Assembly (NCBI GenBank): GCA_017531385.1
Contig: JAFXLD010000062.1
Location: forward strand, 1 to 40,878
Reading direction: 5' to 3'
Origin: Clostridia bacterium
Lineage (GTDB): Bacteria > Bacillota > Clostridia > Oscillospirales > Acutalibacteraceae
DNA: 40,878 nucleotides
Part shown: in pieces, positions 1 to 40,878 of the stretch
Numbering within the stretch: position 1 is the stretch's first letter
Layout: each line of letters starts with the position of its first letter
Program-made: the position numbers and the translations under genes
Notes under the pieces: generated by a model
The model's input: only the letters and a program-made list of their open reading frames with translations
Databases searched by the model: none
Told to the model about the DNA's origin: nothing

Positions 1-89
1 AAGGGTAAAATCGTGTGAAATCGTATAAAGGGATAAGGTGAGCAGATTGCGAAAAACCCTTTATTTTCAAGGCTTTTAGAGGAATTCAT
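1..89 (-). CDS. Partial ORF running off the left edge
   Basis: An open frame starts with ATG at position 89 (minus strand) and stays open for 29 codons to the window edge. AGGG lies 5 nt upstream of the ATG. It sits downstream of the promoter in repeat R1, as every other gene of the left-hand array sits downstream of its own repeat, so it may be the next cassette gene. The visible peptide is not recognised. The region also holds a short tandem repeat (aaatcgtgtg/aaatcgtata, positions 7-26), which is unexpected in coding sequence. It may be non-coding. Confidence 0.25.
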   Translation of the reverse strand, partial: MNSSKSLENKGFFAICSPYPFIRFHTILP

Positions 90-134
90 TAACGCCCTAC
101 AATAAGCGATAATGATTTAAGAAAAGTTAGTTTT

Positions 135-258
135 CAAATTCTTATTTATCGAATTGATTATACCACACTCACAGAACAAAATTCAATCTGTCGGCAGACA
201 AAAAAACTGCCCTCAAAAGAGAGCAGTAAAAATGTTCAGTTTGCAAAATCGGAATTTA
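135..258 (-). repeat. Intergenic repeat R1 (terminator plus promoter cassette)
   Basis: First of five ~120-bp repeats. Read on the minus strand it starts TAAATTCC, carries a terminator hairpin (ACTGC-CTCTC arm, TTTT loop region, GAGGGCAGT) with a run of seven T, then a sigma-A promoter (TTGAAT at 181-186, 18-nt spacer, TATAAT at 157-162), and ends GAATTTG. The ends form an imperfect ~12-bp inverted repeat. R1 belongs with R5 to a subtype carrying TGTCTGCNGACA beside the -35. It terminates the beta-helix gene and should drive transcription leftwards out of the window. Confidence 0.85.
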
Positions 259-264
259 TCTTTA

Positions 265-1539
265 TCATTTCATAAAGCATATTCTTATCGGATGCTTTGG
301 GCTTGTTTGTATTGTGTTTTCGTTAAAAACAACATTTTCTGTATTTATCTCAACCTCGGGATAAATGATTTTATCTGCTTTTGGTACGGTATCAAAACAA
401 AGCTTTGAGTTTTTGAAATCTATATTTTTCAGTGTTATATTTGCAGTCGGATAATTTGAATGAAGCAAAATATCAACATCATTTTCTAAAATGATATTCT
501 CGAGAGTGATTTCACTTTGAGGAACGCACACACAACCGGGATAAAAACTTCGTGCATAGGTGTCATAATTAAGACTTATCGCAATTCCTATGTTACGCTT
601 TTTCTGAAGTGAGAAATTTCGTATTATAATGTTGCGACAACCGCAGTCAAATTCTTCCGTATCGCGCACAGCAACCCAATTTATACCGTCATATTCCATA
701 ATTCCTTTTTCGTGGCAAGGCGGTGTATAGGAAGTGTAAAGCTTTCCGTCTTTCGGATTCATCAGAACACGGTATGTTTTACCGTTAACCGCAACGGTGT
801 CCGAGTGCTGAACCTGCATCCCCTTTTGCCATCTGCACCAGGCACCGCCAAGAATCCTGCAGAAAAAGCCGGTTGTTGAGTTATCGTCCAGGTCAATACA
901 GTTTTCGATTATTCCGTTTTCAATCCAACCTATATGCGTGTTTGAGGTTGCATAATCAAAGGCGTTGAGTGCTATCGGGTCATCGAATGTACGGAACCTA
1001 CCGTTGCTGATAACAAATCCGTCGCCCCACCCCAGATGAACACCGTCTTTATTTCCTGTTATAAATAAATCGTTAAGAATAATGTTTTTAAATGCACTTA
1101 CCTGAATTGCGTAATCCTTTTCAAGCAATCCGTGACACTCAAACCCGTCAATTGTTAAATTTTCAACACAAATCATTGCAACCTGTGCACGTAATCCGGC
1201 AATCCGACTGTTCACACCAAAGTCATTGCTTTCGATACCGTTACATTCAAGATGCAATCCGATAATTTCAATGTTACAGTTATATTCACCCTTAAGTGCA
1301 CCTTTATTAATGAAAGCATTACCGTTGATGCCGCTAACACTTGCTTCGCGCCTGAGAATCACACCTTCACCGAATACAAGTTTTGTATTATCACCGATTT
1401 CAATCTGCTCGGAAAATTCATAAACACCGGGAACAGTAACCTGAATTACTCCTCCCTTATCAACTGCTTTTTGAAAAACTTCGGAATTTTTATATGGGTT
1501 GTTTTCAGGCAAAAAACCATATTCGTTAGCATTAATCAT
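265..1539 (-). CDS. Right-handed beta-helix protein, GH28/pectate-lyase-like
   Basis: A 424-aa protein made of repeated short beta-strand units (patterns such as ENLTIDGFECHG and KNIILNDLFITG), the signature of a right-handed parallel beta-helix. Near residues 162-170 it has GNKDGVHLG and at 186-192 DDPIALN, which resemble the NTDG and DD catalytic blocks of GH28 polygalacturonases, though the GH28 GHG and RIK motifs are not clear. Likely role: hydrolysis or lysis of a pectin-like or other acidic polysaccharide. There is no signal peptide, so it would act in the cytoplasm or leave by another route. Start: ATG at 1539 was chosen over ATG at 1548 because AGGG (CAGGGATG) is well spaced only for the former. 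The gene lies between repeats R1 and R2 as a single-gene cassette. Family confident, substrate unknown. Confidence 0.75.
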   Translation of the reverse strand: MINANEYGFLPENNPYKNSEVFQKAVDKGGVIQVTVPGVYEFSEQIEIGDNTKLVFGEGVILRREASVSGINGNAFINKGALKGEYNCNIEIIGLHLECNGIESNDFGVNSRIAGLRAQVAMICVENLTIDGFECHGLLEKDYAIQVSAFKNIILNDLFITGNKDGVHLGWGDGFVISNGRFRTFDDPIALNAFDYATSNTHIGWIENGIIENCIDLDDNSTTGFFCRILGGAWCRWQKGMQVQHSDTVAVNGKTYRVLMNPKDGKLYTSYTPPCHEKGIMEYDGINWVAVRDTEEFDCGCRNIIIRNFSLQKKRNIGIAISLNYDTYARSFYPGCVCVPQSEITLENIILENDVDILLHSNYPTANITLKNIDFKNSKLCFDTVPKADKIIYPEVEINTENVVFNENTIQTSPKHPIRICFMK

Positions 1540-1553
1540 AGCTTTCATCCCTG

Positions 1554-1672
1554 CAAATTCTTAATTGTTGAGATTATTATATCATATCTGAATCATAGAA
1601 TTCAATCTTCAGAAACAAAAACTGCCCTCGCAAGAGAGCAGTAAAAATGTTCAGTTCGACAAATTGGGATTT
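1554..1672 (-). repeat. Intergenic repeat R2 (terminator plus promoter cassette)
   Basis: Second copy of the repeat. Minus-strand order: AAATCCCAATTTG end, terminator hairpin with GCGAGGGCAGTTTTTG, promoter TTGAAT (1600-1605), 18-nt spacer, TATAAT (1576-1581), GAATTTG end. It belongs to the inner subtype (R2-R4). Its left end overlaps the GH16 gene and supplies that gene's last seven codons and stop. It drives the beta-helix gene. Confidence 0.88.
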
Positions 1673-2727
1673 GTTGTTCTGTACAAAGCGGGTATCATAC
1701 TGAATAAACACTCAAAGAACTGATGACACTGCGGACAGAAGTCTTGGAAAAAAGATAAAATACGTTGCCAGAATGCAATGAACGAGTCGCACATATCTTT
1801 TATAAAACGCTCAAATTCTGTAAGTCTGTTGTTCTCGTCATAACCGTTTTTATCTTTGTATACACGGACATAATCAATAAGCCATTCTATAGGATAGACA
1901 TTATCAGGTTCATCCCAACCGCTGAAATCAGAATTGATATACATAGACAGAATCATACACATTCTGTATTGGGGTGATTCTATGGTCTTAGCCACTTCTT
2001 TTCCGTCCACATAAAATGTTATCCCTTCAGGTCTCCAGTCCATAGCATAGGTGTGGAATTCGTTTACATAATCCATCGGGGTGCCATCCAATTCAACTTT
2101 GCTTGCCCATTCGCCAAGCTCGGGGTCATCCCATGCGTGAACCTTGGGTTCAAATACTCCCGGAGATTTAAAAAAGGTTTCAAATACATCTATTTCACCA
2201 TTTTGCTGAGAACCTGTTCCGTCAGGACGGGCATCATCCTGAGCGCCTATAAGCCACCACGCTGCATATCCGCCACCCTTGGTGTCCGGCATTTTCATTC
2301 GTATCTCAAAGTAGCCGTACTGTGTTGCATATCCTTCATAAGGCTCAACTTCCATCTGCTGACTACCGCCCGGATGCAGATGATTCTTTTCCCATGTCTG
2401 AATACCGTTGGCTATCCATAAAAGGTTATCGGAATCTGCCGAGCCGGGCTGACCGCCGAAATAATCAGGTGAATCTTTTGTGATAAACAGATTCAGATAA
2501 CCATTCTCAATTTTATACCTTGCAGAGGAGCCTTCTGTGTTGGTAGTACAGTGAGGCAGATATTGTGGTAACCAGTATTCTGTATTTAAATTGCCATCAT
2601 TAAATTCGGTGCTGAAATCAAGTACATAACCTTCTTTTTCAGGAACGCTGTCTTCGGCAGATGCTCCTAACGGCAAGCCGACCAGCATAGTTAAAACGAG
2701 CAACAAAGCCATACTTTTTTTGAACAT
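1651..2727 (-). CDS. Secreted GH16 family beta-glucanase
   Basis: A 358-aa glycoside hydrolase family 16 enzyme (endo-beta-1,3(4)-glucanase, laminarinase or related). Residues 1-24 are a signal peptide ending ASA. The catalytic motif GEIDVFETF is at 177-185, with E178 as expected nucleophile and E183 as acid/base. Other family marks are YFEIRMKMP (139-147) and the late DYVRVYK strand. After the catalytic domain (to about residue 290) comes a tail of about 60 residues rich in Phe/Trp (FIAFWQRILSFFQDF, then QFFECLFSMI) that is not part of GH16 and resembles the C-terminal tails of two other secreted proteins in this window. The last seven residues are encoded inside repeat R2. GAAAGGAT precedes ATG 2727. 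Single-gene cassette between R2 and R3. Confidence 0.92.
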   Translation of the reverse strand: MFKKSMALLLVLTMLVGLPLGASAEDSVPEKEGYVLDFSTEFNDGNLNTEYWLPQYLPHCTTNTEGSSARYKIENGYLNLFITKDSPDYFGGQPGSADSDNLLWIANGIQTWEKNHLHPGGSQQMEVEPYEGYATQYGYFEIRMKMPDTKGGGYAAWWLIGAQDDARPDGTGSQQNGEIDVFETFFKSPGVFEPKVHAWDDPELGEWASKVELDGTPMDYVNEFHTYAMDWRPEGITFYVDGKEVAKTIESPQYRMCMILSMYINSDFSGWDEPDNVYPIEWLIDYVRVYKDKNGYDENNRLTEFERFIKDMCDSFIAFWQRILSFFQDFCPQCHQFFECLFSMIPALYRTTNPNLSN

Positions 2728-2746
2728 AGTTGTTTATCCTTTCGTA

Positions 2747-2865
2747 CAAATTCTTATTTGTTGAGATTATTATATCATATCTGAATCACAGAATTCAATC
2801 TCCCGAAACAAAAAACTGCCCTCTTAAAAGAGCAGTTAAGAATCTGTTCTACAAATTGGAATTTA
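2747..2865 (-). repeat. Intergenic repeat R3 (terminator plus promoter cassette)
   Basis: Third copy, inner subtype, almost identical to R4. It contains an ACTGCTCTTTTAAGAGGGCAGT hairpin (a 20-odd-base stem-loop at about 2816-2837) followed by T6 on the minus strand, then TTGAAT-N18-TATAAT. GAGATT just before the -35 and AATCTC just after the -10 form a dyad around the promoter. It terminates the 56-aa peptide gene and drives GH16. Confidence 0.88.
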
Positions 2866-2891
2866 CTTTTCAATCTTTTTCTTTATAGATT

Positions 2892-3062
2892 TTATTGAGT
2901 TGGTTTATCAGTGCAACCTTTTGAGATATATCCAGCAACAACAATAATCAAGCCGATAATCGCAATTAAATCTGGCAGGAAACCATCTTCCATAAACAAA
3001 TGAAAAACAATCACAGCCAACATAATGGCTATTCCTAATAACATTTTCTTGATTTCTTTCAT
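2892..3062 (-). CDS. Small two-helix membrane protein (56 aa)
   Basis: The minus strand from ATG 3062 encodes 56 residues beginning MKEIKKMLLGIAIM and ending KGCTDKPTQ. Two hydrophobic stretches (about residues 7-23 and 30-46) are separated by an acidic turn (MEDGFLPD), predicting a small double-pass membrane protein with a charged N terminus. A strong ribosome binding site (GGAGGT) lies 10 nt before the ATG. The gene is flanked on both sides by the near-identical repeats R3 and R4, so it has its own promoter and terminator, which argues that it is real despite its size. No family recognised. It could be a membrane regulator, a toxin-like peptide or an immunity-type protein; nothing in the sequence decides. 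Confidence 0.75.
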   Translation of the reverse strand: MKEIKKMLLGIAIMLAVIVFHLFMEDGFLPDLIAIIGLIIVVAGYISKGCTDKPTQ

Positions 3063-3079
3063 ATTAGTTATACCTCCGT

Positions 3080-3200
3080 CAAATTCTTATTTGTCGAGAT
3101 TATTATATCATATCTGAATCACAGAATTCAATCTCCCGAAACAAAAAACTGCCCTCTTAAGAGAGCAGTAAAAATGTTCAGTTCGGCAAATTGGAATTTA
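3080..3200 (-). repeat. Intergenic repeat R4 (terminator plus promoter cassette)
   Basis: Fourth copy, inner subtype. The terminator stem TGCTCTC/GAGGGCA with a TTAA loop and T6 is followed by TTGAAT-N18-TATAAT and the GAATTTG end. Ends TAAATTCCAATT and (inverted) CAAATTCTTATT match at 9 of 12 positions. It terminates the FAD oxidoreductase gene, whose stop lies 8 nt before the repeat, and drives the 56-aa peptide. Confidence 0.88.
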
Positions 3201-3208
3201 ATCAATAC

Positions 3209-4468
3209 TTATATTCCTATAATTTCTCTGATTTCTTTTGCATCAACATCATTCAGACTGCAATTGAGTGAAACGGAGATGTATGCCGCAACACCTGCAG
3301 CCTCACCGATGCCTACACAGATAGGCATAACCCTGAAATTTGAATGTGCCATATGTGTACCCGAAATATTTCTGCCGCAAAGCAGAAGATTTTCTTTGAT
3401 TTCGGGAAGAAGGCAACGGTAAGGAATCGTGTATCCTTTTTCCTGAGAAAAATGTTTCTGTACTCCCGTTTTATCCAAGCCTGCACCCGTAATATTATGC
3501 ACATCAAAATTGAAGTAAGCATCTTTTACAACATAATCATCAAAGACTTTCGCTTCGAGAATATCCTGCTCATTCAAGGTGTATTTACCTTTGAAATGTC
3601 TTGTTTCACGGATGCCCATAAGGGATGCGGAGCTGATAACATAACAATTTTCGTAACCGGGAACAAATTCACGCAGATATTTAACTATGTCATCCATCTG
3701 TCTGCGGCATGCAAGAGTGGCACATGTCAGGTCGTCTGCATTTGTGCCGTCAATATCGATTGCATTTGTCATATTACATGTCACAACACCGGGGAGGGTT
3801 GATTCATAAGTGAGAATATGCCCCGCAGGATAAGGTATGTGTTCTTTTGCAAGAGCCTGAAGTTCACCGTTCGGTGTTTCATAGGTTGATTCAAATGAAC
3901 CTAAAAATACTGCCCGGTCATAGTCAACACCGCCGACTTTGAACATAATGGTTGCAGGCTGCATTTTGTTATCGCTTTCTCTGCCGAGAACAAATTCTGC
4001 TCCTGCTCTTGCGGCAATATCCCCGTCACCCGTAGCATCAATAGTGATTCCGGCATAAATATCTGTTTTGCCCGATTTGTTGATAACGGTTGCACCGAGA
4101 ATTTTATCTCCGTCGCAGATTGCATCCTCAGCAAAAGTATAAAGCATAACCTTGCAACCTACCTCGCAAAGCATTTCAAGATAAAGTGTTTTCAGCTTTT
4201 CGGGGTCTATCAGGTTGGTGATTTTGTTTTTGAATTCACCTTCATTATTTTCGGATGTTCTTTTCAGAATTTCATAATACAAAGGGCTTGCGCAGCTGCC
4301 TGTCCAATGGCTCATAAGACCTGAAGTTGAAATTCCGCCAACATCTCCGCTTTGCTCAACAAGAATTACCTTCGCACCGTTTTTTGCAGCAGTATATGCC
4401 GCTGCAAATCCGGCAGGACCGCTTCCGAGAACAAGAACATCGGTATGTATTTCAAACTTTTCAATCAT
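3209..4468 (-). CDS. FAD-dependent oxidoreductase (FAD_oxidored family)
   Basis: A 419-aa flavoprotein. The N-terminal Rossmann motif VLGSGPAGFAAAY binds FAD, followed by VEQSGDVGGISTSG, typical of the FAD_oxidored (PF12831-type) family. A second FAD segment, IDATGDGDIAARAGAEF, lies near the middle, and the C-terminal block LLLCGRNISGTHMAHSN closes the FAD site. Members are often near carbohydrate-utilisation genes and are thought to oxidise sugar-derived or related small molecules; the substrate is not readable here. Start: ATG 4468 preferred over GTG 4477 because GGGG sits 8 nt before the ATG. Cytoplasmic, no signal peptide. Single-gene cassette between R4 and R5. Confidence 0.88.
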   Translation of the reverse strand: MIEKFEIHTDVLVLGSGPAGFAAAYTAAKNGAKVILVEQSGDVGGISTSGLMSHWTGSCASPLYYEILKRTSENNEGEFKNKITNLIDPEKLKTLYLEMLCEVGCKVMLYTFAEDAICDGDKILGATVINKSGKTDIYAGITIDATGDGDIAARAGAEFVLGRESDNKMQPATIMFKVGGVDYDRAVFLGSFESTYETPNGELQALAKEHIPYPAGHILTYESTLPGVVTCNMTNAIDIDGTNADDLTCATLACRRQMDDIVKYLREFVPGYENCYVISSASLMGIRETRHFKGKYTLNEQDILEAKVFDDYVVKDAYFNFDVHNITGAGLDKTGVQKHFSQEKGYTIPYRCLLPEIKENLLLCGRNISGTHMAHSNFRVMPICVGIGEAAGVAAYISVSLNCSLNDVDAKEIREIIGI

Positions 4469-4482
4469 ATTTGACACCCCAA

Positions 4483-4604
4483 CAAATTCTGTTTATCAAC
4501 CTGATTATATCATACCTGCAGTACAAATTTCAATCTGTCTGCAGACAAAAAAACTGCCCTCGCAAGAGAGCAGTAAAATGTTCAGTTTGGTAAATCGGAA
4601 TTTA
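4483..4604 (-). repeat. Intergenic repeat R5 (terminator plus promoter cassette)
   Basis: Fifth and last copy. It shares with R1 the segment TGTCTGCAGACA just before the -35 (a perfect 12-bp palindrome here), where R2-R4 have TGTTTCGGGAG or similar. Terminator hairpin with GCGAGGGCAGT and T7, then TTGAA-containing -35 and TATAAT. It terminates the broken hypothetical gene and drives the FAD oxidoreductase. No further copy was seen from 4.6 to 40.9 kb. Confidence 0.87.
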
Positions 4605-4628
4605 CTTGCATACAAGAATTTACGAATT

Positions 4629-5021
4629 TCATTCCTGTTCTAAATAGGTTAATTTTCCCCAATGCCATTTCTTGTTTTTATCAAAATGATATTTATCGGG
4701 TTCGCCCATATAAAAGACACCATCACCGAGTATACCAAATAGATGTTTTTTCAAAACAAGAATGTTTCCTTTTTTACCGATGGAATACAATTCATCAAAC
4801 ATATCTTCTTCATCAGGGTGCCAATGAGTTAAAGAATCAACAAACGCAGAGTTGCTGATTATATCAATGCATGTATCATAGCTATCACAATAAGCACGAA
4901 CAAAAGCATTTTTATATAATTTTCAAATTAGAATTTCACCATCTAATTCAGGTTCAGAATGCAAATCGGGCATTTCAAGAAGTTTTTCATATAATTCTTT
5001 TGTATTTTTTGAATTTCTCAC
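4629..5021 (-). pseudogene. Hypothetical gene with an in-frame TGA at codon 33
   Basis: From GTG 5021 (AAGGA 10 nt upstream) the frame reads MRNSKNTKELYEKLLEMP and on to codon 32, then meets TGA at 4923-4925, and continues open for 97 more codons to TGA at 4629. The downstream part is protein-like (HWHPDEEDMFDEL, FGILGDGVFYMGEPD, KKWHWGKLTYLEQE), acidic and aromatic. A single TGG to TGA change would explain the break. No good start with a ribosome site follows the stop, so the product is probably lost or reduced to 32 residues. Family not recognised. It has a promoter of its own (TTTACT-N17-TATAAT, 5042-5070) and R5 as terminator, so it looks like a decayed member of the cassette array. Confidence 0.6.
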
Positions 5022-5142
5022 AAAATCATCATCCTTAATTTATTATATCATACCAATACCAAAAAGTAAATCTACACAGTATAAATCCCCTTGTTTAACA
5101 AATACTAACGAAGCAAACGAAAGAATAAGGAGATAGATATAT

Positions 5143-5682
5143 ATGAAAGCAACAGGAATCGTAAGAAGGATTGACGACCTCGGCAGAGTCGTTATTCCTA
5201 AAGAAATCCGCCGTACAATGCGCATCCGTGAGGGTGATCCGTTGGAAATTTATACAGATGCGGACGGCGAAGTAATTTTCAAAAAATATTCACCCATGGG
5301 TGAGATGTCGGAATTCACTTCTCAGTATGCAGAAGTACTTTACAGAGCAACCAATATGCCCGTAATCATCACAGACCGTGACCATGTAATTTCATGCACA
5401 GGTCTTTCCAAGAAAGAAACCATCGACCGTCACATCACAAAGGAGCTTGAGGAAATCATGGAAAACCGTTCAAGCTTTGTAGCAGGCAATGATAAGGGCG
5501 TTCTGATGCCCGTTGACGGACTTGACCGCAATGCTGCTATTGCATACCCCATTGTGGGCGGTGGTGATGTTTCGGGTGCTGTTATTCTTCTTTTTAACGA
5601 AAGCGGAACAGCTCCCACACAGGCTGAAATCAAGCTGGCACAGGTTGCAGCATCATTCCTCGGCAAACAGACTGAAGAATAA
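5143..5682 (+). CDS. spoVT: Stage V sporulation protein T, AbrB-type regulator
   Basis: A 179-aa protein, the usual SpoVT length. Residues 1-50 are a swapped-hairpin AbrB DNA-binding domain (MKATGIVRRIDDLGRVVIPK, EIRRTMRIREGDPLEIY), and residues about 55-178 form the GAF-like domain of SpoVT (QYAEVLYRATNMPVIITD, AAIAYPIVGGGDVSGAV). SpoVT acts in the forespore as activator and repressor of late sporulation genes. GGAG lies 9 nt before ATG 5143. The gene is monocistronic: it is divergent from the broken gene and ends in a strong terminator at 5693-5725. It shows that the organism belongs to a spore-forming lineage. Confidence 0.95.
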   Translation: MKATGIVRRIDDLGRVVIPKEIRRTMRIREGDPLEIYTDADGEVIFKKYSPMGEMSEFTSQYAEVLYRATNMPVIITDRDHVISCTGLSKKETIDRHITKELEEIMENRSSFVAGNDKGVLMPVDGLDRNAAIAYPIVGGGDVSGAVILLFNESGTAPTQAEIKLAQVAASFLGKQTEE

Positions 5683-5692
5683 ATCTTTTCTT

Positions 5693-5725
5693 AACCGTGA
5701 ACTGATATCCTGTTCACGGTTTTTT
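5693..5725 (+). terminator. Rho-independent terminator of spoVT
   Basis: A perfect 10-bp stem (aaccgtgaac / gttcacggtt) with a 9-nt loop is followed by a run of T. It lies 11 nt after the spoVT stop. Confidence 0.92.
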
Positions 5726-5811
5726 GCTTTATAGTAAACTGCGTTTCCATAAAGTAAAAAAAAATTTTATGTCCCGCCGATTTTCCATACGGGCACGGCG
5801 ATGGACTAATC

Positions 5812-5833
5812 GAAAACGGTGAAAGCCGTTTTC
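5812..5833 (+). other. Inverted repeat upstream of the aldolase promoter
   Basis: An 8-bp perfect stem (gaaaacgg / ccgttttc) with a 6-nt loop lies just upstream of the -35 at 5839. It has no T run, so it is not a normal terminator. It could be an operator. The rest of the spoVT-aldolase gap holds only a second weak cgccg/cggcg dyad. Confidence 0.45.
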
Positions 5834-5838
5834 TTGTA

Positions 5839-5867
5839 TTGACAAAATAGTTTTCCCCTTGCATAAT
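5839..5867 (+). promoter_or_regulatory. Promoter of the threonine aldolase gene
   Basis: TTGACA (5839-5844), 17-nt spacer, CATAAT (5862-5867). The -10 overlaps an upstream TTG start candidate, which supports the downstream ATG at 5898. Confidence 0.75.
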
Positions 5868-5897
5868 ATAAATATGTTGAAAAAAGCAGGTGTTAAA

Positions 5898-6935
5898 ATG
5901 AGTTTAACTGAAAAACTCTCTTTTGAATGTGATTACACAACAGGTGCTCATCCTGAAATTCTGAAAAAACTGACCGAAACGAACATTGAATCTTTGCCCG
6001 GTTACGGTGCAGACCGTTACTGTGAAAGTGCAAAAGAAAAAATCAGAAATCTCTGCAATAACGATGTTGAAGTTTTTTTTCTTGTTGGCGGCACACAGAC
6101 AAACTCCATTGTTATCGCATCACTTCTCAATTCATATGAAGGTGTGATTGCCGCAGACACCGGTCATGTCAGCGTTCACGAAGCAGGTGCAATTGAGTAT
6201 ACAGGTCACAAGGTCCTGACACTTCCCCACCATGACGGGAAAATTATGCCGACAGAGCTTTCAGCTTACATGGATAACTTCTATAATGATGAAAACCACG
6301 AGCATATGGTATTTCCCGGAATGGTTTACATATCACATCCCACCGAAAACGGCACTCTTTATACAAAAAATGAACTGAAACAGATTTCGGACATCTGCAG
6401 AATGTATGATATTCCTCTGTTTCTTGACGGTGCAAGACTCGGTTACGGTCTTATGAGCAGAAATACAGATGTTACACTCCCTGATATTGCAGAGTTATGC
6501 GATGTTTTTTATATCGGCGGAACAAAAGTCGGTGCATTGTGCGGTGAGGTTGTTGTCTTTAAAAAATCAGCAACACCGAAGCATTTTATGACAACAGTCA
6601 AACAGCACGGAGCTTTGCTTGCAAAAGGACGATTGCTTGGTGTTCAGTTCGACACTCTGTTTACCGATAATCTATATTTTGAAATCAGCCGACATGCAAT
6701 TGAAATGGCTGAATTTCTCAAAACAGTACTGAAAGAAAAAGGATATCATTTTGCATGGGAATCTTTCACAAATCAGCAATTCGTTATTCTTGAAAATAAA
6801 CAGATGGAAAAACTGAAAGAAAAAGTCAGATTTTCTTTCTGGGAAAAATATGACAACAGCCATACAGTTGTCCGTTTTGCCACAAGCTGGTCAACAAAAA
6901 AAGAGGACATCGAAAAATTAAAAACGATACTGTAA
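5898..6935 (+). CDS. ltaE: Low-specificity L-threonine aldolase (PLP enzyme)
   Basis: A 345-aa fold-type I PLP enzyme of the beta-eliminating lyase/threonine aldolase family, cleaving threonine or allo-threonine to glycine and acetaldehyde. Marks: SFECDYTTGAHPEIL at the N terminus (family FxxDYxxGxHP), the PLP-phosphate segment GGTQTNSIV, LFLDGARLGYG (cofactor-binding Asp about 177) and FYIGGTKVGA with the Schiff-base lysine about 210. Start: ATG 5898, since the longer frame from TTG 5859 overlaps the promoter -10; AGGTG lies just upstream. Single gene, terminated by a bidirectional hairpin shared with the convergent GH3 gene. It could supply glycine, one of the amino acids predicted for the nearby NRPS, but that link is inference. 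Confidence 0.85.
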   Translation: MSLTEKLSFECDYTTGAHPEILKKLTETNIESLPGYGADRYCESAKEKIRNLCNNDVEVFFLVGGTQTNSIVIASLLNSYEGVIAADTGHVSVHEAGAIEYTGHKVLTLPHHDGKIMPTELSAYMDNFYNDENHEHMVFPGMVYISHPTENGTLYTKNELKQISDICRMYDIPLFLDGARLGYGLMSRNTDVTLPDIAELCDVFYIGGTKVGALCGEVVVFKKSATPKHFMTTVKQHGALLAKGRLLGVQFDTLFTDNLYFEISRHAIEMAEFLKTVLKEKGYHFAWESFTNQQFVILENKQMEKLKEKVRFSFWEKYDNSHTVVRFATSWSTKKEDIEKLKTIL

Positions 6936-6945
6936 TGTATAATAA

Positions 6946-6976
6946 AAGCCCGTATTAAAAAATACGAGCTTTTTTC
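6946..6976. terminator. Bidirectional terminator between aldolase and GH3
   Basis: Stem aagc.cgtatt / aatacg.gctt with one mismatch and an AAAA loop, flanked by A and T runs, so it can act on both strands. It lies between convergent gene ends. Confidence 0.85.
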
Positions 6977-6981
6977 ATTAT

Positions 6982-9402
6982 TCAGGATTTCTTTATTCTG
7001 AGAATGAACTTGATAACATTAAGAGCACTGCGCTGTGCTTCTGCTAATGTGACACCACCTGCAGATTTCATTGACGGAATCAGTGAACGAGCATCAGGAT
7101 CGCCTTTTTTGCCGAATTCACCGGGCATAAGAACATCAACCTGAGCACGTACACGGTAAGCGTCATTTTTAATGTTTGGAAATTCTCTTGAAGCTCCTGC
7201 TCTCATCCACCAGTCTGTGATTATAAGACCCTTGTAGCCCCATTCCTGTCTTAAAATCTGTGTAACAAGCTCATAGTTATAATGACTCCATACGCCGTTT
7301 ATCTTATTATAGCTTGTCATAATGGAATACGGATTTGCTTCTTTGACGGCAATCTCAAAACCTTTCAGATAAATCTCACGCAGAGCACGTTCGCTGAGTC
7401 TTGAATCGTTATAGTTACGGTTGGTTTCCTGATTGTTGCAGGCAAAATGCTTCGGACAGGCTGATCTGCCTGTTTTCTGTATACCACGGATTGCAGCCGC
7501 GGCAATTTTGCCCGAAAGGAACGGATCTTCCGAAAAATATTCAAAGTTTCTTCCGCACAAGGGATTTCTGTGAATATTCATACCCGGTGCCAGAAGCATA
7601 TGAACATCAAAATTCGCCATTTCTTCGCTTACAAGAGAATACAACTGCTCGATACCTTCGGTATTGAATGAGCTTGCAAGTGCAGTTCCGCAAGGAAGGA
7701 GACTTACCGTTCTGCGGATTCTGATACCCGACGGACCGTCTGTTGTTATCATTGCGGGAATACCTCTGCTGCGGAGTTTCTCGGTCACACCACCGAATGC
7801 ACCTGCATTCCCGTTGATACCGTAAGATGAGTTCATCTTGCCTTCGCCGTGTGTCAGGTCGTCGAGTTCTTCAGGTGAAAGCTGAGCAACAAATTCTTCC
7901 GCTGTATATTTACCGCTGATGACATCATCAAATGTTATATCTTTTTCTGTGCACTTCAGTTCTTCGGGAAGCTCTTCAAGAATCTGTTTTTTCAGATCTT
8001 TTGTTGCAGTGGGAACATCAGCAAAATTAATTACACCGTTCTTGTTAACCAGTCTTTTAAATGAATTTTCGGGTCTGACTGCCAATGTTTCACGCAGTTC
8101 TTTTGCCACTTCGGTTTCTGCTTTTTCAATTGTCAGAACACGGGTTGTTTCACGGACATCTGTTCCGACTTCAACACCGTAAACACCTGCTTCAAGCACA
8201 TGGCAGGACTTGTGACCCGTCATACCGCTGTCATCATAAGGTGCAAAGTCAGCAAGATTGATTTTCATGGTCAGAGTCTGATTTTCACTCGGTGCAAGAG
8301 TTTCTGTTTTTGCAAAAGCTGCAAGAATTTTTGCGGGATTGCCAAGTTTTCCGCAAGGGAGATTCAGATAGCACTGAACAACCTGTTTACCTGCATAAGC
8401 TCCTGTATTTGTCACCTGTGTCTGAATTGTGATTTCGTTTCCGATGTTTTCACACTCTGTTTTCAGTTCAAAATCGGTATAGCTTAAACCGAAACCGAAG
8501 GGATACAGAACTTTGTCTTTGCTGAATGTTTCAAAATAACGGTAACCCACATATATATCTTCCGAATATGTATTAAATTTTTTACCGCCGAAATGTTCAT
8601 TGCCGGGATATGCTTCATAGTTCACGGCAATTGTATCTGTAAGTTTTCCGCTGGGTGAGACTTTGCCTGTGAGCACATCTGCCAGAGCATAGCCGCTTTC
8701 CATACCGCCCTGCCATGCATAAACTATTGCGCTGATTCTATCACCGTAACGCACAGTCCAGCTCATGTCAATGATATTTCCGCAGTCAAGAATTACACAA
8801 ACTCTTGTAAAATGCCGTGTCACAAGATCAAGCATTTTAATTTCTCTGTCTGTCAGGTAGTAACTGCCCTTTTTCAGTAGATTTTCTCTGTCCTCACCTG
8901 CTGCTCTGCCGATAACAACAAGTGCAATATCAGAATTTTTTGCGACATCACTGACTGTTTTTTCGCTGAGAGGCATTTCGGGATAGCTCATTGGCCAATG
9001 TCCCCAGAAACCCTCATCGGGAACATTTTTCTTATTGTGGCACCATGCATCATAAACCGAAGCAAGATTTTCTTCAATTTTCACTTCATTAGCTCTTAAG
9101 CCATCCATAAGACTTGATTTATACGGAGGAATAACATCACCGCCGCTGCCGTATCCGACAGTAAAATAATCAACGGCAGTTCTGCCGAAAACAGCAACCG
9201 TATCTTCTGCACGTACAGGCAAAGTTTTGTTGTCATTTTTAAGAAGCACAATACCCTCTGCTGCCATCTGTCTTGCAACCGGGACAATTCCCGGAACTGT
9301 CAGTTCGCTTGTGATTTCCGACTGATTAAGCTCCTGTTCAAGCCCTGTTGCACCGAATGTTTTTATAAAAAAACGAACACATTTATTAATTATTCTGTTC
9401 AT
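6982..9402 (-). CDS. GH3 beta-glucosidase with permuted domain order
   Basis: An 806-aa family 3 glycoside hydrolase. Most GH3 enzymes begin with the TIM barrel. Here the alpha/beta sandwich and fibronectin-like parts come first (GIVLLKNDNKTLPV about residues 50-63, YPFGFGLSYTDFEL about 300, then QVVQCYLNLP), and the barrel comes last (MITTDGPSGIRI, PGMNIHRNPLCGRNFEYFSE, CPKHFACNNQE, GLIITDWW with the nucleophile Asp about 730). This BA order is known for beta-glucosidases of Ruminococcus albus and Butyrivibrio fibrisolvens. No signal peptide, so it probably cleaves imported oligosaccharides in the cytoplasm. GAGG precedes ATG 9402. It starts 22 nt after the PPTase gene and is probably co-transcribed with it. 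Confidence 0.93.
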   Translation of the reverse strand: MNRIINKCVRFFIKTFGATGLEQELNQSEITSELTVPGIVPVARQMAAEGIVLLKNDNKTLPVRAEDTVAVFGRTAVDYFTVGYGSGGDVIPPYKSSLMDGLRANEVKIEENLASVYDAWCHNKKNVPDEGFWGHWPMSYPEMPLSEKTVSDVAKNSDIALVVIGRAAGEDRENLLKKGSYYLTDREIKMLDLVTRHFTRVCVILDCGNIIDMSWTVRYGDRISAIVYAWQGGMESGYALADVLTGKVSPSGKLTDTIAVNYEAYPGNEHFGGKKFNTYSEDIYVGYRYFETFSKDKVLYPFGFGLSYTDFELKTECENIGNEITIQTQVTNTGAYAGKQVVQCYLNLPCGKLGNPAKILAAFAKTETLAPSENQTLTMKINLADFAPYDDSGMTGHKSCHVLEAGVYGVEVGTDVRETTRVLTIEKAETEVAKELRETLAVRPENSFKRLVNKNGVINFADVPTATKDLKKQILEELPEELKCTEKDITFDDVISGKYTAEEFVAQLSPEELDDLTHGEGKMNSSYGINGNAGAFGGVTEKLRSRGIPAMITTDGPSGIRIRRTVSLLPCGTALASSFNTEGIEQLYSLVSEEMANFDVHMLLAPGMNIHRNPLCGRNFEYFSEDPFLSGKIAAAAIRGIQKTGRSACPKHFACNNQETNRNYNDSRLSERALREIYLKGFEIAVKEANPYSIMTSYNKINGVWSHYNYELVTQILRQEWGYKGLIITDWWMRAGASREFPNIKNDAYRVRAQVDVLMPGEFGKKGDPDARSLIPSMKSAGGVTLAEAQRSALNVIKFILRIKKS

Positions 9403-9424
9403 GACAATACCTCTTTTTTTACAA

Positions 9425-10021
9425 TTAATCTTTATAAATCGTTATAACATAATCATCAATATACTCTTTTTGTATTTTTTCGGAATTTACGGAAAGTGTT
9501 TTCAGATTCTCTGTTATTCCTGCTCCGGTATATTTAAGATTCGCTTCTTTTGCAGTCCATAGCTCAAAAAAACGCTGGAGCATTCCCTCATCGGGCAACA
9601 CATAAAAATCATCATCGGACGGAGAAAAACCGAAAAGATAGTAAAGCTCCTCATCGGTATATATGCGTTTTGCAATTTTCAGGTCAATATGTCTTATCTG
9701 CTCAACATCAATTCCGACTGGTCTGTCATCAACAGCACAGACAACAAGATTCCCTGAATGACTGATATTGAACTGAGCATCTGCATTTTCAGCAAAAGGC
9801 TTTCCGTTTTCTGCAAGTGCGAAAACAACCTTTTCGGCAGACATACCACACCACTCAGCAATGGCTTTTTTTGCAAGCATTTCACCTGCAACGGACCGTT
9901 TTTTGTCATCTTCAAAACGAAAACGGACAACTTTCTGTCTTTTGTCTTCATTCATAAGAGAAAACCATTTTTCATATTCAATTTTACTAAAATCACGGAT
10001 ATCATATTTATACCATTTCAA
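9425..10021 (-). CDS. Sfp-type 4'-phosphopantetheinyl transferase
   Basis: A 198-aa Sfp/AcpT superfamily enzyme that transfers phosphopantetheine from CoA to the conserved Ser of carrier domains. Motifs in order: RSVAGEMLAKKAI (CoA/substrate helix), PFAENADAQFNISHSG (the FNxSHS block), VGIDVEQI (Mg-binding Asp) and FFELWTAKEANLKYTG (the WxxKEA block). All catalytic residues appear intact. Start: TTG 10021, 10 nt after GGAG; the ATG triplets nearby are out of frame. It lies next to the NRPS locus and is the natural activator of the two T domains and the free ACP there. It may also serve other carriers. Confidence 0.93.
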   Translation of the reverse strand: MKWYKYDIRDFSKIEYEKWFSLMNEDKRQKVVRFRFEDDKKRSVAGEMLAKKAIAEWCGMSAEKVVFALAENGKPFAENADAQFNISHSGNLVVCAVDDRPVGIDVEQIRHIDLKIAKRIYTDEELYYLFGFSPSDDDFYVLPDEGMLQRFFELWTAKEANLKYTGAGITENLKTLSVNSEKIQKEYIDDYVITIYKD

Positions 10022-10041
10022 TTTTCAACATCTCCGGATTA

Positions 10042-10069
10042 AGTATACCATATTTTTCTATAAAATCAA
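10042..10069 (-). promoter_or_regulatory. Promoter of PPTase-GH3 operon
   Basis: On the minus strand TTGATT (10064-10069), 16-nt spacer, TATACT (10042-10047), a few nt before the ribosome site CCGGAG. Confidence 0.65.
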
Positions 10070-10074
10070 CTGAC

Positions 10075-10103
10075 TTGCAAAAATGAAGAATATATGTTAA
10101 AAT
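10075..10103 (+). promoter_or_regulatory. Promoter of the Lgt-like gene
   Basis: TTGCAA (10075-10080), 17-nt spacer, TAAAAT (10098-10103), back to back with the PPTase promoter. AAAGGAGAT precedes ATG 10136. Confidence 0.65.
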
Positions 10104-10135
10104 AAAAAAAGACTACAAAAAAAAGGAGATTACAT

Positions 10136-10987
10136 ATGTATAGATATTTAGGCTCCACAGATATTTTTCTTTATGATTTTATAGGAACAAGTGCTTTTGT
10201 TTTTCTGCTGTTCTTTAATATCTTTCATTATAAAAAAAAGAGAAATATATTGAGTTATTGTTCAACATCCGCAATGAATGTTTTTTCAAAAAAACATCAG
10301 AAGCCGATAACAAAAGTATTTTCAAATGCTACTTTCTGGGCAATCATCGAAACAATCCTTATTTCGATTGTCCAATATGCCTTTGCCTTAAACTTAAACC
10401 AAGGCTTTGGTGATATGGTAAGAACCGGCTCAAACTATTACGGATTGCTCTTCTTCTCCCCTGTTTTAATGTTTGCTTTATGTCTTGCAATCTGGTTAGA
10501 TCCGCTGAAGCAAATCGATCTTATTACTCCCTCATTTCCGTTTGCATTGGTTTTTTCAAGAATTGCCTGTTTTTGTAACGGATGCTGCGGAGGAATCGAA
10601 TGGTCTTCGGGACTATACAATTATTACACAAACCGTGTGGAATTTCCTTTACAACTGCTTGAAGCCGGACTTGCATTGCTCATTTTTATTTTCCTTATGT
10701 TCTGGCGAAACAAAGCAAAACCGGGCACAATGTTTCCTACATATCTGATTATTTACAGTGCATCAAGATTTTTTATAGAATTTTTAAGTAACAAAGAAAA
10801 TGTTTTCGGAATATTCAAAAGATACCATGTCATATGTGCAGTCGGTGTTGTTGTAGGCATCATTGAACTGGTGATAGTTCTCAAATTTGGTAAAGATATC
10901 AGTGATTTATTCAGCGAATCACATTACTTCATACCTAATAAAACAAAAAAGAAGAACAAGAAAAAAAAGACAGAATCAAACGCATAA
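10136..10987 (+). CDS. Lgt-like membrane acyltransferase (prolipoprotein diacylglyceryl transferase family)
   Basis: A 283-aa protein with about seven hydrophobic segments and a very basic tail (KTKKKNKKKKTE). The core ALVFSRIACFCNGCCGGI, followed by FPLQLLEAGLAL and YLIIYSASRFFIEFL, matches the Lgt family pattern R-x-GCF-NGCCxG ... P-Q-E ... SRFxxEFxR. The usual HGG block is replaced by YYGLLFFSP, and the protein is divergent enough to be a paralogue, not the housekeeping Lgt. Lgt enzymes move diacylglyceryl from phosphatidylglycerol to a cysteine thiol of lipoproteins. Its place between the PPTase and the NRPS suggests, but does not prove, a role in tailoring or anchoring the lipopeptide. 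Ends at a bidirectional terminator facing the NRPS. Confidence 0.75.
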   Translation: MYRYLGSTDIFLYDFIGTSAFVFLLFFNIFHYKKKRNILSYCSTSAMNVFSKKHQKPITKVFSNATFWAIIETILISIVQYAFALNLNQGFGDMVRTGSNYYGLLFFSPVLMFALCLAIWLDPLKQIDLITPSFPFALVFSRIACFCNGCCGGIEWSSGLYNYYTNRVEFPLQLLEAGLALLIFIFLMFWRNKAKPGTMFPTYLIIYSASRFFIEFLSNKENVFGIFKRYHVICAVGVVVGIIELVIVLKFGKDISDLFSESHYFIPNKTKKKNKKKKTESNA

Positions 10988-10993
10988 AAACAG

Positions 10994-11030
10994 CAGAGAG
11001 CAAATCGTCATGATTTACTCTCTGTTTTTT
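10994..11030. terminator. Bidirectional terminator between Lgt-like gene and NRPS
   Basis: A 13-bp stem (cagagagcaaatc / gatttactctctg, one non-pair on plus, G-U on minus) with a 5-nt loop, T6 on the plus strand and T5 a few nt after the stem on the minus strand. Confidence 0.88.
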
Positions 11031-14000
11031 ATTTACTTATGACTGACAATATTATTTCTGCAAGCTCATTGCTGTTATCCGACTGGAAATAATGGGTCTT
11101 TGTATCTATAAAATGCACTCCGCAGACATTCTCTGCGTAAAGACTCCACAGTCTTCCGGCATCAGTAAAGTTCTCGGTAAACAAGTCGTCTTTACTTATT
11201 ACAACCGAAACAGGGCACGGAACTTTATTTCTTTCTTTATAGAAACACTCTGTCATAAAGTCGGTATCTTTTCGGAAATTCATAACCATATCCGAAATCT
11301 GTTCGTCTGAAAAGCTTCCGAAAGGTGCACCGGCTTTAATAAGCACATTTACAAGCATTTCATCTGATACGGTATTCCAGAAATTGTCTTTCTCAGGTTT
11401 TTCGGGTGGAATACTTGCACCTGCAACATAGTGTTCTACTATCCCATTCTGCATTTCTTCAAGAATGTTGATTACCTGCATTGCAGCCGCAGAACCTGCA
11501 CAGTGGGAATAAACATAAAGCTTACGCACTTTTGCAATTTCGTACAGTTCTTTTGCAACATTTTCACATTCTGCGTATGAACGCGGATAATCAAAAAAGT
11601 AAAGCGAATATTCTGCCGTTCTGTCTGACAATGATTTTGAAAGAGCCGCAAAAGCTTCTGCACCACCACCTGCATAGGGAATAAAAACAAGAGCTTTTTT
11701 GCTGTTCTCAATGTCTTTCAACATTCTGATATAACTGAATTCACTGATTTTTTCTTCATTCATAAGTCTTGCAAGTTTTGAAGGAGTGGGATTTGCGATA
11801 AAATCAGCAGCGGAAATATCCTTGAATTTGTCTTCCGACAACAATGCTATCATTGAAAGGCTTGTACCGCCAAGCTCGAAGAAATCGCTGTTTCTGCCTA
11901 TCATTCCAACACTCAGAATTCTGCCGAAAACTTCCGCGATATAGCTTTCTGTATCATTTTCAGGTGCTTCGTATTCATCAGTGTTGCTTTCAATTATTTC
12001 GATTGCGGAAAGTGCTTTTCTGTCAAGTTTACCGCTGGGATTAAGCGGCAGTTTGTCAAGCTGACAAAAAGCACCGGGAACCATATATGAAGGCAATTCC
12101 TTTTCGCATATATCTCTGATAGTTTTCTCATCGGTGTCTTTACCGCACCAGAATGCAGCAAGAATATCCCTGCCGTTATTTTTTCTCAGGATAACAGCAA
12201 CGGACTCAATACCGTCTATATTGCCTATAACGCTTTCGATTTCACCGATTTCTATACGCTGACCGTTAAGTTTTATCTGGTTATCCATTCTTCCGCAGAA
12301 AATAATTTCACCGTCTTCACGGATATAGGCATTATCACCTGTTCTGTAAATTCTTCCGTCACCAAAAGGATTGGTCAGAAACTTTTCAGCTGTGAGTTCG
12401 GGATTGTTAAGATATCCCTGTCCCACATTCACTCCGCCGATGCAAAGTTCACCAGTAACACCCTGCGGTACACAGTTCATATATTTATCCGTAATATAAA
12501 TCGCTGTGTTATAAATGGGTTTTCCGATGGGCACGGGGTCAACATCATCGGGAGTACAGTCATAATAAGTTACGTCAACAGCACATTCGGTCGGTCCGTA
12601 AAGATTATGAAGTCCTACTTTCTCAGAATCGAACATAGCATAGAATCTTGTCACAAGTGATGCAGAAAGTGCCTCTCCTGACAGGAATACATACTTAGCC
12701 GATGCGAATTTATAACATTCTTCAGGATGCTTTTCGAGATATGTGACAAACAATTCAAATACAGACGGCACAAAATGCAGATGTGTCACACCGTGCATAT
12801 AAACTTCATCAAGAATTTTTGCAGGCAGGAAGTGTTCATCGGGTTTTGACGCAACAAGACTTCCGCCGACCATACCCCACCAGAAAAGTTCCCAGACCGA
12901 AACGTCAAAGGTATACGGTGTTTTCTGAAGAATAACATCCTCAGCACCGAGAGGATAAGCTTCGTGCATCCACAGAATACGGTTGACAGCCGATCTGTGA
13001 CTGACTTTTGCACCTTTCGGTTTACCTGTTGAGCCTGATGTATAAATTACATAGGCTGTGTCATCAGCTTCTGCAGCACAAGGCAATATGTCCGTTTCAG
13101 GTGTATTATTGATAAAATCCGTCATATCAATACAGGCAACATCCCCTGCAAGATGCGTGAATTTATTTTGTGCAACAACCAATGCCGCATTGCTGTTTTT
13201 CAGCATATATTCAATTCTTTCCTGAGGGTAATCAGGAGCTATAGGCATATAAGCATTACCACCGCGGATTATACCGTAAATTCCCGCATACATTTCAACA
13301 CTGCGCTCTGCAATAACGGCAATGATTGATTTTTTACCCTTTGTAACATTTCGGATGCTGCTGTCAAGCGCTTCGGACAATGCTAACAATTCACCGAATG
13401 TTATTGATTTTCCGTTTGCAGTTACACATGTTTTTGATTTCATCCTGCTTGCAGTATCTTCAAACAGGGTGTATACGGTTGACTCTTCGGGAACGTCATA
13501 CATATGCGCCGTATCATTAAAGTCATACAAAACAGTCTGCTTTTCATCCTCTGACATAGCAGTTATGTCTTTTATGAGTGTATTCTCTTCAAGACACTGT
13601 TCAAGGATAAGCTTGAAGCTGTTAATGAATTTCTGTACAGTTTCTTCTTTGTACAGATCTGTGCAATATTCAACTGCTAATACCACATCGTTTTCTCTTG
13701 GCATGACATTGAAATTTATGTCACACTTTGATGTTGTTGTGGATATCGGGAGCAGTTCTGCTTTTTTGTCTCCGAAGTCGATATCCGTCATTTCATAGCT
13801 CTGATATGCCATCATAACATCATACAACGGGTTTCTTCCGTTTGTCTGGATATTTAATTTTTTAACAAGATTATTGAACGGATAATTCTGATTGTCGATT
13901 GCAGAGATTGAATTTTCTTTCACTTCCTGCATGAATTGTGAAATGGTTTTGCTACCTTCCGGTTTACTTCTGAGTGCAACCGTATTTACAAACATTCCCA

Positions 14001-17000
14001 CGGATTCAAGATATTTACTGCTTCTTCCACTTATGGGCATTCCTACAACAATATCCTCATTTCCCGAATATTTTGACAGAAGGATATTGTAGCATGTCAT
14101 GTAGAATACATACGGTGTTATATTCAGTTCTTTGCACTTGTCCGTTATCTTATCATGCAGTTTTTTATCGATACGGTCATAAAGAATTGTTCCTGTGAAT
14201 GACTGTGCCTGATTTCTCGGATAATCTGACGGCAATTCAAGCTCAGGTATTTCATCGCTGAATATATCGAGCCAATATTTTTCACTTTCTTCGATATCTG
14301 TTTCCTGTACTGCAAATTCGCCGTACTGTACAGGTGCTTTTTTTATATTTCTTCCCATATACAGTTCATTCAGTTCTCTGAAGAATATAGGCATGGTTTC
14401 ACCGTCAGCTATGATATGGTGTATATCTATCATAACCGTGTTTTTGTAATATCCTGCTCTCAGCAGTGGGGCTTTTGTCAGATCAAAGGCTTTGATAAAT
14501 TCTTGTGTGTTGTCATTTTCAAGTTTCTGAAGCTTAATTTCTGCTTTTTCTTCAATTATCTGTACTATCTGACCTGCTTTGTTCTCAAAGCGAGTTTTTA
14601 ACGCTTCATGTCTTTCAATGAGCTTGTTCAATGCAGTTTCAAGCTTTTCTGCATCGAGTTCTTCTACTCTGAACACATTCGGAATATTATAAAGCGGTGT
14701 TTCAGGGCTCATAAACTGTGCTGTATATACCCGCATCTGAGCCGGTGTTGCGGGAATGATATTGCCGTATTCGATATTAATATTTTCTGCTTCTTTTTCA
14801 TCAAGTTTTTCTGCAAGTTCTCTGATATCCTTGCATGAGAAGATAGTTTTAACGGGTACGGTGTATCCTTTTTCTTCGAGCTTTGCTGTCAGTTCGATTG
14901 CTTTAAGACTGTCACCGCCGATATCGAAGAAATTATCAAGTATGCTGATTTTTTCGGTGTCGAGAACACTCCGGATACACTCTGTCAGCAGTATTTCTTT
15001 TTCTGTTTCGGGTGCGATGTATTCTGTTTCTGTACTGATATTCTCAAGATCGATTCCGGGCAGTGCATTTCTGTTTATCTTACCGCTTGATGTGAGGGGT
15101 ATTTCGTCAAGGTGAGTAAAAACATGGGGAATCATATATTTCGGAAGCTTTTCGCTGATTTCTGCCTTGATTTCTTTTGCTGCTTTCTCTGTTCCTGTGT
15201 AGAATGCGCAGATAAGCTGTCGGTCTGTTTTGTCTTTTCTGACGACTACAACACTGTGAACGATGCCGTCAACTTCGGCAATTGCATTTTCGATTTCACC
15301 GAGCTCTATTCTCTGTCCTCGGATTTTTACCTGGAAGTCATTTCTTCCGATAAAGACAATATTTCCGTCTGCTTTTCTGTATGCAAGGTCGCCTGTTCTG
15401 TAAATTTTTCCGTCACCAAACGGGTTATCAATAAATTTTTCCTGAGTGAGTTCTTCTCTGTTCAGATAGCCGTTTGCTACACAGTCACCCGCAATGCAAA
15501 GCTCTCCTGTTACCCCTACGGGCACAAGTTTCATGTATTTATCCACTATGTGTATCTGTGTATTTGCCATAGGCTTTCCTATGGTTATGTCTTGGGAATC
15601 TTCAATTTTTGCGTATGTTACCCATACGGTAGCTTCTGTGGGACCGTAGATGTTGTAGATTTCTGCATCTGTGACATTTTTAAGCTCAGTTACAAGTGAT
15701 GTGTCGAGTGCTTCACCACCGAGGATGATTGCTTTAAATTTTTTCAGATAATCAAGCTGTGTCTTGTCCGTCATCAGGGACTTCATCTTTGTGGGAGTTG
15801 TCTGGATGATATCGGCAGGAGAAGAAGAAAGCAAATCAATCAGCTTGCTTTGGATTCTTGCCTGTTCTTCATTTGCAAGAACAATTTCCATACCGTTTGC
15901 AAGAGGCAGAAGTGTTTCTGTTACAAATATATCAAATCCTGCTGTTGTGACTGACAATATACTTGTGCAATTCTTTGTTATGCCGAAGTGAACATTTTTC
16001 TCATTTCTACTTACATAATTCACCACATTTCTGTGGGTGAGAAGAGTGCCTTTCGGCTTGCCTGTTGAGCCTGATGTGTAGATACAATAGCATATATCTG
16101 AATTATCAATTGCAATTTTCGGGTTTTCTGTGTTTTCGTTTTTCAGAAGTTCAGATACATTTTCATCAGTGATGCAATATTTTGCACCGCTGTCTGTGAG
16201 CATATATCCTATTCTGTCTTCGGGGTAATCGGGGTCTATGGGAAGATATGCCGCACCTGTTTTGAAAATACCCAGCATCGATGCAACAAGAGCCACTTTT
16301 CTTGACAGTCTGAATGCAACAATGTCATCTTTACCTATACCTTTTTCGATAAGACTGTGAGCGATTCTGTTTGATTCTTCGTTCAGCTCTTTGTATGTGA
16401 GCTTCTTATAGCAACCTGTGATTGCTGTTTTTTCAGGCACTTTTTCTGACTGTTCTTCAAACAATTCGTGTACACACTTTTTGCTTTCATATTCTATGGC
16501 AGTATCGTTGAAAGAACAAAGCAGTTGTTTATGTTCATCAGATAACATTTCAAGGTCATAAATAATTTTTTCAGGGTTTCCTGCGGCATCTTCTGCAATA
16601 GCGAATATTGAATCCAGCATAATGCGGATGTCTTTTTCGTTGAAATATGCTGTTCTGTAACGGATTTTCAGATTGTGATTGATTCCATCAAATGTCTGCA
16701 GGTGCATTTCGATGGGAACGGAAAGATTGTTGCCGTAAGGGATTCTCATTTCATATTCTTCATTGTGAGAAAATTCCTGATAATCGGAAACAACATCAAA
16801 AAGCTGATTTACTGAAATTTTATTTTCAGTAAGAAGTGCCTTTATATCCTGCTGTGTAAAACTCTGATGTCTGAAAAGATTCATTTTTGAATCTTCTATT
16901 CTTTTCGCATTTTCTATGAATGAAGCTTCCGTTATATTTATAACAAGCGGTACAAGATGCATATACAGACCGATTGTGTTCAGTTCGTCGGCAGTTGTAC

Positions 17001-17781
17001 GGTTAAAAACAGGTACGCCGATTGTGAAGCTTTTAGCTTCATATTGTTTATAAAGATATGCCGCATTTACCGCATTAAAAAATGATGCGGGAGTAATTTC
17101 ATATTTTTCACAAAGTGTTCTGATTTTACCGAAAATGTCTGCAGAGATTACTCGATTAATTTCTGATGACGAAAAATCAAGCATATTTTCTGCTGTGGGG
17201 AAAATATTGCACTGCGGTTTCCCTGAAAACTCTTTAAGCCAGAACTCCTGCGATTTTGAATATCTGCGGGACTGCTTGTACTTTTCTTCTTTTGCCACAT
17301 AATCGGCATATTTCTGAATAACAGGAGCAAAATTTTCATCTTTCAGGAAACCGTTTATATGCTCAGACATAACAAAAGCACTGAAGCCGTCAACAACAAT
17401 ATGGTGAGCATTGATCATAATACCCGAAGTGGTCGGAGTCTGAAAAACTGCACAATCAACAAGGAGTCCGTAACGGTCAGTAGGTTCATTCAGGAAATCC
17501 TGAGCCTTTTTCATAAGTTCATCTTCCGTTTCAACCTGCCAGAAACGGTAATTTATGTATTCGTGGTCTCTGACGTCTGCTACAATACCGTTTTCTGTTT
17601 CAACAAGCTTTACACGGAGACTCTCATGGGTTTCAACGAGTTTATTGTATGCATTGTTCAACTGTTCGTATGAATACACTTCAGGGAAAATTTCCATAAC
17701 ACCCTGGTTCCAGATCTGACTGTCCAGAGTGAAATTTTTATTATAGAAATTCCTTTGCGATGCTGTTAATTTGAACTTCAT
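11029..17781 (-). CDS. Two-module NRPS, C-A-T-C-A-T-TE
   Basis: A 2250-aa nonribosomal peptide synthetase. C1 about 1-430, HHIVVDG at 126-132. A1 about 435-905, YTSGSTGKPKG at 568-578; pocket residues read by alignment to PheA are DITQIGIVWK, close to the glycine code DILQLGLIWK. T1: GGDSL with Ser958. C2 about 1005-1415, HHIIADG at 1121-1127. A2 about 1420-1930; pocket DVWHFSLVDK, a serine code. T2: GGTSL with Ser1974. TE about 2025-2250, type II-like (FIPYAGGGAEAF), with nucleophile elbow SHCAG giving Cys2094 in place of Ser, and candidate Asp2198/2199 and His2230. No E, MT or reductase domain. A C domain at the very start of a lone NRPS, next to an acyl ligase and ACP, implies lipoinitiation. 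Predicted product: N-acyl-Gly-Ser. AGGGAG lies 8 nt before ATG 17781. Domain calls are sure, substrates probable. Confidence 0.95.
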   Translation of the reverse strand: MKFKLTASQRNFYNKNFTLDSQIWNQGVMEIFPEVYSYEQLNNAYNKLVETHESLRVKLVETENGIVADVRDHEYINYRFWQVETEDELMKKAQDFLNEPTDRYGLLVDCAVFQTPTTSGIMINAHHIVVDGFSAFVMSEHINGFLKDENFAPVIQKYADYVAKEEKYKQSRRYSKSQEFWLKEFSGKPQCNIFPTAENMLDFSSSEINRVISADIFGKIRTLCEKYEITPASFFNAVNAAYLYKQYEAKSFTIGVPVFNRTTADELNTIGLYMHLVPLVINITEASFIENAKRIEDSKMNLFRHQSFTQQDIKALLTENKISVNQLFDVVSDYQEFSHNEEYEMRIPYGNNLSVPIEMHLQTFDGINHNLKIRYRTAYFNEKDIRIMLDSIFAIAEDAAGNPEKIIYDLEMLSDEHKQLLCSFNDTAIEYESKKCVHELFEEQSEKVPEKTAITGCYKKLTYKELNEESNRIAHSLIEKGIGKDDIVAFRLSRKVALVASMLGIFKTGAAYLPIDPDYPEDRIGYMLTDSGAKYCITDENVSELLKNENTENPKIAIDNSDICYCIYTSGSTGKPKGTLLTHRNVVNYVSRNEKNVHFGITKNCTSILSVTTAGFDIFVTETLLPLANGMEIVLANEEQARIQSKLIDLLSSSPADIIQTTPTKMKSLMTDKTQLDYLKKFKAIILGGEALDTSLVTELKNVTDAEIYNIYGPTEATVWVTYAKIEDSQDITIGKPMANTQIHIVDKYMKLVPVGVTGELCIAGDCVANGYLNREELTQEKFIDNPFGDGKIYRTGDLAYRKADGNIVFIGRNDFQVKIRGQRIELGEIENAIAEVDGIVHSVVVVRKDKTDRQLICAFYTGTEKAAKEIKAEISEKLPKYMIPHVFTHLDEIPLTSSGKINRNALPGIDLENISTETEYIAPETEKEILLTECIRSVLDTEKISILDNFFDIGGDSLKAIELTAKLEEKGYTVPVKTIFSCKDIRELAEKLDEKEAENINIEYGNIIPATPAQMRVYTAQFMSPETPLYNIPNVFRVEELDAEKLETALNKLIERHEALKTRFENKAGQIVQIIEEKAEIKLQKLENDNTQEFIKAFDLTKAPLLRAGYYKNTVMIDIHHIIADGETMPIFFRELNELYMGRNIKKAPVQYGEFAVQETDIEESEKYWLDIFSDEIPELELPSDYPRNQAQSFTGTILYDRIDKKLHDKITDKCKELNITPYVFYMTCYNILLSKYSGNEDIVVGMPISGRSSKYLESVGMFVNTVALRSKPEGSKTISQFMQEVKENSISAIDNQNYPFNNLVKKLNIQTNGRNPLYDVMMAYQSYEMTDIDFGDKKAELLPISTTTSKCDINFNVMPRENDVVLAVEYCTDLYKEETVQKFINSFKLILEQCLEENTLIKDITAMSEDEKQTVLYDFNDTAHMYDVPEESTVYTLFEDTASRMKSKTCVTANGKSITFGELLALSEALDSSIRNVTKGKKSIIAVIAERSVEMYAGIYGIIRGGNAYMPIAPDYPQERIEYMLKNSNAALVVAQNKFTHLAGDVACIDMTDFINNTPETDILPCAAEADDTAYVIYTSGSTGKPKGAKVSHRSAVNRILWMHEAYPLGAEDVILQKTPYTFDVSVWELFWWGMVGGSLVASKPDEHFLPAKILDEVYMHGVTHLHFVPSVFELFVTYLEKHPEECYKFASAKYVFLSGEALSASLVTRFYAMFDSEKVGLHNLYGPTECAVDVTYYDCTPDDVDPVPIGKPIYNTAIYITDKYMNCVPQGVTGELCIGGVNVGQGYLNNPELTAEKFLTNPFGDGRIYRTGDNAYIREDGEIIFCGRMDNQIKLNGQRIEIGEIESVIGNIDGIESVAVILRKNNGRDILAAFWCGKDTDEKTIRDICEKELPSYMVPGAFCQLDKLPLNPSGKLDRKALSAIEIIESNTDEYEAPENDTESYIAEVFGRILSVGMIGRNSDFFELGGTSLSMIALLSEDKFKDISAADFIANPTPSKLARLMNEEKISEFSYIRMLKDIENSKKALVFIPYAGGGAEAFAALSKSLSDRTAEYSLYFFDYPRSYAECENVAKELYEIAKVRKLYVYSHCAGSAAAMQVINILEEMQNGIVEHYVAGASIPPEKPEKDNFWNTVSDEMLVNVLIKAGAPFGSFSDEQISDMVMNFRKDTDFMTECFYKERNKVPCPVSVVISKDDLFTENFTDAGRLWSLYAENVCGVHFIDTKTHYFQSDNSNELAEIILSVISK

Positions 17782-17839
17782 TTCAGACGCTCCCTGAAGG
17801 TGGTATTTTTTGCATACAAACTACCCATTATAATAAATA

Positions 17840-17868
17840 ATTATATATTTATTTATAGATAAAGTCAA
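17840..17868 (-). promoter_or_regulatory. Promoter of the NRPS gene
   Basis: On the minus strand TTGACT (17863-17868), 17-nt spacer, TATAAT (17840-17845), about 60 nt before the start codon. A second TATAAT at 17828-17833 lacks a good -35. Confidence 0.7.
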
Positions 17869-17927
17869 GAATAAAGATATTACCTGAAAAATGCTGTATC
17901 ATGAGGACAGATGTATTATCTGAACTC

Positions 17928-17956
17928 TTGTTTTTAGTAAAATCTTGTGGTATAAT
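17928..17956 (+). promoter_or_regulatory. Promoter of the acyl ligase-ACP-HAD operon
   Basis: TTGTTT (17928-17933), 17-nt spacer, TATAAT (17951-17956). It diverges from the NRPS promoter with about 60 bp between the two -35 boxes, so one regulator could control both arms. Confidence 0.7.
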
Positions 17957-18006
17957 AAATAAAAAATTTCGACAACGAGTGAAAAATAAAGAGGTGATTT
18001 TGTCTT

Positions 18007-19716
18007 ATGAAAAGGGAAAGAACTATATGGAGTGACAATCACTCACCCGAGAATTTCAGAGAAGAATATCCTGAATTTTCCATGGTTTCACTCCTTAAAG
18101 AAACCGCAGAGAAATATCCTGACTATTATGCTCTGGAATTCAATAATAAAAAGATTACATTCTCTCAGATGATTGAGCAGATTGAGATTGTTGCTCAGTC
18201 ACTGCTTGCAAGCGGTGTGAAAAAAGGTGATTTCGTATCTGTCGTTGCTCCCAATACACCTCAGGCACTTATTTCTGTTTATGCAATCAACAGAATCGGT
18301 GCAATCGCAAACATGATTCATCCGCTTCTGTCTGCAAACGAAATCAAGAAATTTGTTGAACACGTTGACAGCAAAGCTGTTATCACATTCGACATGCTTT
18401 ATCCGAAACTTGCAGAAATCAAGTGGGAAACTTCGGCAGAACCCGTTATGGTGCTGGCAAGGATTGCAGATGCACTTCCGTTTTATATAAAGCCACTTTA
18501 CATGGCAACAAACAAAGTAAAACTCAGTATAAATTCATCACACGATATTATTTACTGGAATGATTTCCTCAGAAAAGGCAAGCAGAGAAAAGAAGCGCTT
18601 CCTGCTGATGACGGAAAAGGTGACGATATTGCCGCAATTCTTTACAGCGGCGGTACAACGGGAATCCCCAAAGGTGTAATGATTCACAACCGTGCATTCA
18701 ACTGCATGGCAATTCAGGCAGAGGAAATCAAGCGTGACAATTCAAAGGATATCGCAGGTAAAAAAGCACTTGCAGTTATGCCTGTTTTCCACGGATTCGG
18801 ACTTGCAATGTGTATGCACGTCATGCTCTATTTCGGTATGCAGGTTTTTCTTGTTCCGAAATTTGATTTCAAGCTCTGCTCAAATCTTATATTCAAAAAG
18901 AAAATCAACCACGTTTATGCTGTACCCGCATTGTTTGAAGCTCTTTCAAGAACGGAAGAAATCGAAAAACAGGACCTTTCTTTCCTTGAAATGGTCGCAT
19001 TTTCGGGAGACAAGTGCAGTGAAAAGCTTCTTAACAGAATGAATAATTATCTGAAAAAAGGCGGTTCGTCAGAACAGATGACGGAAGCTTACGGACTTAC
19101 GGAATGTCTGTCTGCAGCCTGCATCAGTCCGTTTTTTGCCCACAGAAAAGGTAGTACCGGACTTCCTTTGCCGGGCAACGAAATCAAAATCTGCAGAATC
19201 GGTACACATGAAGAAGTGCCTTTCGGTGAAGACGGTGAAATCTGTATAACAGGTCCCACCCAGATGAAGGGTTACTACAAAAACGAAGCGGAAACAAATA
19301 TTGCTCTGCAGGTTCATCCTGACGGCAAAAAATGGCTTCATACGGGTGATATCGGTTATATGGACGAAGACGGATATCTGTATTACCGTCAGAGACACTG
19401 CAAAATGATTATTTCTGCAGGTTACAATATTTATCCCACGCAGATTGAAGAGGTTATCAACGATTGCAGAGGTGTTCAGCTCAGCTGCGTTATCGGTATT
19501 GAGGACAGAACGCTCGGCCAGCGTATTGTTGCCGTTGTTCAGCCCGTAAATATGAATGGAGACCTTGATGCACTCCGTAATCAGATTACGGAAAAATGCA
19601 AGGATAATGTGGCTTCTTTTGCTATGCCACATGAAATTATTTTCAGAGAAGAATTGCCGAAAACTGCAATGAACAAAGTTGATTTCAAAACGCTTACAAA
19701 AGAACTTAGCAAATAA
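18007..19716 (+). CDS. Fatty-acyl ligase (AMP-forming, acyl-ACP/CoA synthetase type)
   Basis: A 569-aa ANL-superfamily adenylate-forming enzyme resembling long-chain acyl-CoA synthetases and fatty-acyl-AMP ligases. Core motifs: P-loop LYSGGTTGIPKG (about 213-224), AYGLTE (about 360), WLHTGDIGYMDEDGYLYY (about 440) and the C-terminal catalytic lysine in LPKTAMNKVDFK. The gene is the first of a three-gene operon; the free ACP begins 17 nt downstream. With the neighbouring NRPS starting in a C domain, the simplest role is to activate a fatty acid and load it on the ACP as the acyl starter. Whether the acceptor is the ACP or CoA cannot be read from the sequence; I saw no clear FAAL-specific insertion. 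Confidence 0.88.
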   Translation: MKRERTIWSDNHSPENFREEYPEFSMVSLLKETAEKYPDYYALEFNNKKITFSQMIEQIEIVAQSLLASGVKKGDFVSVVAPNTPQALISVYAINRIGAIANMIHPLLSANEIKKFVEHVDSKAVITFDMLYPKLAEIKWETSAEPVMVLARIADALPFYIKPLYMATNKVKLSINSSHDIIYWNDFLRKGKQRKEALPADDGKGDDIAAILYSGGTTGIPKGVMIHNRAFNCMAIQAEEIKRDNSKDIAGKKALAVMPVFHGFGLAMCMHVMLYFGMQVFLVPKFDFKLCSNLIFKKKINHVYAVPALFEALSRTEEIEKQDLSFLEMVAFSGDKCSEKLLNRMNNYLKKGGSSEQMTEAYGLTECLSAACISPFFAHRKGSTGLPLPGNEIKICRIGTHEEVPFGEDGEICITGPTQMKGYYKNEAETNIALQVHPDGKKWLHTGDIGYMDEDGYLYYRQRHCKMIISAGYNIYPTQIEEVINDCRGVQLSCVIGIEDRTLGQRIVAVVQPVNMNGDLDALRNQITEKCKDNVASFAMPHEIIFREELPKTAMNKVDFKTLTKELSK

Positions 19717-19733
19717 ATAAAGGATGAAAAACC

Positions 19734-19964
19734 ATGATAAAACGCATTGAAAAAGTTTTTTCGGAAGTTACAGGTCGGACAGACATCACTTTCACCGAAA
19801 AAACAAAAATTGATAAAAAGCTCGGCATTTCTTCACTTGGTGTCATACAGCTCATATGTGGTCTCGAAGATGAATTTGATGTGGAAATTCCGAATTCGGC
19901 AATAAAAAAATTCAAAACCGTTAAAGATGTAATTGACTTTCTGGAGAAAAATGTTGGTAAATAA
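19734..19964 (+). CDS. Free acyl carrier protein
   Basis: A 76-aa four-helix carrier protein. The phosphopantetheine site reads LGISSLGVIQL, with Ser34 the likely attachment residue; the usual preceding Asp of the DSL motif is Ser here. The acidic recognition helix GLEDEFDVEIP follows, then VKDVIDFLEKN. AAAGGAT precedes the ATG. It lies between the acyl ligase and the HAD gene and probably carries the fatty acyl starter to the first C domain of the NRPS. The local PPTase would activate it. Confidence 0.88.
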   Translation: MIKRIEKVFSEVTGRTDITFTEKTKIDKKLGISSLGVIQLICGLEDEFDVEIPNSAIKKFKTVKDVIDFLEKNVGK

Positions 19965-20532
19965 TATGGATTCAAATAAAAACAGACTTATAATTTTTGA
20001 CTGCTTCGGCGTTGTTTTCGGCGAAGTGGCACCTGTCTTTTTCAGAAAACATTTTGCACCCGAAGAGGCTGCAACTCTTAAAGAAAAATTCTTCGTTCCC
20101 GCTGATCTCGGTCTTGTGACATATGATGAACTTTTTGACAATATTGCAGAAGAACTCGGCATGGACAAAGACGAAATTTTAACAGAGTGGAACTCCATCA
20201 TACATCTGAACGAAGAGATCATCCCCGTTATAAAAGAGCTTAAAAAGAGTGCAGATGTTATTCTGCTTTCAAATGCGGTTGAAAGCTTTGTTGAAAGGAT
20301 TTTTGAGGAACACTCTCTTACAGAGCTTTTTGACAGAATTTTCATCTCGTGTTATCTGAAAATGGCAAAACCTGACCCTGCAATTTATCAGTATGCCGTG
20401 TCGCAGATGAACAAAGAATATGACGAAATCTATATGATTGATGACAACATTAAAAATGTTGAAAATCTGCACGAAATAGGAATACATGGAATTCAGTACA
20501 AAAATATTGAAAGTCTTGATATATTAAAATAA
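19951..20532 (+). CDS. HAD-superfamily hydrolase
   Basis: A 193-aa HAD subfamily IA-like protein. Motif I IIFDCFGVVF (nucleophile Asp; the second Asp of DxD is replaced, as in many FDxxGV members), motif II VILLSNA, motif III Lys in KMAKPDPAIY, and motif IV IYMIDDNIKNVENL are all visible, so it is probably an active phosphatase or related hydrolase. Start: ATG 19951 overlaps the ACP end by 14 nt and has GGAG 4 nt upstream; ATG 19966 is the alternative. Third gene of the acyl ligase-ACP operon. A role in lipopeptide maturation (for example removing a phosphate) is possible but not shown. Confidence 0.85.
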   Translation: MLVNNMDSNKNRLIIFDCFGVVFGEVAPVFFRKHFAPEEAATLKEKFFVPADLGLVTYDELFDNIAEELGMDKDEILTEWNSIIHLNEEIIPVIKELKKSADVILLSNAVESFVERIFEEHSLTELFDRIFISCYLKMAKPDPAIYQYAVSQMNKEYDEIYMIDDNIKNVENLHEIGIHGIQYKNIESLDILK

Positions 20533-20538
20533 ACATAA

Positions 20539-20578
20539 ACAGTGGCACACTCCGAAATGAAGTGTGCCACTGTTTTTT
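20539..20578. terminator. Terminator between HAD and GH39-like genes
   Basis: A perfect 13-bp stem (acagtggcacact / agtgtgccactgt) with a 9-nt loop and T6 on the plus strand. The convergent gene stops at 20580, so it can serve both directions. Confidence 0.92.
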
Positions 20579-20579
20579 A

Positions 20580-23129
20580 TCAGTCACAAATTGTTTTATT
20601 CACCGTTATTTCTGCAATATCGGGAGCAAAGGTTTTTCCATCGTTGAATTTATTTGCACCGTCATTTGAGAATGTCAGCAAATTCCCACCTTTTTCAAGG
20701 TCGATATTTGTTGTGACGGTTGTGCATGTATCGTGAGAATATGTATTCCTGCAATAGAGATTCTCACTCTTTTCACCGTTGACGGAAATTGTGATAAAGT
20801 CCTCAACAAGGTCAACATTATAGGAATGAACGCCGTTTTCACGGTTATTTGAATAGTATATTGTGAGCTTATATGTGCCATTTTCGGGCGCATTTATTTT
20901 ATATTCAGCCTTTCCGCCCTCTGACGAAATACCCGTTATGTAATTTACGCCGAGGGTATCATTTTTTCTGATTTCTGCACCGTCGGAAAGAGCAAATTCA
21001 GATGCTTCAATCCGGTCAGGCTGAACAGATTCATCATGCTTTGCAGAAATGCTTATATCTGTGTTTCCGGGAGTTCCGATAAAATTCAGACCTCGTCTGA
21101 GATATACAAATGCTTCACCGTTTGTGATACTGACTTGTGCACCGTCAATATTGAACACACCGTCAGAGGATGAATTAATTTTGTAATATCCGTCATCAGG
21201 AGCGACTGCAAGGTGCGAATTCTCTCTGTCGTCATCCTTTTCACAGTAAACAGAAACTCTCTCTTCTGCTTTTCTCACAAGAACGCTGTCAATGACGCTT
21301 GTGCCTGTTTTGTGTAAGAATTTCAGAATATGCTCACCCTTTGTAAGATCAAGTTCAATGTCATAAGTGCTTGTGATTTCGCTTCTTATTGTGTTGGGAT
21401 ATGAAAGAATTCTTTTTTCCCCATCAAGAGTAAATATCACTTCAGCATTGACTCTGTCTGAACTTGTGGGGCCGTCATTTGCTTTGCCGTAAATAATTCT
21501 GAGCTGATACTTGCCGTCTTCGGGTACGGAAATTGTCATTTCAACGCCGTCGCCCTTTTTTTCCATACCGCCAACCATACCGTTGACTTCACCCGTTGTG
21601 GCATATGCGCTGTCATAAGTGTAGGCATCCCCCGTGAGAGTGCCGTGTTCAGCTTCAAATCTTACAAAGAGATTATCATTTTCGTATTTTTCAACATTTT
21701 CAGCAGGTGTTACAGTTATACGGTATGCCGTATCGTCGTCCATATCAAGAGAAACAGACAGTTTTTTACCGCATTTTTCAGAATAGATTTTCACAGTTTC
21801 AGGCTCATATACCTTGCCGAGAATACCCTGATAAGTGACGGCTTCAACTCTGATTTCCACATTTTTGCCGTAAAGAGCAGTATTTTCAAGGTTTTCGATA
21901 ACTACTCTGCCCTTGTAATCAGCGCCGGAAACGAGAATATCGAGCTTGTCTTTTTCATCTGTAATTGTACCGAGTCCCATAAACTGCTGATAACGGAGTT
22001 CTCTTCTCTCTTTCACGGCTTTTCCGAGATCTGAGTGAAGAATATCTCTGATTTCACTCGCCATTGTCTGCCCCTGCATGCTTGTATACCATCTATAGAC
22101 CCACCATGCAGAGTTGGGTGTGTTGTAATCGGCACAGGTACTGCAGAGATTGTCCGCAAAGAGCCAGTATGCCTGATTTGCGTAAACTTTTGTGTTTTCC
22201 GTACGGACTATGTATTTGAGCATTGTGCAGGGGTTACCGTTATCCTGCATTCTGCCGTATTCGGTTATGATTATGGGTGTATCGGTGCTGACACCGTATT
22301 TTTCCTCGATAGAATAAAGGTCTTTTACATTTACTTCCCAGTCATAAATTGAACGGTCACCCAGCTCGTGATAGATAATCACTTCGGGTGTGCAGTTATT
22401 TTCAGTTGTAAATTTCAGAAATTCATCTGTTTTCCATGAGCTGTATTCATAGTTACCGGGGCCTCCGATAACTGCATCGGGATCAAGTTTTTTGACATAA
22501 TCATATGTCATTTTCCAGGCTTCATAAAAATTCTTTCTGCCCTGTTCGTTCCAGTCGTGCCAACCGTTTTCACCATCTTTTGCCCATTCACCGAACCATA
22601 CACCGTTGTCGCATTCATTGAAAATGCAATAAACGAGCTTGTCGGCATACCCGGTATTTTTCATTTCATTGATTGACTGCTCAACAAGAGGAAAATAAGT
22701 TTCCGTGAGGAATTTTTTCCAGTCATAAGTGCCGTTTTTCTTCATTTCTGTGATATCACCGTCTGCATAATACCATGTGGAGAACATATCCTGAAGATAA
22801 ACAACGATATAGTCACAATGTCCCGTTCTGAGAAGTGACGGTGCAACATCACCCACTTCACCTATCGGATGCTGAAGACCACCCTGAGTTTTTGCCGAAA
22901 CCGAAGAAACATCAAGGCTTTCAACCATATTGTATGACGGCACACCGTCTTCTGCAATGCCATAAAGATAGCCCGAAGCACCGTTTGTGACTTCACCTGT
23001 GAGATTTTCCGCATCAAAACGGACTGTGGGCATAAACATTCCCGCAGATGCACACATACACAGTGGAATTGCAATGATAACTGCAAGAACAACTGAAATT
23101 ATCACGATTATCTTTTTGCTTTTTGACAT
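20580..23129 (-). CDS. Membrane-anchored glycoside hydrolase, GH39-like, with CBM modules
   Basis: An 849-aa protein. Residues about 6-30 form a hydrophobic signal/anchor segment. A clan GH-A barrel follows (about 50-420): VYCIFNECDN gives the Asn-Glu acid/base pair (Glu about 172) and PIIITEYGRM the nucleophile (Glu about 290), a pattern closest to GH39/GH5-like enzymes. Two beta-sandwich modules of CBM35/CBM6 type follow: FVRFEAEHGTLTG (about 505 on) and IEASEFALSDGAEI (about 715 on). It probably hydrolyses a plant or host glycan at the cell surface. Start: ATG 23129 rather than GTG 23138, since AGGTGG sits 5 nt before the ATG. It begins 14 nt after rqcH and is the last gene of a long operon. 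GH family number is tentative. Confidence 0.8.
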   Translation of the reverse strand: MSKSKKIIVIISVVLAVIIAIPLCMCASAGMFMPTVRFDAENLTGEVTNGASGYLYGIAEDGVPSYNMVESLDVSSVSAKTQGGLQHPIGEVGDVAPSLLRTGHCDYIVVYLQDMFSTWYYADGDITEMKKNGTYDWKKFLTETYFPLVEQSINEMKNTGYADKLVYCIFNECDNGVWFGEWAKDGENGWHDWNEQGRKNFYEAWKMTYDYVKKLDPDAVIGGPGNYEYSSWKTDEFLKFTTENNCTPEVIIYHELGDRSIYDWEVNVKDLYSIEEKYGVSTDTPIIITEYGRMQDNGNPCTMLKYIVRTENTKVYANQAYWLFADNLCSTCADYNTPNSAWWVYRWYTSMQGQTMASEIRDILHSDLGKAVKERRELRYQQFMGLGTITDEKDKLDILVSGADYKGRVVIENLENTALYGKNVEIRVEAVTYQGILGKVYEPETVKIYSEKCGKKLSVSLDMDDDTAYRITVTPAENVEKYENDNLFVRFEAEHGTLTGDAYTYDSAYATTGEVNGMVGGMEKKGDGVEMTISVPEDGKYQLRIIYGKANDGPTSSDRVNAEVIFTLDGEKRILSYPNTIRSEITSTYDIELDLTKGEHILKFLHKTGTSVIDSVLVRKAEERVSVYCEKDDDRENSHLAVAPDDGYYKINSSSDGVFNIDGAQVSITNGEAFVYLRRGLNFIGTPGNTDISISAKHDESVQPDRIEASEFALSDGAEIRKNDTLGVNYITGISSEGGKAEYKINAPENGTYKLTIYYSNNRENGVHSYNVDLVEDFITISVNGEKSENLYCRNTYSHDTCTTVTTNIDLEKGGNLLTFSNDGANKFNDGKTFAPDIAEITVNKTICD

Positions 23130-23143
23130 TTCTTCCACCTCAA

Positions 23144-24877
23144 TTAAATTTCAGGGATTTCAGGCTTTACAAGCACCGAATTGTAGACATGATATATTAC
23201 AAAGCCGGGTTTTGCACCGACAGGCTTTTTGAGATTTCTGACTTCCGTATAGTCAACCTCAACTGCGCCGGCTTCCCTGCCTGAGCTGTAATATGCCGCA
23301 ACCTTTGCCGCAAATTCCATTGCCTTTTCAGTAGGCTCTCTGCCATCAAGTGCAAGAATGACATGTGAACCGGGTGCTTTCTGAATATGGAACCACAAAT
23401 CAGACTTCATCGCAGTTTTCAGCGACAATTTGTCGTTCTGAATGTTGTTTCTGCCAACATAGACCTTGAAACCGTCGGGAGCATCAATCTCAAGAGGAGG
23501 CATAGGCTGACTTCTTTTGATTTTGCCCTGATTTTTCTGTTTCACAAAACCGCCGTCGGAGAGTTCCTGACGGATTTCGCTGATTTCTCTTTCAGTTTCT
23601 GCACGGCTGAGTTCATCGAGTACGGTTCTGAGATAAACAAGCTCTTCTCTGCCCTCTGCAATAAGTTTTGTGAGCATTTCTTCGGCAGTTCTGAGTTTTC
23701 TGTACTCTTTATAATATCTCTGAGCATTCTCCGTGGGAGTCAGCTCAGGCTTCACGGGAATTTTTACCGTTTTGTAATCATCATAATAATTCTCAAGCTC
23801 ATAGACACTGCTGCCCTTACTGAGCCTGTAAAGATTTGCATTGATAAGCTCTGCAAAAATCTTCTTTTCTTCCCTGTCCTTGCATTCTTCAAGCTCTGCC
23901 ATCTGATTACTGATTTTCTTAGCAAGGCGTTCAATGAGATTATTTATATTCTTGAAAAGGTCTTCTGCCTTTGATTTTGTTCTTGCAAGTCGTTCTCTTT
24001 CAAAATAGAATCTTTCGAGAGTTTCCGAAAGTGATTCATAGGAAAGATACTGTGCCGCCGAGCCGTATTGAGTAATAGGCACGAAAGAAAAATCCAGGAG
24101 TTTTCCGTCCGCATCTGCAACGGCATTGGGTGATACCGTTCTGTTAAGCACGGTATTTTTCAGCATTTCAAGCTCGAATGCAAGTTTTGTTTTCTGATTA
24201 TCTGTAAGCTCGTCTGCAACAGCATCAATCCCTGCTGTTCTGAATGCAATTTCACGGCAGAGTACGGGCGACATACCCTCCATTGAAGAGAGAATTGCAT
24301 TACCCAGTTTTGTATTTTTGCTTGTTATTGCAGAAAGAATATCCTCGGATGAGTCGTCAATAATGCTCAGTTTGTTCTGCTTCGGAGGAAGTTCATATGG
24401 AAGAGAGGGCAGAACTTCACGCACAGATGACTTTGTGTTATCAACACGCTTTACAGCGTCAATTATAACGCCGTTTTCATCAAGGAGAATAATATTGCTG
24501 TACTGTGCCATAATCTCGATTACAAGCGTTCTTGTGACCCTGTCGCCGAGTTCATTTACTGAGCTGAAAACGAGATTCAGAATTCTGTCAAGCCCCTCCT
24601 GCTGAATATCAACAAGTGTCGCACTGCCCAGATGCTTGCGAAGAAGCATACAAAGCATGGGAGGTTTCGGAGGATTTTCAATCTGATGTGTTGTAAGATG
24701 AAGTCTGGGTGCATTGCCCGATGCTGAAAGCAGAAGTCTGTATGCACCGTTTCTTGTTCTCAGAGTAAAAACAAGCTCCACCTTCTGTGTCTGATGTATT
24801 TTATCCACCTTTGAACCTATGAGAACTTCTTTGAGTTCCTCACTCAGAAGATGAAGAAAAATTCCGTCTAATGCCAT
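23144..24877 (-). CDS. rqcH: RqcH, ribosome quality-control NFACT protein
   Basis: A 577-aa NFACT protein, the bacterial Rqc2/NEMF homologue (older name fibronectin-binding protein FbpA/YloA). It binds obstructed 50S subunits and adds C-terminal alanine tails to stalled chains. NFACT-N: MALDGIFLHLLSEELKEVLI, KVDKIHQ and a conserved DR pair in EGLDRILNLVF. The middle is charged and helical (about 290-420, the coiled-coil arm), and the C-terminal NFACT-R part has DLWFHIQKAPGSHVIL and YTEVRNLKKPVGAKPG. The length is typical. The ATG directly follows the Nif3 stop (TAA, A, ATG), showing translational coupling. Confidence 0.93.
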   Translation of the reverse strand: MALDGIFLHLLSEELKEVLIGSKVDKIHQTQKVELVFTLRTRNGAYRLLLSASGNAPRLHLTTHQIENPPKPPMLCMLLRKHLGSATLVDIQQEGLDRILNLVFSSVNELGDRVTRTLVIEIMAQYSNIILLDENGVIIDAVKRVDNTKSSVREVLPSLPYELPPKQNKLSIIDDSSEDILSAITSKNTKLGNAILSSMEGMSPVLCREIAFRTAGIDAVADELTDNQKTKLAFELEMLKNTVLNRTVSPNAVADADGKLLDFSFVPITQYGSAAQYLSYESLSETLERFYFERERLARTKSKAEDLFKNINNLIERLAKKISNQMAELEECKDREEKKIFAELINANLYRLSKGSSVYELENYYDDYKTVKIPVKPELTPTENAQRYYKEYRKLRTAEEMLTKLIAEGREELVYLRTVLDELSRAETEREISEIRQELSDGGFVKQKNQGKIKRSQPMPPLEIDAPDGFKVYVGRNNIQNDKLSLKTAMKSDLWFHIQKAPGSHVILALDGREPTEKAMEFAAKVAAYYSSGREAGAVEVDYTEVRNLKKPVGAKPGFVIYHVYNSVLVKPEIPEI

Positions 24878-25630
24878 TTATACCACCGTTTTGCAAGGAC
24901 TTTCTTCTGCAGCAATACAAATCGTATGCTTCGGGAATGCCCTCAATAATTTATCACATAATTTTGAGAGTACAGGCACTTCCGTGCTGAAATGACCTGC
25001 CACAATAAGATTTATACCGAGTCTCTGAGCTTCAAGCCTTTCGTGATGCTTTGCTTCACCTGTGACGAATGTGTCACAGCCTGCCGAGAATACTTCGGGG
25101 ATATATTCACCGCCTGCACCGCCGCAGACAGCCACTTTGTGAACTGTTCTGCCCGAATCATACACTTCGGCACCGTTGCCGAGTTTATGAGCAACAAATG
25201 ATGCAAATTCCGCCATAGACTGTTCATTCACATTGCCCATTCTCATAAAAGGTGTACCCTCGGCAAAAAGTTTTTCACAGCCTGAAAGTCCTAATTTTTC
25301 AGAAAGAACATCATTGACACCGTCATCTGCCATATCAAGATTTGTGTGAGCAGAGATGACAGTTATATCATTTTTTATTGCATTGTAAAGGGGTGTGCCG
25401 TCGGAAATTCTCTTCACGGTTGCAAAAATCAACGGATGATGACACACAATCAGCTTGCAATTATTTGCCACAGCTTGTTCGATAACATCATTTGTGCAAT
25501 CAAGACAGAGCATAACGGAATTGACATCTTTTTCCAGATCACCGCACATAAATCCACTGTTGTCCCACTCGCATTGGGTGTTATACGGTGCAATGCTGTC
25601 AAGAAAATCATAAACTTCCTTTATTTTCAT
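24878..25630 (-). CDS. Nif3-like dinuclear metal protein (YqfO family)
   Basis: A 250-aa Nif3/DUF34 protein, short form without the middle insert of B. subtilis YqfO. Metal-binding motifs: LIVCHHPLIF (two His), VISAHTNLDMADDGVND (His, Asp) and IVAGHFSTEVPVLSKL (His, Glu). Often annotated GTP cyclohydrolase 1 type 2, but the function is unproven. It overlaps the 3' end of trmK by 4 nt, a neighbourhood that is conserved in Firmicutes. Confidence 0.9.
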   Translation of the reverse strand: MKIKEVYDFLDSIAPYNTQCEWDNSGFMCGDLEKDVNSVMLCLDCTNDVIEQAVANNCKLIVCHHPLIFATVKRISDGTPLYNAIKNDITVISAHTNLDMADDGVNDVLSEKLGLSGCEKLFAEGTPFMRMGNVNEQSMAEFASFVAHKLGNGAEVYDSGRTVHKVAVCGGAGGEYIPEVFSAGCDTFVTGEAKHHERLEAQRLGINLIVAGHFSTEVPVLSKLCDKLLRAFPKHTICIAAEESPCKTVV

Positions 25631-26313
25631 AATAATTCACTCCATTTCTCATTAACACCGTCAAGCACTTTTGCAAAAACTGATGCTTCGGCTTCATTTC
25701 CTGACATCATAAGTCCCTTATAACGGGATTTAACATAGAAAATCTGCTTTTTTATATAACCTTTTTCACTCTTAGTGTCACCTGTTGCCACATTTCCGAA
25801 GTAATAATAAAAATCGTCACGGCTATGGTCTTTTTCGTCATAGTAAGCACTTATAATAACATAGTCTCTGCCCGTGTCGGTGCAGAATTTCTCTGTATCT
25901 ATGTAAAAACCGTTTTCGCAAAGGAATTTCCGGACATCATATGAATGTGTCATAGGCTGAAGAATAAGATGAATTTCCGTCTTTTTAATCCACTCTGCTT
26001 TCCCGAGGATTTCAGCAATCAGTGTTCCACCCATACCGCATATTATGATTTCTTCTGTATCACGGTCAATTTTTTCAAGTCCGTCTGACAAAGCAGTGTC
26101 TATTTTCTCTTCAAGAGAGTATTTTTTTATCGTTTTTTCGGCATTTTCCAAAGGCCCTCTGCCGATGTCTGCAGCTGTCACATTATCTGTAATTCCGCCC
26201 ATAACAAGAAATGCCGGCAGATAACCGTGATCTGTGCCGACATCTACTGTTTTACGGGAGTGCCTTACAAGCTCTGCCGCAGTTCTGAGCCTTTCTGTCA
26301 GAACGATATTCAT
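25627..26313 (-). CDS. trmK: tRNA (adenine22-N1)-methyltransferase TrmK
   Basis: A 228-aa class I SAM-dependent methyltransferase. VDVGTDHGYLPAFL is the SAM motif I, followed by AADIGRGPLENA and IICGMGGTLIAEIL, the hallmark GMGG of TrmK/YqfN. ILQPMTHSYDVRKFL supports the assignment. It makes m1A22 in tRNA. Start ATG 26313 overlaps the stop of the upstream DUF1858 gene (TAATG). Adjacent to nif3, as usual in Firmicutes. Confidence 0.92.
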   Translation of the reverse strand: MNIVLTERLRTAAELVRHSRKTVDVGTDHGYLPAFLVMGGITDNVTAADIGRGPLENAEKTIKKYSLEEKIDTALSDGLEKIDRDTEEIIICGMGGTLIAEILGKAEWIKKTEIHLILQPMTHSYDVRKFLCENGFYIDTEKFCTDTGRDYVIISAYYDEKDHSRDDFYYYFGNVATGDTKSEKGYIKKQIFYVKSRYKGLMMSGNEAEASVFAKVLDGVNEKWSELL

Positions 26314-26507
26314 TACTTTTTGTTTGCGTTGAGCTTTGCAACAAGTTCGTCTGCGTTTACGCCGTGAACCATACAGGCCTGTTCTACAGATTCACTTCTT
26401 GCAGAAGGACAGCCAAGACAGTGCATACCCATTTCAAGGAAGTAGGGTGCAAGTGTGGGATCGTTGTCAAGAATTTCACCGATTAAAGATTTTTTTGTAA
26501 TTTCCAT
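26313..26507 (-). CDS. DUF1858 (hybrid-cluster-associated CxxC) protein
   Basis: A 64-aa protein. The pattern GEILDNDPTLAPYFLEMGMHCLGC (read in pieces: ILDNDPTLAPYF, then MGMHCLGCPSA) with Cys30 and Cys33 is typical of DUF1858, a small helical domain with a conserved CxxC, often fused to or near redox proteins. Function unknown. Start: ATG 26507, preceded by AAGGAGAT; the upstream ATG at 26534 overlaps the glycosyltransferase end. It is coupled to trmK by a 1-nt overlap. Confidence 0.87.
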   Translation of the reverse strand: MEITKKSLIGEILDNDPTLAPYFLEMGMHCLGCPSARSESVEQACMVHGVNADELVAKLNANKK

Positions 26508-26523
26508 TGTATTTATCTCCTTT

Positions 26524-27456
26524 TTATTTATCACAATTTGTTTTTGCTATAAGATATTTGGGTCTGTCCTTGACCTCTGTATATATTCTTGCCAGATACT
26601 CTCCTGCTATGCCGATACTTACAAGTATAAGTCCGCCGATAAACATCACTGCAAAGAGAACTGCACTGAGTGTAACAGAATCAATATAATCAGAGAAAAG
26701 AAGAGCACCGATGATATAAAAACCGCTTAAAATTATCAAAAGTATGCCAAGATAAAGAGGTATTCTCAGGGGACTTGAAGTGTAGCCGATGATACCGTCC
26801 ATAGCATATTTAAAGAGTTTGGTGACGGACCATTTTGTGTCGCCTGCTGCTCTTTCACGGTTTTCATGAGGGAACCATTTGACATTGAAACCGACCCAGC
26901 TGAAAATACCCTTTGTGAAACGGATATTCTCTTTCATGGAAAGGATTGACTCAATGACATTTCTGTTCATCACACGGTAATCCTGAGCACCGTCATCAAT
27001 ATATGTTTCTGAAATCTTATTTACAACTTTATAAAATGCAGCAGAGAGCATGCTCTTGAATTTCTGCTCACCTTTTCTGTCAACACGTCTGCAGGCTGCA
27101 ACATCATAGCCTTCTTCGTCAACGGCTTTAAGCATTTCGGGAATAAGGTCGGGAGAATGCTGCAAATCAGCATCGATAAAACAGGCAAAATCACCTGTGC
27201 AATGTTCAAGACCTGCAAGCATACCTGCTTCTTTGCCGAAGTTTCTTGAGAATGAAATAAACTTCACTCTTTCATCTTTTTTCGCAAAAGATTCAACTAT
27301 ATTCTGCGTGGCATCTTTACTACCGTCGTTTACAAAAAGAAATTCAAAATCATAATTGCTGCAGTCTGACGCAACCTTAATGATTTCTTCATAAAAAGCT
27401 GAAAGAACAGCTTCTTCATTATAACAAGGAACGATAACCGACAGTTTTTTCATCAT
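26524..27456 (-). CDS. GtrB/DPM1-like family 2 glycosyltransferase
   Basis: A 310-aa polyprenyl-phosphate glycosyltransferase. GT-A domain: LSVIVPCYNEEAVL, FLFVNDGSKDAT, FIDADLQHSPDLIPEM (DxD and the Q-hsPdl block), CRRVDRKGEQKFKS. Two transmembrane helices follow (about 234-256 and 265-288), as in GtrB of the undecaprenyl-phosphate glucose/mannose transfer systems. It loads a sugar on undecaprenyl phosphate for cell-envelope glycosylation. AAGGATG precedes ATG 27456. First gene of the six-gene minus-strand operon; a weak promoter (TTTATT-N17-TATACT, 27475-27503) lies upstream. Confidence 0.9.
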   Translation of the reverse strand: MMKKLSVIVPCYNEEAVLSAFYEEIIKVASDCSNYDFEFLFVNDGSKDATQNIVESFAKKDERVKFISFSRNFGKEAGMLAGLEHCTGDFACFIDADLQHSPDLIPEMLKAVDEEGYDVAACRRVDRKGEQKFKSMLSAAFYKVVNKISETYIDDGAQDYRVMNRNVIESILSMKENIRFTKGIFSWVGFNVKWFPHENRERAAGDTKWSVTKLFKYAMDGIIGYTSSPLRIPLYLGILLIILSGFYIIGALLFSDYIDSVTLSAVLFAVMFIGGLILVSIGIAGEYLARIYTEVKDRPKYLIAKTNCDK

Positions 27457-27523
27457 ATCACATCCTTATAAAATAGTATAACATAATTTTTTTATAAAAT
27501 AAATACCTTTAAAAAATTTTATA

Positions 27524-27552
27524 TTGACTTAAATCAAAATAAACAGTAAAAT
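27524..27552 (+). promoter_or_regulatory. Promoter of the 106-aa hypothetical gene
   Basis: TTGACT (27524-27529), 17-nt spacer, TAAAAT (27547-27552). Confidence 0.7.
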
Positions 27553-27582
27553 ATCTTTAGATTTATTAAGGTGTGTGAATCA

Positions 27583-27903
27583 ATGGAATTTTTTAAGAAG
27601 TTCAAAGAAAAAAAGAAGAAAAAACAGGCATCCAGAGGTCAGTTTGAAAAAATTGTTGTAGGAGAAAAGACCTTACCTGTTCTGAATTTTTATCTTTTTA
27701 CATCAAAAGAGGACAGCAAAAGATATATTGAACTTGCAGCCATGGATGAGCTTCCCGATTTGCATTTCAGCGAAGTGGATATGGAAGTTGTGCTTACAAC
27801 TAAAAAGCTTTCCATAAAAGCCGGATTCAGCGATGCTTTTTCAAAAGGCAGATTTAAAATTTATAAATTTGAAGTTCTTGACATTCATGAGTATTATATT
27901 TAA
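27583..27903 (+). CDS. Small hypothetical protein (106 aa)
   Basis: MEFFKKFKEKKKKKQAS begins a strongly basic, lysine-rich N terminus, followed by a compact alpha/beta region (VVGEKTLPVLNFYLFTS, ELPDLHFSEVDMEVVLTTK). No signal peptide, no membrane segment, no family recognised. Start: ATG 27583 with AAGGTG 9 nt upstream; an in-frame GTG 27571 is less likely. It is monocistronic with its own promoter and a strong terminator. The basic tail could bind nucleic acid or membrane, which is only a guess. Confidence 0.7.
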   Translation: MEFFKKFKEKKKKKQASRGQFEKIVVGEKTLPVLNFYLFTSKEDSKRYIELAAMDELPDLHFSEVDMEVVLTTKKLSIKAGFSDAFSKGRFKIYKFEVLDIHEYYI

Positions 27904-27909
27904 GTTTAG

Positions 27910-27938
27910 GATACTGCAGTTATGCAGTATCTTTTTTT
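27910..27938 (+). terminator. Terminator of the 106-aa hypothetical gene
   Basis: A perfect 9-bp stem (gatactgca / tgcagtatc), 4-nt loop, T7. Confidence 0.92.
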
Positions 27939-27949
27939 GATGTAACAAC

Positions 27950-27976
27950 AAAAACCCCGGAGCCGAAGCTCCGGGG
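27950..27976 (-). terminator. Terminator of the giant repeat-protein gene
   Basis: On the minus strand CCCCGGAGC, TTCG loop, GCTCCGGGG, then T5. Very GC-rich stem in an AT-rich region; it lies about 40 nt after the stop at 28015. Confidence 0.93.
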
Positions 27977-28014
27977 AAAACTTTATTTAATGTAGTTTTT
28001 TACAGCTTAAAGCA

Positions 28015-31000
28015 TTATGCCATGCCAAACAGCTTTCTGAAGAAGTCACCGATCTTCTTGAAGAAGTCAGCGATTGCCTTGAAGAATGCAGCAATACCTG
28101 TATCCTTTTCTTCATCAATAATATCTTCGCTATCACCTACTTCGTAATCTGTACCGAAGTATTTGTTAAGAGCGTTCTTAAGTGACTTTTCAAGGTTTCT
28201 GAGAATGGGATCATTACTTGTTTCAAGCTGCTTAAGGATGAATTCCCAAGAGTTAGTTACATCATGGTAAATGTCATCTGCGCCTTCTGCAACATTGTCA
28301 AGAGTAACGAAGAAGTAGTAAACAACAGCCATACCCTTACCGAGGTTAGGATCTTCATTAACAGCTGCAGCTACTGAATCAAGGATTGAACATACTGACT
28401 TGTATGTATCTTCATCTGTGATAACATCTGCGAGCATATCTTTGAATACAGCAAGGTTTTCTTCCATTGTTACGAAGTCAACGATAAGACGAAGGAGAAC
28501 TGTTACCATATCAGCCATATCACGATCTGAAGCATACTGCATTGTGTAGTATGTTTCGCCGTTCTTTGACTGGTAGGATACTACTCTACCGATTGTAAGT
28601 TCGTTGATTGCATTACCTGCAATTTCTTCAAGTTCGAAGCCTGTATCAGCAGCCATATCAAGAAGCATATTGAAGAGGTAATCGAAGTTGTATGTAGCAA
28701 GATCAATACCAAGGAGATCAACGATGCTTGTTACACCTACAAGAGGTTCAAGACCTGCAAGAACAGTGTCTACAGAGTTAAGAACATTCTTAACAACAGT
28801 ATCAAGACCGTTTGAGTTCACGAAGTAGATAACTGCGGGAAGAAGTTCAAGAACTTCGTTGATGGGATCAGCAGCGATTTCATCGATCTTGTCGAACAAA
28901 GGATTGATGATTGATGTGATTGCTGCTGCGGGATCAGCTGCAACAGCAGCCTTGTATTCATCAGGTGTAAGAACACCTTCGCAACCGAGTGCCTCAAGGA
29001 GAGGAATGATACCGTATGCATAACCTTCTGAACCGTAAAGAGTGATCGCATTTACGCCTTCGATATCAACGAAGAAGCTTACATCCTTACTTGTGAGAAG
29101 GATTTCAAGAACAGGAACTACGGGAGCAAGAATCTGACCGATAGCCTTTGAGAATGAATCTCTGTTGCCGTCTTCAACTGTTACTACCATGTTGTCCCAT
29201 GCTGTGAGATCTACGCCGAGAGCGCTCTTAGCAACAGTCTTGATGAGATCGCCGTAGGGTTCAAGATCTGAAAGCTGTGCAACGAGATCCTTAACCATTG
29301 TAAGGATAGCATCTGCATTAGCCTGCGAGTAAAGGTCTGAAATAAGAGAATTGATAATTGTTTCAACATCAGACATCTTTACGCCGTCGATTTCAAGATT
29401 GAGAACATGGAGAATGTTCAGAACGAAATCATCTGCACGATCAACAAGAGTCTGAGCCTTATCCTTTGTCCAGTACTCATTGTATGTTGCTGTGTATTTT
29501 TCTGTTGTCTCAACAGGAGTAAAGATCTTATCAGTATCAGCATACTCAGTATAGAGCCAGCTGAAGTCCTGCATTGCCTTTGCACCTTCGAGTTCGAGGA
29601 TGCTCATGATTGCATTAACGATATCTTCACCAAGAAGACCTTCAAAGAGTTCCTTATTGAGCTTGAACAGATCAATTACAAGGCTGAGAACGATTGTAAG
29701 CATGTCGCTTGCAGATTCTTCATCTGTGTAAGCCATTCTGTAAGCGTAGTCACCGTTAGCAGATTCATACTTAACGATTTCGCCGATGTAGAATGTCTTG
29801 AGAAGTTCAACATGCTTGTCACTCATAACAAAACCTGCATCTGCTGCAAGAGCAAGGAGTGAATCTGTTGTGATATCTGTAATATCGAAGCCGATCTGTT
29901 CTGCAAGAAGGCCGCCGATAGAAACATCACCAACAATAGGAGAAAGTTTTTCAATGATTGCATTTACGGGAGCAAGAAGGTTGTTAACGCTTGACTTGAT
30001 ACCGCCTGCATTGAGGAAGTAAATAATGTTGGGAATAAGTTTGAATGCTTCTTCTACAGGATTTGCAGAAACCTTATCAACAAGTGCAAGAAGTGCATTG
30101 AAGATATCTTCTACAGCAGCTGTTGCATCATATTCACCATTTACAAGATATGCATCAGCAGCCTTCATTTCGCAGCCGAGAGCTTCGAGAATGGGTACAA
30201 GGCCCTTTGCATAGCCTTCGCCACCGTTGAGAGTGATGAGGCTCTTGTATGTGTAGTTGCCTTCTGCATCCTTTTCGGAATCAGTGAAGAATTCATAACT
30301 GTCACCGAAGAAGAGCCATGCAAGAAGTCTGTTAGCGGGAGCAAGAACTTCCTTGATAGCTGCAACGAATGTTGCCTTCTTATCAGTTGCTGCGTCAACG
30401 CCCCAATCCTTTGTGCATTCATATTCGCCTGTCTCTTCATTGAGAGTGCAGAATGTGAACCATGTTGAGATGTCTGTATCAACAACAACATCAACGATTT
30501 CAAAGAGAGATGCGTCGAGGTCTGCAAGGAGATTTACAAGGAGTTCAACAACTGTGTTGAGGATTTCATCTGAGTATACGTTGTCTTCAAGGAGACCGTT
30601 AAGAAGAGTTGCGATGTCACTGCCAACGAGTGAATCAAGAACCATACCTACGATTTCATCAAGAGAATCGTATACAGCGTCAGCTGTTTCTTCAGTCCAG
30701 TTGTTCTGGTAACCAAGGTAAACGATTGAACGTTCGGGAAGAATTACATTGAATTCTTCGTCAAGTCCCATCATGTAACCCCAGTCGGGTGCTGAATATT
30801 CGTAAACAATACCACCGATAAGATCGAGTACTGTTGTAACGATTTCAGTAATCTGATCGTTGCCTGTCTTCTCTTCAATAAATCCGAAGAGTGCCTGAGC
30901 ATTTGTCATGCTTGTATCAGCTGCGGGTTCGTCAAGACAGTCAATAAGAGCTGAAAGGATAATTGTGAGTGCATCAGCAGCGTCTACATCTGCGTTGCAA

Positions 31001-34000
31001 AGACCCTTAAGACCGATTGTTGCAAGTGTGCTGTGTTCAAGATCTGAACCAAAGACAACGTCTACAATTGCGAGAACATCAGTAAGAGTGAGGTTATCGA
31101 TTGTAATAGTTACAAGGAGATCGTCATTGCCTTCAAATTCACCGAATACGAGATCAACAATCTTGCCAAGTGCAAGACCATTACCGTTGATAAGATCAGA
31201 TACAATTACAGAAACAATTGTATTTACATCTACATTAACAATAGGTCTTACTGTATCAACAAGAGCAAGTACGGGAAGGAGAAGGTTGTGAAGGAGAACT
31301 GAAAGACCATTACTTTCGATGTAGTAGAGAAGATCTGCTACAAGGTTAACAGCAACTTCTACAAGGTCATCAGATGCAAGAGTTGCATCAAGCCATGTGA
31401 ATACTGCATCAACTACGCTGTTAAGAGCTGTCATGGGATCAGCTGCGAAGTCAACTGCGGGAACTGTAATACCAAGTGTTTCAAGAAGAAGACCGAGTGT
31501 TGAATCGAATGATTCATAACCCTTAAGTTCAACTATACCGAATACGCCAAGGTCTTTACCACCGAGAAGGAATGCAACTGCAGGAGCAAGAGGAGCAAGA
31601 ACTGCGCAAAGAGTATCAACAAATACTTCCTTGTCGCCGTCTACAAGACCATTCCATACATAGTTGCCTTCAGCATCTTCAGTAACAGTTACACCGAGAA
31701 CGCTTGCTTCGGGAGCTGTAAGCTCTTCGTTGAAGAGGTAACCGAAATCATTTGCCCATGCACCCATGTTAACACCAAGCTGGTCAACAAGGATGTCGTT
31801 GAGAATTTCAGGAAGTTCGATTCCTGCAAATGTTTCAACAAGTTTTGTGATAGTCTCATTTGTGAAGAGATCAGCAAAGAGACCGTTAACTTTTTCATTA
31901 AGGAATGCATTAACATCAGTTACTTCAGAACCTGTCATGCCAAGAACTGTTGCAACGAGATTCAATGCGTTATCAATAAGATACTGTGATTCGGACTTTG
32001 TCCAATCATTTGCATAGTGAAGGTAAACGATTGATTCGTCCATACCTTCTGCCCATGTCATTTCCTTGAGTTCATACTCAACGGGATTGAGGAGTTCAAC
32101 GAGGGCTGCAATAGCACCGTCGGGATTGTTGCCGACTGCAGCGAGAACGTTATTAAGAACTGTACCGATAGTACCGCTGAGGTCAATATCGCCACCGAGA
32201 AGGCCAAGGATTGTATTGAGGAAGTCGGGATTAAGAGCACTTACAAGGTAGTCAAGGAGGAAGAAGAGAACGTCTGCCTTGTCTGCTGTAAGGCTGCTCT
32301 TGCTGTTCCACTTTGCACATTCAATGAGACCTGTCTGGTCGATGTCGGGAAGATCAAGGTTAACTTCGAGAGTTTCGAAGAGGAAGTCAAGGAGTGAATT
32401 GATATTGCTGATGTCAATACCAACAAGATCCTTAAGAGTTGCTGCACCTGCGATGTCAGCAATACCCATCTGATCGCCGAATACTTCAAAGGTCAACAAA
32501 CTAGCAAGTGTATTAATTGCACCGCCTGCCAAACCATCTGCATTGGTACCTGCAATACCGAGTTTAACTGAGAAGTCAAGAACGATACTGCCAAGGAACG
32601 AATCAATGAAGTCTGTTGAAAGAATGTATGCAAGTGAGGGAAGAAGTCCGAGAATTGTATCAAGGGGTGCTGCTACAACCTTATCAAGAAGTCCGAAGAT
32701 GGGATCAAGGATAGCCTTAGCATAATCAATACCCTTTGATGATGCGGTCAGATTAGCGTTAGCTGTAACACCAAGAAGACCGAAGAGAGGCTGGAAGAGA
32801 TTTGCATAAAGGTTCAGAGGCTGAACTGTCAAGCTGAGTGTTGCATAGAATTCAGCATTATTAGCATTTAAAATACCTGCAGCAGAAATACTACCGTAAC
32901 CTACACCTGCAGGAGACTCTGCAGAACCGAGTTTCTTGTCAAATGCAGTATTCAGGAAAAGTGTGGGAAGAAGAGAACCTACGGAATCAAGAACACCGCC
33001 GAGAACCTTTGTGAAGGAAGCTCTGTCTGTAATACCCCAATCGAGGTCAAGAGCATATGTGAAGGTTTCTGTTTCAGGATCAAACACACCGAGAGATGTC
33101 CATGTTTTTCCTGCTTCCTTCAGCTTCTTATAAGTTTCGCTGGAAGTTGTGAGAACGCCTGATGTAACAAGGCTGTCTGCCAATGTGGTGGGATATGCAT
33201 AAAGACCGGCACCTGCAAGAAGTGTGGGGAAATCCTGCTGGATTCTCTGCTGACCTTCTTTTGTTACATCGCCGATATAAATATCAATACCGCCACTGAC
33301 GGCATCAACAAGAGAAGCAAGGTCAACATAACCCAATGAACCGGGGTTCTGAGGAGGTACACCATTGGGGTTAACAGTTTCACCTGCAAGAAGAGCACCA
33401 ATCTCATTAACGAGAAGGTCTTCGATCATGGGGAAGAGCATACCGACAACCATATTGATAAGGTCGTCGTTGAAGAGCATTTCGCCGATCATACCGTAGA
33501 GGTAATCACCGAGACCTACTGCATTACCGTCTGCATCTTCAAAGCCGAGAAGAGCACCGAAGTCTTCTGAAGCAAGGAAGTTGTCAAGCTTAACGATTGT
33601 AGCATTGAGCTTATCTTCATCTACTGTGTAAGCTTCTTCCTTTACAAGGTCTTCGTCATAAACGTCACGAACAACATAAACGCCGTTTTCGTCAAGTTCA
33701 ACCTTCTGGAAGCCTTCGCTGTTGATCTTATTAATAAATGCATTGAACGCATTGATAACTGTCTGAACATCTGCATAAAGAGCCTGGTCAGCTGCACTTA
33801 CCAAACCGTTATCTGCACAAAGCTGATAGAGAGCCTGGTCAAAGGTCTTAATAGCAGTGCTGATAGTAACAAGGTTATCGAAGTTAACGTTAGCTGCCAT
33901 GTCTTTGTAACCTGCAGCAATTGCGAGCTGAGCACTGTTTCTTGCAACAAGTTCAGTCTGAATAGAACTCTTTGAAACTACATTCTGAATAAGTGCGGGT

Positions 34001-35646
34001 GTGCCACCTTCACCGATTGTTACGGAGAAGAGAGGATTAACAACAGAAGCACCGTACTTTGCAACCTGCTCATCATAAACAACTTTCAGAGCTTCAAGAT
34101 TTACATCGAAGTCTGAGAACATTGTCATAACATCAGCAGTTGCCATAGCACCGTAGTTACCGAAGAGAATAGGTGTGTAGTAATTGTACTGCACATTGAA
34201 AGCTGCTTCAGTTTCAGCGGGTGATCTTGCTTCAATATTTGCCTTAACAGAATTAATAAGATTGTTAAGGTTGTTTACTGTGCTGCCCATTACAGCGCTT
34301 ACAGCAGTGCCGTTTGCAGCATTGATAGTACCCTTGTAACCGTTGAGCTTATTCAAAAGTGTCTTAAGCACGGGGATTTCAAGAGTGTTAAGATTTACGC
34401 CGTTGTATGCAGCAAGGTCAGCATCAATTGTTGCCTTAAGGCCGGGAAGTGTGATAAGATCCATAGCCTTCTTCATATCATTAAGATAATCTCTTGCTGC
34501 TGCGATATTGAAATCTGCATATTCAGCCTTTGTAGCAATGTAATCAAAGACTTCGGAGCCATAACCTTTAATTGCATTGTAAGCTGAGTTAGCGGGAGCA
34601 TAGATAGCTGCCATTTCATTGTAATTTGAGCTGTCATATGCTGTGCCGACATAATTCTTAAGGATGTCGATTGCAGGCAGTGAAAGATTTATCTGCATTG
34701 CCTTGAGAAGATCTGCAAAATAAGCATTGTAACTGCCATAGAGATCCTTGATAACATCAAAAGAATACTTATCGATCATAGCCTGATAGGGGCCATAATT
34801 TTCATCATAGATAGCCTGGAGTTCTGCTGCATCAAGAGCGATCATTTCATCGAATGTCATTGAAAGATCTACAGAAGCAAGAGTCTTGCCGAATTCTTTG
34901 AGTTCGTCGATAGAAACGATGTTCTTGATTTCAGTTCTCTTTATACTTCCGAAATAGTTCCATCTGTAACCATAACAATCATAAACAGTGTCACAACCGC
35001 TTTTATGTTCATTCTGGTCAAGACAAGCCTGATCAACAACCAATGAGTATTCGAATGATACACCCTGAAGGAGTGATGCAGGAATTTCATCAACAGAACC
35101 GTACTTCTCAAGAAGAGAATTAACTGTGCCGTAAACCTTTACAGTTTTCTTAACACCAACGTTTGTGGGGATTGTGTTGTATACATACTTATGATCACAA
35201 CCGTCACATTCACCGCCGTATTTGGGGGTAACAAGCTCAATAGCTGAGATAACATCTCCGGCAGGATCAAGAATGTACTGCAAAGCTTTGTACTTATCAC
35301 CTGATGTGAAACCTGTGTTATTTGCAACAGCATTAAGCACACCGGCTGTTGAGTTTACCTGAGATGTAGAGCTATTGCCCTGTCTGAGAGACATAGCATA
35401 AGCATAAATCTCATCAGCAGCTGCTGCTACTGCAGCGTCACCTTTATATGTATATGAGTTGTGTTCAAGATGACCATGATAAACAATCTCATTTACAACA
35501 TAATCAGTGAGCGCATTTTTTACCGACTGAACTGTTCCTGTTGCGGCTGCAGCAGTGATTGTCATGCCGGTAAGACCAGCTGAGCAAGCACCGAATATCA
35601 TAAGCAATGACAGGAAAATGCTCAGGGTTTTCTTTGCGATTTTCAT
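28015..35646 (-). CDS. Giant secreted repeat protein (2543 aa)
   Basis: A very large surface or secreted protein. Residues 1-32 are a signal peptide (MKIAKKTLSIFLSLLMIFG, then a TAAAA region). An N-terminal part (to about 800) has Cys/Asp elements (CDGCDHKY, HKSGCDTVYDCYGY). About 850-2350 holds four tandem units of 400-435 residues, the first the most degenerate. Each carries FxxAxxxxLAPxxPxLxxLL, a GxEGYAxGxxPxLEALGC block, and an LLPxxxYFLNSxG block (at about 1000, 1432, 1865 and 2265). Three copies also have an NxWTK/E block. An acidic linker (VGDSEDIIDEEKDTG) leads to a C-terminal amphipathic aromatic tail ending FFRKLFGMA. No LPXTG, dockerin or S-layer motif was seen. Family not recognised. 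Start: ATG 35646, with AAAGGATG upstream. Confidence 0.88.
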   Translation of the reverse strand: MKIAKKTLSIFLSLLMIFGACSAGLTGMTITAAAATGTVQSVKNALTDYVVNEIVYHGHLEHNSYTYKGDAAVAAAADEIYAYAMSLRQGNSSTSQVNSTAGVLNAVANNTGFTSGDKYKALQYILDPAGDVISAIELVTPKYGGECDGCDHKYVYNTIPTNVGVKKTVKVYGTVNSLLEKYGSVDEIPASLLQGVSFEYSLVVDQACLDQNEHKSGCDTVYDCYGYRWNYFGSIKRTEIKNIVSIDELKEFGKTLASVDLSMTFDEMIALDAAELQAIYDENYGPYQAMIDKYSFDVIKDLYGSYNAYFADLLKAMQINLSLPAIDILKNYVGTAYDSSNYNEMAAIYAPANSAYNAIKGYGSEVFDYIATKAEYADFNIAAARDYLNDMKKAMDLITLPGLKATIDADLAAYNGVNLNTLEIPVLKTLLNKLNGYKGTINAANGTAVSAVMGSTVNNLNNLINSVKANIEARSPAETEAAFNVQYNYYTPILFGNYGAMATADVMTMFSDFDVNLEALKVVYDEQVAKYGASVVNPLFSVTIGEGGTPALIQNVVSKSSIQTELVARNSAQLAIAAGYKDMAANVNFDNLVTISTAIKTFDQALYQLCADNGLVSAADQALYADVQTVINAFNAFINKINSEGFQKVELDENGVYVVRDVYDEDLVKEEAYTVDEDKLNATIVKLDNFLASEDFGALLGFEDADGNAVGLGDYLYGMIGEMLFNDDLINMVVGMLFPMIEDLLVNEIGALLAGETVNPNGVPPQNPGSLGYVDLASLVDAVSGGIDIYIGDVTKEGQQRIQQDFPTLLAGAGLYAYPTTLADSLVTSGVLTTSSETYKKLKEAGKTWTSLGVFDPETETFTYALDLDWGITDRASFTKVLGGVLDSVGSLLPTLFLNTAFDKKLGSAESPAGVGYGSISAAGILNANNAEFYATLSLTVQPLNLYANLFQPLFGLLGVTANANLTASSKGIDYAKAILDPIFGLLDKVVAAPLDTILGLLPSLAYILSTDFIDSFLGSIVLDFSVKLGIAGTNADGLAGGAINTLASLLTFEVFGDQMGIADIAGAATLKDLVGIDISNINSLLDFLFETLEVNLDLPDIDQTGLIECAKWNSKSSLTADKADVLFFLLDYLVSALNPDFLNTILGLLGGDIDLSGTIGTVLNNVLAAVGNNPDGAIAALVELLNPVEYELKEMTWAEGMDESIVYLHYANDWTKSESQYLIDNALNLVATVLGMTGSEVTDVNAFLNEKVNGLFADLFTNETITKLVETFAGIELPEILNDILVDQLGVNMGAWANDFGYLFNEELTAPEASVLGVTVTEDAEGNYVWNGLVDGDKEVFVDTLCAVLAPLAPAVAFLLGGKDLGVFGIVELKGYESFDSTLGLLLETLGITVPAVDFAADPMTALNSVVDAVFTWLDATLASDDLVEVAVNLVADLLYYIESNGLSVLLHNLLLPVLALVDTVRPIVNVDVNTIVSVIVSDLINGNGLALGKIVDLVFGEFEGNDDLLVTITIDNLTLTDVLAIVDVVFGSDLEHSTLATIGLKGLCNADVDAADALTIILSALIDCLDEPAADTSMTNAQALFGFIEEKTGNDQITEIVTTVLDLIGGIVYEYSAPDWGYMMGLDEEFNVILPERSIVYLGYQNNWTEETADAVYDSLDEIVGMVLDSLVGSDIATLLNGLLEDNVYSDEILNTVVELLVNLLADLDASLFEIVDVVVDTDISTWFTFCTLNEETGEYECTKDWGVDAATDKKATFVAAIKEVLAPANRLLAWLFFGDSYEFFTDSEKDAEGNYTYKSLITLNGGEGYAKGLVPILEALGCEMKAADAYLVNGEYDATAAVEDIFNALLALVDKVSANPVEEAFKLIPNIIYFLNAGGIKSSVNNLLAPVNAIIEKLSPIVGDVSIGGLLAEQIGFDITDITTDSLLALAADAGFVMSDKHVELLKTFYIGEIVKYESANGDYAYRMAYTDEESASDMLTIVLSLVIDLFKLNKELFEGLLGEDIVNAIMSILELEGAKAMQDFSWLYTEYADTDKIFTPVETTEKYTATYNEYWTKDKAQTLVDRADDFVLNILHVLNLEIDGVKMSDVETIINSLISDLYSQANADAILTMVKDLVAQLSDLEPYGDLIKTVAKSALGVDLTAWDNMVVTVEDGNRDSFSKAIGQILAPVVPVLEILLTSKDVSFFVDIEGVNAITLYGSEGYAYGIIPLLEALGCEGVLTPDEYKAAVAADPAAAITSIINPLFDKIDEIAADPINEVLELLPAVIYFVNSNGLDTVVKNVLNSVDTVLAGLEPLVGVTSIVDLLGIDLATYNFDYLFNMLLDMAADTGFELEEIAGNAINELTIGRVVSYQSKNGETYYTMQYASDRDMADMVTVLLRLIVDFVTMEENLAVFKDMLADVITDEDTYKSVCSILDSVAAAVNEDPNLGKGMAVVYYFFVTLDNVAEGADDIYHDVTNSWEFILKQLETSNDPILRNLEKSLKNALNKYFGTDYEVGDSEDIIDEEKDTGIAAFFKAIADFFKKIGDFFRKLFGMA

Positions 35647-35746
35647 GAAAAAAATCATCCTTTCATAATATTTTATATTCGCCCGCAACTACCTTGCTCC
35701 GATGGAAATTGCCAACAAAAAATAATAACAGGCATAATATATGCTA

Positions 35747-35775
35747 ATTATAGCATCGCGTGAATTTTTTTTCAA
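35747..35775 (-). promoter_or_regulatory. Promoter of the giant repeat-protein gene
   Basis: On the minus strand TTGAAA (35770-35775), 17-nt spacer, TATAAT (35747-35752). A ~95-nt leader separates it from the start codon. The ~300-bp gap 35647-35952 otherwise holds only the terminator of the next gene. Confidence 0.78.
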
Positions 35776-35909
35776 CTGTTTCAATCAAAATAATACTCAC
35801 CCTATCCAAATTTGTGAAAAATGTGCAAGATTATCAGATTTTTTTTTACATAGTTACATTCTTTTTGTGCTTGACAACAGTTTCAGACACAACCTGTTGC
35901 GGATGCAAG

Positions 35910-35946
35910 AAAAAAGCTTTACACCGCTTTGCACAGTGTAAAGCTT
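35910..35946 (-). terminator. Terminator of the glycosyltransferase gene
   Basis: An 11-bp stem (aagctttacac / gtgtaaagctt) with an 11-nt loop and T6 on the minus strand, 6 nt past the gene end. Confidence 0.9.
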
Positions 35947-35952
35947 ATGCCT

Positions 35953-37314
35953 TTACGAAATATTCAGACCTTTGTCCTTCAAAGTCTTTCTGGCACTTAA
36001 AGTCTGACGTTTCTGAGTAAAAATGTACTGAGCAAGAAAGGCAGGAGCCTTTGACAGAGCCGTTTCACGCAGAACTCGCCTGTCAAGCGGAGCTCCGTTT
36101 CTGATTTCGAAGCATTTTCTCGATTTTGCGAGCTTTCTTGCCTGTGTGTGGAAGTTTTTATCAGGCAGAACAACGATATTTTCCATTTTTCTGAACTCAT
36201 CGGGGAAAAATTCACTATTAAAACGGCTTTCACTGACCATAAGCTCAAAAAACGGATAAGTCTGCGCATAAAGTGAACGAAGAAACGGTTTATATTCGTT
36301 TTCATCCGTCAGGTCAAAGAAAATGGTGAACTCAGGCTCACTTGCAGCCTCTTCTTTATCAATATATATATAAGGTAATCGAATGTCCGCATTATTCTCC
36401 TGCAATTTCTTGAATCGCTCAGGACGGACAAACTGTGCGTACTTTTCAAACTCCTCTTTCATAAGCTCCAGTGTTTTTTTATCCATATACCAGTACATAC
36501 GGTAGAAATTATCTATAAAAAACTGATATGCCATGAAGATTATTTCCTGTATGTAGGATTCATCACCGTCGAAATTGCCTGTTTCTTTTATTATAACATC
36601 TTTACCCATATCAAAAATCTCTGAAATCACAAAAGCTGCTGATCTGAGATTTTCGTATGTGGGCATCTGAAACTGTGAATAGCCGTCTTCGATATGCTTG
36701 ACTGTTTTTTCAAGAATCAATTCGGGACAACCGCTGAGCTTCACGCCTTTCATGACTATCTGCATAATAAAAAGCAATTCGCCGTGAGCCGTTAAATCAA
36801 GAAAACGGATATCGTACAGATCAAATATTTTTTTTCTGATTGCTTTTGCACCAAGCTCTGAATTTTTCAGAAGCCAGCTTTCAAGCTTTTCAACTTCGGG
36901 CATCGTTGCAATGATATCAAGCGCTTTATCATACTCATATTCGATATCACCGTTGCGCCAGCATCTGCCGGTTATAACATCCGCATCGTTTTCATCACTG
37001 CATTTAAAAATCGCTTCAACGGAGCCGTCTGTCAGCAGGTCTCCGCAATCAAGAAACAGCAGATATTCATATTTTGCCTTTTCGATACCCTTGTTTCTTG
37101 CAGCATATACGCCCATATGCTCCTGATATATGTAAAAGAAATCATTGTATTCATCACAATATTTTTTGCTGATTTCGGCTGTAGTATCAGTTGAGCCGTC
37201 ATCAACGATAATGACTTCAAAGTTTTCAACTGTCTGAGTCACAAGACTCTCAAGTGTTTTTTCAAGATATTTCTCACCGTTATAAACGGGAATTATGATT
37301 GATAAACGATTCAT
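35953..37314 (-). CDS. Family 2 glycosyltransferase (453 aa)
   Basis: The N-terminal 220 residues form a GT-A domain: LSIIIPVYNGEKYLEKTL, FEVIIVDDGSTDTTAEI, GVYAARNKGIEKAKYEYLLF with the LDCGDLL acidic motif. The remaining ~230 residues are a helical and mixed region not recognised, with a second weak GT-like stretch (FTIFFDLTDENEYKPFLRSL). The protein lacks membrane helices. It directly follows the cytidylyltransferase gene (TAA then ATG), so the two form an operon, typical of teichoic-acid-like or other polyol-phosphate polymer synthesis. Donor and acceptor unknown. Confidence 0.85.
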   Translation of the reverse strand: MNRLSIIIPVYNGEKYLEKTLESLVTQTVENFEVIIVDDGSTDTTAEISKKYCDEYNDFFYIYQEHMGVYAARNKGIEKAKYEYLLFLDCGDLLTDGSVEAIFKCSDENDADVITGRCWRNGDIEYEYDKALDIIATMPEVEKLESWLLKNSELGAKAIRKKIFDLYDIRFLDLTAHGELLFIMQIVMKGVKLSGCPELILEKTVKHIEDGYSQFQMPTYENLRSAAFVISEIFDMGKDVIIKETGNFDGDESYIQEIIFMAYQFFIDNFYRMYWYMDKKTLELMKEEFEKYAQFVRPERFKKLQENNADIRLPYIYIDKEEAASEPEFTIFFDLTDENEYKPFLRSLYAQTYPFFELMVSESRFNSEFFPDEFRKMENIVVLPDKNFHTQARKLAKSRKCFEIRNGAPLDRRVLRETALSKAPAFLAQYIFTQKRQTLSARKTLKDKGLNIS

Positions 37315-38013
37315 TTATTCTGCCTCTTTACATTTTATTATATTCTCTGCCCTTTCCATATCCTCGGGATATGTGAGCTTTATGTTGTTTCTGTCACCCG
37401 TGACGAGGAATACTCTCTCTCCTGCCGAAAGAAAAACTGAACAGGAATCGGTGAAAGTTTCCATTTCTTCATTACTCAAGTTTTCATAAAGTGACAGAAG
37501 TTTTTTCACACCGAAGCTCTGTGGGGTCTGTGCATGAAAAATTTCACTTCTGACAGGCACACTTTCGATAAATCTGCCGTCGGAACTTCTGAGAATTGTA
37601 TCAACAGCAGGCACAACCGTATTGCAGGCTCCGTATTCTCTTGCCGCAATAATATTTTCATCAATAATACGCTTGTCGATAAACGGTCTGACCGCATCAT
37701 GAGTGAGAATGATGTCATCATCACTTATATCAGAGATGCCGTGAAGAACATTCAGAAGTGTTTCGTTTCTGTTTTTACCGCCGACAACAACGGTTATATC
37801 AGCTTCACCGAGGTATTGTGCAACAAGCTCCTTTGTATAATCAAAAAAATCTGCCGAAACAGCGACAAAAATTCTGTCGACACTTCCCGAACGAAGAAAA
37901 GCCTCAATGCTTCTTATTATAACAGGTTTACCTGCAACGGAAAGAAACTGCTTTGGCAGACTTCCACCCATACGCAATCCGCTGCCGCCTGCAAGCACTG
38001 CTGCATATACCAC
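37315..38013 (-). CDS. IspD/TarI family cytidylyltransferase, probably TarI type
   Basis: A 232-aa nucleotidyltransferase. AAVLAGGSGLRMG and PKQFLSVAGKPVI form the CTP-binding site, then THDAVRPFID, NTVVPAVDTIL, QTPQSFGV and FTDSCSVFLSAGERV. THDAVRPF and the Cys-containing TDSC block fit TarI (D-ribitol-5-phosphate cytidylyltransferase) better than IspD (methylerythritol phosphate pathway), but the two are hard to separate by eye. The glycosyltransferase partner supports a cell-wall polymer role. Start: GTG 38013, since GGAGGT is 7 nt upstream and the AAVLAGG motif begins right after it; the frame upstream is open but lacks a ribosome site. Confidence 0.85.
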   Translation of the reverse strand: MVYAAVLAGGSGLRMGGSLPKQFLSVAGKPVIIRSIEAFLRSGSVDRIFVAVSADFFDYTKELVAQYLGEADITVVVGGKNRNETLLNVLHGISDISDDDIILTHDAVRPFIDKRIIDENIIAAREYGACNTVVPAVDTILRSSDGRFIESVPVRSEIFHAQTPQSFGVKKLLSLYENLSNEEMETFTDSCSVFLSAGERVFLVTGDRNNIKLTYPEDMERAENIIKCKEAE

Positions 38014-38044
38014 AAAAACACCTCCGAAGAAAATTATTGTATTT

Positions 38045-38073
38045 ATTTTATCATAATATAAGGGATTAATCAA
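38045..38073 (-). promoter_or_regulatory. Promoter of the cytidylyltransferase-glycosyltransferase operon
   Basis: On the minus strand TTGATT (38068-38073), 17-nt spacer, TAAAAT (38045-38050). The MITE-like element ends 8 bp upstream of the -35. Confidence 0.65.
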
Positions 38074-38081
38074 GACGGAAA

Positions 38082-38226
38082 CAATAATTTAGCAATGCAC
38101 AATTAAGAATTCACAATGCACAATTACAATCGGAAGGGCTTCACCCTTACCCATTTATATAGCAGAATCTGCCTTATTGGCAGCATCTGCATAATTGTGC
38201 ATTATGTATTGTGCAATAAATTATTG
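38082..38226. mobile_element. MITE-like element, 145 bp, with terminal inverted repeats
   Basis: The ends are perfect 10-bp inverted repeats (caataattta at 38082-38091, taaattattg at 38217-38226), and an inner 12-bp pair is also perfect (aatgcacaatta at 38115-38126, taattgtgcatt at 38192-38203); between these the arms align with gaps. No ORF inside. The interior holds further short dyads (gcagaatctgcc, ggcagcatctgc). Size, symmetry and lack of coding fit a MITE or a large REP-like palindrome. No target-site duplication is obvious. Confidence 0.7.
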
Positions 38227-38238
38227 CATAACGCACCG

Positions 38239-38264
38239 CACCCGTCGGGGTGAGCCGACGGGTG
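38239..38264. other. GC-rich hairpin without U tract
   Basis: A perfect 10-bp stem (cacccgtcgg / ccgacgggtg) with a 6-nt loop. It lies beyond the 3' end of the MBG-protein gene and right next to the MITE-like element. A T run is missing on both strands, so it may be a transcript 3'-end stabiliser or part of a mobile repeat. A second dyad (aaaagatat 38271-38279 / atatctttt 38301-38309) lies between it and the gene. Confidence 0.55.
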
Positions 38265-38327
38265 GGTGTGAAAAGATATGTATATGAAAATTGTCAAAAA
38301 ATATCTTTTACAGATATAGTGTTTGTG

Positions 38328-40205
38328 TTATGCGCCAAGACCAAAGAGACTCATCATCTGTTTGATTATGCTGCTGAACCAATTTATGAGCTTCTGGAAG
38401 AAGGACCAGATACCGCCGAAGATGCCGTTGTTTGAATCATCGTCTGTGCCGTCACCTGCGTCACCGCCGCCGATTGAGGACTGACTCTTGTCGATAGCTT
38501 CAACTGTGATGTCATAATCGGGCATTGTGAAGGTGATATTTATGCCTTCAATTACTGCACCCTCAAGAGTTATTTCGTTGCCGTTTGCATCTGTAATGCG
38601 CCAGCCACCGAAGTTTTCAGGGAGCATGTTTGCTCTGAGGGTTACTTCATCGCCAAACCATTCTTCGGGGCTTCCGCCCATAACAAGGTTGCCTCTGGTG
38701 AGCTTATGAAGAAGTCTTATATTGACAGTGCGGTTTATATCCTCAATTATGCAGGGGTCATTTTCTGTGGGGATATAAACTATTTTAATCTCGTGAGCGC
38801 CTGAGTTTTCGGGTGCAAGCTTAACTTTATATCCCATGCCTACATTTTCAGCTGTAAGCTCACCGTCAACATAATATGTATATGTGCCCTGAGGTGTGGG
38901 GTCATTATAGTTCATTTTGGAAAGATAATAATATCTGATGTTAGAATCTTCATCGTCAATCTCGGATTTTAATGCAAGCTCGAGAACAACAGGCTCAATT
39001 GTGAGAATAAACTGAAGGTCAGTTACATTGTAGTTTGTATTCTCCTCATAACCGCTGTAGGGTCTTATACGGACATTATATGTATTTGTGCCTACGGGAG
39101 CCATATCATCCTTGTCATAGTCAGGGAAGGAAATAACAGGTATATCATAGTTTGAAACGCTGTTTCTGTCTTTTATCATAAGCTTAAGTGCAACACCAAG
39201 TGCACCGCCTATGTCAAAGGTTGTTCCGTAGGGAAGTGTGATTTCAGGAACAATTTCTTCTCCGTTTTCGTTAACAAATTTGTAGTTGGCTTTGGTTACG
39301 GTGACTGTGCCATAGCCTTCACTGGGAGCATATTTTTCAAGGTCATCGGGTGTAAAAATTACTGGAACAGAATCATATACACCGGCAGAAGGCTTTCCTA
39401 CGCCTGTTAATTTACGGGTAAAAGTACCACTTACCTCCGTGTCACCGGCCATAACCTTTCCGCATTCAAACACTACCTCATTCCATGCCTGTCCGTATTC
39501 TATTGTTGCTGTGGGAGCTTCAACAATCGTTGTAGCCTTTACTGAGTTTTCTACTTCAATATAAACAGGAAGAACAAAGTCATTGAAATTACCCGGAAGT
39601 ATTTCCGGAACCGCATTATAATATCCGCTTTCTGTAACAGTTAAACTTGTATCCTGCCATGTCCAGTTTAAATTAGCAACATATGAAGTGGTTGTTGGAG
39701 CCTGAACAATATAACAGGCACCGCCTGTTATTCTGATGTCTGAAATAGCTGTTCCGCTTGGCACTGCCTCGGCTGTTTTGGGATAATCGTTTTCAGCATC
39801 TTTAAGAGCAAGGTCAGCTTTTTCAACGATGACTGTAACAGGAGTTATGGTTACACGGTTTTTATTGAATGATGTATATGCTTCAATATCATCAGGAAGA
39901 AAAGTCAGATTCACATTCTTAATTGTAAATTCACCTGCACTATAAACACTTGAATTCCTAATTACAAAATGCCCTGCGACCTGGTTGCCTGCAGCATCTA
40001 CAACAACTTCATCATCGGCAACTGAAAAAACCGTATCCTGATAATTACCGGTATATACCGTTACATTTTCCTTCATCGTTATCGTAGGAAGTGTCTGAAT
40101 ATTTGAGGCAGTCAATGTTTCAGCCGCTGCACTTGCGTACATAGGCAAAACAGACATTATCATAATAACTGATAAAACGAGGGATAATAATTTCTTAGTT
40201 TTCAT
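38328..40205 (-). CDS. Secreted MBG-repeat surface protein
   Basis: A 625-aa protein with signal peptide MKTKKLLSLVLSVIMIMSVL ... ASA (residues 1-26). It contains two to three MBG/Ig-like repeats, recognised by GEFTIKNVNLTFLPDDIEAY and AGVYDSVPVIFTPDDLEKY with nearby YTGNYQDTVF and IEYGQAWNEVVF. Near the end a bacterial-repeat strand FTMPDYDITVEAI is followed by a Gly/Asp/Ser/Asn linker and an amphipathic aromatic tail (WSFFQKLINWF, then LFGLGA) like that of the giant protein. No LPXTG. Probable cell-surface adhesin or scaffold. GAAAGGAAACG precedes the ATG. Transcribed from a strong promoter that carries a 30-bp palindrome over its -10. Confidence 0.85.
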   Translation of the reverse strand: MKTKKLLSLVLSVIMIMSVLPMYASAAAETLTASNIQTLPTITMKENVTVYTGNYQDTVFSVADDEVVVDAAGNQVAGHFVIRNSSVYSAGEFTIKNVNLTFLPDDIEAYTSFNKNRVTITPVTVIVEKADLALKDAENDYPKTAEAVPSGTAISDIRITGGACYIVQAPTTTSYVANLNWTWQDTSLTVTESGYYNAVPEILPGNFNDFVLPVYIEVENSVKATTIVEAPTATIEYGQAWNEVVFECGKVMAGDTEVSGTFTRKLTGVGKPSAGVYDSVPVIFTPDDLEKYAPSEGYGTVTVTKANYKFVNENGEEIVPEITLPYGTTFDIGGALGVALKLMIKDRNSVSNYDIPVISFPDYDKDDMAPVGTNTYNVRIRPYSGYEENTNYNVTDLQFILTIEPVVLELALKSEIDDEDSNIRYYYLSKMNYNDPTPQGTYTYYVDGELTAENVGMGYKVKLAPENSGAHEIKIVYIPTENDPCIIEDINRTVNIRLLHKLTRGNLVMGGSPEEWFGDEVTLRANMLPENFGGWRITDANGNEITLEGAVIEGINITFTMPDYDITVEAIDKSQSSIGGGDAGDGTDDDSNNGIFGGIWSFFQKLINWFSSIIKQMMSLFGLGA

Positions 40206-40407
40206 ATTTTCGTTTCCTTTCGTAATAAATTTTCTTTGGTGTAAAAAACAAAGATTTCAATAAACCATCGGACTCCCCCTCTTCATTTTTTATGAATAAA
40301 CATAAGGAAAAGTCATACAATAAATTTTGGCAATTACACTCCGACTTCCCTTATTCATATTTGCACACAGCCTTAACGCAACCGTACAAATCAAACCAAT
40401 CATATTA

Positions 40408-40437
40408 TCGATAAATAGAGTATACTCTATCTATCGA
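40408..40437. promoter_or_regulatory. 30-bp palindromic operator over the surface-protein -10
   Basis: Centred on TATA at 40421-40424, the arms GATAAATAGAG and CTCTATCTATC plus flanking bases pair over 15 bp per side with one mismatch. The palindrome covers the -10 (TATACT, 40419-40424) of the MBG-protein promoter, a classic repressor position. The divergent HTH protein is the obvious candidate ligand. Confidence 0.75.
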
Positions 40438-40447
40438 CAATTGTCAA
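40419..40447 (-). promoter_or_regulatory. Promoter of the MBG surface protein
   Basis: On the minus strand TTGACA (40442-40447), 17-nt spacer, TATACT (40419-40424), near consensus, followed by a ~205-nt leader to the ATG. Confidence 0.82.
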
Positions 40448-40469
40448 GATGTGGAGTATAAAATAAAAT
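40441..40469 (+). promoter_or_regulatory. Promoter of the HTH regulator
   Basis: TTGTCA (40441-40446), 17-nt spacer, TAAAAT (40464-40469). Its -35 overlaps the -35 of the divergent promoter, so the two polymerases would exclude each other. Confidence 0.7.
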
Positions 40470-40500
40470 ATTTTTAAATAATTTTTTTAAGGTATTTATT

Positions 40501-40710
40501 ATGATTTCGTATGAACCGTTTTATGAAACATTAAAAGCAAAGAACATTTCCACTTATAAGCTTATAAACAACTATAATATAAGCCGAAGTCTTCTGGACA
40601 GACTAAAGCACAACAAACCCATAAGCACTGTCACACTCAATGACTTGTGCAATATTTTAAAATGCAGCATTACAGATATCATTTTGTATACACCCGATGA
40701 AGAAACATAA
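40501..40710 (+). CDS. Small XRE/Cro-type HTH regulator
   Basis: A 69-aa protein consisting only of a Cro/C1-type helix-turn-helix domain: ISTYKLINNYNISRSLLDRL (HTH), then NKPISTVTLNDLCNILKCSI and TDIILYTPDEE, the standard pattern of short YozG-like regulators. AAGG lies 8 nt before ATG 40501. It is divergent from the surface-protein gene and shares its promoter region, including the palindrome, so auto- and cross-regulation is likely. Two hairpins follow. Confidence 0.88.
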   Translation: MISYEPFYETLKAKNISTYKLINNYNISRSLLDRLKHNKPISTVTLNDLCNILKCSITDIILYTPDEET

Positions 40711-40742
40711 ACAGGACGATGATTCAAAAATCATCGTCCTGT
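40711..40742 (+). terminator. Hairpin downstream of the HTH gene
   Basis: A perfect 12-bp stem (acaggacgatga / tcatcgtcctgt) with an A-rich loop, starting right after the stop codon. It has no clear T run, so it may stabilise the 3' end or work with the next hairpin. Confidence 0.6.
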
Positions 40743-40754
40743 CTGACTGTCGAT

Positions 40755-40791
40755 AAACCGTGTTTCGCAATCAAGCGAGACACGGTTTTTT
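40755..40791 (+). terminator. Rho-independent terminator after the HTH gene
   Basis: A 9-bp stem (aaaccgtgt / acacggttt) extended by tcgc/gcga, followed by T. The remaining bases to 40878 hold no gene or structure I can support. Confidence 0.82.
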
Positions 40792-40878
40792 AGCATAAAT
40801 AAAAGAATACACTAAAATATTTATTAAAAAACGCTTTTTTGTTGGCTTTTTTTCGTTTTTGAACTTCCACATTGCCAT

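Follow-up and report, generated by a model that had tools for sequence, protein, structure and literature searches.

Short inverted sites flank exchangeable single-gene units in gut Clostridia and their phages and suggest a gene-cassette exchange system

At one end of the window, the whole stretch of 40,878 nucleotides analysed here from a Clostridia bacterium, minus-strand genes of unrelated function are separated from each other by repeats of about 120 bp. This raises the question of what moves in such an array and by which route. An earlier note on this DNA had described five repeats in a single orientation, each with a terminator, a promoter and inverted ends, and no additional copy in the remaining 36 kb. 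The description was borne out in all these respects. The repeats have a mean column identity of 79% (165 columns, flanks included), all five carry a terminator-like hairpin and a promoter-like pair TTGAAW-N18-TATAAT on the minus strand, and a repeat search of the window gave no sixth copy. The inverted ends are elements of 22 bp, denoted RIGHT and LEFT, so that each repeat, or joint, is composed of a LEFT site, a terminator-promoter segment and a RIGHT site (Table 1). In the fifth repeat RIGHT lacks one base and scores below the profile threshold. A known RNA family was rejected as the identity of the repeat, since Rfam gave no family match for window positions 1-5100 at an E value of 0.1. Elsewhere in the same genome three more full copies are present, two on contig C98 and one on C59, together with several single ends.

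Table 1. Joints and genes at the left end of the window.
Feature	Position	Strand	Description
Sixth cassette, start	1..134	-	truncated by the contig end
Joint 1	135..258	-	RIGHT 135-156, promoter 157-186, terminator 206-227, LEFT 237-258
Pectin-lyase-fold protein, 427 aa	265..1548	-	cassette gene; Pfam matches below curated cut-off
Joint 2	1554..1673	-	RIGHT 1554-1575, promoter 1576-1605, terminator 1621-1642, LEFT 1652-1673
GH16 family protein, 358 aa	1651..2727	-	cassette gene
Joint 3	2747..2865	-	RIGHT 2747-2768, promoter 2769-2798, terminator 2814-2837, LEFT 2844-2865
56-aa protein	2892..3062	-	cassette gene; no Pfam match; probable membrane protein (by eye)
Joint 4	3080..3200	-	RIGHT 3080-3101, promoter 3102-3131, terminator 3148-3169, LEFT 3179-3200
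FAD-dependent oxidoreductase (PF12831), 422 aa	3209..4477	-	cassette gene
Joint 5	4483..4604	-	RIGHT ~4483-4503, promoter 4504-4533, terminator 4553-4574, LEFT 4583-4604
First (rightmost) gene of the array	4629..5021	-	interrupted reading frame, not intact
spoVT/AbrB-like gene	5143..5682	+	flanks the array; named by eye

The window starts at a contig end, so that the array is truncated on its left and only 134 bp of a sixth cassette are present; over its first 110 bp this cassette matches, without any difference, the DNA that lies inside RIGHT on two other contigs with different flanks (L062 and L117). At the other end, the rightmost gene has a promoter-like pair upstream (5042-5070) and no RIGHT site. 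Upstream of the spoVT/AbrB-like gene, relatives carry arrays with other genes (G004, G008) or two LEFT sites (G007). The same genes in the same order without repeats, a case raised in the earlier note, were not encountered among these relatives, which have different gene sets or none at this locus. Likewise, the repeat copies inspected elsewhere all lie at gene boundaries. Counterparts of the window genes were found in other surroundings. The pectin-lyase-fold cassette is 83% identical to one in L023/L106, with the terminator side also in common, and the GH16 cassette shares 89.8% identity over 1162 bp with that of L102, the flanks being different. A GH16 homologue in L135 sits behind a compact joint, and homologues of the FAD-dependent oxidoreductase are present in G004, within the array, and in G007, at the spoVT locus.

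The two sites were then followed through relatives. RIGHT and LEFT are inverted elements of about 20 bp, RIGHT with the consensus GTTCGAYAAAT-AA-GAATTTG, and LEFT, read in the sense of RIGHT, with the centre TG. A search of 295 genomes of the order gave the exact site in 32 of them and the reversed control in none. In metagenome-assembled genomes (MAGs, as are the named records) of gut Clostridia/Oscillospiraceae and in IMG/VR phage contigs the sites bracket mostly single promoterless genes; the ORF occupies a median of 94% of the unit, and 75 units comprise 53 protein clusters. The sites prefer the 3' side of tRNA genes, with RIGHT just downstream of one in 22 of 143 cases. The joints vary in size and keep the same ends: compact forms measure about 40 bp, those of the window approximately 120 bp, and the longest have about 380 bp between their ends. 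One site set was searched with TATAAT and the centre AA in the pattern, and promoter and centre frequencies in that set are therefore biased; the count of 32 genomes and the TATAAT count given below are free of this bias, and only fetched loci were read. L221 was left out of the centre, clustering, cargo, triplet, covariation and pairing counts because of its CG-centre sites, and L327 also out of pairing. Some counts were also made without the loci fetched for recombinases, and one without L238, a copy of L089.

The earlier note had proposed that single genes are added or shuffled as self-contained units, each bringing its own promoter. In part this idea stood: genes are exchanged singly at exact boundaries, with an effect like that of an integron and without recognised attC sites or an integron integrase. 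The movable unit, on the other hand, differs from the one proposed. When sites were clustered by their outer flanks (sockets) and by the DNA inside them (cassettes), at an ungapped identity of at least 0.8 over 50 bp, the 164 RIGHT sites formed 100 clusters of sockets and 127 of cassettes. In 24 socket clusters more than one cassette was found (12 members with 12 cassettes, 9 with 9 and 8 with 7 at the most diverse), and 21 cassette clusters were found in more than one socket. Socket and cassette cluster independently, and a promoter travelling with its gene is not supported as the rule. No true empty socket was encountered. Lined up by eye, nine of 12 cassette groups share RIGHT-gene-LEFT alone, with both flanks differing; two also share the downstream side (L114/L162 and window/L106) and one shares both sides (L089/L107). 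Same-cassette pairs align from about RIGHT to LEFT, for example with 96% identity over 428 bp (L082/L122) or 97% over 401 bp (L093/L135).

A gene replacement is seen between two phage contigs with near-identical flanks, L329 and L330. Their right flanks are 99.97% identical over 3,666 bp and their left flanks 89.2% over 4,338 bp, and the genes between differ. The left alignment ends one base beyond RIGHT and the right alignment begins six bases ahead of LEFT. This pair bears on the reading that RIGHT-gene-LEFT is a MITE-like mobile insertion cassette, a non-autonomous transposon with terminal inverted repeats of about 20 bp and its transposase acting in trans. Mobile insertion cassettes and MITEs carry a passenger gene between short inverted repeats, and the units described here resemble them in these flanking repeats, in the lack of an enzyme within the scanned cassettes and in the scatter of lone copies. 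However, the phage pair represents a replacement rather than an insertion, one promoter socket takes many different cassettes, and the centres of RIGHT and LEFT are mostly unlike. A target duplication is also missing: equal flanking triplets were counted in 10 of 62 cases against 8.5 expected by shuffling (P 0.31), on which grounds a transposon with target duplication was rejected. With replacement at fixed sockets and asymmetric centres, we consider a mobile insertion cassette unlikely.

Taken as a whole, the site architecture, the exact boundaries and the many-to-many pairing of cassettes and sockets make it probable that a gene-cassette exchange system operates here, in which what moves is usually a single gene, without a promoter, between two inverted recombination sites of about 20 bp. 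RIGHT would lie ahead of the start codon and LEFT behind the stop codon of the movable gene, with crossover inside their short cores. Of the two arms, the inner one (GAATTTG / CAAATTC) would move with the gene, and the outer one would remain, together with promoter and terminator, as the socket. In arrays, the DNA from LEFT to the next RIGHT would be the complementary module, and this terminator-promoter module is the repeat from which the analysis started.

The position of the crossover was assessed by comparing the arms. Within sockets the outer arms of RIGHT differ at 0.132 of positions, compared with 0.272 within cassette clusters and a baseline of 0.336; for LEFT the values are 0.106, 0.333 and 0.375. 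For both sites the within-socket value was matched by none of 300 permutations. The outer arm of RIGHT is also somewhat more similar within cassette clusters than by chance (P 0.02). The inner arms, whose conservation spans about 7 bp, are linked to the cassette as a trend (permutation P 0.10 for RIGHT and 0.12 for LEFT), and for RIGHT the cassette linkage is no stronger than the socket linkage (P 0.10). Because the outer arms track the flank and the inner arms tend to track the gene, the crossover is placed in the core.

The centres differ between the two ends of a cassette. At the 5' site AA was found in 92 of 97 cases, most of these loci having been found with AA in the pattern, and in 7 of 13 with an open-centre pattern; of 71 3' sites, 61 had TG or CG, and the open-centre pattern gave TG in 10 of its 11. 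The same scan also gave 31 LEFT-oriented sites just before an ORF and 36 RIGHT-oriented sites just after one, two counts that lump together genuine exceptions, ORFs arising by chance and neighbours of cassettes. Since the centres mostly differ (AA versus TG/CG), RIGHT should recombine with RIGHT only and LEFT with LEFT only. Genes would then be swapped in the expressed orientation and arrays would keep a single direction. In engineered recombinase-mediated cassette exchange, two incompatible sites at the 5' and 3' ends lead to replacement of the insert in one orientation; the present sites likewise form different pairs at the two ends, but in a natural system. We infer that one site-specific recombinase is responsible, that the identity of the centre governs the choice of partner and that exchange is currently active.

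RIGHT could instead have a regulatory role. LEFT and RIGHT would then be operators or complementary 5' and 3' untranslated ends of an mRNA, and the genes would move by homologous recombination between the repeats. RIGHT is indeed located at the expected transcription start, with TATAAT ahead of it in 9 of 16 AA-centre sites from the set not selected for TATAAT, and the repeats within one array are near-identical and could recombine. Yet cassettes occur in sockets that have nothing but the ~20-bp site in common. The two cassette ends show little covariation, with P 0.012 and 0.052 at one position each out of 22, so that complementary ends of one mRNA are not supported as a constraint. In L328, L329 and L330, RIGHT overlaps or directly abuts the end of the preceding gene and by eye lacks a promoter, although two other IMG/VR contigs, L218 and L220, do have TATAAT at RIGHT. 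Regulatory elements moved by homologous recombination are therefore a very improbable explanation.

Integron cassettes, and cassette arrays without an integrase, have promoterless single genes of very diverse function, tandem order in one orientation and exact shuffling; all these features are found again here. A joint might in that case be a folded attC-like site (LEFT-middle-RIGHT) that moves together with the gene upstream of it and is recombined in hairpin form. The LEFT and RIGHT of a joint are able to pair (7 bp, a 2x2 mismatch and further pairs), the fold of two out of five joints is clearly superior to that of shuffled sequences, and the compact joints of about 40 bp resemble small attC sites. 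In conflict with this, the middle fails to move with the gene in nine of the 12 cassette groups, and LEFT and RIGHT show no excess complementarity, with 116 of 162 outer-arm pairs against 114.6 expected (P 0.38; 18 joints, compact joints left out), a result that adds no support for a folded attC. Integron integrase (TIGR02249) was above the curated cut-off in none of 22 genomes, which gave weak matches only, as did 13 of 14 control genomes. The core motifs of the sites, given above, also differ from the R' box of attC (consensus GTTRRRY), and unlike in integrons a recombination site is present on both sides of the gene, a promoter at every slot, and the site is not carried whole. Of the explanations weighed here an integron-type site appears the least credible.

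For the preferred reading, exchange at RIGHT and LEFT by a recombinase, candidates for the enzyme were sought near the sites and in the genomes. Beside the arrays of relatives no common recombinase type was found, and the Pfam scans, which took in 40 of the 53 cassette protein clusters, revealed neither a recombinase nor a transposase. Isolated neighbours of RIGHT are a tyrosine recombinase at a distance of 2.5 kb in L106 and a serine recombinase at 1.5 kb in L017; in L051 a transposase-like ORF lies 0.3 kb away from LEFT. Remnants of the L017-type serine recombinase adjoin RIGHT in L052, L163 and L172. This large serine recombinase was nevertheless rejected as the enzyme, because its homologues (E 1e-40) show no enrichment, occurring in 5 of the 32 genomes with the exact site versus 76 of the 263 others. 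Clustering of 32 tyrosine and 30 serine recombinase proteins from nine congeneric genomes, with 4 tyrosine and 21 serine matches set aside for want of a listed locus, gave no type present in all carriers. Two serine recombinase clusters were seen in carriers alone, each in three of five, and one cluster of tyrosine recombinases of about 325 aa, Xer-like by size only, was present in seven of the nine congeners, carriers and non-carriers alike. A Firmicutes dif consensus, which may not be that of the host, was found in none of 15 relatives. The best candidates for an enzyme working in trans appear to be an Xer-type tyrosine recombinase of the host and a serine recombinase.

The closest analogue appears to be the Xer-dependent dif modules of Acinetobacter plasmids. 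According to PMC13141974, a module there consists of one or a few genes flanked by recombination sites in inverse orientation, modules of two kinds take turns, neighbouring modules each contain one arm of the site between them, and the spacer determines which sites recombine, with an enzyme that acts in trans. Alternating, inversely oriented sites that separate two kinds of module are seen here too, and the control by the spacer and the action in trans would be further likenesses. Unlike in the dif modules, an 11+6+11 Xer layout is not recognised in RIGHT and LEFT. Modules of one kind are mostly a single gene without a promoter, and those of the other kind consist of a terminator-promoter or a short spacer. 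The orientation would be fixed by the different centres at the 5' and 3' ends. The hosts are chromosomes and phages of gut Clostridia, not Acinetobacter plasmids. In the literature searched, no report turned up of sites like these, or of gene capture resembling that of integrons, in this bacterial group. A further-reaching reading is offered tentatively, at somewhat less than even chances: a natural, directional cassette exchange, in which two incompatible sites (5' AA and 3' TG) shuffle promoterless single-gene cassettes among promoter-terminator sockets 3' of tRNA genes, at a spoVT hot spot and near phage serine-recombinase genes, in at least 21 genera of one order, and which might form a class separate from integrons and Xer modules.

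Short and exact as they are, the sites would allow cassettes to be mined in any metagenome and the recombinase to be searched for, and two incompatible natural sites would also give a ready tool for directional gene exchange. If the proposal is true, gut Clostridia and their phages draw on a common pool of plug-in genes, which would include acetyltransferases, a CAT-like enzyme, a beta-lactamase-fold protein, transporters, methyltransferases, regulators and polysaccharide enzymes. Because most sockets supply a promoter and a terminator, newly acquired genes could be expressed at once.

Re-examination of the sequence bore out the five repeats described in the earlier note, together with their orientation, terminators and promoters. 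At its two ends each carries a 22-bp element in opposite orientations, with the consensus CAGTTCGAYAAATAAGAATTTG for the end read toward the next gene (RIGHT) and CAAATTCCAATTTGTCGAACTG for the end after the previous gene (LEFT). The window is contig C24 of a 107-contig, 2.47-Mb assembly, and its start is a contig end. Elsewhere in this genome, C98 holds two more full copies and C59 one more; single ends occur on C12, C19, C89, and C98. Within the order, the pattern GTTCGAYAAATNNGAATTTG is present in 32 of 295 genomes and 21 of 149 genera, at 46 places in all, against no matches for the reversed control; the window's own genome contains only variants of it. A draw of 199 genomes across the phylum, two of which belong to the order (the window's own and one other), gave no match. 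Every one of the 89 named records is a MAG, and for 65 the name mentions the gut of goat, sheep, deer, buffalo or yak.

Among relatives, what lies between these two ends varies: the 120-bp terminator-promoter, a longer form with 210-299 bp between the ends (genome G005, contig C36), or almost nothing, as in the compact joints of ~40 bp in loci L052, L135, L153 and others. The ends also stand alone around a gene, as RIGHT-gene-LEFT, here called a cassette. A forward ORF is present in 75 of 80 complete RIGHT-LEFT units, where it covers a median 94% of the unit, starting a median 15 bp past RIGHT and stopping a median 5 bp short of LEFT. Three of the remaining five units lack any ORF of 35 aa and two have backward ORFs only; the L157 unit (see table) is perhaps inverted or non-coding. 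Some array units hold two genes. The 75 proteins form 53 clusters, and 34 of the 40 cluster representatives scanned matched Pfam at E 1e-4, although three of these did not reach the curated cut-off. The matches comprise HTH regulators, methyltransferases, GNAT and CAT acetyltransferases and kinases, the transporters EamA, MATE and MFS, and glyoxalase and beta-lactamase folds, nitroreductase, GH78, melibiase, SDR, GrpB, CAAX protease and more. No recombinase was among the 40 representatives; one TetR protein matched a transposase HTH below threshold.

What moves was assessed by lining up 12 groups, each a single cassette found in several places. Both flanks differ in nine groups, the downstream side is also common in two (L114/L162 and window/L106), and both sides are common in one (L089/L107). 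Conversely, one promoter socket, meaning the flanking outer arms with promoter and terminator, accommodates different cassettes: clustering of 164 RIGHT sites yielded 24 sockets that held at least two cassettes and 21 cassettes that occurred in at least two sockets. Within a socket the outer arms, on the side away from the gene, differ by 0.132 for RIGHT (baseline 0.336) and 0.106 for LEFT (baseline 0.375), values as low being reached in 0 of 300 permutations for either. When one cassette sits in different sockets, the outer-arm values lie closer to baseline (RIGHT 0.272, LEFT 0.333), with RIGHT still below chance (P 0.02). The LEFT inner arm has the opposite lean, which is not significant (same cassette 0.100, same socket 0.163, baseline 0.139). 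Because the outer arms track the socket and the LEFT inner arm leans toward the cassette, we read these sequence comparisons as suggesting that the crossover would lie in the site core, between the arms. One cassette, whose protein begins MKIYDISQEVF and is presumably cyclase-like, was seen on five contigs, three from IMG/VR and two from genomes, with differing upstream DNA (L218, L220, L328, L125, L072).

Two IMG/VR contigs, L329 and L330, illustrate replacement at a single locus. They share the order peptide deformylase gene, RIGHT, one or more genes, LEFT and, by eye, a terminator-like hairpin; next come a gene that matches no Pfam family and two large serine recombinases. They are 99.97% identical across 3,666 bp on the right and 89.2% across 4,338 bp on the left. 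Between the sites one carries a GNAT gene, and this cassette has a relative of 75% identity on L052, a MAG contig of 104 kb; the other carries a lipoprotein-like gene, a second LEFT, an HTH gene and a small ORF. Over all 110 bp available, the cassette truncated by the window start is identical to DNA inside RIGHT on two other contigs, where the copies sit in different sockets: L117, and L062, which belongs to a genome of another family. As this stretch has no ORF and is partially similar to DNA dispersed among other gut bacteria and phages, it may be the terminus of a different mobile element and not a gene. Contigs show a tendency to break within cassettes: 42 sites have a contig end within 400 bp on the inside versus 20 on the outside, and 16 versus 3 at 90-150 bp, a distance near usual assembler k-mers. 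Breaks of this kind fit a single cassette that occurs in several contexts within a sample.

Arrays lie upstream of spoVT, an AbrB-like gene named by eye, in the window and in genomes G004 and G008 of its genus, with partly overlapping gene sets. At spoVT, G007 has the FAD oxidoreductase gene also present in the window array, together with two LEFT sites and no RIGHT site above threshold. In G001, G003, G005, G006 and G009 the fetched 5 to 18 kb upstream of spoVT contained other genes and no site; spoVT itself had no match in G002 or G010. The repeated spoVT pieces (see table) look like an insertion hot spot within spoVT that rebuilds the gene, separate from the cassette system. Of the 143 RIGHT sites in the loci included in this count, 22 are preceded within 450 bp by a tRNA gene on the same strand and none by one on the opposite strand, compared with six and five of 339 control ORFs (Fisher P 5e-8). 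L089, for example, reads tRNA-Gly, terminator-promoter, RIGHT, gene, LEFT, terminator-promoter, decayed RIGHT, second gene. The RIGHT outer arm, GTTCGAY, matches the T-loop motif of tRNA genes, beside which many platforms lie; the recombinase possibly descended from a tRNA-targeting integrase.

Positions of the array and of further features in the window and fetched loci
Locus	Position	Feature	Remark
Window	1-5021	Cassette array
Window	12994-13054, 16030-16090	61-bp direct repeat	74%
L049 (G008)	16160-18757	N-terminal spoVT pieces upstream of intact spoVT	Other genes after each
L268 (G005)	15682-18914 (flipped)	As in L049	One gene after pieces in this or L049 TIR-like (by eye)
L157	7334-7834	Complete RIGHT-LEFT unit	Sole long ORF backward, continuing through RIGHT
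L052	632-1099	Large serine recombinase remnant	Adjoins RIGHT
L163	92-442	Large serine recombinase remnant	Adjoins RIGHT
L172	4186-4911	Large serine recombinase remnant	Adjoins RIGHT
L106	2530-3492	Tyrosine recombinase	2.5 kb from RIGHT; not recurrent beside other arrays seen
L051	6594-7724	Transposase-like ORF	0.3 kb from LEFT; not recurrent beside other arrays seen
L221	1591-8796	Six inverted-site pairs, centre CG	Around hairpin-rich ~160-280 bp modules at gene boundaries
L327	1357-1572	Module	Identical to an L221 module

The two middle bases of the site are AA at 92 of 97 5' sites, a set that came largely from searches with AA in the pattern, and at 7 of 13 in loci from the open-centre pattern. 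At 3' sites they are TG or CG in 61 of 71, and TG in 10 of 11 of the open-centre set. Such differing centres would bar recombination of RIGHT with LEFT and so prevent inversion. The IMG/VR contig L221 fits this rule from the other side, as its centre is CG at both sides and one of three related middle modules is inverted.

A search for the recombinase behind the RIGHT and LEFT sites returned none, and the serine recombinase type beside RIGHT in L052, L163 and L172 was not enriched in exact-site genomes. No integron integrase passed the cut-off in the 22 genomes scanned, the test for target duplication was negative, and folded-site covariation was not supported. Literature listings and abstract openings mentioned neither these sites nor cassettes of this kind in the group. 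The nearest known system is the Acinetobacter dif module (PMC13141974), but the cassette site shows no recognised Xer layout, and a search of 15 relatives with a Firmicutes dif consensus did not locate the host dif. We therefore file the system under none of the integron, transposon or dif-module families. Most likely it works by exchange through a trans-acting recombinase, which would join RIGHT with RIGHT and LEFT with LEFT, so that cassettes would be exchanged or gained and the promoter and terminator left in place.
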